From contig NZ_JNLQ01000002.1 of the NCBI RefSeq assembly GCF_000703165.1, positions 1,798,001-1,862,000 on the forward strand: a stretch of 64,000 bases of DNA, in the 5' to 3' direction. The notes beneath the pieces are model-generated. The model ran no database searches. It saw nothing but the letters and a program-made list of their open reading frames with translations, and was not told where the DNA came from. Every line of letters begins with the position of its first letter. The stretch's first letter is position 1. The position numbers and the translations under genes are program-made. Origin of the DNA: Butyrivibrio sp. AE3004 (GTDB taxonomy: Bacteria > Bacillota > Clostridia > Lachnospirales > Lachnospiraceae). Positions 1 to 64,000 of the stretch are shown here, piece by piece.

Positions 1-189
1 CGGGGACGGCACACACATTCTATTTTTCAGAAAAGGGAATGAAAGAATGGGAAACGTAATGTGAACTCCTTCTGTCAGTCGGGAATTCATGACCTCCTTA
101 GATACTTACCACTTCCGATAAGCTTGCGGCCGCCTTCATACGGCCTCGGTCCGGTCATTATAGTTTTCATTCTGCCTGTTCTATAGAAC
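1..189. other. Window-edge region downstream of the flagellar operon, no recognised gene
   Basis: In related bacteria flgE usually follows the TIGR02530 gene closely, but no FlgE N-terminus is seen on the minus strand here. Instead there is a GC-rich patch (about 121-157) that can form a 5-bp GGCCG/CGGCC hairpin. A possible 27-codon reading frame (170 down to 87) ends in an ATGA overlap with a second frame open to the edge (90 down to 1). Neither resembles a known protein and neither has a well-spaced ribosome binding site. The first bases, GGGGACGGCACACAC on the plus strand, resemble the ends of short interspersed repeats common in Clostridia. Nothing can be assigned firmly because the window ends here. 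Confidence 0.4.
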
Positions 190-585
190 TTATGCGATTA
201 CCGCTCCGTCTATATTGGTGAAAATGTTGCTGCCAGTTTCCTGACTATCCATCGCGGTCACAACAGTGTTGCTCTTTACATTAACGATGAAGGCAAGTTG
301 ATCAACCAGGATAAGTGATTCGTTTATTCCTTTCGCATTTGCCTGATTTCTTGCGTTGTTCAGGCGGTCCATCTGATCCTGAGTGAGCTCAATGTTACGG
401 TCACTGAGTCTGTTGGAAGCGTGCTTTGAAAACTTCACACCTTCTCTGTTGCTCTCGAGCTGAGAAAGGATTTTGCCGAAATCGGAATTCTGGACGCCGG
501 CGCCACCTCTTATCTTTTCGCCCTGACCAAGATACTGGTTCTGAACCTGTTCAATTGAAAGGAATCCGCTTTTATCTATTCTCAC
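190..585 (-). CDS. Flagellar operon protein, TIGR02530 family
   Basis: A 131-residue protein of the small family found in Firmicute flagellar operons between flgD and flgE. The conserved core lies at about residues 50-125 and includes FSKHASNRL, a helical ELTQDQMDRL segment and LAFIVNVKSNTVVTAMD. No signal peptide or membrane segment is present, so it is probably cytoplasmic. Its biochemical role is not established; a link to hook assembly is inferred from its position after flgD. It begins with GTG behind a GGAAAGGAG-type ribosome binding site. The 143-base gap to flgD is longer than other gaps in this operon and may hold an internal promoter. Confidence 0.85.
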   Translation of the reverse strand: MRIDKSGFLSIEQVQNQYLGQGEKIRGGAGVQNSDFGKILSQLESNREGVKFSKHASNRLSDRNIELTQDQMDRLNNARNQANAKGINESLILVDQLAFIVNVKSNTVVTAMDSQETGSNIFTNIDGAVIA

Positions 586-642
586 GGCTTTCTCCTTTCC
601 CTAAACAAAAACACTAAGCCTTGATTTACTCTGCCGATTTAT

Positions 643-669
643 ATTTCGGCACATAAGTCATATTATTAA
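643..669 (-). promoter_or_regulatory. Candidate sigma-28 (SigD) type promoter before the TIGR02530 gene
   Basis: On the minus strand TTAA (666-669) is followed after 15 bases by GCCGAAAT (643-650), close to the SigD consensus TAAA-N15-GCCGATAA. It sits in the unusually long flgD/TIGR02530 gap. The same bases form a small GCCGA/TCGGC hairpin (633-650), so the resemblance could be incidental. Confidence 0.3.
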
Positions 670-728
670 GGTGTATCTTCAAAATTTTTTAAATTTTATT
701 ATTTGATATAATCCAATCTATATGACTT

Positions 729-1487
729 TTATCCTTCGGTTGTTGCAGTGTTATTATCTGTACCACTCTCAGTATTACTATCCTGATCCTGTGTCAATGC
801 CTCAGCCTTTGCTGCATCTTCTTCTGCCTTCTTTTTCTGGTATTCCGCATCGTTCTTTTGTGCTTCTTCTATGAGTTCCTTTGCCCTTGCATAGTACTGT
901 TCAAGTTTCTCGATATCCTTTTTATCAATAAGAGCTATCGCATCGGTATCCATCTGCTGATAGAAGGAATAAGCATCATATACCTTCTGCGCATCGGTAT
1001 ATACCATATTCTCATAAACAGGGAACTTATCCATAAGTGCCTGCAGATCGTCTGCCTGATTATGGATTTCCACGAAATGAGAATCCGCTACGGAATTAAC
1101 ATCGTCCATCTTGTAGTCTGTTCCGTCGATGTTAAGGTATGCCTCGCCGCTCTTATAGGTCACATAATCGACCTTACCTTCTACCTTCTCGCCGTTTTCA
1201 TTAGTTACGATAACAGTTTTTCCTACCAGGTCAGATGCTCTCGACATCGAAAAAGCTTCTGCCATATTGGATATCTGTTCAACCTGTGTAAAGGTTGCGT
1301 ACTGGTTAATATATTCGGTGTTGGATGTCGGCTCTAAAGGATCCTGATATTTCATCTGTGCGCAAAGGATATTCATGAAAGCGTTTTTATCATACCCCTG
1401 ATTGGAAGCCGCTGTCTTTTTGGCGTCTTCAACCTTGTTTGAGGTATCAAGAAGTTTACCGTTTTCTACTACTGCATTTACGCCCAT
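729..1487 (-). CDS. flgD: Flagellar hook capping / hook assembly scaffold protein FlgD
   Basis: FlgD caps the growing hook so that FlgE subunits can polymerise and is itself exported by the flagellar type III system. The 252-residue product has the FlgD N-terminal signature at about 35-80: NAFMNILCAQMKYQDPLEPTS followed by a TQVEQISNMAEA segment. A small beta-rich region at about 85-135 (LVGKTVIVTNENGEKVEGKV) matches the FlgD core. The C-terminus is a Lys/Glu/Ala-rich helix and an Asn/Thr/Glu-rich tail rather than the classical FlgD Ig domain. The start has a strong GGAGGT site 5-6 bases upstream. It lies 22 bases after fliK, so co-transcription is likely. Confidence 0.93.
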   Translation of the reverse strand: MGVNAVVENGKLLDTSNKVEDAKKTAASNQGYDKNAFMNILCAQMKYQDPLEPTSNTEYINQYATFTQVEQISNMAEAFSMSRASDLVGKTVIVTNENGEKVEGKVDYVTYKSGEAYLNIDGTDYKMDDVNSVADSHFVEIHNQADDLQALMDKFPVYENMVYTDAQKVYDAYSFYQQMDTDAIALIDKKDIEKLEQYYARAKELIEEAQKNDAEYQKKKAEEDAAKAEALTQDQDSNTESGTDNNTATTEG

Positions 1488-1509
1488 TTGGTTACCTCCG
1501 ACAAATTTG

Positions 1510-3237
1510 TCATGCTGAGAAATCTACTGAATTACCGTTAATAGCCATCATTTCAGCTGTGAGCTGATCTGCTTCGTCAATTTCATCAAGTTCTTCCATT
1601 GAAAGGTCATCAAGTCGTATCCTTCTCATTGGCTTTCTGATGGAATTCTGAGCATCCTGATCATCCTGTCTCTGGCTCTGGCTGTCATTAAGCGTCTGGT
1701 CAAAAGCCCCCGCATTTACTGTAACTTCAACTGCAGTAACCTTTACGCCCTGTTCATTAAGCTTATCCTGAAGCTGCTGTATCTGGCTCTCTATAGCTGC
1801 TTTTACGTCCTCATTTTGTGTAAGGAATTTTGCAATTACATTTCCGTCTTTTGCTGCTTCAATGATTACATTAACGTTACCAAGACTTGCGGGATGAAGC
1901 TGCATCTCCATTGTTGTCGAATCTGCTTTAACATTCATCTTTATGAACTCGGTTATCTGATCCATTATCTCCTGAGTGTTCGCCCTTGCCATCTGCCCAT
2001 AGCTCTCGGTTTCCACTACTTCAGAGAGGGATGATGATATCTGGTTCATTACCTGATTGTAAACGGAACCTTCCAGGTTATTCTCATGTGTATTGCTATT
2101 ACCGTTATTATTGTTACTGTTGTTATTAGCGTTATTTTCCTTAACGTTTCTCTGTTCCTGAACGGGTTCTTCAACCTGAAGACTAAAATCAGGCTTTTCG
2201 ATCTCTTCAGATACTTCTGTAACAGGTGCCTCTTCTTCCTGTTCTACTGCAATTTCTTTTACTATTCCGGCATTATTCGTAAGATCAAGTCTTACAGCTT
2301 CGGAATCGATATAATTTTGAGGCTGTTCAATTATTATAGGATTTTCTTCTGTATTTGTGTTCTCGACAGGTACTGCCTGAACCTGATTTTCAGAGCTCTG
2401 CTGTGCCAGATTCTCACTAAAGTCTTCAAGTGCTGAGCTTAAGTCTTCCTCTGAAAGATTAAACTCTTCCATCAGGTTCTGCCTTGTAGTATCAACCGCA
2501 TCCTGCATATTCTGTACATTCAGATAAAGATCTGCATTGGTTACTATAGCCATCACATCATTGGCTCCGGTAACCTGACCTATTATCTGTGTAAGATTTG
2601 TAGGTTCAAGTATCGCTACATTTGTAAGGCCGAGGGTTGCCATGGCACTTTCTATGTCTTCAATATCAACGCCCAGTTGATCAGCGAGCTGCTGCATGAG
2701 TTCTCTGCTGTCATCAAGCATTGCCTGTTCCAGTGCACTAAGAGCATCGTCTATAACTCCTATCATGGAACCATCCTCTCCGGGGTTTTCATTTATTGTT
2801 ATGAGGACCTCGGAGACTTCTGTTTCTTCTGCTATCTCTTCCGTGACTTCTTCAGGAGCTTCTGCCACATTATCTGTAACTTCTTTAACATTTACATTTT
2901 TTTCATCAGCATTCTGACTTTGAAGTGCTTTCGTATCATCTGTACTATCAGCATTTTTTGTCATATTGTCTTGCTTACTAATGTTCTCTGTCTGCCTTGG
3001 AGTATTTGCCTGTTCATAAGTCGCTGCTAAAGTTCCTGCTTTATTCGACGCAGCTGTGGCTGTCAGAGTTTTTGCTGTAGACGTTGCTACTTGTGCTGCC
3101 TGTTTTTGAGTGTTTGCGTTATTCAAAGTCTTTTGAAAGTCTGCAGTCTGCTCCTTTGATGCAGCAATTCCTTTTGCTGTTGCGGTATTAACGAATGCAT
3201 TAATATTTGTAATACCCGGAATCGCATTTGTAATCAA
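1510..3237 (-). CDS. fliK: Flagellar hook-length control protein FliK
   Basis: FliK measures hook length and switches the export apparatus from hook to filament substrates. The C-terminal Flg_hook domain is visible at about residues 430-510 (MEMQLHPASLGNVNVIIEAA, then a helix and VKVTAVEVTVN). The long N-terminal part is low complexity and rich in Ala, Thr, Gln, Asn and Glu, as usual for the ruler segment. An ATG at 3303 exists, but the only good ribosome binding site, GAAAGGAGGT (3244-3253), sits 8 bases before an in-frame TTG at 3237; that start gives 575 residues. It lies between ylxF and flgD as in Bacillus subtilis. Confidence 0.88.
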   Translation of the reverse strand: MITNAIPGITNINAFVNTATAKGIAASKEQTADFQKTLNNANTQKQAAQVATSTAKTLTATAASNKAGTLAATYEQANTPRQTENISKQDNMTKNADSTDDTKALQSQNADEKNVNVKEVTDNVAEAPEEVTEEIAEETEVSEVLITINENPGEDGSMIGVIDDALSALEQAMLDDSRELMQQLADQLGVDIEDIESAMATLGLTNVAILEPTNLTQIIGQVTGANDVMAIVTNADLYLNVQNMQDAVDTTRQNLMEEFNLSEEDLSSALEDFSENLAQQSSENQVQAVPVENTNTEENPIIIEQPQNYIDSEAVRLDLTNNAGIVKEIAVEQEEEAPVTEVSEEIEKPDFSLQVEEPVQEQRNVKENNANNNSNNNNGNSNTHENNLEGSVYNQVMNQISSSLSEVVETESYGQMARANTQEIMDQITEFIKMNVKADSTTMEMQLHPASLGNVNVIIEAAKDGNVIAKFLTQNEDVKAAIESQIQQLQDKLNEQGVKVTAVEVTVNAGAFDQTLNDSQSQRQDDQDAQNSIRKPMRRIRLDDLSMEELDEIDEADQLTAEMMAINGNSVDFSA

Positions 3238-3295
3238 ATTCTGTACCTCCTTTCTTATATGGGTAAGGTTTGCCCATAGCTTTACAAAACATATA

Positions 3296-3332
3296 TCGGC
3301 CATGCAGGAAAAAACTTAACCCGCATGGCCGA
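3296..3332 (-). repeat. Perfect 10-bp inverted repeat between ylxF and fliK
   Basis: TCGGCCATGC (3296-3305) and GCATGGCCGA (3323-3332) are exact complements around a 17-base loop. On the minus strand the hairpin is preceded, not followed, by a run of T, so it is not a standard terminator for the flagellar transcript. It lies just upstream of the fliK ribosome binding site and could tune fliK expression or stabilise processed mRNA. On the plus strand it is followed by A residues. Confidence 0.6.
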
Positions 3333-3368
3333 AAAAAATTAAAAATTTATAAACAAAGCGAATTCCAT

Positions 3369-4367
3369 TTAGTTACTGCTACCGACACCGGAAACTGTAG
3401 CCTTATGAGTAGCGGGTTCCATATAATCCGTTACCTTTCCTGCATATTCTTCAGTCATCTTATCAAGAATAGCTCCGCGATTTTCCGCACTCATCTTACC
3501 AAGTATCTTTGAAATAAGTCTTACGGCATCGCCTGTATCATTCTCTATCATAGCGTTAAAAATCGCTGCCGCTTCCTTTGCCTTCATGGATGAATATGCC
3601 TTTACATACTGTTCCAGTTCATCATCATCCGCTGTTCCCTGAATGATCTGTGCATATATCTGCGCAGCCACATCAGGCTCTATAAGTTCATAATATTTCT
3701 GATATTCCTCCGGTGTGGGAGCATTATCAGCATATACGATATTCTTGTAAAAATCTTCTTTTTCCTGTTCAAGCTTAGCCTGGTTTTCTTCAAAAGGCTG
3801 AAGTCTTGTTATCTCTGTCTGAAGCTTTTCATTTTCTTCCTGCAAAGTTGCATTTTCTTCCATCTCTTTTCTAAGTTCTTCTTCAAGTCGCTTGATATAG
3901 AGATTGGCCTCATCCAGGCTGCTTGCAAGCTGTTCATCCACAGGATTAACAACAGGCTTTTGCGATTCCTCGTATTTCTTCTGAGCAATCGGTGTATAAC
4001 TGCCTTCCGGAAGTATTGCCTGCAGTCCGGGAACATCCCCTATTATGGGTGCAAGAACGTTAGACCCAAAGCCACCGACGTCAAGCTTTATCAGCATTCC
4101 CATAATTGCAAGCCATACAAGAATAATAACAACTGTAAGTATAAGCGTTGCCACTCCACCTGCATCCTCGCCGTTAAGCTCTGCTGTTCTCTCAGCAAGC
4201 TCAAGTTCACGAGCCTTTGCCGCTTTTCTCTGCTCCTTGAGTTCCTGCCTTAAAGCTTTCCTTTCTTCCTTCAGCTTTTGCCTGGCCTCTTTATCGGGGT
4301 CAACGGGTTTGGGTAATACCGAAGCCTCTTTTTCCGGTTTTGCTTCCTTAGCTTCTTTTTCTGCCAT
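3369..4367 (-). CDS. ylxF: YlxF/MotE-family protein with MgtE-N-like domain
   Basis: A 332-residue protein in the place of B. subtilis ylxF, between fliJ and fliK. It has a highly charged Lys/Glu-rich N-terminus (1-65), one membrane segment (about 72-93, VATLILTVVIILVWLAIMGM), a coiled coil (about 135-200) and a C-terminal MgtE-N/MotE-like domain (about 215-320) with two EAAAIFNAM- and ILDKMTEEYAGKV-type repeats. Related MotE proteins chaperone or stabilise flagellar stator components; a similar role here is inference. Its ATG overlaps the fliJ stop in TAATG, implying translational coupling. Confidence 0.8.
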   Translation of the reverse strand: MAEKEAKEAKPEKEASVLPKPVDPDKEARQKLKEERKALRQELKEQRKAAKARELELAERTAELNGEDAGGVATLILTVVIILVWLAIMGMLIKLDVGGFGSNVLAPIIGDVPGLQAILPEGSYTPIAQKKYEESQKPVVNPVDEQLASSLDEANLYIKRLEEELRKEMEENATLQEENEKLQTEITRLQPFEENQAKLEQEKEDFYKNIVYADNAPTPEEYQKYYELIEPDVAAQIYAQIIQGTADDDELEQYVKAYSSMKAKEAAAIFNAMIENDTGDAVRLISKILGKMSAENRGAILDKMTEEYAGKVTDYMEPATHKATVSGVGSSN

Positions 4368-4825
4368 TACTCTTCCTCTCTGCTACGCTGAGTATATGTA
4401 AAGCTGGATCTTTCATCAACTTCCTTTGCTTCCGCTTCTTTTTCTTCCTCAACAAATTGCTCGAAAGCTTTTTCTTTTAGTCTTTCCTGCATTTTTCTTT
4501 CCTGTACTGCTCTTGTAAGTTTAAGTCTTGCAACTTCAAGCTTCGCAGCATAGGAATCAACTTTGACCTCCTGATCCTTAATGATGACATCCATTTGTCG
4601 CTGATAATAGTTGTTGTCCATGATTTTTTGGACATCCATTATGCTGGCGCTTCTAAGCTCATATCCTTCACGAATAAAAGCATCTCTCGTCGCAATATAG
4701 TCATTTAATATATCAATCTGGTCATTTAATTCCTTGGAGGCTTGGGCAAATTCCATCTTTACCTGTTCCTCCTGCTGGAGTCTTAAGTTTAATACTCCCT
4801 GGAGTCTGTAGTTGAACCTTGCCAT
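4367..4825 (-). CDS. fliJ: Flagellar export protein FliJ
   Basis: FliJ is a short coiled-coil protein that sits in the centre of the FliI ATPase ring and links it to the FlhA gate. The 152-residue product is almost entirely helical, beginning FNYRLQGVLNLRLQQEEQVK as in Firmicute FliJ proteins, with heptad patterning to about residue 120 and a Glu/Lys-rich tail. It follows fliI by 55 bases and overlaps ylxF by one base. Sequence conservation in this family is low, so order and coiled-coil shape carry much of the assignment. Confidence 0.88.
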   Translation of the reverse strand: MARFNYRLQGVLNLRLQQEEQVKMEFAQASKELNDQIDILNDYIATRDAFIREGYELRSASIMDVQKIMDNNYYQRQMDVIIKDQEVKVDSYAAKLEVARLKLTRAVQERKMQERLKEKAFEQFVEEEKEAEAKEVDERSSFTYTQRSREEE

Positions 4826-4880
4826 TTAAGCCCTCACCCCGCTACTTAAACAATAAAAAAATAAAATTCCGGATATTATA

Positions 4881-6239
4881 TCAATCCTTGAACATGCTTG
4901 TCAGCTTGGCACAGACTTCCTCGTAAGTGAACTTTTCATCTGTCTCCTGCATAAGAAATTCATTTACTGCGTCTATCTTCGAAACAGCGTAATCAATACT
5001 TTTATTGGCACCGCTCTTATATGCTCCGATATTTATCAGGTCCTCAGCATCCGCATATGTTGCCAAAACATTTTTAAGTTTTCCCGCTGCTTTTTTCTGC
5101 TCCGGTGGAGCTATCGCGCTCATACATCTGGAAATACTTGCAAGAACATCTATAGCAGGGTAATGATTCTTCTGCGCCAGCTTTCTGTTTAATACAATAT
5201 GTCCATCAAGAATACCTCTTGCTGTATCTGTTATCGGTTCATTAAAATCATCACCATCAACAAGTACAGTATAAAGACCTGTAATCGATCCCTTTCTGGA
5301 TTTTCCAGCTCTTTCAAGAAGCTTGGGCATTTCCGCATATACGCTTGGCGGATACCCTCTCGATACCGGAGGCTCTCCGCTCGCAAGTCCTATTTCTCTT
5401 TGTGCCATTGAAAAACGTGTAAGAGAATCCATCATCAAAAGCACATCTTTTCCTTTATCACGAAAATATTCCGCAATGGATGTTGCTGTTTTTGCAGCCT
5501 TTAATCTTTCAAGTGCAGGTTTATCAGAAGTCGCAACAACAACAATCGACCTCTCCATTCCTTCAGGTCCAAGGTCACGTTCAATGAACTCCCGGACCTC
5601 CCTGCCACGCTCTCCGATAAGAGCAATAACATTTATATCCGCATTGGTGTTTCTGGCAAACATCCCCATCAGAGTTGATTTACCAACACCTGAACCTGCA
5701 AATATTCCAATTCGCTGCCCCTTACCTACTGTCAAAAGTCCGTCGACAGCTTTTACTCCAAGTGAAAGAACATCCGATATCGGATCTCTCGTCATAGGAT
5801 CCGGAGGCTGATTCTCAACAGAATAGGCTATACCGTTTTCAAGCATAACGCCCTTTCCATAGTTGGTACCATCTATTCTTCCAAGTCCATCAAGTGTTTT
5901 TCCAAGGAGTCCCTCTCCGACATTTACACGCAGGGGTGAATCAGTATTCTCGACTATGCTTCCGCTTCCTATTCCGCTTATGTTCTCATAGGGCATTAAG
6001 AGCACATGGTTATCCTTAAAACCGACAACCTCTGCCATGGTCCCCCTTCCGGAAGGTCTTGCCGTGCTTTCGCCGTCCTTTTTTTTGGAGTAAATGTAGC
6101 AAATATCACCCATCTTGGCCTCGGGGCCTGCAGATTCGATTGTAAGACCGACTACATTTACCACCTTGCCACGAACCTTATAGAACATGGTATTTGCTAC
6201 TTTTTTATATTTCGAATAGTCAATAAATCCATTTGCCAT
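4881..6239 (-). CDS. fliI: Flagellum-specific ATPase FliI
   Basis: FliI is the hexameric ATPase of the flagellar type III export apparatus, related to F1 beta subunits. The 452-residue protein is full length. A beta-barrel N-terminal domain ends near 110; the Walker A loop GSGVGKST is at about 182-189; ALIGERGREV and Walker B (VLLMMDSLTRF) follow; SGEPPVSRGYPPSV precedes the C-terminal domain. The start overlaps the fliH stop in TAATG. FliH inhibits and positions FliI, and FliJ completes the complex; all three are adjacent here. Confidence 0.97.
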   Translation of the reverse strand: MANGFIDYSKYKKVANTMFYKVRGKVVNVVGLTIESAGPEAKMGDICYIYSKKKDGESTARPSGRGTMAEVVGFKDNHVLLMPYENISGIGSGSIVENTDSPLRVNVGEGLLGKTLDGLGRIDGTNYGKGVMLENGIAYSVENQPPDPMTRDPISDVLSLGVKAVDGLLTVGKGQRIGIFAGSGVGKSTLMGMFARNTNADINVIALIGERGREVREFIERDLGPEGMERSIVVVATSDKPALERLKAAKTATSIAEYFRDKGKDVLLMMDSLTRFSMAQREIGLASGEPPVSRGYPPSVYAEMPKLLERAGKSRKGSITGLYTVLVDGDDFNEPITDTARGILDGHIVLNRKLAQKNHYPAIDVLASISRCMSAIAPPEQKKAAGKLKNVLATYADAEDLINIGAYKSGANKSIDYAVSKIDAVNEFLMQETDEKFTYEEVCAKLTSMFKD

Positions 6240-7447
6240 TAGCGCCTATTCCTGTCAAATGCCAGAAGCTTCAGTTTTCTGGTAAGTTCTGAAAGCTCCA
6301 CTCCAAGAGAGCAGTCAAACACGCCGCCCTCAGACTCTATGATACATTCATTCTCCTTTAAAAGAGGATCCTCTATTATCTCAAGTGTGGAATTGGGTGA
6401 AGCCATTGCTTCTTCAAGGTTTGGCTTCTCATCTGTCACAAGGTCATAATCATCAGATGAAATGTGAAGGATTATATCCGTTCCACTGTCAACCTTACCC
6501 AGAGTGGTTCTGATAAGATGAAGAATTATCTCCTTATTTTCCCTCAGATCCACATTAAACACATGCTCATAAATCTGGGTAAGTGTATCTACCATATCAG
6601 GCTCAATACTGGCTATAAGCTGTTTGATATCAGCTTCCTGTTTTTCTCTTTCCTCTTTCAGTTCAGCTTCAGCAGCTGCCTTCATATTTTCAATTTCTTC
6701 TGCAGCCTGCTTTACGCCTTCCTCATAGCCGGCATTTCTGCCTTCTTCGATAGCCTGGTTTTTGAAAGCTTCAGCGTCATTTCTTATGGCTTCTGCCTGA
6801 GCATTGGCATCATCTATAATCTGCTTTGCCTGCTCCTCTGCCATCCTTATCTGCTCATCTATCTGAGCCTGTATTTCCTCAAGATTTATCTGAGGCTGTT
6901 CCGGTTCAGGCTCAGGAACCACCATCTGTTCCTCTTCCATTCCCATGGAAGAATTTTCATCTTCTTTCGGCATCTGAAGATTTTGGAAATCAGGATTATC
7001 CTCACCGAATATATTTCCATCCATATCCGGATTTCCATCGTTCCCCATCATTCCGTCTTCGCCGTAGGCATTAAAGCTGTTCTCATCAAAAGCTTCAGTA
7101 TTTTCCCCAAAGCCTTCACTTTCAAAGTCCATACCGTACTCGGAGTCATATGTGCCGGAAAGACCTTCGGAAAAGTCGTTAATGCCGCCCTGATCATCGT
7201 AATTTGTATTACCGATAATGTTCTGAGTGCCGTCAAAAGCATCTATCTGCTCAAAGCCAAGGCCTTCTTCAAACCCGCCAAAAGAGGGCACTGGTTCTCC
7301 TTTTTCCAATGCCTCTCTTCGTTTGGCTTCCTCAGCCTGATATTTTTCTATTCGTCTTTCAGAAAGTTCGTTGTTATCAATGATGTGCTTATCATTCTCA
7401 TCAACCTGATACCAGCCGAACTTAAGTAAATTAGATTGATTAGACAA
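6239..7447 (-). CDS. fliH: Flagellar assembly protein FliH
   Basis: FliH binds FliI and ties the ATPase to the C-ring. The C-terminal half (about 180-400) carries the family pattern: a long Ala/Glu coiled coil (EQAKQIIDDANAQAEAIRND), a GRNAGYEEGVKQ segment and a C-terminal domain ending FDCSLGVELSELTRKLK. Residues about 60-180 are an unusual acidic, Gly/Asn/Met-rich insert, making the protein much longer than typical 230-270-residue FliH. A GTG at 7459 also opens the frame, but a near-perfect GGAGGTGAT site lies 7 bases before an in-frame TTG at 7447, which gives a family-like N-terminus and 402 residues. It overlaps the end of fliG. Confidence 0.9.
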   Translation of the reverse strand: MSNQSNLLKFGWYQVDENDKHIIDNNELSERRIEKYQAEEAKRREALEKGEPVPSFGGFEEGLGFEQIDAFDGTQNIIGNTNYDDQGGINDFSEGLSGTYDSEYGMDFESEGFGENTEAFDENSFNAYGEDGMMGNDGNPDMDGNIFGEDNPDFQNLQMPKEDENSSMGMEEEQMVVPEPEPEQPQINLEEIQAQIDEQIRMAEEQAKQIIDDANAQAEAIRNDAEAFKNQAIEEGRNAGYEEGVKQAAEEIENMKAAAEAELKEEREKQEADIKQLIASIEPDMVDTLTQIYEHVFNVDLRENKEIILHLIRTTLGKVDSGTDIILHISSDDYDLVTDEKPNLEEAMASPNSTLEIIEDPLLKENECIIESEGGVFDCSLGVELSELTRKLKLLAFDRNRR

Positions 7448-8540
7448 CCAGGTCATCACCTCCGCCTCTGGAGATTACAATTTCACCGGCATCCTCAAGC
7501 TTACGAATAACATTAACAATCTTCTGCTGTGCTTCTTCAACATCCTTCATACGAACAGGTCCCATGAAGTCCATATCTTCCTTGATCATTTGAGCAAGAC
7601 GCTTGGACAGGTTGTTAAAGATAGCAGTCTGTACCTGTTCGGTAGAACCCTTGCAGGCAAGTCCCAGGTCTGCATTATCAACATCACGAAGCACACGCTG
7701 AATAGCACGGTCGTCCAAAAGAAGGATATCCTCGAATACGAACATCTTCTTACGGATTTCATCAGCAAGCTCAGGCTGCTCGATTTCCAATGTTTCCATG
7801 ATATGTTTTTCTGTAGAACGGTCTACTGCATTGAGGATTTCTACGACTGCATCCACACCACCGACAACCGTATAATCCTGGTTGACCAATGATGAAAGTT
7901 TCGACTCAAGGACTCTTTCTACCTCTTTGATCGTATCAGGACTTGTTCTGTCCATGGTTGCAATACGTCTTGCAACATCAGCCTGTCTCTCAGGTGGAAG
8001 CGCACCAAGTATTAATGCGCTCTGAGCTGAAGACATATAGGACATAACAAGAGCAATCGTTTGCGGATGCTCGTCCTGAATGAAAGTAAGCAGCTGTGAA
8101 GGATCTGCCTTTCTGATAAATTCGAAAGGTTTTACCTGCAAAGATGCCGTCAGTTTACTGATAACATCCATTGCCTTATCTTCCCCAAGAGCCTTCTCCA
8201 GCAGTTCCTTAGCATAGTTAATACCACCTTCAGCGATATACTGCTGAGCAAGGCAGATGCCATAGAATTCTTCTATAACAGCTTCCTTTACCTGAGGTGT
8301 TACGCTTCTGGTGTTTGCTATTTCAAGAGTCAGTTCCTCTATTTCGTCTTCTTTTAAATGTTTAAATATTGCAGATGACTTTTCAGGTCCCAAAGCAATC
8401 AAAAGAATGGCTGCCTTTTGAGTTCCGGAAAGATTCGCTATCAGGGAAGGGTCATAATTCCCTGCAGGTGGCATGGCACTTCCTTTACTGCCCGCACCAT
8501 CCAACTCGTCATCATCAAATTCTTCGCCGTCAATTGCCAT
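7440..8540 (-). CDS. fliG: Flagellar motor switch protein FliG
   Basis: FliG forms the rotor ring that contacts FliF and receives torque from MotA. The 366-residue product has the three expected domains: N-terminal FliF-binding (about 30-125, LSGTQKAAILLIALGPEKSS), middle (about 140-215, with EHPQTIALVMSYM) and C-terminal charged torque helix (about 265-355, MFVFEDILLLDDRAIQRVLR and DVDNADLGLACKG). An extra acidic N-terminus of about 25 residues precedes the domain. AGGGGAG lies upstream of the ATG. It is flanked by fliF and fliH, as in other Gram-positive operons. Confidence 0.97.
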   Translation of the reverse strand: MAIDGEEFDDDELDGAGSKGSAMPPAGNYDPSLIANLSGTQKAAILLIALGPEKSSAIFKHLKEDEIEELTLEIANTRSVTPQVKEAVIEEFYGICLAQQYIAEGGINYAKELLEKALGEDKAMDVISKLTASLQVKPFEFIRKADPSQLLTFIQDEHPQTIALVMSYMSSAQSALILGALPPERQADVARRIATMDRTSPDTIKEVERVLESKLSSLVNQDYTVVGGVDAVVEILNAVDRSTEKHIMETLEIEQPELADEIRKKMFVFEDILLLDDRAIQRVLRDVDNADLGLACKGSTEQVQTAIFNNLSKRLAQMIKEDMDFMGPVRMKDVEEAQQKIVNVIRKLEDAGEIVISRGGGDDLVV

Positions 8541-8579
8541 GATTTAGTACTCCCCTCTGAGTTTTAAATTGCAACTATT

Positions 8580-10253
8580 TTACATTTCAAAATCTTCCTT
8601 CAGCCAGTTGCGAAGAAGTATAGCAGCTGCTTCTGGATTATCTTCGATAAATTTCTCTATAAGCTTCATAGTCTCACTGCTCTCTTCCATAAGAATGTCA
8701 GCAAGACCGCCTTCCTCGCCTTCTTCAGTCTCTTCGTCCTCAAAGAACTCATCGGGTTGAGACTCAAGAAGTTCTTCAACAGAAAGCTCCTCGGGAAGTA
8801 TTTCTTCCTCTTCTTCCTCAATCTGAATCTCTTCCTTATGTGTTCTGATACTTCTCCAGATAACAAAAGCGAGAAGTCCCAGGATAAGGAGAATAAGAAT
8901 TGCCTGAAGTATATCGGTAAATGTCAGTCCCTTAGGCTCAGCATCAAAAAATTCTGGTTGTGTATATGCTGTCATCGAAATATTTGCTGCCATTATTCCG
9001 GTAGCCTTTGACACAATATTTATGGTATCTTCCGCAACCTCAGTCTGAGTAACACCTGTAGTATCCTTGAATTCTTTCCAGGTCATTCCGTCATGATCTT
9101 CTGGATTATAATTATCTTCCTTGTAAATAACAAACTTTGTCGCTGTTACGGAAATCGTAGATTCATCGTAATTTACTTTTCCTGAAGGCGTATCAACAGT
9201 AGTTATTTCCTCGTTAGGAAGGTAATCCTTCGATTCTTCTTCTATTGTAGACGATGAGTTCTCATTATCCTGAAGCATATAGGATGTCTCATCATCATTA
9301 TTGGTATCAGTGCCCGGGATTCCACTATTGCCGTTTACATTCTGTGCACTGTAGTTATCCTCGTGACTAAGCACACCCTGAGTCTGTCCCTCTGCAGGAG
9401 TATAAGTGTGCGTTGTCTTCTTAATGTTTGAAAAATCCAGAACAAGGTTACTTGCTACCTCTATATCATTATAGAGTTTTGTTCCCTTAAGGACTCTTAT
9501 TACCTCACTTCTAACCTGCTGCTCAGCCTTAGTCTTGGCATTAAGCTGAGTACTTGCAAGTCCGGCAGCGGAGTTATCCTCAGAACCCGAAAACAAAAGG
9601 TTTCCGTCTGTATCCATGATGATAATCTTTTCGGTAGTACTGTTTCCAAGTGCATTTGCGGTTGCTCTTGCCAAAAATGCAGCGTTATCCTCCGTAAAAG
9701 ATTCAGGATCCTTCATTCTCAGAAATACACTTGCAGAGGATTCCTCGTTCTTTGATAAAAGCGTGCCATCATTGACAGGAATATGAAGCTCTATTCTTGC
9801 ACTTTCAATAGCATCAAAGTATTCCGCAAAATCCGTACCAAGCTTTTTTTCAAGATAAGCTATATATTTTTTCTGCTTATCCGATTCTGTTGTAGAAAAC
9901 CCACCGTTTATTACATTGTCTACACTGTAGGTGTCAGGCTGAATATAGTTTGTTCCAAGCAAAAGAGAGGCACTACTCTCTTCCGATTTCAAAACTTCGA
10001 ATCTGAGATTATCCTCTGACTTTCTGTACTTTATTCCGTTTTCTTCAAATAAATCGATTATCTGTTGAGACTCCTTCATCGTCTCAACAGTTGCAATCGT
10101 AACATACTGAGGCTGGTTGAATACAGTCACCAGTATTACCACTGTCAGAACAACTGCAGCAACTCCGGCCAAAATAAGCGTCTTCTGTTTTCTTGTAAAA
10201 CGATTCCACCACCCAAGAAGCCTGTCCCTGAGCTCCAAAAGACGTTCTCGCAT
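8580..10253 (-). CDS. fliF: Flagellar M-ring protein FliF
   Basis: FliF builds the MS ring in the cytoplasmic membrane, the platform for rod and export gate. The 557-residue protein has membrane segment 1 at about 24-46 (TLILAGVAAVVLTVVILVTV), the YscJ-like ring-building domain (about 47-225), the FliF C region (about 250-430) containing a Ser/Asn/Asp-rich low-complexity insert, membrane segment 2 at about 443-463 (ILQAILILLILGLLAFVIW), and an acidic cytoplasmic tail ending AAAILLRNWLKED, the FliG-binding helix. Length and order fit the family. Confidence 0.97.
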   Translation of the reverse strand: MRERLLELRDRLLGWWNRFTRKQKTLILAGVAAVVLTVVILVTVFNQPQYVTIATVETMKESQQIIDLFEENGIKYRKSEDNLRFEVLKSEESSASLLLGTNYIQPDTYSVDNVINGGFSTTESDKQKKYIAYLEKKLGTDFAEYFDAIESARIELHIPVNDGTLLSKNEESSASVFLRMKDPESFTEDNAAFLARATANALGNSTTEKIIIMDTDGNLLFSGSEDNSAAGLASTQLNAKTKAEQQVRSEVIRVLKGTKLYNDIEVASNLVLDFSNIKKTTHTYTPAEGQTQGVLSHEDNYSAQNVNGNSGIPGTDTNNDDETSYMLQDNENSSSTIEEESKDYLPNEEITTVDTPSGKVNYDESTISVTATKFVIYKEDNYNPEDHDGMTWKEFKDTTGVTQTEVAEDTINIVSKATGIMAANISMTAYTQPEFFDAEPKGLTFTDILQAILILLILGLLAFVIWRSIRTHKEEIQIEEEEEEILPEELSVEELLESQPDEFFEDEETEEGEEGGLADILMEESSETMKLIEKFIEDNPEAAAILLRNWLKEDFEM

Positions 10254-10273
10254 ACTTTACTCCTCCGTAAAAC

Positions 10274-10615
10274 TTAAATCTGCATCTGCATTATTTCCTT
10301 ATATGCAGAAAGCATACGATCTCTTACCGCAATCGTGTACTGCAGGGCTGTTTCAGCCTTCTGCAAAGCAATTGCGAGATCATGCGTATTGTCTGTTTCG
10401 CCGAGAGACCACTTTATCTCCTCATTCTCGGCATCTGACAAATAAGCATTTGTGGTATTTATATTTTCAACTGCTCTGTTAAAAATATTCGTAAAAGAGC
10501 TATCGTTCCCAAACCTGTCCCCAAGAGGATTGGTCACTCTGGAATTAGCTTTTTCAGCATTTCTGATAGCAGTTGAATGAACATTTCTGATCTGACTGAT
10601 ATCAATATCTGCCAT
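10274..10615 (-). CDS. fliE: Flagellar hook-basal body protein FliE
   Basis: FliE joins the MS ring to the proximal rod and is exported early. The 113-residue product has the conserved C-terminal half: a helix near SFTNIFNRAVENINTTNAYL, then THDLAIALQKAETALQYTIAVRDRMLSAYKEIMQMQI, a signature FliE ending. It sits between flgC and fliF with short gaps, as in B. subtilis. Confidence 0.94.
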   Translation of the reverse strand: MADIDISQIRNVHSTAIRNAEKANSRVTNPLGDRFGNDSSFTNIFNRAVENINTTNAYLSDAENEEIKWSLGETDNTHDLAIALQKAETALQYTIAVRDRMLSAYKEIMQMQI

Positions 10616-10658
10616 TTACCCTCCTTGCAGTTCCCCTGCTGCAATCAATGTAATATCA

Positions 10659-11117
10659 TCAGCCCTGAGCTATTGATAATCCCTGGCTCATAAGGTTTTT
10701 ACTTGAATTAAACGCAGTTGCGTTAGCCTCGTAGCCTCTCTGCGCATCTATAAGGTTGGTCATTTCGGTTACTATATCTACATTCGGATAAGTAACATAA
10801 CCAAACTCGTCGGCATCAGGATGTGACGGATCATATACCATCTTATAATCCGTCCAGGTATCGTCTTTTACAGATGAAACCTTTACTCCACGACCACTAT
10901 AGTGATCAAGTCTCTCATTAAGGATCTTCGAAAAAGGTGTCTGTGTGCCTTTTTCAGAAAAGGTGACCACCTTTCTGGTATAAACATCCCCTGTAGCATC
11001 GCGTGTCGTATTTGCATTGGCGATGTTCTGGGAAATAATATCCATACGGAAACGTTCCGCTGTCATTCCCGAGGAATTAATATTAAATGAATCAAACAGA
11101 TTGCCGGTACTAATCAT
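10659..11117 (-). CDS. flgC: Flagellar basal-body rod protein FlgC
   Basis: FlgC is a proximal rod subunit. The 152-residue product carries the rod-family N-terminal motif (about 14-42, SSGMTAERFRMDIISQNIANANTT) and the C-terminal motif (about 115-150, VTEMTNLIDAQRGYEANATAFNSSKNL). The central YVTYPNVDIV segment is typical of FlgC. It is the second gene of the operon, 33 bases after flgB. Confidence 0.96.
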   Translation of the reverse strand: MISTGNLFDSFNINSSGMTAERFRMDIISQNIANANTTRDATGDVYTRKVVTFSEKGTQTPFSKILNERLDHYSGRGVKVSSVKDDTWTDYKMVYDPSHPDADEFGYVTYPNVDIVTEMTNLIDAQRGYEANATAFNSSKNLMSQGLSIAQG

Positions 11118-11150
11118 ACGCTATACCTCTTTCATTGAAACAGTTATGTA

Positions 11151-11546
11151 TTACTGCCCTCTCATGGCGTTCTGAAGGTTAGTGAATTCCGACTGTATTC
11201 CAAGCATTACACCCTGATACTTAATCTGGTTGGCAGCAAGTGTGACATTCTCTGTATCTATATCAACATTATTGCCATCCATTCTGTAAGAGAAATTGGA
11301 ATAATCGGTATATGGCCTTGCTTTGAGTCTGTTAATCTTAAGGTCTGAAACCTTGGCATCCATTGTCTTATATCTGGAATTGCCAAGAGCTCTCTCAAGT
11401 TCTCTCTCAAATGCCACATCCTGTCTCTTGTATCCCGGTGTATTAACATTTGCAAGGTTATTGGACAGCACCTCATTCCTGATCCAGGAAGCATCTGCCG
11501 TCTTATCAAGTACGTTTATGTAATCAAATGCATTACTGTTGATCAT
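11151..11546 (-). CDS. flgB: Flagellar basal-body rod protein FlgB
   Basis: FlgB is a proximal rod subunit and the first gene of the flagellar operon. The 131-residue product has the rod motif (VLSNNLANVNTPGYKRQDVAF, about 28-48) and the C-terminal segment NNVDIDTENVTLAANQIKYQGV. An AAGGGGG ribosome binding site is 4-5 bases before the ATG. A candidate promoter and an inverted repeat lie in the gap to codY. Confidence 0.96.
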   Translation of the reverse strand: MINSNAFDYINVLDKTADASWIRNEVLSNNLANVNTPGYKRQDVAFERELERALGNSRYKTMDAKVSDLKINRLKARPYTDYSNFSYRMDGNNVDIDTENVTLAANQIKYQGVMLGIQSEFTNLQNAMRGQ

Positions 11547-11584
11547 ATAACCCCCTTACAAAAATCCTTTTAACCCTTACTATC

Positions 11585-11613
11585 ATATTAAGATTATTTT
11601 AATCAAATTACAA
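11585..11613 (-). promoter_or_regulatory. Candidate sigma-A promoter of the flgB operon
   Basis: On the minus strand TTGTAA (11608-11613) and TAATAT (11585-11590) are separated by 17 bases, upstream of the flgB ribosome binding site. The region is very AT-rich, so chance matches are possible. No convincing SigD consensus was found here. Confidence 0.45.
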
Positions 11614-11638
11614 GATATTTGAATAAAATAATACTTTA

Positions 11639-11669
11639 TCTTGTGTCTTTTATGTTCAAAAACACAAGA
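11639..11669. repeat. 8-bp inverted repeat upstream of the flgB promoter
   Basis: TCTTGTGT (11639-11646) and ACACAAGA (11662-11669) are perfect complements spaced by 15 bases. It lies between the codY terminator and the candidate flgB promoter. No T-run follows on either strand, so a protein-binding operator is more likely than a terminator. The cognate regulator is unknown. Confidence 0.45.
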
Positions 11670-11681
11670 ATTAGTTTTGCT

Positions 11682-11716
11682 AAAAAAGGGATTTACCCGT
11701 TACAGATAAATCCCTT
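11682..11716 (-). terminator. Intrinsic terminator of codY
   Basis: A 10-bp stem (AAGGGATTTA / TAAATCCCTT on the plus strand) is followed on the minus strand by six T residues, 50 bases beyond the codY stop. It separates codY from the flagellar operon. Confidence 0.9.
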
Positions 11717-11766
11717 CATCAATGCACGTCCTGTAATACTTATTTCGGAATAAAAAGTCATTCCCA

Positions 11767-12546
11767 TTACATCTGAGCTTTGAGTTTTTTGATTTCGTCA
11801 AATACCACGTCATTCAAGACCTTTATGTATGTTCCTTTCATGCCGGAAGATCTTGATTCAATAACACCCGCACTTTCGAACTTTCTAAGAGCATTTACTA
11901 TAACGCTTCTTGTTATTCCCACTCTGTCTGCAATCTTACTTGCTACGAGAACACCTTCCATTCCGTTAAGTTCATCGAAAATGTGGATAATAGCTTCCAT
12001 CTCAGAAAATGAAAGTGTACTTATGGCAGATTTTACTACCGCAAGCTTTCTACTCTCCTCAGCATTCTCTTCGTTAACGGCACGTAACATCTCAAGCCCC
12101 ACAACTGTTGTCCCGTATTCGCAAAGAATAATATCATCAATATCGTAAGGCTGATTGCATTTATAAATAAACAAAGTGCCAAGTCTTTCACCTGCTATTT
12201 CTATCGGAGTGATGATTGCCTGGTATTTTCTCATATCGACATCTTCAAATCCAAGAGTCTCAAGATTGACATTTTCCTTCGTGGATAAAACCGTAAGAAG
12301 TCGCTCATTTAACATAGGGTCAATAAAGCTACCGACATCATCCACCAGCATCTCACCCAATGAATCCACAGCCGAGGTTTCACCTATTCCCAAAACCTTA
12401 CCTTTTCTGCTTATAACAAGCATATTGGAATTAAGTATGTCACACAAAACCGTACAGATGTCATTAAACACCACCTTACCGGAGTTACTATTGTGCAGAA
12501 GCTTCCCAATCTTTCTTGTTTTATCCAAAAGTTGTACGCTACTCAT
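11767..12546 (-). CDS. codY: GTP-sensing transcriptional pleiotropic repressor CodY
   Basis: CodY senses GTP and branched-chain amino acids and represses stationary-phase, nitrogen and often motility genes in Firmicutes. The 259-residue protein is full length: a GAF-type effector domain (about 1-155, MSSVQLLDKTRKIGKLLHNS onward) and a winged HTH (about 195-255, VLVASKIADRVGITRSVIVN, then KFESAGVIESRSSGMKGTYI). It has its own promoter and terminator. In B. subtilis codY directly precedes flgB, the same order as here. An AAAGGAG site lies 9 bases from the ATG. Confidence 0.97.
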   Translation of the reverse strand: MSSVQLLDKTRKIGKLLHNSNSGKVVFNDICTVLCDILNSNMLVISRKGKVLGIGETSAVDSLGEMLVDDVGSFIDPMLNERLLTVLSTKENVNLETLGFEDVDMRKYQAIITPIEIAGERLGTLFIYKCNQPYDIDDIILCEYGTTVVGLEMLRAVNEENAEESRKLAVVKSAISTLSFSEMEAIIHIFDELNGMEGVLVASKIADRVGITRSVIVNALRKFESAGVIESRSSGMKGTYIKVLNDVVFDEIKKLKAQM

Positions 12547-12610
12547 GAAAAAAGTCTCCTTTTATCTGAAAATCTTTAACAATTTGCACAAATCCACTAT
12601 AACTAATAAA

Positions 12611-12639
12611 ATTGTAGCACATAATATTGTTTACATCAA
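12611..12639 (-). promoter_or_regulatory. Sigma-A promoter of codY
   Basis: TTGATG (12634-12639) and TACAAT (12611-12616) are separated by 17 bases on the minus strand. A TGC just before the -10 gives an extended -10 element. The start would lie about 60 bases upstream of the codY ATG. Confidence 0.75.
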
Positions 12640-12750
12640 AGCAATTTGTTCGTATTTTAATTAAAATTTAATGAATATTGAATACAAATAGCGTGATTAA
12701 TGGTGAAAATTCACAGAAATTATCGAAAATACAAAAGTAGCTTAGACAGA

Positions 12751-12782
12751 AACAACTCGGAAATTTACATTTCCGAGTTGTT
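12751..12782 (-). terminator. Strong hairpin terminator after topA
   Basis: A perfect 14-bp stem with a 4-base loop (arms 12751-12764 and 12769-12782) begins about 15 bases past the topA stop. The minus-strand tail is only moderately T-rich, but the second arm itself ends GTTGTTT. Confidence 0.8.
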
Positions 12783-12796
12783 TTGAAATCATATAT

Positions 12797-14887
12797 TTAT
12801 TCCTCATCATCCTTACTGCGGTCTTCAATATATCCACATTCAGGATCGTTACAAACCAGCTTGTTATTTTTAATAAGCATAAGTCCACCACATCTGGGGC
12901 ATGCTTTCTTAGAGGGCTTCTGCCATACCATAAAATCGCAATCAGGATTATCTATGCATCCATAGTACAGACGTCCCTTTCTGGTTCTCTTAAGGACAAT
13001 ATCCTTTCCGCATTTAGGGCAGGCAACACCGGTTTTCTCATAATAAGGTTTGGTGTTTTTGCACTCCGGAAATCCGGGACATGCAAGGAATTTACCATGA
13101 GGACCATATTTGATAACCATGTTTCTGCCACAATTTTCACAGACAACATCAGTTGCTTCATCCTGTATCTCAATTTTCTCAAGCTGCTTCTGCGCATTTT
13201 CTACTGCATCAGCAAGATCCGGATAAAAATTCTCTACTATTGTCTTCCACTTAACATCGCCCTCTGCAACGCTGTCGAGAAGCGTCTCCATATTGGAAGT
13301 AAAGGTTACATCAACAATCTGAGGGAACGCCTCGTTCATCATCTTGTTAACCGCTTCTCCAAGCTCTGTTACGTAGAGGTTCTTATTTTCTTTGGTAATA
13401 TAATGTCTTGCAAGAATTGTTGTAATAGTCGGTGCATAAGTACTGGGTCTGCCAATGCCGAGCGCCTCAAGGTCATGAACCAGAGAGGCTTCCGTATAGT
13501 GCGGTGCAGGCTGTGTAAAGTGCTGTTTTTCCTCAAAATCCTGCAGTTCAAGCTCGGAATTCTCATCAATTCTTTTTGCAAGTGTGTTTTTTTCAATCTG
13601 GTCGTCTTCATCAGTATACACGTTCATGAAACCATCAAAAACAGTTCTTGATGCTGCAACCGTAAAACGATGCTCTCCGGCATCAATTTTCACAGAAGTT
13701 GTCTCGTATTTTGCCGGCGCCATTCTGCTGGCCATGAATCTTCGCCATATAAGCTGATAAAGTCTGAACTGATCACGACTTAGGAATTCTTTCACAGCAA
13801 CCGGTGTATTATTTACATCTGTTGGTCTGATCGCTTCATGAGCATCCTGTATCTTGGCATTTGTTTTGCTTCCCTGGATTTTCTCAGCAAGATATTCCTC
13901 GCCAAAAGCTTCGGTTATATAATTCTGTGCAGCTGCCTGTGCTTCATCCGAAATACGTGTTGAATCAGTACGAAGGTAAGTAATAAGTCCGACTGTTCCG
14001 GCCTTACCCATATCTATTCCCTCATAGAGCTGCTGTGCTGTACGCATTGTTTTCTGGGTAGAGAAATTAAGCGCTTTTGATGCTTCCTGCTGAAGTGTTG
14101 ATGTTGTAAAAGGAAGCGGTGCTTTCTTGGATCTCTCACCCTTCTTTATCTCTGATATCTTAAAGCTCTTGCCTTTTAACTCTTTTAAAATTTCATCAAG
14201 CTCAGCTCTTGAAGCAATTTCTACCTTTTTGCCATTTTTGCCATAGTAGTGAGCTACTATCGTTTTTTTCTCACCCTTAACCTTAAGTGTAGCATCGAGT
14301 GTCCAATATTCCTGAGGTATGAATGAATTAATCTCATCCTCTCTGTCACATATAATTCTGAGTGCAACAGACTGAACTCTTCCGGCACTGAGGCCCCTTT
14401 TAATCTTTTCCCAAAGAAGTGGTGATATCTGATATCCAACCATCCTGTCGAGAACACGTCTCGCCTGTTGTGCATCAACAAGATTCATATCTATGTCTCT
14501 GGGATGCTTCATAGCCTCCTTAACTGCAGACTGTGTAATCTCATTGAATGTCACTCTTGAAAAACGATTCGGATCGTCAAGCTTTAAAGCTGTCATTAAG
14601 TGCCATGAGATTGCCTCACCTTCTCGGTCAGGGTCCGTTGCAAGGTAGATATGATCAGCATTTTTTGCTGCCTTCCTGAGTGCAGCGAGCACATCTCCTT
14701 TTCCCCTAATAGTAATGTACTTAGGTTCAAAACCGTGCTCAATGTCAATTCCCATCTGGCTTCTCGGAAGGTCACGGACATGTCCGTTGCTGGCAGCGAC
14801 TTCATAGCCGTTACCCAGGAATTTTTTAATTGCTTTCACCTTTGTAGGTGACTCCACAATAAGTAAATTCTTTTTCTTAGTTGCCAT
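12797..14887 (-). CDS. topA: DNA topoisomerase I (type IA)
   Basis: TopA relaxes negative supercoils by transient cleavage of one strand. The 696-residue protein has the Toprim domain (about 7-115, LLIVESPTKVKAIKKFLG and DPDREGEA), the type IA core with the catalytic tyrosine in GLITYLRTDSTRIS (about 300), and three C-terminal zinc ribbons of the CxxC...CxxxxxC type (about 580-690). Length and domain order are normal. It is monocistronic, with its own promoter and a strong terminator. Confidence 0.97.
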   Translation of the reverse strand: MATKKKNLLIVESPTKVKAIKKFLGNGYEVAASNGHVRDLPRSQMGIDIEHGFEPKYITIRGKGDVLAALRKAAKNADHIYLATDPDREGEAISWHLMTALKLDDPNRFSRVTFNEITQSAVKEAMKHPRDIDMNLVDAQQARRVLDRMVGYQISPLLWEKIKRGLSAGRVQSVALRIICDREDEINSFIPQEYWTLDATLKVKGEKKTIVAHYYGKNGKKVEIASRAELDEILKELKGKSFKISEIKKGERSKKAPLPFTTSTLQQEASKALNFSTQKTMRTAQQLYEGIDMGKAGTVGLITYLRTDSTRISDEAQAAAQNYITEAFGEEYLAEKIQGSKTNAKIQDAHEAIRPTDVNNTPVAVKEFLSRDQFRLYQLIWRRFMASRMAPAKYETTSVKIDAGEHRFTVAASRTVFDGFMNVYTDEDDQIEKNTLAKRIDENSELELQDFEEKQHFTQPAPHYTEASLVHDLEALGIGRPSTYAPTITTILARHYITKENKNLYVTELGEAVNKMMNEAFPQIVDVTFTSNMETLLDSVAEGDVKWKTIVENFYPDLADAVENAQKQLEKIEIQDEATDVVCENCGRNMVIKYGPHGKFLACPGFPECKNTKPYYEKTGVACPKCGKDIVLKRTRKGRLYYGCIDNPDCDFMVWQKPSKKACPRCGGLMLIKNNKLVCNDPECGYIEDRSKDDEE

Positions 14888-14950
14888 TAAAAATGCCCCT
14901 CTGTTTAAATTAATTAGTAGAAACTCTTTTTTAGGGTCTCATAGTTTCGT

Positions 14951-14979
14951 AATATACACTATATTGTAGGGCATTGCAA
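14951..14979 (-). promoter_or_regulatory. Sigma-A promoter of topA
   Basis: TTGCAA (14974-14979) and TATATT (14951-14956) are separated by 17 bases on the minus strand, with a TG one base before the -10. The predicted start is about 55-60 bases upstream of the topA ATG. Confidence 0.7.
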
Positions 14980-15029
14980 TAATAAAAATTTTTTCGCTAA
15001 ATAAAGTGCACGCCAAATAGTTTTCTATG

Positions 15030-15364
15030 CATGACGAAGGGCACCGATCTTACGACCAGTGCCCTTTAGTTCTGAATTTCCAATGGACTTGTCTCCTTTT
15101 CTGTTTATTATATCAACGAATCCTCAACCGAAAACCATGCTGCGCATCATGTTCTCTTCCGACTACCGGCATCCAAATTACTCGCCTCTTCGTAGTCCAA
15201 ATGATTCGTTAGAAAAAAGAATGAATAGAAAGTTCGAATTGGTGAAGCACGCGCCGCCTCATCTCCCCTCTATTCTCAAAACAGATAAAACTCGTTGTTT
15301 AGTGCTTAGGTAAAGCACACGCTACCGTTGCTACTATGGAGCTGTTATCTGCTCGTCTGTTGGT
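15030..15364 (-). ncRNA. Candidate structured non-coding RNA upstream of topA
   Basis: No protein family is recognised here, yet the segment is more GC-rich than its flanks and full of complementary arms. A 13-bp hairpin (15037-15066) has a GTAA (GNRA) loop on the minus strand; two of its pairs are G-U on the minus strand but would be mismatches on the plus strand, which indicates minus-strand transcription. Other arms include GTGCTT/AAGCAC, CAGATAA/TTATCTG, AACGAATC/GATTCGTT (long range) and a bulged GAGAACATG/CATGGTTTTC stem. A near-consensus promoter begins it. It does not match the conserved cores of RNase P RNA, tmRNA, SRP RNA, T-box or common riboswitches as far as can be judged by eye. 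No T-tailed terminator was seen, so the 3' end is uncertain. Confidence 0.5.
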
Positions 15365-15370
15365 AAAATG

Positions 15371-15399
15371 ATAATATCAATTACCGGCATAAATGTCAA
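15371..15399 (-). promoter_or_regulatory. Near-consensus sigma-A promoter for the candidate RNA
   Basis: TTGACA (15394-15399), a 17-base spacer and TATTAT (15371-15376) on the minus strand. Transcription would begin near 15364 and run through the structured segment towards topA. No reading frame with a ribosome binding site explains it. Confidence 0.7.
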
Positions 15400-15588
15400 T
15401 ACATTTTGCCTGTATTTATATTATTTTTAGAAAATATTACTATACGATCAAATTAGTCACTATTTTCTGTCTTTTTTATGCAAATTGAATGTAATTTTTA
15501 TTCCATAATTTCTCTTCCGATTATTTTTCCTATTGTTCTTCTCATATTGTATTTCAGATTTTATTCATACTATATATTGTATAGTCTT
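15400..15588. other. AT-rich gap between the RNA promoter and the bioY operators
   Basis: This stretch has no reading frame, hairpin terminator or repeat that can be supported. It separates the minus-strand RNA promoter from the plus-strand bioY control region. Confidence 0.6.
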
Positions 15589-15623
15589 ATTGTCACCTTT
15601 GATGGATAATTGTAGTTGACAAT
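15589..15623 (+). promoter_or_regulatory. BirA operator 1, overlapping the bioY -35
   Basis: Inverted arms ATTGTCACC (15589-15597) and GTTGACAAT (15615-15623) match the Firmicute BirA box (TTGTnAACC...GGTTnACAA). The right arm contains the -35 TTGACA, so bound BirA would block RNA polymerase. Confidence 0.8.
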
Positions 15624-15644
15624 ACAAACAATTCATTTTATTCT
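15616..15644 (+). promoter_or_regulatory. Promoter of bioY-birA
   Basis: TTGACA (15616-15621), a 17-base spacer and TATTCT (15639-15644). The predicted start near 15651 falls between the two BirA operators. Confidence 0.75.
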
Positions 15645-15646
15645 GT

Positions 15647-15686
15647 ATTTGTCACCCTTATGCCATACCTGTAAAGGGTGACAAAT
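15647..15686 (+). promoter_or_regulatory. BirA operator 2, over the bioY transcription start
   Basis: Perfect 13-bp arms ATTTGTCACCCTT (15647-15659) and AAGGGTGACAAAT (15674-15686). The TTGTCACC half-site is shared with operator 1. It covers the predicted start point. It could also form a hairpin in the transcript, but it lacks a T-run. Confidence 0.75.
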
Positions 15687-15747
15687 TTGGAATAATTGCT
15701 ATATTTTTCAATCCTAAAAAAAACAACATCGAAAGAAGGACTCAAAA

Positions 15748-16368
15748 ATGAATGAAGAAATTAACCCCAATGTTACTGCTCCAATCGAGACCAGAACTGC
15801 CTCATCAGTGAAAGATCTCTGTTTTATAGCTGTTTTTACCGCTATGATAAGCATTTTGTCACAGCTTTCCATCCCTATGCCCGCAGGCGTCCCCATGACC
15901 CTGCAAACACTGATAATTCCACTTGCCGGAATTGTACTTGGTAAAAAAAGAGGTACCTATTCCACCCTTTTGTATTTACTCATCGGAGCTGTAGGCGTAC
16001 CTGTGTTTTCCGGTTTTAGCGGAGGTATAGGAGTACTGCTTAACCTTACCGGCGGTTTTTTGATATCATTTCCCATTTTATCCTTAACAGCAGGATTAGG
16101 CGATGAGCTGGGGCATAAGCTTGCAAAACGTACAAATTTTTCAAAAAAATTTCTTTATTACATTCCTCTTGTGCTATGTCTTGTAATTGGTGCTACAATA
16201 AACTATGTATTCGGAACCGTTTGGTTCATGCTTTCTTCGAAAAGCACCTTTATCGCAGGATTATCCGCTTGTGTACTGCCGTTTATTCCTACGTCCGTAC
16301 TAAAAATAATTATCGTCACTGTTATCGGTCCCGAATTAAAGAAAAGACTTTCCACTATATTGCACTAA
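15748..16368 (+). CDS. bioY: Biotin transporter substrate-binding component BioY
   Basis: BioY is the membrane S component of the energy-coupling-factor biotin importer. The 206-residue protein has about six hydrophobic segments and the family core PMPAGVPMTLQTLIIPLAGIVLG (about 48-70), followed by a GFSGGIGVLLNLTGGFLISF region. No dedicated ECF ATPase or T subunit is adjacent, so it probably uses the shared ECF module. It is co-transcribed with birA, 18 bases apart, under two BirA operators. Confidence 0.93.
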   Translation: MNEEINPNVTAPIETRTASSVKDLCFIAVFTAMISILSQLSIPMPAGVPMTLQTLIIPLAGIVLGKKRGTYSTLLYLLIGAVGVPVFSGFSGGIGVLLNLTGGFLISFPILSLTAGLGDELGHKLAKRTNFSKKFLYYIPLVLCLVIGATINYVFGTVWFMLSSKSTFIAGLSACVLPFIPTSVLKIIIVTVIGPELKKRLSTILH

Positions 16369-16386
16369 TAAAAGAGGACCACTTAT

Positions 16387-17352
16387 ATGCCGGGCACAAA
16401 AGAAAAAGTACTTGATTATCTTGAAAATAATCGCGGGAAATTTTCCTCAGGAGAAGCTATCGCAAATGAGCTGAATATTTCAAGAAACAGTGTCTGGAAA
16501 GCAATTGAATCCCTGCGAAGAGACGGTTTTTTGATAGAAGCGTCTTCCCGCAGGGGTTATTTTTTATCAGAGCGTTCCGATAAACTGACACTATCAGGCA
16601 TATCATCTCTTTTGAATGATGATATTGATCCTAATCTGATACAGATATTTGATTCCATAGATTCTACCAATAAAGCTGCAAAGCAGAAGGCTATTCAAGG
16701 CTGTCCTCACGGTTACACAGTTATTGCTCTTAAACAGACAAACGGCACAGGGAAAAGAAAAAGCAGTTTCACATCACCGGATGGCGGCATCTATATGAGC
16801 TTCGTTCTTAAACCTGAAGAATTACATATTTCAAACTCACAGCTTATAACCCCATTTACTGCTGTATCTATCTGCAAGGTTCTAGAAAAAGACGCATATC
16901 TGTCTCCATCAATAAAATGGATGAATGACATTTATCTAAGCGGCAAAAAAGTATGCGGTATTCTTGCAGAAATTAGTGCTGATTTTGACACCGGAGATAT
17001 TCAGTACATAGTAATTGGAGTAGGTATATATTTTAATAATGACGAAAAGTGTTTCCCTGCAGATCAAAAAGAAAGAATCGGAGCTGTATTTAAGCGAGGC
17101 GAAGAATCTATTACAAAAAATGAGTTTGTTGCAGGATTAATCAATGAATTATTGTCCAATAACACAAAAGACGACAGTGAAATTTTATCAGAATACCGCA
17201 GTCGTCTGAACATGCTTTCAAAAGATATAACAGTAATTTCCGGGGCAGATACCTACAAAGCTAAAGCTCTTGATGTTGATGAAAACGCTAAACTCATTGT
17301 TGAACTTCCGGATAAAACAAAAAAAGTTCTGTTTTCCGAAATAATTTGCTGA
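16387..17352 (+). CDS. birA: Bifunctional biotin-[acetyl-CoA-carboxylase] ligase / biotin operon repressor
   Basis: BirA activates biotin as biotinyl-AMP, attaches it to biotin-dependent carboxylases, and as holo-dimer represses biotin uptake or synthesis genes. The 321-residue protein is the long form: N-terminal winged HTH (about 1-65, FSSGEAIANELNISRNSVWK), catalytic domain (about 80-265, SIDSTNKAAKQKA, a TNGTGKRKSSFTSPDGGIYM loop and SIKWMNDIYLSGKKVCGIL), and a C-terminal SH3-like cap. The biotin-loop motif is TGKRK rather than the commoner GRGRxGR. Its operators lie upstream of bioY. Confidence 0.94.
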   Translation: MPGTKEKVLDYLENNRGKFSSGEAIANELNISRNSVWKAIESLRRDGFLIEASSRRGYFLSERSDKLTLSGISSLLNDDIDPNLIQIFDSIDSTNKAAKQKAIQGCPHGYTVIALKQTNGTGKRKSSFTSPDGGIYMSFVLKPEELHISNSQLITPFTAVSICKVLEKDAYLSPSIKWMNDIYLSGKKVCGILAEISADFDTGDIQYIVIGVGIYFNNDEKCFPADQKERIGAVFKRGEESITKNEFVAGLINELLSNNTKDDSEILSEYRSRLNMLSKDITVISGADTYKAKALDVDENAKLIVELPDKTKKVLFSEIIC

Positions 17353-17387
17353 TCAGAGCTTGTCATATATAGCTCTGAAAATATCAA

Positions 17388-17430
17388 AAAGCTCCAACGA
17401 CAATTTTCTATCGTTGAAGCTTTCTTTTTT
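17388..17430. terminator. Bidirectional terminator between birA and hslO
   Basis: A 13-base stem with one mismatch (17388-17400 / 17411-17423) is followed by CTTTTTTATTTT on the plus strand and by TTTTTGATATTTT on the minus strand. It serves the convergent birA and hslO transcripts. A smaller CAGAGCT/AGCTCTG hairpin lies just before it (17354-17377). Confidence 0.9.
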
Positions 17431-18313
17431 ATTTTGCTCTTTGCATCATTTCTCTTAAATTATCCGGTGTGAAGGAATATGCTTTTCCGCAGAAATGGCA
17501 TTTTATTTCCACGTCCTCACCATCTTTGGCAAGGTTATCCAATTCCTTTTTTCCGAGAAGAACAAGTGCCCTCTCGACTCTGTCCCTGTCACATCCACAG
17601 TGATATTTCACAGGCATATTGGCAGTGATTTCGTAATCAAAACCTGAGAGCACCATCTCCAAAAGATTTTCAGGTGTATTACCCTCTTTCAAAATATCCG
17701 TGACAGATTTCATTCCCTGAATATTGCTCTCCAGTTTGCTGATTACTTCCTCTGTAGCTCCGGGCATAAGCTGTACAATAAAGCCTCCTGCCTCCATTAT
17801 GGAAAAATCATTCTTAACCAGAACCCCAAGTCCTACAGATGAAGGAATCTGCTCAGACTCTACAAAGTAACAGGTAAGATCGTCAGCAATTTCTCCGGAC
17901 AAAAGTTGAATGGTACCGACATATGGATCTTTAAGTCCAAGATCTCTGGTAACTGTAAGCGTACCGTTTCCAACAGCACCGCCAACATTGAGATGGCCAC
18001 CTTCATTATTCGGAAGTGCTACCTCATTATTCCTGACGTACCCCTTTACTTCTCCTCTGTTATTGACTGTTGCAAGAAGTCCTCCGATAGGACCGTCGCC
18101 ATCAATTGTGATAGTGAGCGCATCCTTTTCATTTTTTAACATATCGCCCATCATAAGTGCGCCACTCATAAGTCTTCCTAGTGCAGCACTGCAAATAGGG
18201 GTTAAATTATGTATCTTTCTGGCCTCTTCAACCAGATCTCTCGATGTAATTGCAAAGGCTCTTATCTGCGCATCTGCAGCTGTTGCCCTTATCATGTAGT
18301 CTTTATATCCCAT
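17429..18313 (-). CDS. hslO: Redox-regulated chaperone Hsp33
   Basis: Hsp33 is a holdase that is activated when oxidative stress releases its zinc. The 294-residue protein shows the N-terminal domain (MGYKDYMIRATAADAQIRAF start and GAVGNGTLTVTRDLGLKDPY, about 110-130) and the C-terminal zinc motif: CGC at about 238-240 and CHFC at about 271-274, the four expected cysteines. Redox protection fits an anaerobe. It follows pta on the same strand by 94 bases. Confidence 0.95.
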   Translation of the reverse strand: MGYKDYMIRATAADAQIRAFAITSRDLVEEARKIHNLTPICSAALGRLMSGALMMGDMLKNEKDALTITIDGDGPIGGLLATVNNRGEVKGYVRNNEVALPNNEGGHLNVGGAVGNGTLTVTRDLGLKDPYVGTIQLLSGEIADDLTCYFVESEQIPSSVGLGVLVKNDFSIMEAGGFIVQLMPGATEEVISKLESNIQGMKSVTDILKEGNTPENLLEMVLSGFDYEITANMPVKYHCGCDRDRVERALVLLGKKELDNLAKDGEDVEIKCHFCGKAYSFTPDNLREMMQRAK

Positions 18314-18407
18314 GTAGTCTCCTAAGTCAGTTTTATAGCTCCTTAAAAACGATAGTTTTATCCGAACTATACACAGATAGTGCCTCGCTAATTGCTAAAT
18401 GTTCTCA

Positions 18408-19391
18408 TCAGGCAAGTGTTGCTGTAATGATCGCCATAGAATAAACCTCTATAGCATTGCAGCCTCTTGAAAGGTCATTAATCTGAGCATTAAGTCCAAG
18501 AAGAATAGGACCATATGCTTCAAAGTTGCCCATACGCTGAGCAATCTTGTAGCCAAGGTTACCGGCATCAATATTAGGGAAAATAAAAGTATTTGCGTGT
18601 CCTGCAACCGGTGAATCCGGAGTCTTAACTCTGGCAACCTTCGGTGATACGGCTGCATCAAACTGAAGCTCTCCATCAATAGGAATGTTAGGATATTTCT
18701 CCTGAGCTTTCTTTGTAGCATTCTGCATCTTGGTTACTGAAGGGCTCTTAGCTGATCCCTTTGTTGAGAATGAAAGGAAAGCAACCTTAGGATCAACACC
18801 GAATGCCTTAGCACACTCAACTGTCTCACCGCAAATCTCAACAAGCTCATCCTCTGTAGGGTCAATGTTTATAGCACAATCACCCATTGCAATGACTTCG
18901 TTATCCCCAATAGCTGAAGGACGAACAAGAATAAAGCATGAAGATACCACGCTATTACCGGGCTTCGTCTTAATAATCTGAAGTGCAGGCCGAACTGTGT
19001 CAGCTGTTGAATACGTAGCACCTCCAAGAAGGCAATCTGCCTTCTTCATTTTAACAAGCATAGTTCCGAAATAATTTGACTGAGAAAGAATAACACGTGC
19101 CTGCTCAGGTGTCATTCCCTTGCTCTTACGAAGCTCGACAAACTCATCTACCATGGATTCAAAATCATCATAATTAGTGGGGTCGATTATTTCAGCACCT
19201 CTTATATTATATCCCTCATTCTCTGCAACCTTATTGATCACATTAGGGTTACCAAGAAGTATAGGCTTCAAAAAATTCCCTGCAAGAAGTCTTGATGCAG
19301 CCTCTAAAATTCTGGGGTCTTCACCCTCTGTAAACACAATAGTCTTCGGATTAGCTTTAAGCTTGGAAATCATTTCTCCAAAACCGTACAT
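18408..19391 (-). CDS. pta: Phosphate acetyltransferase
   Basis: Pta converts acetyl-CoA and phosphate to acetyl phosphate, the first step of the ATP-yielding acetate pathway. The 327-residue protein is the short, single-domain form (PTA_PTB domain) with VFTEGEDPRILEAASRLL at the N-terminus and GELQFDAAVSPKVARVKTPDSPVAGHANTFIFPNIDAGNLGYKIAQR (about 235-285), the active-site region. Acetate kinase is not adjacent. An AGGAGG site precedes the ATG. The promoter and leader lie in the 264-base gap upstream. Confidence 0.96.
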   Translation of the reverse strand: MYGFGEMISKLKANPKTIVFTEGEDPRILEAASRLLAGNFLKPILLGNPNVINKVAENEGYNIRGAEIIDPTNYDDFESMVDEFVELRKSKGMTPEQARVILSQSNYFGTMLVKMKKADCLLGGATYSTADTVRPALQIIKTKPGNSVVSSCFILVRPSAIGDNEVIAMGDCAINIDPTEDELVEICGETVECAKAFGVDPKVAFLSFSTKGSAKSPSVTKMQNATKKAQEKYPNIPIDGELQFDAAVSPKVARVKTPDSPVAGHANTFIFPNIDAGNLGYKIAQRMGNFEAYGPILLGLNAQINDLSRGCNAIEVYSMAIITATLA

Positions 19392-19490
19392 TTTTTATTC
19401 CTCCTAAATTATGAATTGATTAACCTGAATAGGTTATAAAAACTGTGATAAAATATTTTACAAATATCAAAATATTGACTGTGCCTAAAA

Positions 19491-19520
19491 ATTATATACC
19501 CAAAGCATAAATTTACTCAA
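19491..19520 (-). promoter_or_regulatory. Promoter of pta
   Basis: TTGAGT (19515-19520) and TATAAT (19491-19496) are 18 bases apart on the minus strand. The leader of about 90 bases contains an 8-bp AT inverted repeat (AATATTTT/AAAATATT) and a small TAACCT/AGGTTA hairpin just before the ribosome binding site. Confidence 0.65.
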
Positions 19521-19550
19521 GAATAGATAAAAAAATATCAAACTGACAAC

Positions 19551-19591
19551 AAAAAACGCTACTATTGAGATCTCTCAACAGTAGCATTTTT
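19551..19591. terminator. Terminator of the hydrogenase gene
   Basis: GCTACT-A-TTGAGA pairs with TCTCAA-C-AGTAGC around a two-base loop (19558-19585). On the minus strand it is followed by GTTTTTTGTT, and on the plus strand by ATTTTT. Confidence 0.88.
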
Positions 19592-19655
19592 AAATTCTAT
19601 TATGTCTTTAATACAATAATATAACTACATTTGGCTGTATACAAAGCAGGATTTA

Positions 19656-21143
19656 TCAATCGGGAAGATCAATATGCTTTCCGTCTCTATGCATCGAGAA
19701 CTGATCCATTGGATAGTTCTTAAGATTCTCAAGCACTTTTCTTCCATCAGCTTTTGCAAGAAGGCTGGCTCTAGCTTTTGTTATTTCTGTTTCCGTCTTA
19801 TGCTTTGAAGGGCCGCCAACACAACCGCCAGGACATACCATTCCTTCGATGAAGTCATCAGGGAATTTGTTCATCTTAAGAAGTGTCAAAGCCTTCTTAC
19901 ACTCAATACCTCCGGCTGCACGATGAAGTTTAAGATCTCCTATATCCTGGCCTCTCTCCTGCATACATTCGATAACAGCATTAGCAACGCCACCGCTTGT
20001 AGCAAAACGTTTACCCCAGATGGAAGACTCCTGATACTCATCTTCTACAGGCTCGAACTCAACGTCCTTAGATCTCATAAGAGCTCTGAGTTCTCCGTAG
20101 GTTACAACATAATCTGCATTATCCGGAACATCAGGGTCCTGAGCCTCTGATTTCTTAGCTATGCAAGGTCCAACAAATACAGTAACGCACCCGGGATGAG
20201 TCACCTTTAAGTATCTTGAAATAGCACACATAGGTGATACTGTGGATGACATATTATTCTCAAACTGCTCAGGGAAATGTTTCTTAAGCATATTGATAAA
20301 TGCAGGGCAGCATGATGTTGTCATCTTCTTTCCTTCAGCATAAGCTTCTGCCCATTCCTTGGACTCATATGCAGCAGTCATATCTCCACCAAGTCCAACC
20401 TCAACCATGTCAGCAAATCCAACTTTAACAAGTGCTTTCTTAACAGAAGCCATTGTGATGTTCTCACCAAACTGTCCTTCTGTTGCAGGAGCACACATAG
20501 CGATAACTTCTTTGCCTGACTTGATAGCATCGATAATCTGAACAAGATAGGTCTTTGAACCTATAGCACCAAAGGGACAATTATGGATGCAATGTCCGCA
20601 CTGGATGCACTTACTCTCATCTATCTTGCAATAGCCATATTCATCATATGTAATTGCTCCGACAGGACAAGCCTTATGACAGGGACGCTCAAGATGAACA
20701 ATTGCGCCGTAAGGACATGCCTTTGCACACATTCCGCATTCTTTACATTTAGCGGGATCTATATGCATCTTCATATCACCGGGATGAATAGCATCAAATT
20801 TACATGAGTTAAGGCAGGCCTTTCCGATACAAAAACGGCAGTTATCTGTTACAGAAAAAGCAGATATTGGACATTCATCACATGCGGGATCGATTACCTG
20901 TACAACATTATCAGATTCTTTGTTGTAGGTTGTGCTTTGTCCGCATGCAAGACGAATTCTCTGACGTACAATCTCGCGTTCCTTATAAACGCAGCATCTG
21001 TACTCCGGCTTCGGGCCCGGAGCCATCTCGTACGTAAGCTCGTCCTTGTGCTCCTCATTTAGTTCGCCTTTCCATGCAAGACGGCAAACTTCTTCCATAA
21101 TCTTGTGTTTAAAACTTACCAGTCCTTTGTCGTTTGTTACCAT
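19656..21143 (-). CDS. Monomeric [FeFe] hydrogenase, group-B-like
   Basis: A 495-residue iron-only hydrogenase. The N-terminal part holds several Cys-rich ferredoxin motifs (about 88-115, CKECGMCAKACP at 133-144 and CIQCGHCIHNCP at 179-190). The H-cluster motifs are present: L1 TTSCCPAF (about 275-282), L2 VGPCIAKKSE (about 324-333) and L3 EGMVCPGGCVGG. L1 has PA instead of the usual PG, and the spacing resembles group B rather than classical group A CpI enzymes. No diaphorase subunits are adjacent, so a ferredoxin-linked, formate-linked or sensory role remains open. Maturases HydEFG are not in the window. Confidence 0.9.
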   Translation of the reverse strand: MVTNDKGLVSFKHKIMEEVCRLAWKGELNEEHKDELTYEMAPGPKPEYRCCVYKEREIVRQRIRLACGQSTTYNKESDNVVQVIDPACDECPISAFSVTDNCRFCIGKACLNSCKFDAIHPGDMKMHIDPAKCKECGMCAKACPYGAIVHLERPCHKACPVGAITYDEYGYCKIDESKCIQCGHCIHNCPFGAIGSKTYLVQIIDAIKSGKEVIAMCAPATEGQFGENITMASVKKALVKVGFADMVEVGLGGDMTAAYESKEWAEAYAEGKKMTTSCCPAFINMLKKHFPEQFENNMSSTVSPMCAISRYLKVTHPGCVTVFVGPCIAKKSEAQDPDVPDNADYVVTYGELRALMRSKDVEFEPVEDEYQESSIWGKRFATSGGVANAVIECMQERGQDIGDLKLHRAAGGIECKKALTLLKMNKFPDDFIEGMVCPGGCVGGPSKHKTETEITKARASLLAKADGRKVLENLKNYPMDQFSMHRDGKHIDLPD

Positions 21144-21221
21144 TGAAATCTCCCAATTCTAATAAAACTATTAACAATTACATATATAAACCTTTTCACC
21201 CTCCCGGGATACAAAGGAATT

Positions 21222-21800
21222 TTACAATTCTATCCGTCTGCAGAAGTCAAGTCCTTCCAAATCATGTGAGGTTAGAAGAAGCGGATTTCGACCCTGTTTT
21301 TCACGAATGTACTCAATTGCCTTAAGTCTGTTTTCAATATCCAGACCTGTAAAAGGCTCATCCATTATAAGCATATCCGACGGTATCGAGCATGCTCTAA
21401 CAATGGCTACTCTCCTCTTCATTCCTCCGGAAAGCTGTGATACCGGTTTGTCGATCGCATCCTCCGGTAAAAGTCTCAGAAGCTCTTGTCTTACTACCTT
21501 AACCGAATTCTTTCGACCTACCATCACCACATTCTGAACTGCGGAAAAATCTTCACAAAGCCTGTTTTCCTGAAATACTACTCCGGCATTCAAGTATGGA
21601 TATTTATAATCCCCCATAAAATGCACTCTGCCGCTATCAGGTTCCTCAAGGCTTAGAAGAATTCTTATCAATGTAGTCTTGCCACTACCTGACTCTCCTG
21701 TTATCACATAAGAGTGATCATCCTCTATGCCGAGATTAAAATCCTTTAAAACATTCAGATTTCCGTAAGATTTACAGATATTTTCAAGATCAATTGTCAT
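21222..21800 (-). CDS. ABC transporter ATP-binding protein, SsuB/TauB type
   Basis: The nucleotide-binding subunit of a three-gene importer. Walker A GESGSGKTT, signature LSGGMKRRVAIVRA, Walker B MLIMDEPFTGLD and the switch histidine in LLTSHD are all visible. A longer frame opens at 21866, but AAGGAGG lies 6 bases before the ATG at 21800, giving 192 residues, slightly short for the family (about 240) because the C-terminus ends soon after the H-loop. It overlaps the permease gene by 11 bases. Confidence 0.92.
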   Translation of the reverse strand: MTIDLENICKSYGNLNVLKDFNLGIEDDHSYVITGESGSGKTTLIRILLSLEEPDSGRVHFMGDYKYPYLNAGVVFQENRLCEDFSAVQNVVMVGRKNSVKVVRQELLRLLPEDAIDKPVSQLSGGMKRRVAIVRACSIPSDMLIMDEPFTGLDIENRLKAIEYIREKQGRNPLLLTSHDLEGLDFCRRIEL

Positions 21801-22581
21801 TCTGTGCCTCCTTACAGATATTTTTGTCTTTATCAGAAGCACCGGGAACAAAAATCTTTCTGCCAAGTCTGATCAATAAATAAAATACCTTCTCTGTCAG
21901 CCATGATGCCAATACTATTGCAAAAGTCCATGCAAACACCTCAGCTGTATCAAGGTTAATCTTGGATCTGTATAATCCATTTCCCATAGTAAGCAGCGGC
22001 TGCCCTATTACCTCTGCCGCTGCGCCGCTCTTAAATCCCATTCCTACTGCAGTAGAAAACGCACCGAGATACGAAGGAATAAGCGCCGGAATATAAATAA
22101 ACCTTATCTTATTCGATGCCGGCATCCTGTAAACATGAGCCATTTCAAGAAGCTTAATATCAGCAGCTGTAAGCCCTCCTATCGTAGCCAGATAAATAAT
22201 AGGAAAAACCACAAGAGTTACTATTACCGTAGAAAGATTATCACTTCCTATCCATATTAAAACAAGAACAACAAAGCTTGCAACAGGAACCGATTTAATT
22301 ACTGTAACTATTGGTGATAAAAATTCTCCGATAATTTTTACCTTTAATGATAAAGCCCCAAGTATTATTCCTAAAACCGCACCAAATATTATTCCCAATG
22401 CAATATGTGCCACGGATGTTATTACTGATGCCGTAAAATCAGGAGTCTTTGCCATATTTATTAGAGCTGCAGCTGATTCTAAAGGACCTGCCAGAAGTAT
22501 TTTATTGTGGATGATAAGGGCTGCAAGCTGCCATACAATAATCCAGCAAACAGCAATGCCAATTTTTTTTACTGTCTTCAA
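21790..22581 (-). CDS. ABC transporter permease, SsuC/TauC type
   Basis: A 263-residue inner-membrane permease with about six membrane segments and the EAA-like cytoplasmic loop (IKLLEMAHVYRMPASNKIRFIYIPALIPSYLGA, about 137-170) that contacts the ATPase. The family carries sulfonate, taurine, nitrate or thiamine-precursor importers, and the sequence does not fix the substrate. It follows the binding-protein gene by 34 bases and overlaps the ATPase gene. Confidence 0.9.
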   Translation of the reverse strand: MKTVKKIGIAVCWIIVWQLAALIIHNKILLAGPLESAAALINMAKTPDFTASVITSVAHIALGIIFGAVLGIILGALSLKVKIIGEFLSPIVTVIKSVPVASFVVLVLIWIGSDNLSTVIVTLVVFPIIYLATIGGLTAADIKLLEMAHVYRMPASNKIRFIYIPALIPSYLGAFSTAVGMGFKSGAAAEVIGQPLLTMGNGLYRSKINLDTAEVFAWTFAIVLASWLTEKVFYLLIRLGRKIFVPGASDKDKNICKEAQNDN

Positions 22582-22615
22582 ATCAAATCCCCCACAAAAG
22601 ATTTATGTTCAAATA

Positions 22616-23725
22616 TCAGTCAAATGTATAGAAATCATCCTCAGGAAGTTTTCCACCTACAGACTTGGGATCACTGTCAAAAAGAACCTGAAGATAACCT
22701 GAAAGCGCTGTTTTTGCTTCATCTCCGATAATACAAACAATATTGCACTCAGGCATCGCCTTTTTTGCTATCTCAGCTTTTTCAATAATTCCGTATTCAG
22801 CAACAAGTGCTGCAGTTCCATCAAGATCGGATGATGCTTTATCTGTACTTGCCTGATGCTCTGAAATAAATGTATTTACAGCATCAGTATTATCCTTAAG
22901 GAAATCATTTCTTACTATTGTAACGCCTGTAAGAAGTTTTGAATCGTCAGAAACAGCATCCCACTCATCTGTAAGACTAAAAGCAACGGAAAGTGCTTCA
23001 TTTTTAGCTGTTGCAACTGCAACAAAAGGCTGAGGAAGAATTGCAATCTTAGAAGCATCCTCCTGAAGAAGCGCTGCAATCTCTGTTGCCTCTGATTTAA
23101 ATTCGATTGTGCAATCTGTAACTTCATTTTTCTCTAACAGATATCTGAGAACATATTCAGGAGAAGCCCCCTGTCCTGTTGTAACAACTGTTTTACCTGC
23201 AAGATCCTTAACGCTCTTAACGTTCTCATCACCGGTCAAACAATACAAAACACCAAGAGTATTAATATCGACAAGGCTTACTCCGCCTTCAGTTTTATTG
23301 TAAAGAACGGCTGCCATATTTGCAGGAACAAGCGCTATATCAATATTGCCTGCAACCATGCCTGCCATTAGTTCATCGGGTTGTGTAGCCATTGTAAACT
23401 CATATGAGCCCTTGGACTCACCATTCTCGGAAGCCTTCATAAGATTTACAAGTCCCATAGTTGTGGGTCCTTTGAGAGATCCAACTCTGATAACAGATGA
23501 ATCAGCAACAGACTCATCGTTTTCTTCATTCGTAGCTGATTCTTCTACGTTTTCTTTATCATCAGCTGTCTTATCTTCAGCAGATTCTGTGCTATCGGAT
23601 TCAATCTGAGTTTCTTCCTGTACCTCTTCCTGAACCTGTGCTGAATCAGCGTTATTATTACCACATCCGGTCAAAGCTGTTACTCCAAGTACAAAAGCAC
23701 TTGTGATAGCTAAAAATTTCTTCAT
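22616..23725 (-). CDS. ABC transporter substrate-binding lipoprotein (SsuA/TauA/NMT1-like)
   Basis: The extracellular binding subunit of the importer. An ATG at 23743 exists, but an AGGAG site lies 6 bases before the ATG at 23725, which begins a lipoprotein signal (MKKFLAITSAFVLGVTALTG then Cys). A Glu/Asp/Ser/Thr-rich linker (about 25-75) precedes the periplasmic-binding fold with VGSLKGPTTMGLVNLMKA and GKTVVTTGQGASPEYVLRYLL, typical of the NMT1/SsuA group. The substrate is unknown. Its promoter contains a perfect palindrome. Confidence 0.88.
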   Translation of the reverse strand: MKKFLAITSAFVLGVTALTGCGNNNADSAQVQEEVQEETQIESDSTESAEDKTADDKENVEESATNEENDESVADSSVIRVGSLKGPTTMGLVNLMKASENGESKGSYEFTMATQPDELMAGMVAGNIDIALVPANMAAVLYNKTEGGVSLVDINTLGVLYCLTGDENVKSVKDLAGKTVVTTGQGASPEYVLRYLLEKNEVTDCTIEFKSEATEIAALLQEDASKIAILPQPFVAVATAKNEALSVAFSLTDEWDAVSDDSKLLTGVTIVRNDFLKDNTDAVNTFISEHQASTDKASSDLDGTAALVAEYGIIEKAEIAKKAMPECNIVCIIGDEAKTALSGYLQVLFDSDPKSVGGKLPEDDFYTFD

Positions 23726-23777
23726 AAACTTCTCCTTCATCACTTATTCAATTTTATTTCATACGCAAAACGCTAAT

Positions 23778-23807
23778 ATTATATCATATATCATGATATA
23801 CTCTCAA
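23778..23807 (-). promoter_or_regulatory. ABC operon promoter with a 14-bp palindrome in the spacer
   Basis: TTGAGA (23802-23807) and TATAAT (23778-23783) are 18 bases apart on the minus strand. The spacer contains the perfect palindrome TATATCATGATATA (23787-23800), a likely repressor site. The regulator is not adjacent. Confidence 0.7.
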
Positions 23808-23829
23808 TGTATTTTAATAAAAATTTAAT

Positions 23830-23858
23830 TTGACGAAAATGCGCTTATTTGCTATTTT
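23830..23858 (+). promoter_or_regulatory. Promoter of the Mn2+ riboswitch transcript
   Basis: TTGACG (23830-23835), a 17-base spacer and TATTTT (23853-23858) with TGC before the -10. The start would fall near 23865, exactly at the riboswitch. Confidence 0.75.
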
Positions 23859-23865
23859 ATTATAG

Positions 23866-23962
23866 GTAAAAGGGAGTAGTTGTCATGCATATGCATGTAG
23901 CATTTATCCGTCAATACGGGAAGATGATTCCCCGGATGTGTCGTAATTAACGAGACTTTTAC
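23866..23962 (+). promoter_or_regulatory. yybP-ykoY (Mn2+) riboswitch aptamer
   Basis: The segment fits the manganese riboswitch consensus by eye. The 5' strand GTAAAAGGGAGTAG begins the aptamer; the internal loop CGTCAATACGGGAA pairs into TTCCCCGG, and the 3' strand CGAGACTTTTAC ends it. The closing helix P1 is GTAAAAG (23866-23872) with CTTTTAC (23956-23962). The 3' strand of P1 is shared with the following terminator, so folding of the aptamer on Mn2+ binding should prevent termination (an ON switch). Confidence 0.85.
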
Positions 23963-23993
23963 TGCATGTATCTGCAGTATTTGTCTCTTTTTT
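23952..23993 (+). terminator. Expression-platform terminator of the Mn2+ riboswitch
   Basis: GAGAC (23952-23956) pairs with GTCTC (23983-23987), enclosing an ACTGCA/TGCAGT stem, followed by six T residues. It is mutually exclusive with aptamer helix P1. Confidence 0.85.
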
Positions 23994-24095
23994 ATTGCGG
24001 TTTATCATGCACGGCACTTTACTTAACCCAAATTCCTTGTATCTTTTTACCCAAAAGAAATAATGGAATTCAAACCACTTCGAAAGGAACAAAAC

Positions 24096-25364
24096 ATGAA
24101 AACTCTTGCAATCATCTTATTTGTAGCCATGTACATTGGCTTAATCGTTTTTCCCAAAAAGCGTGCTTACATAGCGCTTGGTGTAGCAGCAATTTATATT
24201 GTTACGGGAATTCTTCCATACAACACGGTTCTTTCTGTTGTTGACTGGAATGTCCTGTTAATGATTTTCGGAACATTGCTGCTTGTGGATTATTTTATCG
24301 AATCAAAAATGCCAAATCTTATTGCCGACCATCTTCTCGACCTGGCGCCCAATGTAATGTGGGTAACTATTTACATGTCGCTGTTCTCAGGCCTTATTTC
24401 CGCCTTTATAGACAATGTTGCCACACTCCTTATGGTTGCACCTGTCGGTCTTGCTATTTGTAAAAAATTAAAGATCAATCCTGTTCCTATGATCATATCA
24501 ATTGCAGTATCATCAAATCTCCAGGGTGCAGCCACTCTTGTCGGTGACACAACCTCTATCATGCTTGGTGCTTATGCAAAAATGGACTTCAATGATTTCT
24601 TCTGGATGAACGGAAGACCCGGTATTTTCTTTGCGGTCGAGCTCGGTGCACTTCTTACTGTTCCGATCATGATGATACTCTTCAGGAAAGACAAAGAGCC
24701 TGTTTCCGCAACAGAAAAAACAGTAGTAAAGGATTATGTTCCTACAATTATGATGATAGCTCACGTCGTACTTCTTATGGGAGCTTCATTCATTCCCGAT
24801 AAGCCGGAGATTACAAACGGTATGATTTGTCTTATCTGCTCACTTATAGGAATTGTTTGGGAATACTTCAAGGATCACGATACGGAACGTATCAAAAAAG
24901 TTGTTAAAAACCTTGACTATGACACAGTTCTCCTTCTTACCGGTCTTTTCATGGTAATAGGAGGAATTACTCATATGGGTCTTGTTGATGACCTTGCAGC
25001 CCTTATTGTAAAGGCAGGCGGAAATAATCTGTTTGTACTTTTCACTATCGTTGTTTGGGGATCTGTACTTATCTCCGCATTCATCGATAATATTCCTTAT
25101 GTAGCAACAATGCTCCCTGTTCTTCAGGGCGTTACAGCATCACTTGGCATTGCTCCATACCTGCTTTACTTTGGACTTCTCTGCGGAGCAACACTTGGTG
25201 GAAACATAACTCCTGTAGGAGCAAGCTGCAATATAGCAGGTGTTGGTATGCTCAGGAAAGAAGGCTACGAAGTAAGCTTTAAAGATTTCACAAGGATAGG
25301 TATTCCTTTCACACTTGCTGCCGTTATCGGTGCTTACGTATTTTTGTGGGTACTTTGGAGATAA
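24096..25364 (+). CDS. ArsB/NhaD/SLC13-type permease under Mn2+ riboswitch control
   Basis: A 422-residue integral membrane protein of the ion transporter superfamily (ArsB/NhaD/CitMHS/SLC13), with about ten or more membrane segments. Two inverted-repeat halves carry matching motifs: ISAFIDNVATLLMVAP with LVGDTTSIMLG in the first half and ISAFIDNIPYVATMLP with LGGNITPVGAS in the second. These family members move Na+, arsenite or dicarboxylates. The riboswitch upstream suggests relief of manganese excess, so Mn2+ efflux is a reasonable hypothesis, not a demonstrated function. AAAGGA lies 7 bases before the chosen ATG; an upstream ATG at 24063 lacks a site. Confidence 0.85.
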   Translation: MKTLAIILFVAMYIGLIVFPKKRAYIALGVAAIYIVTGILPYNTVLSVVDWNVLLMIFGTLLLVDYFIESKMPNLIADHLLDLAPNVMWVTIYMSLFSGLISAFIDNVATLLMVAPVGLAICKKLKINPVPMIISIAVSSNLQGAATLVGDTTSIMLGAYAKMDFNDFFWMNGRPGIFFAVELGALLTVPIMMILFRKDKEPVSATEKTVVKDYVPTIMMIAHVVLLMGASFIPDKPEITNGMICLICSLIGIVWEYFKDHDTERIKKVVKNLDYDTVLLLTGLFMVIGGITHMGLVDDLAALIVKAGGNNLFVLFTIVVWGSVLISAFIDNIPYVATMLPVLQGVTASLGIAPYLLYFGLLCGATLGGNITPVGASCNIAGVGMLRKEGYEVSFKDFTRIGIPFTLAAVIGAYVFLWVLWR

Positions 25365-25389
25365 ATTAAAATAAAATCCATAAAGCTGA

Positions 25390-25430
25390 AAGAGTCTGTG
25401 AAAATTTCTTATTTTCACAGACTCTTTTTT
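25390..25430. terminator. Bidirectional terminator after the permease gene
   Basis: A perfect 16-bp stem (25390-25405 / 25411-25426) with a 5-base loop is followed by a T-run on the plus strand. It also lies at the end of the minus-strand HAD gene. Confidence 0.92.
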
Positions 25431-26211
25431 AAATCAATTCAAAATGTTCCATAGCTTTCCATATGCCATCATCATCAAGAGATGCCGTTATATAGTCAGC
25501 ATAGTCCGAAAGATCATGATAAGTATCTCCCATTCCTACGCCTACTCCGGCGGCTAAGAGCATTTCCTTATCATTTATACTGTCTCCGAAAGCAAAAGTA
25601 TTACTAATATCTTCGCCAAGGAGTTCGCATACTTTTTCTATTCCAAAGCCCTTGTCAAATCCTTTGGGAACCATCTCTACCACTCTGTCGGAATGAATCA
25701 TATAATCGTATAAGTCACTCAGTTTTTCAAAACATTCATCCCTTTTTTCAGTGGGAACCTCTGTTGCGCAGGACAGCTTCTGTATTTCCCACTTACCCCA
25801 GCATTCATCAATTCCTCTGAGGCGATCTCCCATCTCTGCCATGACCTTTTCTCCATACATGTCTCCTTCAAATTCGGAACGTTCCATATAGAGATGCCCG
25901 GGTCCTTCCAGAATGGCTTTAAATCCAAAGCTTCTGACAGTTTCAATTGTTCTTACAGCGTCATCGACCGGAATAAGACGATTATAGACTACCTCTCCAC
26001 CATACTCGATCATTGTTCCGCATGCTGAAACAATTCCGTCAAAGCCAATTCCAAGAAGCTCTTTGTTCGTTACAAAGGCTCTTGCCCTGCCAGTATTAAT
26101 GAAGCATTTATGTCCATTTTTCCTGGCAGCGCGAATAGCCTCTATTGTTTTTTCATTTATTTCGTTTTTGTAATTCCAAAGAGTTCCGTCAATATCAAAA
26201 AATAAAATCAT
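25429..26211 (-). CDS. Cof-type HAD-IIB family phosphatase
   Basis: A 260-residue haloacid-dehalogenase hydrolase with nucleophile motif FFDIDGTLW at the N-terminus, motif II INTGRA (about 38-43) and motifs III-IV KGFGIEKVCELLG ... FAFGDSINDKEML (about 190-225). The cap is the C2B type of Cof proteins, which dephosphorylate sugar phosphates, pyridoxal phosphate or flavins. The substrate cannot be named. Its ATG overlaps the tyrS stop in TAATG, so it should be co-expressed under the tyrosine T-box. Confidence 0.88.
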   Translation of the reverse strand: MILFFDIDGTLWNYKNEINEKTIEAIRAARKNGHKCFINTGRARAFVTNKELLGIGFDGIVSACGTMIEYGGEVVYNRLIPVDDAVRTIETVRSFGFKAILEGPGHLYMERSEFEGDMYGEKVMAEMGDRLRGIDECWGKWEIQKLSCATEVPTEKRDECFEKLSDLYDYMIHSDRVVEMVPKGFDKGFGIEKVCELLGEDISNTFAFGDSINDKEMLLAAGVGVGMGDTYHDLSDYADYITASLDDDGIWKAMEHFELI

Positions 26212-27434
26212 TAAATCGTTACTTTCTTAAAGGACTTTTTGCCTCTCTTAACCATTACTCCGTCACCGGCAAATGTATCCTTAGTGTAGGTAGTCTTGAA
26301 ATCTGTTACTTTTTCATCAGCGAAGGTAACTCCTCCCTGCTGAACCGCTCTTCTCGCCTCACTTCTTGTAGGGCAAAGGCCTGTAGAAACAAGAACCTGA
26401 AGAATGTCAATGACGCCATCTCTGAAATCCTCTTCCTTAAGAGCAACAGCAGGAACGTTTGAAAGATCGCCGCCACCTGCAAAGAGTGCTTTTGCTCCAT
26501 CCTGAGCCTTCTTTGCCTCTTCATTTCCATGAACAAGACTTGTAAGCTCGAATGCAAGGATTTCCTTTTTCTCATTGATTCTGGAATCGTCCCATTTCTC
26601 CATCTCTTCAATTTCCTCAATCGGAATGAAGGTAAGCATCTTCAAACATTTATCAACATCAGCATCTCCAACGTTTCTCCAGTACTGATAGAAATCATAT
26701 GGTGATGTCTTCTCGGGATCAAGCCATACAGCATTGCCTGCGGTTTTACCCATCTTATTGCCTTGAGAATCTGTAAGCAGAGTAATTGTCATTGCGTGTG
26801 CATCCTTACCAAGCTTTCTTCTGATAAGTTCTGTACCGCCAAGCATGTTACTCCACTGATCATCACCGCCGAATTCAAGGTTGCAGTTATATTTTTGGAA
26901 CATGTAATAGAAATCATATGACTGCATGATCATGTAGTTAAATTCAAGGAAGCTAAGGCCCTTCTCCATACGCTGCTTATAGCACTCTGCACGAAGCATA
27001 TTATTAACTGAAAAGCATGCCCCAACCTCTCTCAAAAGCTCAATATAGTTAAGGTTCATAAGCCAGTCTGCGTTGTTTACCATCATAGCCTTGCCTTCGG
27101 AAAAATCAATAAATTTCTCCATCTGCTTTTTGAAGCATTCAGCATTATGATCGATGTCTTCTCTTGTAAGCATCTTTCTCATATCGCTTCTTCCGGAAGG
27201 ATCACCGATCATTGTTGTGCCGCCACCGATAAGTGCGATGGGCTTATTCCCTGCCTCCTGTAATCTCTTCATTAGAGTAAGAGCCATGAAATGTCCTGCT
27301 GTCAGGCTGTCTGCTGTACAGTCAAAGCCAATATAAAATGTTGCTTTTCCTGTATTTACGAGTTCTCTTATCTGCTCTTCGTCTGTTACCTGAGCAATAA
27401 GTCCTCTTCTCTTAAGTTCTTCATAAATCTGCAT
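26211..27434 (-). CDS. tyrS: Tyrosyl-tRNA synthetase
   Basis: TyrRS charges tRNA-Tyr. The 407-residue class I enzyme has the GHFMALTLMKRLQ form of the HIGH motif (about 46-58), the DQWSNMLGG tyrosine-site region (about 190), the KMSKS equivalent KMGKTAGNAVWLDP (about 226) and a C-terminal S4 RNA-binding domain (about 345-407). CGGAGG precedes the ATG. Control by a T-box leader is directly visible upstream. Confidence 0.97.
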   Translation of the reverse strand: MQIYEELKRRGLIAQVTDEEQIRELVNTGKATFYIGFDCTADSLTAGHFMALTLMKRLQEAGNKPIALIGGGTTMIGDPSGRSDMRKMLTREDIDHNAECFKKQMEKFIDFSEGKAMMVNNADWLMNLNYIELLREVGACFSVNNMLRAECYKQRMEKGLSFLEFNYMIMQSYDFYYMFQKYNCNLEFGGDDQWSNMLGGTELIRRKLGKDAHAMTITLLTDSQGNKMGKTAGNAVWLDPEKTSPYDFYQYWRNVGDADVDKCLKMLTFIPIEEIEEMEKWDDSRINEKKEILAFELTSLVHGNEEAKKAQDGAKALFAGGGDLSNVPAVALKEEDFRDGVIDILQVLVSTGLCPTRSEARRAVQQGGVTFADEKVTDFKTTYTKDTFAGDGVMVKRGKKSFKKVTI

Positions 27435-27757
27435 GTTACACCTCCGTTTTTTGCAGAAGATAAAAAAAATCCATCTTCCGCAATCTGTAATTGATTACGA
27501 AGGACGGAGTCTAATCCGTGTTACCACCTTCATTTACATACAGTTCACACTGTATGCCTCAGCAAGTACTTTAGGAAAATTCCTATTATACTCTTCCGAC
27601 TGACGCCTCGGTTCTCGTCGCGGCTTACTAGATGCAAAATCATTTTTCCGCGAAGCTCCGGGAGGTATTCGTTTGTAGCCCTCTTCCGCGCCTCTCACCA
27701 AACGGCTGCTCTCTGTGGTCGGTACTAAAAACTACTTATTCCCTTCAAAGCCTTTAC
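27435..27757 (-). promoter_or_regulatory. Tyrosine T-box leader of tyrS
   Basis: The T-box sequence AAGGTGGTAACACGG (27516-27530, minus strand) pairs through AAGG/CCTT and ACGG/CCGT with CCGTCCTT (27500-27507) to form the antiterminator. The competing terminator is a 15-base stem with 14 pairs (27471-27485 / 27493-27507) followed by eight T residues. A likely Tyr specifier TAC (27665-27667, in GAATACC) and an AGAGAG motif lie in Stem I. Uncharged tRNA-Tyr should allow read-through into tyrS and the HAD gene. Confidence 0.92.
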
Positions 27758-27763
27758 GTATTT

Positions 27764-27791
27764 ATTATCAATATTTTTTTATTTATGTCAA
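27764..27791 (-). promoter_or_regulatory. Promoter of the tyrS T-box transcript
   Basis: TTGACA (27786-27791), a 16-base spacer and GATAAT (27764-27769) on the minus strand. The start near 27757 gives a leader of about 320 bases. Confidence 0.8.
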
Positions 27792-27796
27792 GGAAA

Positions 27797-27832
27797 ATCC
27801 CTGCAACCTATAGTTTAAAAAGGTGCAGGGAT
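27797..27832 (-). terminator. Terminator of the secreted-protein gene
   Basis: ATCCCTGCACCT pairs with AGGTTGCAGGGAT with one bulged base on the minus strand, followed by a short T-run. It ends only a few bases before the tyrS -35. Confidence 0.8.
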
Positions 27833-27859
27833 CAGTCATCTTATCATAGAAAAAAACTA

Positions 27860-28582
27860 TTAAATTCTTGTCCAGATTGAAAGATTCTTCATCTTTTTCT
27901 TGAAGAATACAGAGCTTGTAATCGGTGAGCTTCCTGATGTGAAGTTTGTTCTCTTTGTGCTGTAAACAGATACTTCCTTAGCTGTTCCTGCTACACCAAC
28001 AAGGATATTGCCTTCATTTGCAGGGGGATAATAAACTGTAACATCCTGAGTCCATGTTGTAAGGCAGGGATAAGTTACTCTGAAGTGGTCTGCTGTCTGA
28101 CGATAAGTAGTTCTCTTTGTATTATATCCCTGTGAGATTGATGCAGCATAAGCTTTACCAACCATGTTAGTGCTGTTGAAAGCACAACCTGTCTCTGCGT
28201 CAAGAACAGCGATGCAGAAATTGTTGTTTGCAGTCTTATACTTACTTGCCTTGTACATTTTTACAGTATTCTGCTTAATCTTATTAAGAGTTGCCTTAGG
28301 AAGTGTGCATCTTACAACAACATTTGCTTTCTTAGCCGGATAGTAACTACTTCCGTATCTGAAAGCTCCATCTTCCTTTGTGATTGACTCAAATTTAACA
28401 TTGATCTTCTGATAGCCGATTCCGGGGAAATAGCTCTTGATTGTATGTGTTTTTCCCTGAACTCCGTTTGTGTTAAGCTGGCTGGGTGAATAAGCCTTTG
28501 CTGTTTGAGGTACTGCTGCAAATGTAATAGCAATAGCAAGAGCTGTACCTAACAATGTTTTTAAAATTCTTCTCTTTTCCAT
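27860..28582 (-). CDS. Secreted protein of unknown function
   Basis: A 240-residue protein with a clear Sec signal (MEKRRILKTLLGTALAIAI ... PQTAKA, cleavage near 30). The mature part is beta-rich and basic with many Tyr, Thr and Lys residues and ends KKKMKNLSIW. No known domain is recognised. Two cysteines (about 148 and 176) could form a disulfide. It has its own terminator and possibly its own promoter within an unusual inverted repeat, so it is probably monocistronic. Confidence 0.75.
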   Translation of the reverse strand: MEKRRILKTLLGTALAIAITFAAVPQTAKAYSPSQLNTNGVQGKTHTIKSYFPGIGYQKINVKFESITKEDGAFRYGSSYYPAKKANVVVRCTLPKATLNKIKQNTVKMYKASKYKTANNNFCIAVLDAETGCAFNSTNMVGKAYAASISQGYNTKRTTYRQTADHFRVTYPCLTTWTQDVTVYYPPANEGNILVGVAGTAKEVSVYSTKRTNFTSGSSPITSSVFFKKKMKNLSIWTRI

Positions 28583-28615
28583 ACTTTTCCTCTTTCCTCT
28601 TTTGAAACATAAAAA

Positions 28616-28687
28616 ACGTGCGTTTTATATAATAACATAAAATTACAAAAAAAGTAATAAAAAATGCAATTATATTTCAACGCACGT
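28616..28687. repeat. 9-bp inverted repeat with 54-base loop upstream of the secreted-protein gene
   Basis: ACGTGCGTT (28616-28624) and AACGCACGT (28679-28687) are perfect complements. On the minus strand the second arm is followed by TTTTTTATG, so it could act as a terminator after gpsA. The AT-rich loop is also where the promoter of the secreted-protein gene must lie, and the arms could instead be operator half-sites. Confidence 0.55.
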
Positions 28688-28713
28688 AATATAGTTAGTT
28701 TTTTTAATGTTTT

Positions 28714-29739
28714 TTACCAGCCTTGCAGATCGTTTTCATCCTTTTTTTCTCTGCACATAAGATCACCTACCGCATCCCCTGCACTCTTGTGATTAAAAAG
28801 TACTTCATTAACCTGCTCAACAATAGGCATCTCTACTTCAAATTTTCTTGCAAGAGCAAGGGCTGCAGCAGCACTGTTAACACCCTCCACCACCATATTC
28901 ACTTCTTTGGTAGCTTCTTCTACAGTTTTCCCCTGCCCTATCAATATTCCGGCCTTTCTGTTTCTGGAATGCATGGAAGCACAGGTCACAACAAGGTCTC
29001 CAATACCCGAAAGTCCCGAGAAGGTCTCATAATCACCTCCCATAGCAGCTCCAAGCCTGGACATCTCCGCTATTCCCCTTGTAATAAGTGCAGCCTTGGC
29101 ATTATCTCCAAATCCCAATCCGTCACATACTCCCGCGGCAAGAGCTATTACATTTTTCAGTGCTGCTCCAATCTCGATTCCAAGCATGTCAGGGCTGGTA
29201 TATACACGAAAAGTATCTGCCATGAAAGCATTCTGTACCATTTTTGCCGTTTCCTTTGAAAAGGCACTTACAACAATACTGGTTGGAAGATTCTTCCCTA
29301 CTTCTTCAGCATGCGAAGGTCCGGAAAGAACTGCAACATCACTTCCCGGAAGCTCATCCAAGATCACATCTGACATGAGCATGAGTGTTTCAGACTCTAT
29401 TCCCTTTGAACAATTAACAATTATCTGATGTCTCTCATCCTCTGATGCAAGATAAGGCTTCATCTTCTGACATACTTCACGAACAGCTGTCGAAGGAACA
29501 GTCAGTACTATCATATCCTTATCCTTTAACGCTGTTTCCATATTATCGGTAATTTTAATACTGCCATCAAGAATCACTCCGGGAAGCTTATCCTTATCTT
29601 CTCTGTTGTCACGAAGTTTTTCTGCGGAGTTTCTGCTTCTGGCCCAAATGGTCACATCTGCTCCGTTTTTCCACAGTCTAAAGGCAAGCGCAATTCCCCA
29701 GCTTCCGGAGCCTATGACTGCAATATTGTTGTTTTCCAA
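28714..29739 (-). CDS. gpsA: Glycerol-3-phosphate dehydrogenase [NAD(P)+]
   Basis: GpsA reduces dihydroxyacetone phosphate to sn-glycerol 3-phosphate for phospholipid synthesis. The 341-residue protein has the N-terminal Rossmann motif IGSGSWGIALA (about 9-19), VLSGPSHAEEV (about 140) and GAALKNVIALAAGVCDGLGFGDNAKAALITRG (about 188-220), the catalytic region with the key lysine. It is 19 bases from plsY, the acyltransferase that uses its product. Confidence 0.97.
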   Translation of the reverse strand: MENNNIAVIGSGSWGIALAFRLWKNGADVTIWARSRNSAEKLRDNREDKDKLPGVILDGSIKITDNMETALKDKDMIVLTVPSTAVREVCQKMKPYLASEDERHQIIVNCSKGIESETLMLMSDVILDELPGSDVAVLSGPSHAEEVGKNLPTSIVVSAFSKETAKMVQNAFMADTFRVYTSPDMLGIEIGAALKNVIALAAGVCDGLGFGDNAKAALITRGIAEMSRLGAAMGGDYETFSGLSGIGDLVVTCASMHSRNRKAGILIGQGKTVEEATKEVNMVVEGVNSAAAALALARKFEVEMPIVEQVNEVLFNHKSAGDAVGDLMCREKKDENDLQGW

Positions 29740-29758
29740 AATTTTCTCCCTCTCTTAG

Positions 29759-30424
29759 TTAGTCAACTTTATTTTTTTTCCAAATATATGTCTTTCTCTC
29801 TTCACCTTTGATAAGTTTTGAAATATTAGTCCTATGCTGATAAAAAGCCAGCGCTGTCATAGCAAAAGCAATTATATACATCTCGGTAAGATAAGCCTGA
29901 GGCATTCCTAAAATCCCAAGCTGACCTTCAACAATCAGCTGAATAAAAAATACCGCATACAGGCAAAGAGATCCAAGTGATACAAAATGAGTAATATTGA
30001 ACGGTATAAGAAAAGCCAGCAATGATCCGATAACAAAAGTCAGTTTGAATGCCACAATATAACCGAAAGTGCAGGCTATACCTTTTCCGCCTCTGAAATT
30101 AGTATAAAAAGGAAAATCATGTCCGAGTACGCAGCCTGCTGCTGTGTAAATTTTGAGGAGATACTGCATGTCATAATAGCCATCCCCCAGCATGTTCTTA
30201 CAGATAATTGATGAAAGAACCACTGCTGCTATACATTTTAGCATATCTCCGAAAAGCACGGTAAATCCTGCTTTTGCTCCAAGAACGCGCAGTGTGTTGG
30301 TTGTACCGGCATTTCCGCTTCCCACATTTCTAATATCAACCCCCTTCATCTTACAGTAAATAACTGCAGTCTGAATAAGGCCAAAGACGTAGCCAATTAA
30401 TAAACATAAAACTCTTGCGATCAT
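29759..30424 (-). CDS. plsY: Acyl-phosphate:glycerol-3-phosphate acyltransferase PlsY
   Basis: PlsY transfers the acyl group from acyl phosphate (made by PlsX, also in this window) to glycerol 3-phosphate. The 221-residue membrane protein has about five hydrophobic segments and the three PlsY motifs: GSGNAGTTNTLRVLG (about 36-50), GHDFPFYTNFRGGKGIACTFG (about 99-119) and a third near HRTNISKLIKGEE. It has a longer middle loop than B. subtilis PlsY. It sits between der and gpsA, a common Clostridial order. Confidence 0.95.
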   Translation of the reverse strand: MIARVLCLLIGYVFGLIQTAVIYCKMKGVDIRNVGSGNAGTTNTLRVLGAKAGFTVLFGDMLKCIAAVVLSSIICKNMLGDGYYDMQYLLKIYTAAGCVLGHDFPFYTNFRGGKGIACTFGYIVAFKLTFVIGSLLAFLIPFNITHFVSLGSLCLYAVFFIQLIVEGQLGILGMPQAYLTEMYIIAFAMTALAFYQHRTNISKLIKGEERKTYIWKKNKVD

Positions 30425-30464
30425 ACTCTCCTCTTCCCGGTTTTCTCACTTTAGTCAGCTCTTA

Positions 30465-31802
30465 TTATTTTTTATCCTTGTCGCTATTTCTCTCACGTAT
30501 TATAAATCTCAGCGGCGTTCCTTTAAATCCAAAAGAGCCTCTTATCTGATTTTCAATATATCTGGTATATGAGAAATGCATAAGCTTTTTATCATTTACA
30601 AATATAACAAAGGTTGGCGGCTTAACCGAAGCCTGTGTAATGTAATAAAGTTTAAGCATCTTTCCTTTGTCTGACGGGGGCTGCTGCATTACAACTGCCT
30701 GCATCATTATTTCATTAAGCACACCTGTCGCAACTCTCATTGCATGATTTTCACTTACAGCATCAATCATGTCATAGAGTTTAACAAGTCTCTGGCCTGT
30801 TTCCGCGGAAATAAAGATTATTTCCGCATAAGGCATGAAAGAAAGTGTATCTCTCACATCCTTAGTAAATTCATTTACTGTTTTATTGTCTTTTTCTATA
30901 AGATCCCATTTATTTACAGCAATGATAATTCCTTTCCCACGGTCATGGGCTATTCCGGCAATCTTCGCATCCTGTTCGGTAACACCTTCATCTGCATTTA
31001 TTACTATCACAGCCACATCCGCGCGCTCAACTGCGGTAACGGTACGAAGTATCATGAACTCTTCAAGCTTTTCCTTAACCTTATTCTTTCTTCGAAGTCC
31101 GGCTGTATCAATAAAGGTATATTTCTTACCATTGTACTTAACTTCTGTATCTATGGCATCTCTTGTTGTTCCAGCTACATCGGAAACAATAAGTCTGTTT
31201 TCTCCGCAGAGTCTGTTAATAATGGAGCTCTTACCAACATTAGGCTTTCCTATTACAGCAACTCTTATAGAGTCATCTTCAATCTCTTCACCATCAGAAG
31301 CAGTAAAGTTCTTTGTAACCTCTTCAAGAAGGTCTCCTATTCCCTGCTTATTAGCCGCACTGATGGGGAAAGGTTCTCCGATGCCGAGATTATAAAACTC
31401 ATATACATCCAGTGAATCGCGCTTAAAGCTGTCAACCTTATTGACACAGAGAACAACCGGTTTTCTTGATTTTCTGAGCATATCTGCAACCTGAGAATCC
31501 GCATCTGTAAGTCCCTGCTTTACATCACACATAAAAATAATGACATCGGCAGTCTCAATCGCTATCTCAGCCTGATCTCTCATCTGTGAAAGAATTGTAT
31601 CATTGGTATCAGGTTCAATACCGCCCGTATCAACTAGTGTAAAATTATAATTCAGCCATTCCACATCCTGATATATCCTGTCACGTGTAACGCCCGGTGT
31701 ATCTTCAACTATTGATATATTCTTTCCTGCTACTGCATTAAAAAGAGTACTTTTTCCTACATTAGGTCTTCCGACAACTGCAACTATGTTCTTTCTCTTC
31801 AT
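30465..31802 (-). CDS. der: Ribosome-associated GTPase Der (EngA)
   Basis: Der is an essential double-GTPase needed for 50S subunit assembly. The 445-residue protein has two tandem G domains: GRPNVGKSTLFN (about 10-21), DTPG and NKVD in the first, and GKPNVGKSSIIN (about 185-196), DTAGLR and NKWD in the second, followed by the C-terminal KH-like domain. Start and stop overlap its neighbours closely; the DUF512 gene upstream ends in an ATGA overlap. Confidence 0.97.
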   Translation of the reverse strand: MKRKNIVAVVGRPNVGKSTLFNAVAGKNISIVEDTPGVTRDRIYQDVEWLNYNFTLVDTGGIEPDTNDTILSQMRDQAEIAIETADVIIFMCDVKQGLTDADSQVADMLRKSRKPVVLCVNKVDSFKRDSLDVYEFYNLGIGEPFPISAANKQGIGDLLEEVTKNFTASDGEEIEDDSIRVAVIGKPNVGKSSIINRLCGENRLIVSDVAGTTRDAIDTEVKYNGKKYTFIDTAGLRRKNKVKEKLEEFMILRTVTAVERADVAVIVINADEGVTEQDAKIAGIAHDRGKGIIIAVNKWDLIEKDNKTVNEFTKDVRDTLSFMPYAEIIFISAETGQRLVKLYDMIDAVSENHAMRVATGVLNEIMMQAVVMQQPPSDKGKMLKLYYITQASVKPPTFVIFVNDKKLMHFSYTRYIENQIRGSFGFKGTPLRFIIRERNSDKDKK

Positions 31803-33157
31803 ATATTACCATCCTGTTCAAAAATAAGCCCCCTGATAAAATTCATACCTCCATTCCTGATAATGCGTACCTTTACACCGAGTTCTCGCTCAATATCCGA
31901 TATATGAACATCATCAAGAAGATAATCTTCACCTGCACGAAGGACATTTTGAGGAAGAGCAAGCGCATCTCCGAGGTGTTGTCCTTTTAGCTGGTCAATT
32001 ATATCACGTCCCGTGAGCAATCCTGTAACAGTAATTCTCTCCCCAAAGAAATTATTGGTAATCTCATGAACGTGTACTTTCAAACCGGGAATTGCCTCCA
32101 TTAGTTTGTCAGCCATACTGCATATAAAAGGATAGATCAGCTTACCGCTTGCTGTCGAAACCTCTCCCTTTATATCCTTAATATCAATTCCGTCAATACC
32201 GTTTTTCTTAATATCTTCGAGAGCCGTATCAAATTCATCAAGTAAAAGCCTTACCATTCCGACTCCGTTTTCAAGCTGACCGTAATCATCATAAACATCC
32301 GCATCAGGTATAGGAAGCTCTGCTATCATATACCATTCATCAGATGCATGTACAAAATGATCGCCATACTCTTCAAAGGATTTCTCCTGCCAGAATTCAA
32401 TTTCTCTTAGTACCTCTCTGGCGTCCTCTTTTTCGAAAGGTTCCAGGGGATACAACCCTTCTCTGTATTTGGATAATCCAACAGGAACAACAGATACACT
32501 TTTCAGATTCGGTCTGTAATTATACAGGTCCGTAAGCGATCTGTGAAGCTCAGCTTTGTCATTTACGCCTTTACATAAAACTATCTGACCGTTTAATTCT
32601 ATTCCCGAATCCTTCTCACAAAGTCTTTCAACTTTTTTCAAGGCTTCACCTGCAAAGCGGTTGTTTAACATTTTACAGCGAAGTTCGGGATTGGTTGTCT
32701 GAAATGATACGTTAATCGGCGACAAATGATATTTAAGGATACGGTCTATGTCCTTATCACTCATATTGGTGAGCGTAACATAGTTTCCCTGCAAAAACGA
32801 TAATCTTGCATCGTCATCCTTAAAATAGAGGGTATCCCGCATACCGGGAGGCATCTGATCTATGAAACAGAAAATGCATTTATTACAGCAGGATCTGTAA
32901 TCATCCATAAGGCCGTTATCAAATTCAATTCCAATATCCTCATCATAGTACTTCTCAATTTCAAGCTCCCACTCTTCACCGTTTGGCTTTTGTATCAAAA
33001 GCGTAAGCTCTTCATCCTGCACCATGTACTGGTAATCAAAAATATCCTCTATGGTTTTATCGTTTATTGCAAGCAAACGATCCCCGGCTGCAATTTCCAT
33101 TTCATCGGCAATGCTTCCGGGTTCAACTTTTTTAATTAAATGTCCGTTATTATTCAT
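31799..33157 (-). CDS. DUF512 family PDZ/radical-SAM-like protein
   Basis: A 452-residue protein of the family conserved next to der. It starts with a PDZ-like domain (about 5-70, VEPGSIADEMEIAAGDRLLAI), then CNKCIFCFIDQMP (about 92-104), the CxxCxFC iron-sulfur motif of a radical-SAM-type TIM barrel, and the C-terminal DUF512 domain with VHEITNNFFGERITVTGLLTG. Function is unknown; a role in ribosome or tRNA-related Fe-S chemistry has been suggested for the family only by association. The ATG has no ribosome binding site and the best -10 lies 7 bases before it, so the mRNA may be leaderless. Confidence 0.85.
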   Translation of the reverse strand: MNNNGHLIKKVEPGSIADEMEIAAGDRLLAINDKTIEDIFDYQYMVQDEELTLLIQKPNGEEWELEIEKYYDEDIGIEFDNGLMDDYRSCCNKCIFCFIDQMPPGMRDTLYFKDDDARLSFLQGNYVTLTNMSDKDIDRILKYHLSPINVSFQTTNPELRCKMLNNRFAGEALKKVERLCEKDSGIELNGQIVLCKGVNDKAELHRSLTDLYNYRPNLKSVSVVPVGLSKYREGLYPLEPFEKEDAREVLREIEFWQEKSFEEYGDHFVHASDEWYMIAELPIPDADVYDDYGQLENGVGMVRLLLDEFDTALEDIKKNGIDGIDIKDIKGEVSTASGKLIYPFICSMADKLMEAIPGLKVHVHEITNNFFGERITVTGLLTGRDIIDQLKGQHLGDALALPQNVLRAGEDYLLDDVHISDIERELGVKVRIIRNGGMNFIRGLIFEQDGNI

Positions 33158-33178
33158 AATAGAGATTGTACCACACTT
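33158..33178 (-). promoter_or_regulatory. Extended -10 promoter for the DUF512-der-plsY-gpsA operon
   Basis: TGG-TACAAT on the minus strand (TACAAT at 33165-33170) ends 7 bases before the DUF512 ATG. No good -35 is seen at 17 bases. The predicted start coincides with the start codon. Confidence 0.5.
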
Positions 33179-33217
33179 TCCCTGAGTTAGATACTATACG
33201 TTATCATATGTTCTGTC

Positions 33218-33247
33218 TTGACGTTTCAGTATAAGATACAATAAGAT
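33218..33247 (+). promoter_or_regulatory. Candidate promoter of prs
   Basis: TTGACG (33218-33223) and TAAGAT (33242-33247) are 18 bases apart on the plus strand, about 40 bases before the chosen start. A TACAAT at 33237-33242 is an alternative -10 with poor spacing. Confidence 0.5.
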
Positions 33248-33290
33248 AGTAGCGTAAAAAATCAATATTTCAAATATGTTAGGAGATAAA

Positions 33291-34490
33291 ATGCCTGATT
33301 TTCATAAGTTAGATTCTTCCATGCCTGTTGCTCCGCTTGCCTTAATGGTTATGGAATCCGCAAGTGGTCTTGGCGAACTGGTAAATTCACACCTTGTTTC
33401 ATTCAGACATGACATGCATGATACTCCCGGTAATGACCCGGCTTTTCAGGGATATGTCAAGGATGATTACAGAGTAAAGTACACAAACCCACGCTTCGGA
33501 AGCGGCGAGGGCAAAGCTCAGATCTGCGAGTCTGTACGCGGTAAGGATGTTTTCATCATTACTGATGTCATGAATCACAGCATGACCTACAAAATGTTCG
33601 GCCATGACAATTACTACTCTCCCGATGATCACTATCAGGATTTAAAAAGAGTAATTGCCGCCATTACAGGAAAAGCCAAACGAGTAAATATCATCATGCC
33701 TTTTCTTTACGAAGGAAGGCAGCATAACAAAAACAGCCGTGAATCACTTGATGCAGCTGTTATGTTCTCAGAGCTTTACAAAATGGGAATTAGTAACTTC
33801 CTCACTTTTGATGCACACGATCCCAGAATTTCAAACGCAGCACCGATTTCCGGTTTTGACAACTTCATGGCATCTCCTCAGTTCATGAAGGCTCTGATTT
33901 CAGAAATTGATGATCTTACGGTTGATAAAGAGCATCTTACAGTTATAAGTCCAGATGAGGGCGCACTTGACAGAGCTGTTTACTTTGCCAACGTTCTTAA
34001 TGTTGATACAGGTATGTTCTACAAGAGACGTGATTACAGCAAAGTCGTTAACGGATCCAACCCCATTGTAGCTCATGAATACCTTGGTTCTTCCATTGAT
34101 GGTAAGGATGTAATCATTATTGACGATATGATTTCTTCCGGCTCAAGTATGATAGATACTTCACGCCAGCTTAAGAAAAAGGGTGCAAAGCGTGTATTTA
34201 TCTGTACAACCTTCGGCCTTTTCACAAATGGAATTGAGGTTTTTGATGAAGGCTATGAAAAGGGAGATTTTGATGCACTTATAACCACTAATCTCATTTA
34301 TCAGAACCCTGAATTTATTAAGAGAGAATATTATCATGTAGCTGATATGAGTAAGTTCCTTGCAACGATAATTGATTTCATGAATCATGACAATTCGCTT
34401 AGTAATGTAATAACACCTACCGAAAAGCTGCACAGCATTCTTGAAAAATACAACTCACGTACGGCAAAAACCGAGGACCTGTTTGATTAA
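33291..34490 (+). CDS. prs: Ribose-phosphate pyrophosphokinase (long form)
   Basis: Prs makes PRPP from ribose 5-phosphate and ATP, feeding nucleotide, His and Trp synthesis. The 399-residue protein is longer than the usual 310-320-residue enzyme but has the PRPP-binding loop VIIIDDMISSGSSM (about 270-283) and an upstream NIIMPFLYEGRQHNKNSRES region that corresponds to the catalytic flexible loop of bacterial Prs. Long forms of this type are common in Lachnospiraceae. AGGAG lies 5 bases before the ATG at 33291; the ATG at 33276 precedes the site. It is single-gene and followed by a strong terminator. Confidence 0.87.
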   Translation: MPDFHKLDSSMPVAPLALMVMESASGLGELVNSHLVSFRHDMHDTPGNDPAFQGYVKDDYRVKYTNPRFGSGEGKAQICESVRGKDVFIITDVMNHSMTYKMFGHDNYYSPDDHYQDLKRVIAAITGKAKRVNIIMPFLYEGRQHNKNSRESLDAAVMFSELYKMGISNFLTFDAHDPRISNAAPISGFDNFMASPQFMKALISEIDDLTVDKEHLTVISPDEGALDRAVYFANVLNVDTGMFYKRRDYSKVVNGSNPIVAHEYLGSSIDGKDVIIIDDMISSGSSMIDTSRQLKKKGAKRVFICTTFGLFTNGIEVFDEGYEKGDFDALITTNLIYQNPEFIKREYYHVADMSKFLATIIDFMNHDNSLSNVITPTEKLHSILEKYNSRTAKTEDLFD

Positions 34491-34510
34491 CAGGCCCCCG
34501 GTCTTTTTTT
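34470..34510. terminator. Bidirectional terminator between prs and the histidine kinase gene
   Basis: A 14-base stem with two mismatches (34470-34483 / 34489-34502) includes the prs stop codon and is followed by seven T residues on the plus strand. On the minus strand the tail is GTTTTTG. The flanking genes converge. Confidence 0.88.
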
Positions 34511-34527
34511 ACTTATCCGTACATTTT

Positions 34528-37068
34528 TTATTGTTCTACATCTGCTGTTTCGGAAGCAGGATTTCCGTTACTGAATTTTCCAGTTTCAAAAGAAACATTT
34601 ACCTTAAACAAATCACCATCCAGAATAATCTCAAACTGCCCTCCCATTGCTATTGTCAGGCTCTTTGCAATAGAAAGGCCAAGGCCGGATCCTTCTGTAC
34701 TTCTTGATATATCTCCTCGGATAAATCTCTCTGTAAGCTCATCAGCATTTATGTTCAGCTCATTTCTGGAAATATTCTTTACTGAGAATACTGCCCTGTG
34801 CGGTCCGTCTTCAGGTTTCACAACCACCAGATCCATGTAAACTCTGGTATTAGGCAATGCGTATTTACAAACATTATTGAGCAGATTTTCGATAACTCTG
34901 TATAGCTGTCTTGCATCTGCATGAATAAATACGTCATACTTCTCACACTTAAGTATCGGTACCAGATCAAAGCTGTCAAATTTCTCAAAAAACTCTCCCA
35001 GTATCTGATTTACAAATTCAGCAAAATTGAATTCTTCAATATTTAGCGTGATATTTCCCGATGATATTTTAGATGCTTCCACAAGGTCATCCGTAAGCTG
35101 TCTAAGTCTTTGTGACTTGTTGTCCAGTACCCTTATATATTCGCTCACCTTTGGATCTTCTATATTTTCTCTTTTTAAAAGATCCACATAATTGATGATT
35201 GAAGTAAGCGGTGTCTTTATATCATGAGATACATTCGTTATCAGATCAGCTTTAAGCTTCTCATCTCTCATACTTCTGTTGACAGCAGCTTCAACTGAAT
35301 CTGATATATTGTTCAGCTCTTCACCAAGGTACACATTTGCACCATGAAGCTTGTTGACATCAACCTTAACGTCAAGCTCACCATTACTAATTCTACGAAG
35401 TGCATCCAGAATCATGAACTTATCTTTGTTAAGGTTAAAAATATACAGTGCAACGGCTATATCAAGCACAACCGCTATTATAATGCCAAGGATATGGAAT
35501 CTGATTATCAGGTAGAACTGTAATACAATAGAAATAGAATAAGGCACTATAGTTCTTACAAAAAGATTCTGCTTAAGTGTCATTTTGGCAAAAAGTTTTT
35601 TGACCATTTCAAGACTCATCCTAAGCAGAGACGTCTTGTACAAAAAGCCTGATTTCGCACGCCTTATGACACTAAATACCGCATAAGCAGCCGCATTATT
35701 TGCCAGGAATGTAAGTCCTCCTGCAAGTGCTGCCATATTAAAGGTATTGTTATAAATCGTAGCATAATTGTTTCTTGCAAACTGGAAGAATCCAAATAAG
35801 ATTCCTATTATTATCGCTGAAAATAATATGACTATTTCTATAGGAATTACATCTATTTTTTCAATACCGCCTACTGTTCCGTCTGAATACTCAATCCTTC
35901 CTTCATAAAGACTGAGATGAACAAAAACAATTACGTATGCAATAGCAAAAAAAGCTATTATCATATGAAGCTGTTTATAATATGGCATATATCGGCTAAA
36001 AGCTTCTTTACCTATTTTGAAATCATCATTATTTGAGGTCTTATTTACATCAACCGCAAAATAAAACTTCATCTGATCCGGATATGCATACTGATAATTA
36101 CCAAGTATTTTGCGCAGATCATCTTCATTGATTTTTGTATTTGTTGAGTATTCAATATCATAGGGACAGTAATAAATGTATCTTCCGTAGGATTTAAAAA
36201 CATCCTTCAGATTCAAGCCTGTAGTACTGCCCTTTAACGATTCAACATTAGTATAAACTTCTGTTCTGGCATTTATTGTTCTAGTAATATAATACCTGAA
36301 ATTTGATTTATAGAATGAATATTCATCTTTATAATCAGCGTACCTGTCATAACAGGATGCCATTGTAGAAGCGGCCTCTGTTATGTTTGCACACAGTTCA
36401 TTATATTCATCCCAGCGGGAAACAATTTCTTCAATATTTTCATGATAAATAGTCTGATATCTGGGTATAAGGACCGTATGCGATCCTCCCCCGTCAACAT
36501 CAGCCTCTTTAATGTTGGTTCTTACCATATTATTGTCGAGCTGAGAATTCAAAAAACTGTTCATACCACCTTCCGCATTATTCTTCATAAGGTGAGTATA
36601 GACGGTAGTCGATGCAAGAAAATCCTTACTTTCTTTTGTAGAGAAATTCATATCCTCATACTCAAAGCCGTTCTGAGACCATTTAATGAGATTTGAAACC
36701 GGATAAACAGCTGTTATGTAGTCCGACTGAAGAATTGTGTTCCTGTTTATAAAAGCAGTGACATCAACACTTTTATTGCCATTGTACTCTCCGAAAGTTT
36801 CAAAAAGAGTCTGGTAAGCAGACAGTTCAACTACACTCTTAAGATTATTCATAAGGATCTCATTAAACAGGCTGGAATCAGCATATTCCTCACCGCTGTC
36901 CTCATTCTGGAGGTTATATACTACGCCGTTAGTGCCTACAAATGAAGATCCTATATAAATATAAAACATCAATGCCGCTACTATCGCTATGCATATATGC
37001 TGAAATATTCTTAATACGTACCTGCTGATCCAAGACATAGTTTTATGCCTGAAAATTTTGTCAAACAT
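34528..37068 (-). CDS. Membrane sensor histidine kinase
   Basis: The 846-residue kinase pairs with the response regulator encoded 2 bases upstream. A membrane anchor (about 17-40) precedes a large extracytoplasmic sensor region (about 41-370). A cluster of about five hydrophobic segments follows (about 375-535). Then come a HAMP-like linker (ISNGELDVKVDVNKLHG), the HisKA H-box LITNVSHDIKTPLTSI with the His near residue 612, and the HATPase domain with YRVIENLLNNVCKYA (N box) and GSGLGLSIAKSL (G box). The stimulus is unknown. Confidence 0.92.
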   Translation of the reverse strand: MFDKIFRHKTMSWISRYVLRIFQHICIAIVAALMFYIYIGSSFVGTNGVVYNLQNEDSGEEYADSSLFNEILMNNLKSVVELSAYQTLFETFGEYNGNKSVDVTAFINRNTILQSDYITAVYPVSNLIKWSQNGFEYEDMNFSTKESKDFLASTTVYTHLMKNNAEGGMNSFLNSQLDNNMVRTNIKEADVDGGGSHTVLIPRYQTIYHENIEEIVSRWDEYNELCANITEAASTMASCYDRYADYKDEYSFYKSNFRYYITRTINARTEVYTNVESLKGSTTGLNLKDVFKSYGRYIYYCPYDIEYSTNTKINEDDLRKILGNYQYAYPDQMKFYFAVDVNKTSNNDDFKIGKEAFSRYMPYYKQLHMIIAFFAIAYVIVFVHLSLYEGRIEYSDGTVGGIEKIDVIPIEIVILFSAIIIGILFGFFQFARNNYATIYNNTFNMAALAGGLTFLANNAAAYAVFSVIRRAKSGFLYKTSLLRMSLEMVKKLFAKMTLKQNLFVRTIVPYSISIVLQFYLIIRFHILGIIIAVVLDIAVALYIFNLNKDKFMILDALRRISNGELDVKVDVNKLHGANVYLGEELNNISDSVEAAVNRSMRDEKLKADLITNVSHDIKTPLTSIINYVDLLKRENIEDPKVSEYIRVLDNKSQRLRQLTDDLVEASKISSGNITLNIEEFNFAEFVNQILGEFFEKFDSFDLVPILKCEKYDVFIHADARQLYRVIENLLNNVCKYALPNTRVYMDLVVVKPEDGPHRAVFSVKNISRNELNINADELTERFIRGDISRSTEGSGLGLSIAKSLTIAMGGQFEIILDGDLFKVNVSFETGKFSNGNPASETADVEQ

Positions 37069-37070
37069 AC

Positions 37071-37775
37071 TTAATCCTCGGTATCAATTTTGTATCCAAC
37101 GCCCCAAACAACCTTCAGGTACTTAGGATTTTTGGGATCAATCTCAATTTTTTCCCTGATATGTCTGATATGAACAGCAACAGTATTATCAACCGATACA
37201 GCATTCTCATTCCATATGTTTTCATATATCTGATTGATGGAAAATACTTTTCCTTTATTTTTAAGAAGAAACATCAGTATATTGTATTCTATTTTTGTAA
37301 GCTTTACTTCTTCGCCGTCAACTGTTACAGACTTGGAATTATCATTGAGCACAAGACCTCCTGCCTTGAAAACATATTCATCATCCGCATCCTTATTATC
37401 AGCATTACCAAGCTGCGTGTATCTTCTAAGGTTCGACTTGACTCTTGCTACAAGTTCAAGCGGATTAAAGGGTTTTGTAACATAATCATCAGCGCCGATA
37501 TTAAGTCCGAGTATTTTATCCGCATCTTCGGATTTAGCAGACAAGATAATTATCGGGATTGAACTGTGCTCTCGAATTTTCATGGTGCACTGTATTCCAT
37601 CCATAATCGGCATCATAATATCAATTATCGCTGCATGAATCTCATTATTCTGAACAATATCAAGTGCCTCTAAGCCGTTATATGCCTTAAACACATTGAT
37701 ACCTTCCTGCTTTAAATATATTTCAATAGCTTCAACTATCTCTTTGTCATCATCACAAACCAGTACGTTTTGCAC
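37071..37775 (-). CDS. OmpR/PhoB-family response regulator
   Basis: A 234-residue two-domain regulator. The receiver has the acidic pocket VCDDD (about 6-10), phospho-acceptor Asp in AIIDIMMPIMDG (about 52), LSAKSED and YVTKPF with the conserved Lys. The C-terminal winged HTH (about 135-230) has VDGEEVKLTKIEYNILMFLL and VDNTVAVHIRHIREKIE. Translation starts at GTG with AGGAGG 8 bases upstream. It lies 2 bases before the kinase gene. Target genes are unknown. Confidence 0.94.
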   Translation of the reverse strand: MQNVLVCDDDKEIVEAIEIYLKQEGINVFKAYNGLEALDIVQNNEIHAAIIDIMMPIMDGIQCTMKIREHSSIPIIILSAKSEDADKILGLNIGADDYVTKPFNPLELVARVKSNLRRYTQLGNADNKDADDEYVFKAGGLVLNDNSKSVTVDGEEVKLTKIEYNILMFLLKNKGKVFSINQIYENIWNENAVSVDNTVAVHIRHIREKIEIDPKNPKYLKVVWGVGYKIDTED

Positions 37776-37827
37776 TTAAAAAACCTCCTATGTAAACGAT
37801 AGTTTCCAAACGCTTTCTCATGCTATA

Positions 37828-38208
37828 TTACCATGCTTTACATGGTATATATGAAAAAGCATTTTTATGCCATCTTATATGAGCAGCAGACATTTCGTCA
37901 ACCCAAATGGCAATAACATCATATCTGACGGGAGTTCCCACGTCTATACCAAATCTTTTCATATAGTAATCAGATACTCGACAGATAACTTTTTGTTTTC
38001 TGTAGTTCACAGCAGCCTCTGCCGTTCCGTATCGGGAAGTGGTCCTGTACTTTACCTCAATAAAAATCAGGTATCGTCCATCTTTTGCCACAATGTCAAT
38101 CTCACCTTTTTTGCTCCTGAAATTTCTGAGCAAAATCTCCGCTCCGTTCTCCATGATATATTCACAGGCAAGATTTTCATAATATGTTCCTGTTTCTCTT
38201 TTATTCAT
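37828..38208 (-). CDS. yraN: UPF0102 / YraN family nuclease-like protein
   Basis: A 126-residue protein with the YraN fold: YYENLACEYIMENGAEILLRNFRSKKGEIDIVAKDGRYLIFIEVKYRTTSRYGTAE begins at residue 9 and contains the E-D-ExK metal-dependent nuclease pattern. It is of the Holliday-junction-resolvase-like superfamily; its cellular substrate is not established. It is part of the widely conserved rnhB-yraN neighbourhood, here with ylqG and ylqH between them. Its stop codon lies in a TACCATG/CATGGTA palindrome. Confidence 0.9.
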   Translation of the reverse strand: MNKRETGTYYENLACEYIMENGAEILLRNFRSKKGEIDIVAKDGRYLIFIEVKYRTTSRYGTAEAAVNYRKQKVICRVSDYYMKRFGIDVGTPVRYDVIAIWVDEMSAAHIRWHKNAFSYIPCKAW

Positions 38209-38238
38209 AATTCATCTGTAAACGTTAAGCACTAAAAA

Positions 38239-38556
38239 CTAATGTGCCTTCTCTTTTGCTCTAATCTTATCCATTGCATCAACAAAAACAAGGATTTCAG
38301 CCACAACTTCATAGAGCTCCGGAGGAATCATTTCTCCTATTTCCAGCTTTGAAAGAGTATCCGCAAGCTTACTGTCCTCATGTATGGGGATATCCTTTTC
38401 CTTAGCAGCATCTATTATTTTTTCTGCTATAAGGCCCTTACCGCTTGCAATAACTTTCGGCGCCCCATCTTCATTCGGATCGTATGCTAGGGCAATAGCC
38501 TGCTTGGGCTTTCCGTCTTTTGTCTTGCCCGTTCCTTTCGTTTTATCATCAGCCAT
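38239..38556 (-). CDS. ylqH: FlhB C-terminal-domain-like protein (YlqH family)
   Basis: A 105-residue protein resembling only the cytoplasmic tail of FlhB/YscU, the autocleaving substrate-specificity switch. AIALAYDPNEDGAPKVIASGKGLIAEKI (about 20-47) aligns with the FlhB tail, but the NPTH cleavage motif is absent; the matching position is YDPNED. It ends with PPELYEVVAEILVFV. GAGGT is 8 bases before the ATG at 38556; a start at 38562 is too close. B. subtilis ylqH occupies the same place next to ylqG and rnhB. Confidence 0.85.
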   Translation of the reverse strand: MADDKTKGTGKTKDGKPKQAIALAYDPNEDGAPKVIASGKGLIAEKIIDAAKEKDIPIHEDSKLADTLSKLEIGEMIPPELYEVVAEILVFVDAMDKIRAKEKAH

Positions 38557-38607
38557 AATCATCTACCTCATCTATACTTACATCTAACCATACCTTATCT
38601 GACAGTG

Positions 38608-40602
38608 CTATGCTCTGGCATCAAAGGACGTCATAGACATAAATGAAGTCTTTTTTGCATCCAGAATGCTGCTCACAGGTGGATCTTCGCTATCATCATC
38701 CATATCCGTATGAAGCATCATTTTTGCCTCCATGTTATAACCTCGTTTATTAAGCCTATCGCTCAGTTCCCCAATATGCTCCGCAATAAGATCAATTACA
38801 CTCTCATCAGCAACATAAAAATTCGTCTTTACATTGTTATCTCTCATCTTAACATAAACATCCAAAGGTCCAAGATTATCCATATCAAGGTGAAGTATAG
38901 CACTCACAGTATCACCCGGCTCAAATTTCCGTTTACCGTTTGAATACACGTAAAGGTCTCCGTGCGCATTCTGATCTGCCATTTTGAGGGGAAGCTGCAC
39001 ATAGTGAAACATTTGATTAAGCTGATTCATAAAATCAATATTATTTTGCAAATTAGCAGCACTTTGGGCAACTTTACTGTCAGCCCCAAAAGCTGTCGTA
39101 AGCTGCTGAGTAAGTTGTCTGGCCTGTGAATTTAATCTCGCATAGAGATTTTCCACATTTTCCTTTACTCCCACATCATCAGGCCGCAGCATCCATTCAT
39201 CCTGCATGATATTTTTCATCAGCTTGTTGTATTCATTATTTCCAAAAAGCTTTGTAAATGCCTGATCTGCTCTTTCAGAAGTATGTGCTGACTTTGCATA
39301 AGCATCCGCCAGTTCCTTCAAAAGAGCCATCTGGTCAATCTCTGCGGTTTTGCCACTCCCTGCCTGAGCAATCAGTTTCTGAATCTCTGTTCCTGTTGCT
39401 CCTGTACCTGTACTAAGCTCACGTATTATTCCTGCAAGTTCATTACTGAAGGTCATTTTCTGCGAAACAAACTGATTCCCATTATGTGTTCTGATATTTT
39501 CTCCGGAAGCATCACTGATTTCAGCCTGATTAGTATTTATGCCTTTACGGGATTCAGTTGTTACTGCATCTATATTTTCATCCGCCGTTTCCTTACCCGG
39601 CATTAATGTTTCTAAGGGTTCTTCTCCTACATTAACTTTTTCACCGTTTTCGTTTAAAACAGTGGTTTCTTCATTTCCTGTAGGAATTTCTCCTGCTGGC
39701 AGCACACCGGCACTATCATTTTGAGTTTGTAACCGGGCAATTTCAGTTTGAAAAACAGGCACTTCCGTTCCATTTTGCATAGAAGGCACATTAACTTCAT
39801 TTTGCATACCGGGTAACGTATTTTCATTTTGCATGCCTGAAAGCCCCTGTTCATTTTGAGCACTAATAGTTTCGGGTTCATTCTGAATAAATGATTGTTC
39901 CATATGTTCAGCACCCTTAGCAAGCATATCAAGAATGCCTCCATATAAATCATTTGCAGCCTGCCCTTCCCCATTTTGAACAAGCTGATCATAAGCCTCA
40001 GGAAGATCATCCATAATAGATTTCATGGTCTCAACCACCTGGTGCTCATAATTTTTATAGCTCTCAAATTGTTGAAGATTTTGCTCTGTAACAGGTATAT
40101 CAAGCGCTCTCATTTGCACAACTGAACTAATATCAGCATCAGTATGTGAAGTAATAAGCTGATGCATGGATGTAAGTGAATTTTTGTCAATTCCAAGTCC
40201 ATTCTCCATCATGGACCTGACCATATTCACAGTATCCTGATTGACCTCCAGCCCGGCTGCAATAAGTGCTTTAAGCGTTGTTGGATCTATAGATGTATTT
40301 TCATAAAGTGGAGTAAGCGTTATCTGATTAGATACGCCACGTACTTCAAAAGAAATCGTCTGCCCTTCTTTAAGATACATTCCGTCTTGAAGTTTGGCTG
40401 AAATGACAGAATTATCTCCAAGTCTTATCTGCGCATTTTTAATGCCACCTTCATCTGTCATGGAAATAATTTTCCCCGAAAGCCTGTCTCCGCTCTCCAA
40501 TGAGCGCAAAGATTCCTGCGGTTTTGCAGCATTCTGATTAACAATTCTCCCATCCACCTTCACAGCAGGGGTTCTCTGGGTAAGATTCTGAATGATACTC
40601 AT
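38608..40602 (-). CDS. ylqG: FliK-like protein YlqG
   Basis: A 664-residue protein matching B. subtilis YlqG by position (between rnhB and ylqH) and layout. An N-terminal beta-barrel-like region (about 30-100, SGDRLSGKIISMTDEGGIK) is followed by a long low-complexity stretch containing degenerate repeats of the type LPGMQNE (about residues 245-290). The C-terminal Flg_hook-like domain (about 540-650) reads LPLKMADQNAHGDLYVYSN, LDMDNLGPLDVYVKMRDNNV and LSDRLNKRGYNMEAKMML, the FliK pattern. It has no signal peptide. Function is not established. Confidence 0.8.
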   Translation of the reverse strand: MSIIQNLTQRTPAVKVDGRIVNQNAAKPQESLRSLESGDRLSGKIISMTDEGGIKNAQIRLGDNSVISAKLQDGMYLKEGQTISFEVRGVSNQITLTPLYENTSIDPTTLKALIAAGLEVNQDTVNMVRSMMENGLGIDKNSLTSMHQLITSHTDADISSVVQMRALDIPVTEQNLQQFESYKNYEHQVVETMKSIMDDLPEAYDQLVQNGEGQAANDLYGGILDMLAKGAEHMEQSFIQNEPETISAQNEQGLSGMQNENTLPGMQNEVNVPSMQNGTEVPVFQTEIARLQTQNDSAGVLPAGEIPTGNEETTVLNENGEKVNVGEEPLETLMPGKETADENIDAVTTESRKGINTNQAEISDASGENIRTHNGNQFVSQKMTFSNELAGIIRELSTGTGATGTEIQKLIAQAGSGKTAEIDQMALLKELADAYAKSAHTSERADQAFTKLFGNNEYNKLMKNIMQDEWMLRPDDVGVKENVENLYARLNSQARQLTQQLTTAFGADSKVAQSAANLQNNIDFMNQLNQMFHYVQLPLKMADQNAHGDLYVYSNGKRKFEPGDTVSAILHLDMDNLGPLDVYVKMRDNNVKTNFYVADESVIDLIAEHIGELSDRLNKRGYNMEAKMMLHTDMDDDSEDPPVSSILDAKKTSFMSMTSFDARA
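39750..39870 (-). repeat. Degenerate tandem repeat within ylqG
   Basis: About four copies of a 10-11-residue unit containing (L/V)-P-x-M-Q-N-x occur in a row. At the DNA level it shows as recurring CATTTTGCAT blocks on the plus strand. Such a tract can change copy number. Confidence 0.6.
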
Positions 40603-40644
40603 GCAGGCTCACTTTCTTTTCAACATTAGCAACATGACAATTCT

Positions 40645-41409
40645 TTATATAAAATTTTTAATAAAGGATCTTCTGTGAATATCACACGGACCATTTTCTC
40701 TTATCGCCTGAATATGATCAGCACTTCCGTACCCTTTATTATGAGCAAAGCCATAACCCGGATACTTTTCATTGAGATCAGCCATAAGATGATCTCTAGT
40801 GACCTTGGCAATTATACTTGCCGCAGCTATAGATACACTCTTGGCATCACCTTTAATAATTGATTCCTGTGGATATTCCTCCAACTGTGGGATATGAACG
40901 GCATCTATCAAAAGAATATCCGGCTTAACAGACAGATTATCAACTGCCTTAGCCATCGCCTCAAACGTAGCCTGAAGTATGTTGATCTCGTCAATTCTCT
41001 CATGACTACTAAAGCCTATACCTACCGATATGGCTTTATCATATATTTCACGATATAAGTCTTCTCTCTTTTTTTCGGACAGTTTCTTTGAATCGTTTAT
41101 ATAGAGAATCTCGGCATCCACAGGAAGTATTACTGCAGCAGCATAAACAGGCCCTGCGAGTGGCCCCCGTCCAACTTCATCTATGCCACAAATATACCTC
41201 TTGTCCGAATGCAGCCTCTCATAATATCTCATGTCATAGAGGCGTTTTTTTTCTTTTTCAATAGCTGCAATATGCTTTCTTGCCGTATCAACCAGCTTTT
41301 TTACTCCTGCCCTCTCATCGTCTTTATATTTTTCACAAAAAAGATTATAAGCAGAAACATCTTCAGCCAGCAAAAGCTCGTTTTTAATATCTCCGATTTT
41401 CTCACTCAT
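40645..41409 (-). CDS. rnhB: Ribonuclease HII
   Basis: RNase HII cuts RNA in RNA-DNA hybrids and at single ribonucleotides. The catalytic acidic residues are in GIDEVGRGPLAGPVYAAAVIL (Asp-Glu, about 72-92), LLIDAVHIP and the later KVTRDHLM. The N-terminal 65 residues are a helical extension, as in B. subtilis. An ATG at 41436 lies within lepB, but the ATG at 41409 has AAGGAA upstream and overlaps the lepB stop by 8 bases; it gives 254 residues. Confidence 0.93.
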   Translation of the reverse strand: MSEKIGDIKNELLLAEDVSAYNLFCEKYKDDERAGVKKLVDTARKHIAAIEKEKKRLYDMRYYERLHSDKRYICGIDEVGRGPLAGPVYAAAVILPVDAEILYINDSKKLSEKKREDLYREIYDKAISVGIGFSSHERIDEINILQATFEAMAKAVDNLSVKPDILLIDAVHIPQLEEYPQESIIKGDAKSVSIAAASIIAKVTRDHLMADLNEKYPGYGFAHNKGYGSADHIQAIRENGPCDIHRRSFIKNFI

Positions 41410-41971
41410 TTGGCTTGTTTTCCTTATTTTTATCAATTATTCCAAAGGAAGAGAACGGATATATTCTAAGCCAGGTTCTTCCAATAATGTCTGATCCTTT
41501 AATATTACCAACGCTGGGTTCTCTTGAATCCATACTGTAATTTCTGTTATCACCCATCACAAAGTATTCATCTTCGCCAAGAGTTACAGGTTCACTTGCT
41601 CTTCCGGGATTCTGGATAACCTCAGCACCATAATGCTCCTCGAGAATTTCTCCATTGATATAAATATTTCCTTCATAATCAATCTGAACAGTTTCTCCGG
41701 GAAGTCCGATTACACGTTTAATAAAATACTCACTTGGATCCTGTGGATACGGGAATATTACAATATCAAAACGCTTTGGATCAGAAAATCTGTAAGTGAG
41801 TTTATCTGCCATAAGGGCATCCCCATCATGCAGTGTATACATCATGGATTCACCGTCAACATCGGTTCTTTGAGCTACAAATTTCATAAAAAGCATAGTA
41901 ATAACGCACACAATAACTACTGTAAGTATTGTACTTCCCGCATTTTTTAAGAATTCCTGCATTTTATTCAT
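41402..41971 (-). CDS. lepB: Signal peptidase I
   Basis: A type I signal peptidase that removes signal peptides at the outer face of the membrane. The 189-residue protein has one N-terminal membrane anchor (about 12-32), the catalytic Ser in DGESMMYTL (about 42), the catalytic Lys in YFIKRVIGLPGETV (about 84) and the GDNRNYSMDSR box. Its ATG overlaps the rbgA stop (ATGA). A second homolog lies on the other side of rbgA. Confidence 0.95.
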   Translation of the reverse strand: MNKMQEFLKNAGSTILTVVIVCVITMLFMKFVAQRTDVDGESMMYTLHDGDALMADKLTYRFSDPKRFDIVIFPYPQDPSEYFIKRVIGLPGETVQIDYEGNIYINGEILEEHYGAEVIQNPGRASEPVTLGEDEYFVMGDNRNYSMDSREPSVGNIKGSDIIGRTWLRIYPFSSFGIIDKNKENKPNE

Positions 41972-42846
41972 ATTGGCCTCTCCAACGAAATTTTTCCAAG
42001 TCTACCATTTCTAAAATCATCCAACAGTTGCATACAAGCTCTGTCCAAATCAGGTTTACCACCCTGTTTTATTAACTTTCTGTTTTCAGCAATTGCAGTC
42101 AGAATCGAAGATTCAGGTGTCTCATATGGATTTTCTTCATATAAGTGCTTCTGCTCCTCACTAACTCCATATTTCTCAGAAAGCGTTCCCGGATACCAGT
42201 CATCCAAAATTCTGATAAGACTCACAGCAAGCTCACCTTTATCAAGGTTCTCATCATTCATGGAACCTATAAGAGCCAGATGCAATCCAACAGTCTCATC
42301 CTCAAACTTTGGCCATAAGACTCCGGGAGTATCAAGCAGTTGCAAATTTTTCCCAAGCATTATCCACTGTTTTCCCTTTGTAACACCGGGTTTATTTCCC
42401 GTTTTAGCCGCTGCTTTTCCGGATATCTTATTTATAAAAGTAGATTTACCCACATTAGGTATTCCGGCCACCATTGCCCTGATTGGTCTGTTTACAATTC
42501 CTCTTTTTTTATCCCGTTCAATCTTCTCCCTGCAACTCTCCGTAACCTGATCAAGAACCTGCCTTACCTGGGATCCTGTCTTGGAGTTCATCTCCATAAC
42601 TCTGGCTCCGGTATTTGAAAAGTATTCAATCCACTCCTTACTGATTTCAGGATCAGCAAGGTCGGCCTTGTTGAGGATAACCAGCCTTGATTTATTCTGT
42701 CCCAGCTTATCAATATCCGGATTTCTTCCTGACATCGGTATTCTTGCATCTGTAAGTTCTATGATAAGGTCTACCATCTTGATGTTTTCCTGCATCATTC
42801 GCATGGCCTTAGTCATATGTCCGGGATACCACTGATAATTATTCAT
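41968..42846 (-). CDS. rbgA: Ribosome biogenesis GTPase RbgA (YlqF)
   Basis: RbgA is a circularly permuted GTPase needed for late 50S assembly. The 292-residue protein shows the permuted motif order: NKADL (G4, about 58), then GIPNVGKSTFINKI (G1, about 128) and DTPGVLWPK (G3), followed by the C-terminal domain. It begins NYQWYPGHMTKAMRMMQENI, a family signature. It lies between two signal-peptidase genes and upstream of rnhB, as in B. subtilis. Confidence 0.96.
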   Translation of the reverse strand: MNNYQWYPGHMTKAMRMMQENIKMVDLIIELTDARIPMSGRNPDIDKLGQNKSRLVILNKADLADPEISKEWIEYFSNTGARVMEMNSKTGSQVRQVLDQVTESCREKIERDKKRGIVNRPIRAMVAGIPNVGKSTFINKISGKAAAKTGNKPGVTKGKQWIMLGKNLQLLDTPGVLWPKFEDETVGLHLALIGSMNDENLDKGELAVSLIRILDDWYPGTLSEKYGVSEEQKHLYEENPYETPESSILTAIAENRKLIKQGGKPDLDRACMQLLDDFRNGRLGKISLERPI

Positions 42847-42856
42847 AGTTTACCCT

Positions 42857-43450
42857 TTAATCTATAAGGCCTGTCTTTCCTTCTTTGGAACCAAAAGAAA
42901 ACCATGCCTTACCTGCTATAGTTGATATTTTGACAACACCTATATTGGCGCTTCGTGAATCCTCACTGCTATTTCTGTTGTCACCAAGAACAAAGAATTC
43001 ACCATTACCAAGCTTTATTTCATTTTCGGCAATTCCTGCCTCTTCCATTTTATCATATTCCCTTGACTCAGTAACAACAGTTTCACCATTTACAACAAGA
43101 TTTCCGTCAACAATTTTAACTGTCTCTCCCGGACCTGCAACTACTCTCTTTACGTAGTAATGGGATTTCTCATTACCGTTTGGCAAAAACACTATTACAT
43201 CATCCTTCTTAGGTGAAACAAGCTTGTAAACAATACGATTAACCAATACACTTTGCCCGTTATATAGTGAAGTTTCCATGGAATCGCCTATTACCCTGAC
43301 TCTCTTTCCAAAGGATAATACAAGCACAAACGCTACAAAAACAGCGATTACCGTATAAAACACCCAGGACAGGATTTCTCTTATAAGTTCAGGTGTTACT
43401 GTCTTCTTTTTTTCCCGGTACATTGATTGATATCTATTTTTTCGATACAT
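42857..43450 (-). CDS. lepB: Signal peptidase I, second copy
   Basis: A 197-residue type I signal peptidase with one membrane anchor (about 27-48), catalytic Ser in GDSMETSL (about 58), catalytic Lys in YYVKRVVAGPGETV (about 101) and GDNRNSSEDSR. It is clearly distinct in sequence from the copy at 41402, so it is an old paralog. A TTG at 43465 also opens the frame, but the ATG at 43450 follows GCAGGT at suitable spacing. Confidence 0.92.
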   Translation of the reverse strand: MYRKNRYQSMYREKKKTVTPELIREILSWVFYTVIAVFVAFVLVLSFGKRVRVIGDSMETSLYNGQSVLVNRIVYKLVSPKKDDVIVFLPNGNEKSHYYVKRVVAGPGETVKIVDGNLVVNGETVVTESREYDKMEEAGIAENEIKLGNGEFFVLGDNRNSSEDSRSANIGVVKISTIAGKAWFSFGSKEGKTGLID

Positions 43451-43488
43451 ATTTTTTACCTGCAATTTGTTTAGTAATAAAACGAAAG

Positions 43489-43518
43489 AAGGGCAATTAC
43501 TAAATAGTAACTGCCCTT
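43489..43518 (-). terminator. Terminator of rplS
   Basis: A 14-base fully paired stem (43489-43502 / 43505-43518) with a two-base loop is followed on the minus strand by CTTTCGTTTTATT. It starts 17 bases after the rplS stop and precedes the second lepB gene, which must depend on read-through or an unrecognised promoter. Confidence 0.87.
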
Positions 43519-43534
43519 ACCAAAGAAATCATTC

Positions 43535-43882
43535 TTAGCGAACCTTTTCCTTGACCTTTGCCTTCTTACCTGTGAGGCCCTTAAGGTAGTTAAGCTTAGC
43601 TCTTCTAACCTTACCCATTCTCACAATTTCAACCTTCTCAACAAGAGGAGAGTGAAGTGGCCATGTCTTCTCAACACCTACGCCGTTTGAAATCTTACGA
43701 ACTGTGAATGTTGTGCGGTTTGAACCACCCTGAATCTTCTTAACAGTTCCTTCGAAAACCTGTACTCTCTCACGGTTTCCTTCTTTAATCTTGTTGTAAA
43801 CACGTACTGTGTCACCAGTGTTGAACTCGGGAGCGTTCTGATTAAGCTGCTCCTTCTCGATCTCTGCAATGATTGTATTCAT
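43535..43882 (-). CDS. rplS: 50S ribosomal protein L19
   Basis: L19 sits at the 30S-50S interface. The 115-residue protein is full length with [41 protein letters not shown] and [11 protein letters not shown], all family features. In most Firmicutes rplS follows trmD directly; here about 6.7 kb of other genes separate them. It has its own promoter and a strong terminator. Confidence 0.98.
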
Positions 43883-43963
43883 TTGCTTTCTCCTATACTA
43901 TATAAATGGACGTTCTTAAATACATCTGCGTACCAGAGGACCGTCATTTTCGCAACATACATG

Positions 43964-43993
43964 AGTTTATCACATATAGACAGACTCAGTCAA
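43964..43993 (-). promoter_or_regulatory. Promoter of rplS
   Basis: TTGACT (43988-43993) and TAAACT (43964-43969) are 18 bases apart on the minus strand. The leader is about 75 bases long. An L19-type regulatory structure could not be confirmed by eye. Confidence 0.6.
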
Positions 43994-43999
43994 GGTTTT

Positions 44000-44452
44000 T
44001 TACTTAACTTTCAAGTCTTTAGGACCAAATCCAAGTGGCAAAATCTCAGGCAGATCATATACTTCATAGGTATTTTCACCATTAGTCTGCCCTGTAAGCA
44101 ATATTATTTTAAAATCATCTTCACAAAACTCACGCATTACCTGTCTGCAAACACCGCAGGGAGAGCAAAGGCCAAGTTCTTCCCGGTCTTCATAGCCTCC
44201 AACTATGGCTATCGCAGCAAATTCTCTTTCGCCTTCACTGATTGCCTTAAAGAAAGCTGTTCTCTCTGCGCAGTTGGTAGGTGTATAAGCTGCGTTTTCA
44301 ATGTTACATCCCTTATATACCTTGCCATCCTTTGTCATCAAAGCAGCCCCAACCTTAAAATGGCTATAGGGAGTGTATGCCATCTTTCTTGCTTCAAGGG
44401 CAATTTCAACCAATTCATCATAACTTTTCATCATACTACCATTGGCAGCCAT
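44000..44452 (-). CDS. cdd: Cytidine deaminase
   Basis: Cdd deaminates cytidine and deoxycytidine to uridines in pyrimidine salvage. The 150-residue zinc enzyme has YTPYSHFKVGAAL (about 26-38), GCNIENAAYTPTNCAERTAF with catalytic CAE (about 48-67) and the zinc pair PCGVCRQ (about 97-103). It follows udp closely, so the two salvage enzymes form a unit. Several ATGs exist and none has a strong ribosome binding site, so the exact start is uncertain. Confidence 0.94.
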   Translation of the reverse strand: MAANGSMMKSYDELVEIALEARKMAYTPYSHFKVGAALMTKDGKVYKGCNIENAAYTPTNCAERTAFFKAISEGEREFAAIAIVGGYEDREELGLCSPCGVCRQVMREFCEDDFKIILLTGQTNGENTYEVYDLPEILPLGFGPKDLKVK

Positions 44453-44478
44453 ATATGTATCTGCCGTATCCTTATCAT

Positions 44479-45264
44479 TTATTTTGAGTTCTTCTTATCT
44501 TCAGCAATAAGCTTTCTTATCGCTGATACAGCAACCTTAATTGCAGAATCCGTATCATGGGCCTGCGGATTATCAAGTCCGGCTGCCGCTCTCTCCTGAT
44601 TAGCTACTGTAAGCATTATCGCACCGCATCTTGCACGAAGCCATTGCCCGACAATGAAAAGTGTGGACGATTCCATCTCTGAACCAAGACATCCGCACCT
44701 TTTCCATGCTTCCCATTTGTTCTGAAGTTCATAAAATACAGGCTTTGTCTCAGGCTCATGCTGACCGTAAAATGCATCTTTACATTGAACAACTCCCACA
44801 TGATGTCTTAGTCCAAGCTCTAAAGCCGATTCCCTGAGTGCCTGCGTAACCTCAAATGTAGCCACAGCAGGATACTCAATAGGTGCATATTCTTTGGATG
44901 TTCCCTCAGCTCTTATCGCTCCGTTTACAATTATGAGATCTCCGCCCATAACATCAAGCTGCATTCCCCCGCATGTTCCGACTCTGATGAAGGTATCCGC
45001 ACCAATCTTGTGAAGCTCCTCTATGGCGATAGCCGCAGAAGCTCCTCCAATCCCGGTAGAAACCACGCTTACCTTTTCTCCGTCAAGATAGCCTGTGTAT
45101 GTATTGTATTCTCTGTTATATGCCACCTGCGCAGCATCATCAAAATAAGCCGCAATCTTTTCACATCTTCCCGGGTCACCCGGAAGAATAACATATCTTC
45201 CGACATCACCCTCCTTAAGATGAATGTGATACTGATATCCGGCACCTTCCGTATAATCCACCAT
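44479..45264 (-). CDS. udp: Uridine phosphorylase
   Basis: Udp splits uridine to uracil and ribose 1-phosphate. The 261-residue NP-I family enzyme shows [15 protein letters not shown] with the phosphate-binding Gly-Asp (about 25-39), [11 protein letters not shown] (about 92-102) and [14 protein letters not shown] (about 194-207). Uridine specificity over purines is inferred from overall resemblance and the neighbouring cdd. A GGAGG site lies upstream, and it has its own promoter. Confidence 0.9.
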
Positions 45265-45352
45265 AATTATTATCCTCCATAAAGAATAGTTTATATCTGA
45301 CTGAATATTGCAGGATGTACGTCAATAGCCTGTTAAATATATAGGTAGATTA

Positions 45353-45361
45353 ATTATACCA
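45353..45361 (-). promoter_or_regulatory. Extended -10 promoter of udp-cdd
   Basis: TGG-TATAAT on the minus strand (TATAAT at 45353-45358) has an extended -10 but no clear -35. The start would give a leader of about 80 bases. Confidence 0.5.
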
Positions 45362-45396
45362 TCAAACACTGTTAATATCAGCAAAAATAAAGACGT

Positions 45397-47049
45397 TTAC
45401 GGTGTATAGGGCTCCTTGATAAGCACTACATTTCCATCCTTATCCAAGATGATGTTCATCAGAAGGCCTTCAGGTTCAAATCGTGAAAGATGCTCACACA
45501 ATTCTTCATAAGAAATGTATCTGTGCAATCCATCGGGAGCATATTGAACATAGACAGGACAATCTGACGCAAGCTTGAATTCTTCGAATTCCCCGTCATA
45601 TCCTCCAATCTGATAATCGTTATCAAACTCATTGGGATCAAGTCCGTACTTTTCAATTTTCTCTGTATCTTCTTCCCTTACAAACTCAACTTCATCGCCT
45701 TTTATGGTTCGATCCGATCCAGACTTACAGTAAATCAGCATTTCTTCATAAGGTTCGCCTTCCGTTTCGCCTGCGCAGGATACATCTTCTTTTCTTCCTG
45801 AAAAGCTTAAAGACCCCAGGGCAAATCCTATTGTCTCGGCATCTACTGCATCAATAGCTTTGTGATATTCGGTAATATAAGCAAACACATATCTTGAATC
45901 GTTGATGTATGGGCATACAAATCTCGCATGATAAAAGACATAGTTCCCGGCATTTTCCACACTCCATGAAGCATACTTTGACTGCATACCGTTTAGCCAC
46001 TTATAGTCAGGCTTATATATCCAGTCATCTTTGTCATTTTCCCCTCCATCACCATAAACAGTCAGATTTTCATCATCAAAATCATCATATATATGTTTTA
46101 TGCACTCCTTTACATCAAGATTCATCTCATCATATTTAAAGCATGTATTTATAAATTTCATACTGCCGTCTGCATCACCATCCACGCAGTAATATGTCCC
46201 GTCTGAATTGTATTGCAATTCAAGGTTTACAATACCGGGGAATTTTGCCAGATTTTTGACATAAAGTGAATTTATGGCATTTTCATTTCTTCCCATAAAG
46301 CATCCATCGGAAGTTGTCATGCAGTAAAAAGGGATATCCTCCGGTGTATCAAACACCCAATCCATCTCTGTTCCCACATAAACTCCAAAATCATTTCCGA
46401 AAAGATCCGCTGCCACATCTCGAGGAAGGGCTTCAACAGCTTTTCCCGGAAGATAAAATGTCATTTCTGAATTTCCGTTCTCATACCCTTCAAAGCCGCC
46501 CGCCTTTGAATATTCCTCAGGAATATCCTCAGATACATCATAGGTAAGTTCAGCAATATTCGCTTTCCAGGTATAATTGTCAATCTGTCTGCACTCACCA
46601 AGCCTGCCTGTAAAATTCGCATCTAAAGAAGACTTATCTTCACCATTATCGGATGTGGTATAAAAATCCTTGATGAATGAGCCACTAAAAGATCCATCCC
46701 CGGAAAATGTGACATATGTTCTCCAGTTACTCTCATTCGCTCCTGATGGCACAAGTTCAAAAAACCAGCCATTTGTGTCTTCATATAGTTTGCACTCGTC
46801 TACTTTTTGGGTGTCCATGTCATGTTCGGACTGATTTTCCTTCAAAGCAATATCTATTGCATTTTCTTCTGCAATTTTTGCATTATTCTCTGCTTTTTCC
46901 TGCGTTTCATTATTATTTTCAAATGCAGTATCCTTGCTCTCCGGGTTTCCTGCCTGTCCGCTTAGTGTACTTCCACATGCCGTAAGATTCATGAGCATTC
47001 CGAATATCAATGCTCCTGATAAAAAAGATTTCATTTTTTTCTTTTTCAT
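45397..47049 (-). CDS. Lipoprotein of unknown function
   Basis: A 550-residue lipoprotein: signal MKKKKMKSFLSGALIFGMLM, lipobox NLTAC with Cys near 25, then a Glu/Asn-rich linker. The mature region is acidic, with many aromatic and Asp/Gly residues. No domain is recognised. GGGGGG lies 5 bases before the chosen ATG. It is the last of three consecutive lipoprotein genes that separate the trmD-rimM block from rplS. Confidence 0.75.
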   Translation of the reverse strand: MKKKKMKSFLSGALIFGMLMNLTACGSTLSGQAGNPESKDTAFENNNETQEKAENNAKIAEENAIDIALKENQSEHDMDTQKVDECKLYEDTNGWFFELVPSGANESNWRTYVTFSGDGSFSGSFIKDFYTTSDNGEDKSSLDANFTGRLGECRQIDNYTWKANIAELTYDVSEDIPEEYSKAGGFEGYENGNSEMTFYLPGKAVEALPRDVAADLFGNDFGVYVGTEMDWVFDTPEDIPFYCMTTSDGCFMGRNENAINSLYVKNLAKFPGIVNLELQYNSDGTYYCVDGDADGSMKFINTCFKYDEMNLDVKECIKHIYDDFDDENLTVYGDGGENDKDDWIYKPDYKWLNGMQSKYASWSVENAGNYVFYHARFVCPYINDSRYVFAYITEYHKAIDAVDAETIGFALGSLSFSGRKEDVSCAGETEGEPYEEMLIYCKSGSDRTIKGDEVEFVREEDTEKIEKYGLDPNEFDNDYQIGGYDGEFEEFKLASDCPVYVQYAPDGLHRYISYEELCEHLSRFEPEGLLMNIILDKDGNVVLIKEPYTP

Positions 47050-47113
47050 ATATCCCCCCATTTTCAACAATATATAGATACCGTATTTCTGATGAAATCA
47101 AGTATCCTATGCG

Positions 47114-48436
47114 TTAATAAACCAATATTTCACTCACACAGGTATCATCATATTTAACCCCTGCTTTTGCTCCGGTAATGGTAATAACTATCGTGTCAGT
47201 AATTACCGGTTCTTCAAGTTCAAACTTTGTTTTATTAATATCTGCCAGGTTTTCTGCAGAGAAACCTTCATACGCATATCCTGAAAGAGTGCCACTTACA
47301 GTATTCCCATCCCCAAAATCTGCCGTGATATCCGTCAATAAACCATTATTATTATATTGTTCATAGCTTGCAGTATATCCATTACAAATAAGAACCCCAT
47401 ACACCTGCTGCTTTTTATCTAGATGAAGGATAACATTTTCGCCGACTCCGGTTCCGGAAACGCCCTCTGCCCAAATCGTTTTGTAATCGCCATCAATAAG
47501 ATTCTTTCCGGAATAGTTCTTGCCACCGGTTCCCTCAAGTTCTGAAGAAGTTTCTACAGAAGAGACCTTTATCCTGTCATTCCTATATTTTCCATACAAC
47601 AATGTCACTCCATATCTACTGGCATCATTTTTAGCAAATAATATATCTGCATAGCCCAAAAATTCCTCATCGCCACCATTGCTCTCATAGAAGGCCGGGC
47701 CGCTCAAAAGAATATATTTTTCATCCTCGAAAAACTGCTTATGTTCTACATTTTCCCATGGTTCTCCGTCGCCAAACATCGGGTAAAGGTATTCATCATC
47801 AGCTTTTTCGTACTCTCCCGGGATAAAGTTTTCTTCTCCGTACACATCCCTAAACACACGCTTTGCATTATCCAGTGAAATGGCAGTTTCCCCGTCTATA
47901 GTCTCAGCAATATCTTCACTAAGGTTTTGCCCCCACATAATCTGGCACAGAATTTGGTAGCGGAGAAACTCCTTTCTTGAATTTTCCATCTTTGAAAAAA
48001 TCATTCCCTGTTCATCAAGGATACGTGATACCGTAACGCAATCAGCCATCTCGGAAAGTGTGTCCTTATTATCTGGAATAAACGGCTCTGTATTTCTTAA
48101 TTTTTCTATTTCATCAATGCACTCAGCCTCTGTTAAATACCCCACTTCCGTTTCTTCTGATGGCGTTTCTGTCTGAGTCTTTATCTCTTCGACATCCGTT
48201 TGTTCAATCGTATCTTCCTGTCCGAATTCCGTTTGATTGCTCGCATCTTCCTGTTCAAATTCCGATTGTTCATTTGTAACTTCCGAATTATCAAAAGAGT
48301 TCTCTGTTTTTTCCTCAATCTGCGTTTTTTCTACATTTCCTGCCACAACTGTCTGTCCTTTTCCACACGCTGTTACATTCAGCACAAGCGCTGTCATTAT
48401 GTACATCACCATATATGATCTTAAATTTTTTCCCAT
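47114..48436 (-). CDS. Lipoprotein with C-terminal NADase-type glycan-binding-like domain
   Basis: A 440-residue putative lipoprotein: signal (about 1-24, with LNVTAC lipobox), a Glu/Thr/Gln-rich linker containing near repeats SEFEQEDAS / TEFGQEDTI, a central region of unknown fold, and a C-terminal beta-sandwich (about 295-440, YSGKNLIDGDYKTIWAEGVSGTGVGENVILHLD ... GLLTDITADFGDG). The last part resembles the discoidin-like NADase-type glycan-binding domain of Firmicute surface proteins. No enzyme is recognised. Start MGKNLRSYMVMY is supported by cell-envelope features rather than a strong ribosome binding site. Confidence 0.75.
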   Translation of the reverse strand: MGKNLRSYMVMYIMTALVLNVTACGKGQTVVAGNVEKTQIEEKTENSFDNSEVTNEQSEFEQEDASNQTEFGQEDTIEQTDVEEIKTQTETPSEETEVGYLTEAECIDEIEKLRNTEPFIPDNKDTLSEMADCVTVSRILDEQGMIFSKMENSRKEFLRYQILCQIMWGQNLSEDIAETIDGETAISLDNAKRVFRDVYGEENFIPGEYEKADDEYLYPMFGDGEPWENVEHKQFFEDEKYILLSGPAFYESNGGDEEFLGYADILFAKNDASRYGVTLLYGKYRNDRIKVSSVETSSELEGTGGKNYSGKNLIDGDYKTIWAEGVSGTGVGENVILHLDKKQQVYGVLICNGYTASYEQYNNNGLLTDITADFGDGNTVSGTLSGYAYEGFSAENLADINKTKFELEEPVITDTIVITITGAKAGVKYDDTCVSEILVY

Positions 48437-48519
48437 AATAACATTCTCTCTTTCTTCATCATATCCTCATCTATGAAGGAATCTATTTATCCGGCTCATA
48501 CCCCTGTCAGGTAATGAAG

Positions 48520-49596
48520 TTATTCCGCAATTCCCGACACTCCTGTCCAATCACAAGTAGAATCTGCTTCCTTGACATATTCAAATACCATTGCCATAGA
48601 TGAATCATTTATGGTTATTATGGTCTTACCATCATAATCCGACTTAAAGTAATTCATTTTCTCCTGTCCTTCATCAGTGGCAACATATATAGTGCCATCA
48701 TCCCAGGAAAGATCATAGTATGTTCCGATAAAATGAGCATATCCCTTGCCATCAGGGCAAAGCATCATATCAAACTCCACTCCGGCTTTGGCTAATTCAT
48801 CAGCACTATATGTTTTCAAATTCTCCTGAAAAGCCATTATTTTATAGTACCCTGAATCATTATGCTTTGAAGCTGACAAATCCGGAAGATATGTTGTATC
48901 CGCATCTCCTGTTACACTCGAGGCCTCCTTAGCACTGTTATCAATAGCATCAATTGCATCATTGTAAGCATTATCAAGCTCACCTAACGCTTCGTCGTAT
49001 GCCTGATCGAGCATACTATCAGTAATTTCATCAATGGTTTTATCGTATTTACCATCGTCATAGTCCTTCTTTTCCTCTGCAGACATACGTACAAACTGCA
49101 TTTCATCACTGTCCTGCTTTATAATCAAGGTATCATCGGCATATGTATATTCCACATCTGCATCCTGTACCGTATCATCATGCATATGAAAATACTTCTC
49201 ATCCCAGTTAAAATCTGTCTTTTCACCCATGAGATTCATATGCCCCGTTCCATCAGGATTTACAATGGCAAACATACCTGTCCCCATTTGGGCCAATTGT
49301 TGTATCTGTTCTGTTATATCCTCCCCATCGGTTGTCATATGCACAATTTTGTAATAACCGACTACACTATTCTCTGTTTCAATATTCTCTTCTTCAGTCA
49401 CTTTAGTATTTTGTGTTTTTTCTTTCGTCGTTTTTGTATCTGTAACTTTTGGAGCATCTGCAAGCGGTGCCTTCTCTTTTCCCTCCGGAGTGATGTAAAC
49501 CTTTTCTGAAGAAGTATCCTTTGCTGACGATCCACACGCTGTTACAGATAATGCCATTGCTACCATTATTGTAAGAATAATTGCCTTTTTCTTCAT
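48520..49596 (-). CDS. Lipoprotein with an internally duplicated domain
   Basis: A 358-residue lipoprotein: signal MKKKAIILTIMVAMALSVTAC, then a Lys/Thr-rich linker and two related domains. YYKIVHMTTDGEDITEQIQQ ... MFAIVNPDGTGHMNLMGEKTDFNWDE (about 80-175) and YYKIMAFQENLKTYSADELA ... MMLCPDGKGYAHFIGTYYDLSWDD (about 247-345) share the same order of motifs. The spacer between them is helical and acidic. The fold is unrecognised, perhaps lipocalin-like. Function is unknown. Confidence 0.78.
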   Translation of the reverse strand: MKKKAIILTIMVAMALSVTACGSSAKDTSSEKVYITPEGKEKAPLADAPKVTDTKTTKEKTQNTKVTEEENIETENSVVGYYKIVHMTTDGEDITEQIQQLAQMGTGMFAIVNPDGTGHMNLMGEKTDFNWDEKYFHMHDDTVQDADVEYTYADDTLIIKQDSDEMQFVRMSAEEKKDYDDGKYDKTIDEITDSMLDQAYDEALGELDNAYNDAIDAIDNSAKEASSVTGDADTTYLPDLSASKHNDSGYYKIMAFQENLKTYSADELAKAGVEFDMMLCPDGKGYAHFIGTYYDLSWDDGTIYVATDEGQEKMNYFKSDYDGKTIITINDSSMAMVFEYVKEADSTCDWTGVSGIAE

Positions 49597-49688
49597 ATTT
49601 TGTCTCCTTTACACATAAAAAAACAAAAGTGTCGTTCTCAAAAAAGCTTTTTCATACAAGAGCATCAAAACTTCCTATAAAACATAAA

Positions 49689-49733
49689 AACCGCTTTATT
49701 AAGATGCCTCACAAATCATCTAATAAAGCGGTT
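49689..49733 (-). terminator. Terminator of the 53-50 kb operon
   Basis: A 13-bp perfect stem (49689-49701 / 49721-49733) extended by four more pairs after a bulge is followed on the minus strand by TTTTTATGTTTT. The stop of the 33-residue frame overlaps its first arm. Confidence 0.88.
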
Positions 49734-49833
49734 AATTCTTATATTTTATATTCATTGCATAACAAAAAGACGCAGTTATAAAATGCGTAGCCAAAGAACA
49801 CTGCATTAAACTAATGCCGTTTCCTTCCTTCAT
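49732..49833 (-). CDS. Possible 33-residue small protein
   Basis: In the 385-base gap between rimM and the next lipoprotein gene, a minus-strand ATG at 49833 has AAGGGGG five bases upstream. It encodes MKEGNGISLMQCSLATHFIT ending in KYKN, with two Cys and moderate hydrophobicity. The stop codon overlaps the first arm of the terminator. No family is recognised. Good ribosome binding site and placement favour translation, but the frame is short and could be chance. The rest of the gap (49834-49981) shows only AT-rich sequence with a possible TATAAT. Confidence 0.35.
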   Translation of the reverse strand: MKEGNGISLMQCSLATHFITASFCYAMNIKYKN

Positions 49834-49981
49834 GCATGCCCCCTTCATGTATTTTATTATATTTCATGAAGTAAAAACATTGTTTACAGATAATGCAAAA
49901 GATGATGCAAAATCAGTACTTGACAGGAAACTATACACGTGAACTTTTCTTATGCGGCGCTATAAAGTGCTAAATTCTCTT

Positions 49982-50509
49982 TTAAAATAAACCATCCATC
50001 ACATGTATGGTCATTATTTTATTCTCCAGATCAATGTTTTTTACGCATTCTTTGATACCCGGAATCATAACTGTTTCAGAATCCTCAGATGCATCTTCGT
50101 CAGTGCGTTTCATTTCATACACGTCATTAGCTCCTGTCTGAATAACCTGTTTAAGGATTCCAAGTTCCTTACCGTCCTCGTCAACAATAGTCATCCCCTC
50201 AAGATCAGCAAGATAATACTCACCCTCTTCAAGTGCTATGGCATCCTCTCTTCTGACAATCAGCTCCTTCTGACGAAAGCGCTCAACTTCATTTATATCG
50301 TTGAATTCCTTGAATTTAACGATTACAAACTTCTTATTAAAACGGACTTTCTCAATTGTCAGTTCTTTTTTGCCATCGCGTCCCGTATCAAGAATAACCT
50401 TTTTCAAATCAAGAAATCGATCCGGATCCTGAGTTGTGGGAAAAACATTTACTTCACCTTTAAGTCCATGTGTGGAGGCGATTACGCCTACCTGAAAATA
50501 TTCTGTCAT
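49982..50509 (-). CDS. rimM: 16S rRNA processing protein RimM
   Basis: RimM binds S19 and assists maturation of the 30S head. The 175-residue protein has the RimM barrel (about 3-85, FQVGVIASTHGLKGEVNVFPTTQDPDRF) and the PRC barrel (about 95-170, YYLADLEGMTIVDEDGKELG). It normally precedes trmD; here it follows trmD. Confidence 0.95.
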   Translation of the reverse strand: MTEYFQVGVIASTHGLKGEVNVFPTTQDPDRFLDLKKVILDTGRDGKKELTIEKVRFNKKFVIVKFKEFNDINEVERFRQKELIVRREDAIALEEGEYYLADLEGMTIVDEDGKELGILKQVIQTGANDVYEMKRTDEDASEDSETVMIPGIKECVKNIDLENKIMTIHVMDGLF

Positions 50510-50572
50510 ATATATACCTCATCTATAAACGAATGCTTTTATCTGATTTTGTTTCCCGTACTGTTACAAAAA

Positions 50573-51346
50573 TCAGTCTTCGATTTTATCCAATATCCTG
50601 TTACGCTTTTTTATAGCTTTTGGCGTAAATTGTTCAGGATGCTCTTCCACATATTTATCATATAATTCTGGTCTTCGCTCTTTTGTGCGTTCGAGCGATT
50701 TTTGGAATCTCCATACATCAACATTCTGATGGTTTCCTGACAGAAGAACGGGAGGTACTCTCTTTTCCATCCACACTTCAGGTCTTGAATATTGTGGATA
50801 TTCAAGAAGTCCATCATCAAAAGATTCCGTTTCAGCCGATTCCTCATTATTAAGCACACCGGGAACAAGTCTCGCAACAGCATCTATCATAACCATCGCA
50901 GGAAGCTCTCCTCCGGTAAGAACATAATCTCCGATCGAAACATAGTCAGTCACTATCTCCTCCAGAACTCTCTCATCTATGCCTTCATAGTGACCACACA
51001 AAAAAATTATATTATCATCCTTAGCAAAATCCCTGGCCATCCCCTGACTAAATACACTTCCTTGAGGTGTCACGTAAACAACCCTGGGGTTTGCATCCGG
51101 TTCTCTTTCTTTTATTACTTTCAAAATAGCCTGATAACAACTGTAAATAGGCTGAGCCTGCATGAGCATTCCGGCACCGCCTCCATAGGTATAATCATCT
51201 ACTTTATTATGTTTGTTATCGGCATAGTCTCGTATATTGTATGCCTCTACATGAATAAGTTCTTTATCCATGCCTCTCGCAAGTATGCTTGTCCGCAGTC
51301 CCGAAAGGACCATATCCGGAAACAAGGTCATAACATAAAAATGCAT
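50573..51346 (-). CDS. trmD: tRNA (guanine-N1)-methyltransferase TrmD
   Basis: TrmD methylates G37 of tRNAs and prevents frameshifting. The 257-residue SPOUT-family protein has MTLFPDMVLSGLRTSILARG, DDYTYGGGAGMLMQAQPI, VVYVTPQGSVFSQGMARD, LCGHYEGIDERV and SIGDYVLTGGELPAMVMIDAVARLVPGVL, forming the trefoil-knot SAM site. It is separated from khpA by a strong hairpin and lies upstream of rimM. Confidence 0.97.
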   Translation of the reverse strand: MHFYVMTLFPDMVLSGLRTSILARGMDKELIHVEAYNIRDYADNKHNKVDDYTYGGGAGMLMQAQPIYSCYQAILKVIKEREPDANPRVVYVTPQGSVFSQGMARDFAKDDNIIFLCGHYEGIDERVLEEIVTDYVSIGDYVLTGGELPAMVMIDAVARLVPGVLNNEESAETESFDDGLLEYPQYSRPEVWMEKRVPPVLLSGNHQNVDVWRFQKSLERTKERRPELYDKYVEEHPEQFTPKAIKKRNRILDKIED

Positions 51347-51383
51347 ATAAAGCTCCCAAAATAAAAAGAGTAAATAAAGTAAA

Positions 51384-51413
51384 GCCGAATAAAGCTATAC
51401 TGCTTTATTCGGC
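51384..51413 (-). terminator. Terminator-like hairpin between khpA and trmD
   Basis: A perfect 12-bp stem (GCCGAATAAAGC / GCTTTATTCGGC, loop of six) is followed on the minus strand by TTTACTTTATTTAC. The tail is interrupted, so partial termination or an RNA-stability role is as likely as full termination. Confidence 0.7.
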
Positions 51414-51443
51414 CTAAAACCTGTCAATGCCACGCTGGCTAAA

Positions 51444-51674
51444 TCAGTCAACTATTTCTACATCAACCTTAAGATTTTCTCTGGTAGATGCTGCCTTCAC
51501 AACAGAGCGAATAGCTTTGGCTATTCTTCCCTGTCTTCCGATCACCTTACCCATATCCGAAGGTGCAACGTGCAACTCTATGACGATGTTACGGCCTTCT
51601 TTTTTCTCGTTAACCACAACTTCATCAGGATTATCAACCAGAGCCTTTGCAATTACTTCAACCAATTCTTTCAT
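51444..51674 (-). CDS. khpA: KH domain RNA-binding protein KhpA (YlqC)
   Basis: A 76-residue single KH domain protein with IVIELHVAPSDMGKVIGRQGRIAKAIRSVV; the GxxG loop is GRQG. KhpA forms a dimer with KhpB/Jag in related bacteria and affects cell division and RNA metabolism. It lies between rpsP and trmD, its usual place. Confidence 0.95.
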   Translation of the reverse strand: MKELVEVIAKALVDNPDEVVVNEKKEGRNIVIELHVAPSDMGKVIGRQGRIAKAIRSVVKAASTRENLKVDVEIVD

Positions 51675-51693
51675 GAATTTTCCCCTAGTTTAA

Positions 51694-51939
51694 TTACTTG
51701 GTGATGCCTGCCTGCTTGAAGATCTTATTTACAACGTTTGTGGGCTGAGCTCCGTTTGAAAGCCACTTCTTTGCAAGTTCCTCATTTACCTTGCATGTGC
51801 TGGGATCTGTGTTAGGATCATAAGTTCCGATCTCCTCGATGAACTTACCGTTTACAGGGAACTTAGAATCAGATACAACGATACGATAAAAAGGAACCTT
51901 CTTCTTTCCAATTCTCTTAAGTCTAATTTTTACTGCCAT
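51694..51939 (-). CDS. rpsP: 30S ribosomal protein S16
   Basis: S16 is an early-binding 30S protein. The 81-residue form starting [22 protein letters not shown] is the full family length. An upstream ATG at 52005 would add 22 unsupported residues; GGAGG lies 9 bases before the chosen start. It follows ffh. Confidence 0.97.
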
Positions 51940-52052
51940 TTTAAAAATCCTCCATTTAAATAAAAATAAAATGTTAATTGCTATGATAAACGAATTACTC
52001 CGCAATCATCTTATATATGAAATCCGGGATAGCCGAATCTGCATATCATATA

Positions 52053-53429
52053 TCAGAAAAATTTATTGAAGCCGCCTTTACCAAGACCGCCAAGAGCTCC
52101 AAGGCCTCTTCTTCCTTTTTTACCCATAAGGCCGGGCATCTGTTTCATCATCTTCTGCATCTGCTCAAACTGCTTAATAAAGCGGTTAACATCTGCAATA
52201 TCATTTCCCGATCCTTTAGCTATTCTGTATTTTCTCTGAGGACTCATAAGCTTGGGATTCTTTCTCTCCTCAGGTGTCATGGAAAGCACAATTGCTTCAA
52301 TTCTTGCAAGCTGTTTCTCGTCAGGAAGCTGATCATCACTAATCTTTCCCATTCCGGGAAGCATTCCCATAATCGCTCCAAGACCGCCCATGTTTCTCAT
52401 CTGCTTCATGGACTCAAGGTACATCTCAAAATCAATTTTACCCTTTTTCATCTTGGAAGCCATCTCGCGTTCTTTTTCTTCATCTCTCTCGCGATTTGCT
52501 TCAACAGCTTTATCTATAAGACTAAGGACATCACCCATTCCAAGGATTCTGCTCGCCATACGATCCGGATAAAACTGTTCCAGATCCGAGAGCTTCTCTC
52601 CCATACCTACGTAAAGAATAGGCTTGCCCGTAACCTGTCTGGCTGAAAGTGCCGCACCACCCCTGGTGTCGCCATCCATCTTACTCAGCACAATACCATC
52701 TATACCGATTCTGTCATTAAACTGTACTGCTACATCAACCGCAGCCTGACCGGTCATGGCATCAACAACAAGAAGTGACTGGTGAACTGTGACCGCTTCC
52801 TTTATAGCCACAAGTTCCTGCATCATTTCTTCATCAATCTGTAATCGTCCCGCTGTATCAAGAATAACTACATTCTCGTTATTTTTCTCAGCATGTGCTA
52901 TTGCCTGCTTAGCAATCTCAATAGGACTTACGTCAGTACCAAGTGAAAAGAAATCAACTTCCTGCTTTTCAGCATTTATGCGTAACTGATCAATAGCAGC
53001 AGGTCTGTAAATATCGCATGCTACAAGCAGCGGTTTTTTACCTTTAAGCTTAACCTTGCCGGCTATTTTGGCTGCTGTGGTGGTCTTACCGGTACCCTGA
53101 AGACCACACATCATGATCACAGTAATGCTCTTACCGGGCTGAAACTGTATCTCAGTGATTTCTGATCCCATGAGAGCTGTCAGCTCTTCATCAACAATCT
53201 TAACAACCATCTGCGCAGGATTCAGACCGCTTAATACGTCCTCACCTACAGCTCTCTCCTGTACTTTATTTACAAAGTATTTAACTACACGGAAGTTTAC
53301 ATCTGCTTCAAGAAGTGCCATCTTAACTTCCTTCATGGCAACCTTGACATCTTCCTCCGAAAGGCGTCCCTTGCCTCGCAGATTTTTAAATACGTTCTGC
53401 AGTTTATCGGATAAACTTTCAAATGCCAT
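52053..53429 (-). CDS. ffh: Signal recognition particle protein Ffh
   Basis: Ffh with 4.5S RNA targets ribosomes making membrane and secreted proteins to FtsY. The 458-residue protein has the N domain, the GTPase with GLQGTGKTTTAAKIAG (about 107-122), DTAGRLQIDEEMM, SKMDGDTRGGAALS and GMGEKLSDLEQF, and the Met-rich M domain (about 325-440, MEMYLESMKQMRNMGG). The SRP RNA gene was not found in this window. It is 3 bases after ylxM. Confidence 0.98.
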   Translation of the reverse strand: MAFESLSDKLQNVFKNLRGKGRLSEEDVKVAMKEVKMALLEADVNFRVVKYFVNKVQERAVGEDVLSGLNPAQMVVKIVDEELTALMGSEITEIQFQPGKSITVIMMCGLQGTGKTTTAAKIAGKVKLKGKKPLLVACDIYRPAAIDQLRINAEKQEVDFFSLGTDVSPIEIAKQAIAHAEKNNENVVILDTAGRLQIDEEMMQELVAIKEAVTVHQSLLVVDAMTGQAAVDVAVQFNDRIGIDGIVLSKMDGDTRGGAALSARQVTGKPILYVGMGEKLSDLEQFYPDRMASRILGMGDVLSLIDKAVEANRERDEEKEREMASKMKKGKIDFEMYLESMKQMRNMGGLGAIMGMLPGMGKISDDQLPDEKQLARIEAIVLSMTPEERKNPKLMSPQRKYRIAKGSGNDIADVNRFIKQFEQMQKMMKQMPGLMGKKGRRGLGALGGLGKGGFNKFF

Positions 53430-53432
53430 AAA

Positions 53433-53777
53433 CTATGACAACTCCTCTTTGATTGATTCTATTGCCTCAAGGATTTTTGTTCTCAATTCTTCATCCTCAA
53501 GTTTGTCATCGGATACTGCAGCTGCCATTTCTCCAAGCTGCTTCCTGATTCTGTCTGTTCTCTCTATCATATGAAGTTTCTTCTCATATCCTTCAAGAGA
53601 ATTAGTACATCTTTTTAAAAGATCGTGCACACCCTGTTTGCTGATATCGTATTCTTCCGCAATCTCAACAAGTGAAAGGTCATTATACACTGCATCCTCA
53701 TATACCTGCCTCTGATGGGCCGTCAGAAGCTCTCCATAAAAATCATATAAAAGCCCCTGCTCAACAATCTTTTCCAT
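53433..53777 (-). CDS. ylxM: YlxM / UPF0122 family HTH protein
   Basis: A 114-residue helix-turn-helix protein always found next to ffh in Firmicutes: YDFYGELLTAHQRQVYEDAVYNDLSLVEIAEEYDISKQGVHDLLKRC is the sigma-70 region 4-like HTH (about 10-56). It may modulate SRP GTPase activity or transcription. The second of two adjacent ATGs (53777) has better spacing to GGAG. Its promoter carries an 11-bp inverted repeat. Confidence 0.93.
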   Translation of the reverse strand: MEKIVEQGLLYDFYGELLTAHQRQVYEDAVYNDLSLVEIAEEYDISKQGVHDLLKRCTNSLEGYEKKLHMIERTDRIRKQLGEMAAAVSDDKLEDEELRTKILEAIESIKEELS

Positions 53778-53800
53778 CATTGCTCCATCTTAAAAGACAA

Positions 53801-53857
53801 ATAATGCGATACTATAGGCACGATGCTTATATTATCGCATTATCTTTTTTGTGTCAA
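53801..53857 (-). promoter_or_regulatory. ylxM-ffh promoter with an 11-bp palindromic operator
   Basis: TTGACA (53852-53857), a 17-base spacer and TAATAT (53829-53834) on the minus strand form a strong promoter. Arms ATAATGCGATA (53801-53811) and TATCGCATTAT (53833-53843) are perfectly complementary and centred 32 bases apart, about three DNA turns. One arm lies between -10 and -35 and the other just after the start point, so they are more likely DNA operator half-sites than an mRNA hairpin. Confidence 0.75.
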
Positions 53858-53868
53858 GTATTTTTACT

Positions 53869-54954
53869 TTACTTTGCAAAAATACATAGATTCATATTAA
53901 CCTCGCCGTCTATTCCGTCAACTTTTCCTGTTTTGCTGTACTGCCACATGTAATAATCATAAGGATAATATTGAGGAAATCCATAATATGAAACCCACAC
54001 CGGGAAAGTCTTTATCTTTCTAATATCAAGCAATTCGCTGAATGTTCTTATATTTCCCGCTATCATTGGCGAATATCCTGCGTTTTCCACCTCATTGCAA
54101 AAGGCTTTTGCAATCTGTGTATAATGACTCATAGTAAGCTTTGCAGTCCTTGCGTCAGCAGAATTAACCTGTTCAAGCTCAATAGCAACCGGATAAGTGA
54201 TTTCATAACCTTCCAGAAGATTAATAACAAAATCAGCTTCTTCAACTGCTTCCTTATCATTTATAGCCTGTGAGTAGAAATAAACTCCTACATCCAATCC
54301 TGCTTTTTGTGCCTGTCTGATATTTGTCTTGAAAAGATCATCCTCAAGGATCTGTCCTTCTGCTGCCCCGCGAAGTCCGACCCTTATCATTACAAAATCT
54401 ATACCTGATTCCTTGACCTTGACAAAATCAATAATTCCCTGGGACCTTGAAATATCAATTCCTCGTGTCAGCACAATATTGCTGTTTTCTCCCCCGTAAT
54501 ATATATTCCCATCATCAGAAAGCACCATTTCATCAGGGAATATCGAACTATTATCAATATCTTCCAATATGGGAGTAAAGAAATACTGGCCGCCATACTC
54601 AGTAACAATTTCATCAGGGTACAATGCCCTTACAGCACCAAGTTTGTCGCCTTCAACAAGCTTTTCCCTAAACTGCGAGCGTATAATATCTCCTTCTTCT
54701 TTACGTGCTGCAGATTCAGCCCTCTCAATAAGTTGTTTGGCCTGAGCTTTTGTATAATAGCCTTCATTCTCAAGAACATCAAGCTCACTTCTGGAAGCGT
54801 CCGCCTGTCTCTTAGTGGCAGCATTACTCAAAAGCAATCCTATGCATGTTGAAAGTGCGAGAATACTTACCAGGCTTAGAAAAATAACAGAAATCAGGTT
54901 CCTGGTGTTTTTAACCATTTTGCTATTGTGTTTTGGATTCTCAGTATTTTTCAT
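53869..54954 (-). CDS. GH25-like membrane-anchored protein
   Basis: A 361-residue protein with an N-terminal membrane anchor (about 18-40, LISVISLVSILALSTCIG region), a helical linker and a GH25 (Chalaropsis lysozyme) domain from about 163: TRGIDISRSQGIIDFVKV, VYFYSQAI and the C-terminal WQYSKTGKVDGIDGEVNMN. GH25 enzymes cut peptidoglycan. The acidic pair usually read as D-x-E is here E-L-E (in VAIELEQV), and a normally acidic position near the end (VD-x-N) is N (VNMN). Whether it is active is uncertain. It lies between the YitT-family gene and ylxM. Confidence 0.82.
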   Translation of the reverse strand: MKNTENPKHNSKMVKNTRNLISVIFLSLVSILALSTCIGLLLSNAATKRQADASRSELDVLENEGYYTKAQAKQLIERAESAARKEEGDIIRSQFREKLVEGDKLGAVRALYPDEIVTEYGGQYFFTPILEDIDNSSIFPDEMVLSDDGNIYYGGENSNIVLTRGIDISRSQGIIDFVKVKESGIDFVMIRVGLRGAAEGQILEDDLFKTNIRQAQKAGLDVGVYFYSQAINDKEAVEEADFVINLLEGYEITYPVAIELEQVNSADARTAKLTMSHYTQIAKAFCNEVENAGYSPMIAGNIRTFSELLDIRKIKTFPVWVSYYGFPQYYPYDYYMWQYSKTGKVDGIDGEVNMNLCIFAK

Positions 54955-54959
54955 AAATA

Positions 54960-55835
54960 TTATATCCGTTCATCAAAATAGCTCTTATATCCTTCTCCGA
55001 ATATCTCTGATGCTCTGGTAATAATCATAAATGCCTCAGGATCTTCTTCTCGTACGATATCCTCAGCAAGAGGAGAAAGTCTCTTACTTATAGCACAAAG
55101 TATGACCTTTTTATCCTCTCCGCTGTACGCACCTTTTCCAAATACATGTGTTACTCCGACATCAAGTTCTTCAAGGAGTCTTGCTGTTATCTTGTCGGTA
55201 TTATCCGTAATGATGTAGATCAGTTTTGCCTCATCTCTTCCGTACAAAACAAAATCAATCACATAGGATGTGATCATAACTCCCAAAAATGAATAAAGAA
55301 CAACCTTTATATCCTTTAAAACAAGACCGGCAAAAGCTATTACAAAAACATCTATCATCATGAATAAAACGCCGGTTTTTATATGCGGATATTTCAATCT
55401 TAGTATTTTAATTATAACATCTGTACCGCCGGTAGTAGCATGGCATTTGAATGTAATTCCGATACCCACAGCAACAAAAGCACTGCCGAATATTACGCCA
55501 AGTATTACGTCCTTTACAATATAACCCGTGCAATATTTTGCCAGTAGGTCCGTAAAAATCGAGTTGGCAACAGTAGCGTATACCGTAGAAATCGTAAATC
55601 TTATTCCAAATTTATATATTGCCAGAAACAAAATCGGTATATTCATTACCATGAACCATATACCGGTTCCTATAGGTACTATTCTGTTAAGAACTATTGC
55701 TGCCCCCGTAAGTCCACCGGGAGCAATATTATTCGGATCGTTAAGTAAGCTTGTACCTATCGCATACAAAAAAGCTCCGAAAGTAATCAGCAAATAGTCT
55801 GTTCCTTTTTTTGTTATCTTTTCAGCATACTTCAT
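54960..55835 (-). CDS. YitT family membrane protein
   Basis: A 291-residue protein with about five or six membrane segments (about 15-200) starting LITFGAFLYAIGTSLLNDPNNIAPGGLTGAAIVL, with TTGGTDVIIKILR, and a C-terminal soluble DUF2179 domain (about 215-285, ITARLLEELDVGVTHVFGKGAYSGEDKKVILC). Function is unknown. It lies 5 bases from ilvA and 5 from the GH25-like gene, all co-oriented. Confidence 0.92.
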   Translation of the reverse strand: MKYAEKITKKGTDYLLITFGAFLYAIGTSLLNDPNNIAPGGLTGAAIVLNRIVPIGTGIWFMVMNIPILFLAIYKFGIRFTISTVYATVANSIFTDLLAKYCTGYIVKDVILGVIFGSAFVAVGIGITFKCHATTGGTDVIIKILRLKYPHIKTGVLFMMIDVFVIAFAGLVLKDIKVVLYSFLGVMITSYVIDFVLYGRDEAKLIYIITDNTDKITARLLEELDVGVTHVFGKGAYSGEDKKVILCAISKRLSPLAEDIVREEDPEAFMIITRASEIFGEGYKSYFDERI

Positions 55836-55840
55836 ATAAT

Positions 55841-57070
55841 TTAAATGTTTGTGCGAACAAGTCTGGGTTTATATCCGTTTTCCTCAAGGACTTTCATAAT
55901 CTCAGTCTTATGTTCGCTTCCAAATGCCTCCAGAGTAATTCGAAGTTCCACAGCCGCATTTCTGTTTATTGATACAAACTGGTTATGCTCAAGCTTTATC
56001 ACATTACCACCTGTCTTTGCAACAACTCCAGCAACCTGTGCAAGCTGTCCCGGCTTGTCAGGAAGCAGAACAGAAACAGTAAATATTCTGTTTCTCATAA
56101 TCAGTCCCTGCTGTACAACAGAAGACATGGTGATAATATCCATGTTACCACCAGATAGAACGCAGACAATTCTCTTATCCTTTACATTTAACTGCTTAAG
56201 AGCGGCAACAGACAAAAGGCCGGAATTTTCTACAACCATCTTATGATTCTCAACCATATCAAGGAAAGAAACAACAAGGTCCTCATCCGGAACTGCGATT
56301 ATATCATCTATATTTTTTTGTATATAAGGAAAAATCTTCTCTCCGGGTGTCTTAACTGCGGTACCGTCAGCTATTGTATTAACTGTAGGAAGAGTTGTAA
56401 CTTTACCGTTTTTCAGACTTTCCTGCATACAATTTGCGCCTGCGGGTTCAACACCGATAACCTTTATCTTGGGATTAAGGAGCTTTGCAAGTGTACTCAC
56501 ACCTGTTGCAAGTCCGCCTCCACCTATAGGCACCAGAATCATGTCAACAGTGGGAAGCTCCTTGATTATCTCCATTGCAATTGTTCCCTGTCCGGTCGCT
56601 ACATCAAGGTCATCGAAAGGATGAACAAAAGTGTATCCTTTTTCCTCTGCAAGCTTAAGAGCATGATCGCAAGCCTCATCATAAACATCGCCATAGAGAA
56701 TTACTTCGGCGCCAAGTGCCTTTGTTCTGTTAACTTTAATAAGAGGTGTTGATGTAGGCATAACAATTGTAGCCTTTACCCCATAGCTCTTTGCAGCATA
56801 CGCTACACCCTGAGCATGATTGCCGGCAGAGGCTGTAATAAGACCTTTTTCTCTTTCAGCCTCAGACATGGTTGAAATCTTGTAATATGCCCCCCTTACC
56901 TTATATGCACCTGTTCTCTGAAGGTTCTCCGGCTTTAAATATACCTTGTTACCGGTGGTAGCACTCCAGTAATCACTGAAAATAAGTTTTGTTTCAAGTG
57001 TAACTTTTTTCACGTCTTCATAAGCTTCCTCAAATGCAGGAAGTGTAAGACTCTTCTTTTCCTCAGACAT
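55841..57070 (-). CDS. ilvA: Threonine ammonia-lyase
   Basis: A PLP enzyme converting threonine to 2-oxobutanoate and ammonia, the first step to isoleucine. The 409-residue protein has the PLP lysine in RTGAYKVRGAYYK (about 52), SAGNHAQGVAYAA and the PLP phosphate loop VPIGGGGLATGVS, and a single C-terminal ACT domain (about 330-405). The short form with one ACT domain resembles TdcB-type/Firmicute IlvA, so a catabolic role is possible. It is inserted between ftsY and the YitT gene, an unusual place. Confidence 0.93.
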   Translation of the reverse strand: MSEEKKSLTLPAFEEAYEDVKKVTLETKLIFSDYWSATTGNKVYLKPENLQRTGAYKVRGAYYKISTMSEAEREKGLITASAGNHAQGVAYAAKSYGVKATIVMPTSTPLIKVNRTKALGAEVILYGDVYDEACDHALKLAEEKGYTFVHPFDDLDVATGQGTIAMEIIKELPTVDMILVPIGGGGLATGVSTLAKLLNPKIKVIGVEPAGANCMQESLKNGKVTTLPTVNTIADGTAVKTPGEKIFPYIQKNIDDIIAVPDEDLVVSFLDMVENHKMVVENSGLLSVAALKQLNVKDKRIVCVLSGGNMDIITMSSVVQQGLIMRNRIFTVSVLLPDKPGQLAQVAGVVAKTGGNVIKLEHNQFVSINRNAAVELRITLEAFGSEHKTEIMKVLEENGYKPRLVRTNI

Positions 57071-57108
57071 TGCAATCTCCTCTTGTTTTAAAGTGTGGAA
57101 CCATATAA

Positions 57109-58023
57109 TTAGTCAAAAAGTGCATCAACAAACTGATCGGAATTAAATCTCTCAAGATCATCAAGACTCTCTCCGACCCCGATGTATTTGACAGGTATAT
57201 TTAGCTCAGAAACAATGGCAACAGCTATTCCCCCCTTTGCTGTTCCGTCAAGCTTTGTGAGCACAATTCCCGTAAGATCTGCCACTTCACCAAATTCTCT
57301 TGCCTGTGAAATAGCATTCTGACCTGTAGTACCATCAAGCACGATAAAATTCTCCCTGCGTACATCAGGCAGCTCCTTATCCAGAATCCTGTTCATCTTT
57401 GCAAGCTCTTCCATCAGATTCTTTTTATTGTGTAATCTTCCTGCCGTATCAATCATCAAAATATCACAGTTTCTGGATCTAAATGCAGCTACTGCATCAT
57501 AAATAACGCTTGCGGGATCTGCGCCTTCTTTTCCGGAAATAAGCGGAACCTCCGCACGTTCTGTCCATTCACGAAGCTGCTCCGTAGCCCCTGCTCTGTA
57601 TGTATCCGCAGCGGCAACAAGAACCTTCTTACCTTTCCTTCTGTAATGCGCTGCAAGCTTACCTACAGAAGTTGTCTTTCCGACTCCGTTTACTCCAATT
57701 ACAAAGATAACAGTTTTATGATTTTCAAAATCATAAGTATCATCATCGGTCTTCATCTGTTCACGGATATTGGATATAAGCAGTGTCTTACAGGCCCAGG
57801 TATCGGTTATATGATTATCCCTGACCTGTTCTCTAAGTTTATCCATAATCCTGCTGGTAGCATTGACTCCAATGTCTCCCATAATAAGAGTCTCTTCAAG
57901 TTCTTCATAAAACTCTTCATCAACAGTAGAAAAATTACTCAGAACATTATTTATTCCCTTTACTACACCTTCCTTGGTTTTTGAAAGACCGCTTGAAAGT
58001 TTCGCAAAAAAGCCGTTAGCCAT
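57109..58023 (-). CDS. ftsY: Signal recognition particle receptor FtsY
   Basis: FtsY is the membrane receptor for Ffh. The 304-residue protein lacks the long acidic A domain and has the NG domain: GVNGVGKTTSVGKLAAHY (about 110-127), DTYRAGATEQLREW, DTAGRLHNKKNLMEEL, TKLDGTAKGGIAVAI and GVGESLDDLERF. Its ATG overlaps the smc stop in TAATG. Confidence 0.97.
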   Translation of the reverse strand: MANGFFAKLSSGLSKTKEGVVKGINNVLSNFSTVDEEFYEELEETLIMGDIGVNATSRIMDKLREQVRDNHITDTWACKTLLISNIREQMKTDDDTYDFENHKTVIFVIGVNGVGKTTSVGKLAAHYRRKGKKVLVAAADTYRAGATEQLREWTERAEVPLISGKEGADPASVIYDAVAAFRSRNCDILMIDTAGRLHNKKNLMEELAKMNRILDKELPDVRRENFIVLDGTTGQNAISQAREFGEVADLTGIVLTKLDGTAKGGIAVAIVSELNIPVKYIGVGESLDDLERFNSDQFVDALFD

Positions 58024-61000
58024 TAGTCAGTCAACTCCTTATCAATCAAATTAACACTGACGAGCGTTGAAACGCCCTTCTCCTGCATAGTAATACCATA
58101 GAGTCTGTCAGCACTTTCCATTGTACCACGCCTATGCGTAATTACAATAAACTGTGTTGACTTGAGTTTATGCAGATACTGAGCAAATCTAACAACATTG
58201 TTCTCATCAAGTGCAGCTTCAATCTCATCAAGCAGACAGAAGGGTGAGGGTTTCAGATTCTGTATAGCAAAAAGAAGTGCTATAGCAGCAAGAGCTTTCT
58301 CACCACCCGAAAGCTGCATCATGTTAACAAGTTTCTTTCCCGGAGGCTGTGCGTTGATTCTGATACCTGCCTCAAGAATGTCTTCATTCTCAACCAGTTC
58401 AAGAGTACCCTTACCTCCTCCAAACATTTCTTTAAATACCTTGTCAAACTCTGTCTGAATTTTAGTAAATTCTTCCATGAACTGTTTTCTCATGGACTCG
58501 TCAAGTTCAGTAATAATCTCTCTTAGCTGCTGTTCAGCGGCAACCAGATCATCATGCTGAGTTTTAAGGAATGTATATCTCTCCATGAGAATTCTATAGT
58601 CCTCAATAGCGTTGACATTGACATCCCCAAGTTTTCTTATGGCATCCTTGAGGGTTCCGATCTGCTTCTTCATGGAAGACATATCCGTCATCTCTTCATT
58701 TCTGAGAGCCGCAGCATCTGTAAGAGTAATCTCATACTCATCCCACATATAGTTAATCTGTGTCTCGATTGCCTCCTTAGCTCTCTCGCATCTGGCACCA
58801 AGTCTTGTCACTTCCTTATCAAGACCGTTCATAGTATGATTCAGTTCTTCGGTCAGTTTAAAGAAATTTTTCTGAGAAGCCGTAAGTTCTTCTTTTCTTG
58901 CTCTCTTCTCTTCAAGCTCTTTGCTAACATCTGTCTGAACATCCTTGGAACTTTCAATCGTAAGTCTGATTTCTTCAATGTCTTTCTTTCTCTGAGAAAG
59001 AATCTCATTATTTTCCTTAATAGAATTAAGAATTTCTTCAAGAGCAGCTTTTTCATCACCGATCTCGCCGTTTATACGGTCAAGATTCTGCTGTTCAAAG
59101 GTTTCCTTCTGAAGAATTTTCTCATACTGAATATCCCAGGAAGATACATTCTCAGACTCTTTTTCCTCTTCAGCATGCAGCGTTTCAAGCTTAGCCTGAT
59201 ATTCCGATACCTTCTGTGCCTGTTCTTTTTCTGTCTTCTCGGAAAGCTCCAGAGCTTCTTTATACTCTTCACGCTCCTTTTTGATATCGACCATCTGCTG
59301 TTCTATTGCTTCACTCTCAGTCTTGAGATCTGTGTAATTTCCCTTTTGCTGACTTTGTCTCTCTCTCTCATTCTCAACGTTAATTCTCGCAGTGTTCTGC
59401 TCAATGAATTTGGTCTGGAGTGAATTTCTTAATTCTTCTATGCTTACTCGCAGTTCATTTCTGCGTTTTTTAGTATCCTCTATCTCTTTCTGAATAAGAG
59501 CAATATCTTCCTTGCATTTTTTGGTATTTTTCTCAAGGTCTTCCATTTCTCTTCTTCTACCGAGAAGATTTGAGTTATTTCTGAAGGTACCACCACTTAT
59601 AGCTCCACCAGGTACAAGAAGTTCTCCCTCAAGAGTGACCATTCTTATGGTATATTTGTATTTTCTTGCAATTTTTACGGCATTGTCGACCGTATCAACA
59701 ACTACAATTCTTCCAAGCATGGCCTTTGCCACACTTTTATATCTGTCCTCGGTGTCAACAAGTTCGTCTGCCATTCCGAGAACGCCTTTCTCATTAAGCG
59801 CTTCCTGGGCCTTGAATTCCTGGGGATCTCGAATACTGGTAAGCGGCAGAAACGTTGCTCTTCCTGCTCTTGTTTTCTTCAGATATTCAATCATATCCTT
59901 GGCAGTATCTTCATCGTCCGTTACAATATTCTGAATATTTCCGCCAAGTGCAATTTCAATAGCCGTTTCATATTCAGGCTGTGTTTTGATAATATCAGCA
60001 ACTACACCGATTATACCCGGATTTTCATCCTTACGCTCCATTACCTTCTTAACACTGCCGCCATATCCTTCATAGCGTTCTGTCAGATTGCTTAGTGCTT
60101 CAAGCTTTGATTTTTGCTGTGTATACAGATTCTGAATATCGCGAAGTCTTTCATCTTTTTTGGAAAGCTTGTCCCTGATGCCGTTTAATTCATTCTCAGA
60201 ATCCTTCTTCCTGGTATTCATTGAACGAATTTCCTCAGTTATCTGATCAAATTCTGCCTGTAGTTTTTTGATTATTTCTTCCTGCAGTGACTCGTCAGAC
60301 CTTGCTTTTACAAGTTTACCGGTCAGTTCCGCCTTGCGTATATTAATCTGTTCCTGTCTGGTATCAAGAGAACTAAGCTTTGACTTTATAGTAGAACGTT
60401 CGCTTAAAGTCTCAATAATTTTGCTCTTGCAATTCTCTACTTCATTATTTATGTCACTGATTTGAAGAAGGATACCATCAAGTTTTTTACGGGCTTGTTG
60501 CCGATCAGCTGAAAGTTCTTCAAGTTCCTTATCAATCTCACTCTTTACTGCAAGGACTTTATCTCTTTCCTTTTCCTTCTCGGTAATTTTAGCCTCTTCA
60601 TCAGTTTTTCTCTTTTCAAAATGATCGGCTTCACTGGTAGCTGAACGAATCTGCTCGTTCATGATACCAATCTGGCCTTCCAGCTTTTCTCGCTTAACCG
60701 AAGTGTCGGTTATCTTAGCTCTTGCCTCTTCAATATCATGATCAAGAACCTCAAGTTCTCCCTGAATCTCTTCATATCTATTCTTGGTATCTTCATATTT
60801 AGTTACCGCATCCTCCAGATTTTTGGATGCGACTTTAAGATTCTGTTCCGATTCCTCAAGAGTTTTTTTCTGAGCCTGGTTCTCAAGAAGGAACATGTTA
60901 ACATCGAGTGTTTTTAGCTCTTCCTTGTGTTTTAAGTAAACCTTTGCAACTTCGGACTGCTTTTCAAGAGGCTCCACCTGTTTTTCAAGCTCGGAAAGAA

Positions 61001-61580
61001 TATCGTTAACACGGGTTAAATTTTGCTTTTCCTGCTCAAGCTTCTTAATTGCCGTATCCTTTCGGGATTTAAACTTAACAATACCCGCAGCTTCATCAAA
61101 AAGATTACGTCTGTCCTCAGGCTTACTTGACAGAATCTGTTCAATCTGACCCTGTCCTATGATAGAGTACCCCTCTTTACCGATACCCGTATCAAAGAAA
61201 AGCTCATTAACATCCTTTAATCTGCATGAGTTACCGTTAATCATATATTCACTCTCTCCGGAGCGATACAACCTTCTGGAGACAGTTACTTCATCATAAT
61301 CAATAGGAAGCGCATGATCTGAATTATCAAGCGTTATAGCGACATATGCGTAGCCTAAGGGTTTCCTCAGCTCCGTTCCAGCAAAGATAACATCCTGCAT
61401 AGTACCGCCTCGAAGCTGTTTGATTCTCTGTTCACCAAGAACCCATCTCATAGCATCTCCGACGTTACTCTTACCTGAACCGTTAGGTCCGACAATTCCT
61501 GATATTCCATTATGAAAATCAAGTTTTATCTTATTTGCAAACGACTTAAAGCCGTGAATTTCAATGCTTTTTAAATACAT
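58023..61580 (-). CDS. smc: Chromosome segregation protein SMC
   Basis: SMC condenses and segregates the chromosome with ScpA/ScpB. The 1185-residue protein has the Walker A head (GPNGSGKSNVGDAMRWVLGE, about 33-52), a long coiled coil, the hinge (about 515-665, GGSVKKVMERKDENPGIIGV ... GALSGGTF-type region), a returning coiled coil, then the signature LSGGEKALAAIALLF and Walker B FCLLDEIEAALDENN near the C-terminus. Full length. It lies between rnc and ftsY as in B. subtilis. Confidence 0.98.
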   Translation of the reverse strand: MYLKSIEIHGFKSFANKIKLDFHNGISGIVGPNGSGKSNVGDAMRWVLGEQRIKQLRGGTMQDVIFAGTELRKPLGYAYVAITLDNSDHALPIDYDEVTVSRRLYRSGESEYMINGNSCRLKDVNELFFDTGIGKEGYSIIGQGQIEQILSSKPEDRRNLFDEAAGIVKFKSRKDTAIKKLEQEKQNLTRVNDILSELEKQVEPLEKQSEVAKVYLKHKEELKTLDVNMFLLENQAQKKTLEESEQNLKVASKNLEDAVTKYEDTKNRYEEIQGELEVLDHDIEEARAKITDTSVKREKLEGQIGIMNEQIRSATSEADHFEKRKTDEEAKITEKEKERDKVLAVKSEIDKELEELSADRQQARKKLDGILLQISDINNEVENCKSKIIETLSERSTIKSKLSSLDTRQEQINIRKAELTGKLVKARSDESLQEEIIKKLQAEFDQITEEIRSMNTRKKDSENELNGIRDKLSKKDERLRDIQNLYTQQKSKLEALSNLTERYEGYGGSVKKVMERKDENPGIIGVVADIIKTQPEYETAIEIALGGNIQNIVTDDEDTAKDMIEYLKKTRAGRATFLPLTSIRDPQEFKAQEALNEKGVLGMADELVDTEDRYKSVAKAMLGRIVVVDTVDNAVKIARKYKYTIRMVTLEGELLVPGGAISGGTFRNNSNLLGRRREMEDLEKNTKKCKEDIALIQKEIEDTKKRRNELRVSIEELRNSLQTKFIEQNTARINVENERERQSQQKGNYTDLKTESEAIEQQMVDIKKEREEYKEALELSEKTEKEQAQKVSEYQAKLETLHAEEEKESENVSSWDIQYEKILQKETFEQQNLDRINGEIGDEKAALEEILNSIKENNEILSQRKKDIEEIRLTIESSKDVQTDVSKELEEKRARKEELTASQKNFFKLTEELNHTMNGLDKEVTRLGARCERAKEAIETQINYMWDEYEITLTDAAALRNEEMTDMSSMKKQIGTLKDAIRKLGDVNVNAIEDYRILMERYTFLKTQHDDLVAAEQQLREIITELDESMRKQFMEEFTKIQTEFDKVFKEMFGGGKGTLELVENEDILEAGIRINAQPPGKKLVNMMQLSGGEKALAAIALLFAIQNLKPSPFCLLDEIEAALDENNVVRFAQYLHKLKSTQFIVITHRRGTMESADRLYGITMQEKGVSTLVSVNLIDKELTD

Positions 61581-61581
61581 G

Positions 61582-62274
61582 TTACTCTTTTTTTAATTCC
61601 AGGATTGCCTGATATGCAGCCTTCTGCTCTGCTGCTTTTTTAGTCCTTCCTGACCCCTCTCCCAATTTTTTATCACCTACGTAAACCGCAGCTTCGAATA
61701 TTTTATCATGCTCAGGACCTTTTTCGCCACAAATTTCATAGCGCAGGTCAACCCCTGTGTCCTTTTGCACCATTTCCTGAAGCATTGATTTGCTGTCATA
61801 AAAAATCTGTTTTTCCTCAGGATTATCCAAAATAAATTTTTCAATGTGAGCTTTGGCAGCATCTATTCCGCTATCCAAATATATAGCACCGATAATTGCC
61901 TCCATCACATCCGAAATAATTGATTCTCTATATCGACCGCCTGTTGCCTCTTCACCTTTTCCCAAAATAAGATATTTTTCAAGATGAATAGCCGCAGCAC
62001 AATAAGCAAGAGCAGGCTCACATACCATAGCTGCTCTCATTTTGGTCATCTCACCCTCTCTTTTATCAGGGTACTCCTTGAATAAATAGTGGCTTGACAC
62101 AAGTTCAAGCACTGCGTCTCCCAAAAACTCAAGTCTCTCATAATCGTTACGTTTATTAATTTTTTGCTCATTGGCAAAGGAGCTGTGGGTTAACGCCTGA
62201 AGCAAAAGTCCTTTATTTTTAAAATGATATCCGATGTTTTCCTGTAATTCATTAAGTTCATTATCGCCTATCAT
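61582..62274 (-). CDS. rnc: Ribonuclease III
   Basis: RNase III cuts double-stranded RNA, including rRNA precursors. The 230-residue protein has ERLEFLGDAVLELVSSHYLF (about 43-62, catalytic motif), a second acidic site in SDVMEAIIGAIYLDSG (about 120-135) and a C-terminal dsRNA-binding domain (about 160-228, YDSKSMLQEMVQ ... GSGRTKKAAEQKAAYQAIL). It ends 1 base from smc. Confidence 0.97.
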   Translation of the reverse strand: MIGDNELNELQENIGYHFKNKGLLLQALTHSSFANEQKINKRNDYERLEFLGDAVLELVSSHYLFKEYPDKREGEMTKMRAAMVCEPALAYCAAAIHLEKYLILGKGEEATGGRYRESIISDVMEAIIGAIYLDSGIDAAKAHIEKFILDNPEEKQIFYDSKSMLQEMVQKDTGVDLRYEICGEKGPEHDKIFEAAVYVGDKKLGEGSGRTKKAAEQKAAYQAILELKKE

Positions 62275-62361
62275 ATTTTTTCACCTCATCTAAAAACGAA
62301 TATTTATCATGTGTTTACGATTGATATCGGTCTTTAAAGATAACTATATATAAACAACAAA

Positions 62362-62406
62362 GTGATATGATGCAAAGCAAAAATGGTGAGCTCTGCTCCA
62401 TATCAC
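62362..62406 (-). terminator. Hairpin after acpP
   Basis: GTGATATG (62362-62369) and CATATCAC (62399-62406) pair around an irregular inner stem, followed on the minus strand by TTTGTTGTTTA. A weaker terminator that may allow read-through into rnc. Confidence 0.6.
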
Positions 62407-62430
62407 CCTTAAGTCGTAATTATTTACCTA

Positions 62431-62667
62431 TCAGCCTTCGTTTCTGGCTTTTTTGAGAAGCTCTACTGCCTCACCTACTGTTGAAATTTTCTCAGCAAGC
62501 TCTGCATCAATTTTTACGTCAAATTCATCCTCAATACCCATGATGATCTGAAATACATCAAGTGAGTCAGCACCGAGGTCATCTGTAAAAGTAGAGTCCA
62601 TTGTAATCTCATTTACGTCGACATTTAATACGTTAGCAATAACTTCCTTAAGTTTTTCGAATTCCAT
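62431..62667 (-). CDS. acpP: Acyl carrier protein
   Basis: ACP carries growing acyl chains on 4'-phosphopantetheine for fatty-acid and phospholipid synthesis. The 78-residue acidic protein has the attachment Ser in DDLGADSLDVFQIIM (about residue 37). It lies between plsX and rnc, the usual order, and its promoter carries an inverted repeat. Confidence 0.97.
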   Translation of the reverse strand: MEFEKLKEVIANVLNVDVNEITMDSTFTDDLGADSLDVFQIIMGIEDEFDVKIDAELAEKISTVGEAVELLKKARNEG

Positions 62668-62719
62668 AAGTTCTCCATTCCTTTTATAACTGATTCACAA
62701 AATACTGTTTGTGTTATAA

Positions 62720-62750
62720 AACTATAATACTATTTATAGTTCCTTTACAA
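62720..62750 (-). promoter_or_regulatory. acpP promoter with an 8-bp palindrome
   Basis: TTGTAA (62745-62750) and TATAGT (62721-62726) are 18 bases apart on the minus strand. Arms AACTATAA (62720-62727) and TTATAGTT (62734-62741) form a 22-bp inverted repeat over the -10 and spacer. It does not match the FapR consensus well; the regulator is unknown. Confidence 0.55.
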
Positions 62751-62757
62751 GTACTTT

Positions 62758-63768
62758 TTATGATTCTGCGGTAATAGACTCTTTTATCTTCTCCGCAATG
62801 TTCTGCTCGGTAAAAGTAACACACTGCAAAATACTGTTTTTAACTTCTACAGACTTTGCACTTCCGTGAGTCTTAACAACAAGTCCCGTTAGTCCAAGCA
62901 TAGGTGCTCCACCGTACTGATCCATATCATATGCCTTTAGTACTTTTTTCAGAGTTGGTTTGATCAGAAGTCCACCGATTTTAGCTCTGAGATTACTCAT
63001 AAGTCCTTCTTTTACAACTTTGAGCAATGTTGTAGCCACTCCTTCATACATCTTAAGCACTACATTACCGGTAAAGGCTTCGCAAACTATTACATCAGCA
63101 ACACCCTGAGGAATATCTCTTGCTTCAACCGACCCTATAAAGTTAATATCAGGGCAGTTCTTTAAAAGAGGAAATGTTTCTTTGACCAGGGCATTTCCCT
63201 TTTCCTCCTCAGCACCGATATTCACAATACCGACTCTCGGATTTTTAACTCCGCAAAAGTTTTCCATATATACAGAGCCCATCTTCGCAAACTGAACAAG
63301 ATGAGATGGTCTGGCATCAACGTTGGCACCACAGTCTATAAGAAGCGATACCCCGTTACGAGTAGGAATAAGCGGTGCAAGGGGTGATCTCTCAACTCCC
63401 TTAATTCTGCCGATTATGACCTGTCCTCCTACAAGTGTAGCTCCGGTACTTCCCGCAGATACATATGCATCACACTCGCCATGTTTTACAAGAAACATAG
63501 CCTTAACTATAGAAGAATCCTTCTTGGTTCTGATAGCCATAACAGGAGGTTCTGCCATTTCAATTACTTCCTCGGCATTAACAACCTCTACCCTGTCTGA
63601 ATCATAGGTATATTTTGAAAGTTCATCTTTTACAATCTGTTCTTTGCCTACAAGAAAAATCTTAAGTCTGTCAGATTCCTGTAGTGCTTCAATTGCACCC
63701 TTTACAATCTCGTATGGTGCATTGTCTCCTCCCATTGCATCAACTGCAACTCTTACTAAATCCGCCAT
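62758..63768 (-). CDS. plsX: Phosphate acyltransferase PlsX
   Basis: PlsX converts acyl-ACP to acyl phosphate, the substrate of PlsY. The 336-residue protein begins RVAVDAMGGDNAPYEIVKGAI and includes MAIRTKKDSSIVKAMFLVK, SAGSTGATLVGG and CEAFTGNVVLKMYEGV, all family motifs. An ATG at 63876 would add 36 residues overlapping the rpmF terminator; GGGGAG lies before the chosen ATG. It is followed by acpP. Confidence 0.97.
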   Translation of the reverse strand: MADLVRVAVDAMGGDNAPYEIVKGAIEALQESDRLKIFLVGKEQIVKDELSKYTYDSDRVEVVNAEEVIEMAEPPVMAIRTKKDSSIVKAMFLVKHGECDAYVSAGSTGATLVGGQVIIGRIKGVERSPLAPLIPTRNGVSLLIDCGANVDARPSHLVQFAKMGSVYMENFCGVKNPRVGIVNIGAEEEKGNALVKETFPLLKNCPDINFIGSVEARDIPQGVADVIVCEAFTGNVVLKMYEGVATTLLKVVKEGLMSNLRAKIGGLLIKPTLKKVLKAYDMDQYGGAPMLGLTGLVVKTHGSAKSVEVKNSILQCVTFTEQNIAEKIKESITAES

Positions 63769-63832
63769 TGTTTCTCCCCAATCTATATGAATATATGAGA
63801 AAAGTTTACTAGAAAAAATAAGAAAAAGCAAC

Positions 63833-63862
63833 AAACCCGAGATTCCAAAGAATCTCGGGTTT
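63833..63862 (-). terminator. Terminator of rpmF
   Basis: A perfect 13-bp stem (63833-63845 / 63850-63862) with a four-base loop is followed on the minus strand by GTTGCTTTTTC and further T-rich sequence. Confidence 0.88.
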
Positions 63863-63883
63863 GATATGATTATCAAATGATTA

Positions 63884-64000
63884 TCAATCTTCGTTTGCTA
63901 CAACGCTCTTCTTGTTGTAGTAGCCACATTTCTTGCATACCTTGTGAGGCTGCATAAGTGCGCCACAGTGGCTGCACTTAACCAGTGTGGGAGCAGTCAT
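63884..64000 (-). CDS. rpmF: 50S ribosomal protein L32, C-terminal part (cut by window edge)
   Basis: The last 38 codons of L32 are present: APTLVKCSHCGALMQPHKVC and CGYYNKKSVVANED, with the CxxC...CxxC zinc ribbon. The frame continues past the right edge, so the start is outside the window; the ATG at 64000 is internal. It precedes plsX, a common order. Confidence 0.92.
   Translation of the reverse strand: MTAPTLVKCSHCGALMQPHKVCKKCGYYNKKSVVANED

Follow-up and report, generated by a model that had tools for sequence, protein, structure and literature searches.

A manganese-type riboswitch overlooked by Rfam precedes a candidate Mn2+ exporter of the ion transporter superfamily in Butyrivibrio

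The stretch of Butyrivibrio sp. AE3004 DNA analysed here (contig NZ_JNLQ01000002.1, positions 1,798,001 to 1,862,000; 64,000 nucleotides, hereafter the window) carries on its forward strand a regulatory leader followed by a permease gene, whose best start, 24096, lies 33 bases inside a 433-codon open reading frame and behind the motif GAAAGGA. The features on which the argument rests are the following.

23830..23858, plus strand: sigma-70-like promoter, TTGACG, 17 nt, TATTTT, with transcription expected to start at about 23866
23866..23963, plus strand: manganese (yybP-ykoY-type) riboswitch aptamer, from covariance model R1 and pair counts
23866-23872 paired with 23956-23962, plus strand: helix P1.1, GTAAAAG/CTTTTAC, from the sequence
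23872-23879, plus strand: aptamer loop L1, GGGAGUAG, read in the window as GGGAGTAG
23880-23882/23948-23950, plus strand: aptamer helix P1.2
23884-23888/23893-23897, plus strand: aptamer helix P2
23906-23910/23933-23937, plus strand: aptamer helix P3.1
23911-23917, plus strand: L3, within GTCAATAC (23910-23917)
23913, plus strand: adenosine corresponding to the Mn-discriminating A41 of L. lactis and A48 of X. oryzae, an A in 11/11 rows of alignment A3
23918-23922/23928-23932, plus strand: helix P3.2, a GGGAA/TTCCC hairpin (23918-23932), from the sequence
23951-23956, plus strand: CGAGAC, the strand leading back to P1.1
23952..23993, plus strand: expression platform, a T-tailed terminator whose 5' arm includes the P1.1 3' strand, from sequence and folding
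24082..24088, plus strand: ribosome-binding site GAAAGGA, from the sequence
24096..25364, plus strand: 422-aa ArsB/NhaD/SLC13 (ion transporter superfamily) permease, a candidate Mn2+ exporter

Divergent from the riboswitch, the minus strand carries ABC importer genes (NMT1-like binding protein, permease and ATPase; 21222-23743), a set that adjoins the permease in G020 and G005 only among the 17 relatives' loci compared. Also on the minus strand, at 27497-27757, lies a T-box leader (RF00230, 95.4 bits), and the gene behind it is presumably a tyrosyl-tRNA synthetase.

The initial annotation of this DNA had placed a promoter exactly at the aptamer. A -35/-10-like pair does stand directly upstream; in the window alone such pairs are at chance level (6 found versus 6.1 expected, with 24 of 300 shuffles equally good), but a promoter-like pair matching 9-11 of 12 positions ends 4-16 bases upstream of the aptamer in 13 of the 15 permease leaders, and none was found in the remaining two, L007 and L017. 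At the other end, the terminator hairpin (23952-23987, -17.1 kcal/mol) is followed by six T, and a terminator with a T run that overlaps the aptamer is clear in 12 of the 15 leaders (not in L028, L040 and L048). Because the P1.1 3' strand lies inside the 5' arm of the hairpin, aptamer and terminator are mutually exclusive, which bears out the ON logic proposed from the reuse of this strand in a T-tailed terminator; the manganese riboswitch of L. lactis is described as working by the same logic (PMC11087558). When the leader is folded over its whole length, the structure of lowest energy pairs the P1 5' strand with the U run of the terminator; we treated this as an artefact, since the folded transcript would already have terminated.

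Every element of the yybP-ykoY consensus described in the initial annotation is present in the window sequence, and the P1/L1/P2/P3-L3 architecture, with its L1 GGGAGUAG and its L3, is supported by covariation. The Rfam model of this class, RF00080 (named Manganese in the release used; gathering cut-off 45 bits), gave no match on the window at gathering and none on 421 or 105 bases at E<=10, E-values in these last searches being multiplied by 4227 families; the two matches that it has in the organism's own genome at E<=10 both lie away from the leader. When applied to this genome and 60 relatives, RF00080 reached E<=0.001 in 3 of 61 genomes; at E<=10 it matched 12 of 15 (the own genome and the 14 with a riboswitch-permease pair), and on neither occasion did a match exceed the cut-off. 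One of its matches (G071, 10.1 bits) agrees in position with the L043 leader; the permease leaders L081, L043 and L049 were unreported at E<=1, and L003 (30.3 bits) as well as the MntP leader L119 (19.6 bits) were scored below the cut-off. A weak match to another model, SSRC10 (13.8 bits), was not used as evidence, though its printed consensus resembles the aptamer and an MntP leader, too, is matched by SSRC10 at a sub-cut-off score (28.5 against 56 bits). A covariance score below threshold, which the initial annotation had named as refuting its proposal, is therefore literally what Rfam returns, and we trace this miss to the Rfam model because a lineage-built covariance model, R1, matches 34 of the 61 genomes as well as the mntP leader of E. 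coli.

R1 derives from 11 leaders (the window, L007, L008, L010, L011, L017, L019, L020, L025, L043 and L081), onto whose alignment the structure was written by hand, and its E-values are rough. L028, L040, L048 and L049 did not enter the training set because alignments with L040, L049 and, once, L048 misplaced P2/P3. In the 11 leaders the hand structure pairs 93.4% of cells and both sides change in 16 of 25 pairs, such two-sided changes being seen in all five aptamer helices. The covariation score is 0.545 versus 0.289 in shuffles, and the shuffles that matched our five covariation measures numbered 0 of 500 for four and 4 of 500 for the fifth; slid structures pair 34-45% of cells, a comparison biased towards the hand structure, which was derived from the same sequences. 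Over 84 sources (597 kb), R1 found the four untrained permease leaders at 39-45 bits and the sub-threshold RF00080 matches L001-L003 at 27-46 bits, and beyond these and its training rows it gave no match at E<=1. On the mntP region of E. coli K-12 (3001 bases, filters off), it gave nine matches at E<=10, among which the mntP leader scores highest, with 20.3 bits and E 4.9e-5, and the runner-up has 12.5 bits. As the E. coli mntP riboswitch is a proven Mn2+ switch (PMC7266159), this match ties the permease leaders by homology to an experimentally proven Mn2+ riboswitch. Across the 61 genomes R1 gives 43 matches at E<=0.1, spread over 34 genomes (33 at E<=0.001); the own genome has a single match and no genome more than three. 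In the class-wide set it matches 157 of 391 genomes at E<=0.001 under strict filters.

Sequence and covariation show the leader at 23866-23963 to be a genuine yybP-ykoY (manganese) riboswitch. With the RF00080 class it shares L1 GGGAGUAG, an L3 carrying the discriminator A, the CAAGAC/CGAGAC strand, a P1 common to the terminator and a position upstream of Mn exporter genes, whereas it differs in being missed by RF00080 at every threshold tried, in its compact form without a clear P4 and in having an L3 of the L. lactis kind. The RNA thus belongs to a known class, as a variant of this lineage that Rfam overlooks, and we regard it as very probably a Mn-type switch.

Family membership likewise points to Mn2+ as the ligand. 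Both solved aptamers, from L. lactis and X. oryzae, bind Mn2+ at one common site, where A41 or A48 contacts the ion through N7 (PMC6754395). When L3 is sorted into two kinds, a sorting of our own, the X. oryzae-like kind is found in MntP (4/4) and GDT1 (2/2) leaders and the L. lactis-like GUCA kind in those of the permease (21/21), OadB (20/21), the exchanger (26/28) and P-ATPase (11/14). L3 type therefore sorts with the class of the downstream gene, as might be expected if the leader were a yybP-type variant with a changed ligand, for instance Ca2+ or another divalent ion, which the permease would then export; we keep this rival because, according to a review, other divalent ions are probably the ligands of some yybP RNAs (PMC7266159). 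It nevertheless appears improbable to us, given that the L. lactis aptamer of the same loop type binds Mn2+ via A41 (PMC6754395), that the switch on a B. pertussis exchanger is sensitive to Mn, calcium having no effect (PMC8546581), and that an S. pneumoniae switch on a Mn2+/Ca2+ ATPase is termed Mn-sensing in a cited title.

How firmly is this Mn-type RNA tied to the permease? Within the genus, the permease occurs in 30 of 37 genomes (31 copies), and R1 lies directly upstream of 19 copies. Leader and gene stand together in Butyrivibrio hungatei and B. proteoclasticus, for instance (L019, L025). The other 12 stand without it, some of them (L004, L005) at 90-91% identity; with filters off, R1 gave only weak matches of 11-12 bits at three riboswitch-less permease loci and two others, and one of these matches, at L200, falls within the stretch of the permease itself. 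Loss of the aptamer in close relatives, put forward beforehand as a ground for refutation, is therefore partly seen, with 19 of 31 copies keeping the riboswitch. At 80 named-genome loci selected solely for the likeness of their protein to the permease (the best of 589 confirmed), R1 is upstream of 14 and absent from 66, two of the latter having fewer than 70 bases upstream. The pair also occurs far from the clade of the window (L081, L043, L049, L040/L048), as well as in G283, of another family, where the permease shows 49% identity. Among the 31 genomes of the class set with a permease ortholog at >=48% identity, R1 is adjacent in at least 4 of 6 genus genomes and at least 1 of 25 outside the genus (G283) among the matches listed under strict filters, nine candidates per genome being scored, so that these linkage counts are a lower bound; this class survey speaks against a tight riboswitch-permease link outside the genus.

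A tree of 81 permeases, 15 of them with the riboswitch, requires 11 changes of this label, 9 of them forced by well-supported branches, which means that gains, losses or moves are frequent; the label is only weakly clustered, with 14.0 changes in shuffles and 12 of 500 shuffles as low. Flanks were compared in 7 riboswitch-permease relatives: the neighbours of the window are shared by G020 and G005 only, G005 having its permease in the opposite orientation to these flanks. Since the pair is kept though the flanks differ, the neighbours are not what holds riboswitch and permease together. One could still suppose an incidental linkage, a permease with an unrelated job that happens to stand beside the riboswitch, as the absence of the RNA from many orthologs and its frequent gain or loss would allow. 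Against this, an RNA that R1 matches at most three times in any of the 61 genomes lies directly before the permease in 19 of 31 genus copies and also in separate lineages, most of these leaders having retained promoter and terminator, and the pair recurs across different genomic contexts; we consider mere chance very improbable.

The genes behind the other R1 matches give the RNA its wider context. Downstream of the 43 matches in the 61 genomes are the permease (19), Na_Ca_ex exchangers (10), flotillin-like genes (4), P-ATPases (3), MntP (2), GDT1 (UPF0016; 2), an MBOAT protein (1) and a Pfam-less membrane protein (1), the last match, a weak one (E 0.064), having an unrelated gene behind it. 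Of the 24 non-permease rows, 18 were searched with Pfam; three further exchangers come from a family search, and two flotillin-like rows and the weak row were named by likeness. The flotillin/SPFH-type genes stand directly behind R1 at L112, L116, L117 and L118 (genomes G021, G002, G019 and G043; Pfam for L112 and L118, likeness for L116 and L117). In G011, two facing R1 matches 3.8 kb apart (L115:1291-1399 and 5190-5297), with an L3 lacking the usual GUCA, precede the MBOAT acyltransferase and the Pfam-less membrane protein.

For the class level, 60 R1 regions were taken, namely the strongest matches not already examined together with G283 and G209, and by similarity they precede Na_Ca_ex (18), P-ATPase (11), MntP (2), permease (2) and other genes (27). 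OadB-like genes account for 21 of these 27, four being OAD_beta by Pfam and 17 showing 57-81% identity to one of the four (one of the 17 is a fragment cut by the contig); they lie at L127, L131-L133, L139, L141-L143, L145-L147, L150, L151, L156, L159, L160, L162, L166, L171, L172 and L181. OadB belongs to the Na+-transporting decarboxylase beta family, and in 20 of the 21 regions no other decarboxylase subunits were recognised (longest open frame, 0.3-1.0 kb downstream). An OadB gene behind a manganese-type riboswitch may represent another exporter family. The genes behind R1 at L155, L173 and L178 resemble secreted polysaccharide lyases, the one at L155 being without a Pfam match. In G182, two same-strand matches 300 bases apart (C199:16059-16168 and 16469-16578) are possible tandem manganese riboswitches. 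R1-type RNA hence precedes several known Mn exporter classes and also some genes without a known Mn role; the OadB, flotillin-like and lyase-like targets are not obviously Mn-related, which we count against reading the permease as a Mn2+ exporter.

In the genus, permease and exchanger show an either/or pattern. Of the 20 genomes with a completeness of at least 90%, 17 carry the permease without an intact Na_Ca_ex and three (G008, G014, G025) show the reverse (17/0 versus 0/3, Fisher 0.0009, ignoring kinship), and in all 37 genus genomes the figures are 1/29 versus 4/3 (Fisher 0.0025, again ignoring kinship). The exception is G026, in which both genes are present and the exchanger is the one with the riboswitch; the permease-bearing genomes G012 and G013 contain only fragmentary exchanger genes, and one sub-cut-off exchanger match in G007 was counted as none. 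In the four genus genomes with an exchanger riboswitch, none was found on a permease. An in-place swap of exchanger for permease was rejected, as 0 of the 4 genus riboswitch-exchanger loci share the neighbours of the window, one matching its flanks only by a distant ABC ATPase (27%). A close parallel is BP3410, the Ca2+:cation exchanger of B. pertussis, whose intact form is a reported Mn exporter and whose expression requires Mn2+ and an intact yybP-ykoY aptamer, calcium being without effect (PMC8546581). There too the same kind of switch controls a secondary transporter, and PF01699 exchangers stand in the place of the permease in some genus genomes; PF01699 is, however, unrelated to CitMHS/ArsB, and the genus exchangers are likened to BP3410 by family only. 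The gene yrbG is among those predicted under yybP-ykoY control in V. vulnificus (PMC13274385, 2026), and the Ca2+:cation exchanger (YRBG) appears in a table of bacterial Mn exporters with CDF, MntP, UPF0016, TerC and P-ATPase (PMC9936198); in the portion of that table available to us, no ArsB/SLC13-type entry was seen.

The own genome also encodes an MntP (L204:691-2052, minus strand, 453 aa), consisting of an MntP domain and about 260 residues without a Pfam match, a part with a possible likeness to the ZIP metal transporter motif H..PEG. The R1 riboswitch is absent from this MntP gene, a point that we hold against the exporter reading of the permease.

The protein itself was assigned in the initial annotation to the ion transporter superfamily, and this stands: its predicted fold is the ArsB/SLC13 fold, the closest solved folds are ArsB and DASS carriers, and Pfam at E<=0.001 returns CitMHS, ArsB and DctM only, the known Mn2+ exporter families (CDF, MntP, UPF0016/GDT1, TerC, P-ATPase, Na_Ca_ex) being unmatched at that threshold. 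These matches, together with the occurrence behind this type of RNA of OadB-like genes, whose family transports Na+, are what one would expect if the switch sensed Mn2+ and the permease moved something else in an accessory role in Mn stress, whether Na+/H+, a carboxylate or citrate-metal complex, or arsenite; indeed the solved fold relatives carry arsenite, carboxylates and sulfate, which counts against Mn2+ export. On the other hand, the permease reaches none of the curated cut-offs for such substrates, be it NCBIfam ArsB (58.9/760, 57.4/457 and 49/415 bits), DASS TIGR00785 (68.8/198.6 bits) or NhaD (38.1/80 bits). Membership among arsenite efflux permeases was accordingly rejected. The permease is 15% identical to the ArsB structure 10tp and has D-N/D-N where ArsB aligns A-N/N-N in profile alignments; as to the DASS/SLC13 Na+-anion symporters, the S-N motif of VcINDY aligns, again by profile, to D106-N107. 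The top-scoring NCBIfam family is the magnetosome transporter MamN (87.8 bits), whose 500-bit cut-off is not reached. The pairs D106-N107 and D331-N332 show no variation (52 of 52) and would suit a cation. With the near-exclusive occurrence of permease and exchanger in the genus, these features make another substrate rather unlikely in our view, if less so than a changed ligand.

We therefore favour, with a probability of roughly 0.6, the reading that the riboswitch is an ON switch for Mn2+ and governs a secondary-active permease through which Mn2+ in the cytoplasm is lowered. Transcription would begin at the aptamer and, when Mn2+ is lacking, the terminator hairpin would capture the P1.1 3' strand and stop it before the gene. 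Upon a rise in Mn2+, the ion would be bound between L1 and L3 with the participation of adenosine 23913, P1.1 would be stabilised, the terminator blocked and the permease made. The latter, with its ArsB fold and one aspartate-asparagine pair per repeat, would most likely export Mn2+ in exchange for H+ or Na+; substrate, direction and coupling ion are what we infer from sequence and context, and it seems somewhat probable that the permease itself is the exporter. The suggestion of a new Mn2+ exporter made at the outset is thus favoured by the recurrent linkage and by the either/or pattern with the exchanger, and the exporter remains a candidate. As far as our searches show, the permease is new as a target of a manganese riboswitch: no paper was recognised, in the parts of the literature available, as tying this permease family to manganese, and a mention elsewhere is possible.

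It is tempting to go further and to suppose that the ion transporter superfamily contains a D-N/D-N clade of dedicated Mn2+ exporters, riboswitch-controlled in several lineages of Clostridia and replacing exporters of the Na/Ca type, with the OadB-like proteins as a further family by the same argument; this generalisation is tentative, and we would put it at somewhat less than even odds. If true, bacterial Mn exporters would gain a superfamily known for the transport of arsenite and of carboxylates/sulfate, and manganese riboswitches could reveal exporters overlooked by protein annotation. The contrast between the 3 of 61 genomes matched by RF00080 and the 33 of 61 matched by R1, both at E<=0.001, suggests moreover that manganese regulation in Clostridia is probably under-annotated.
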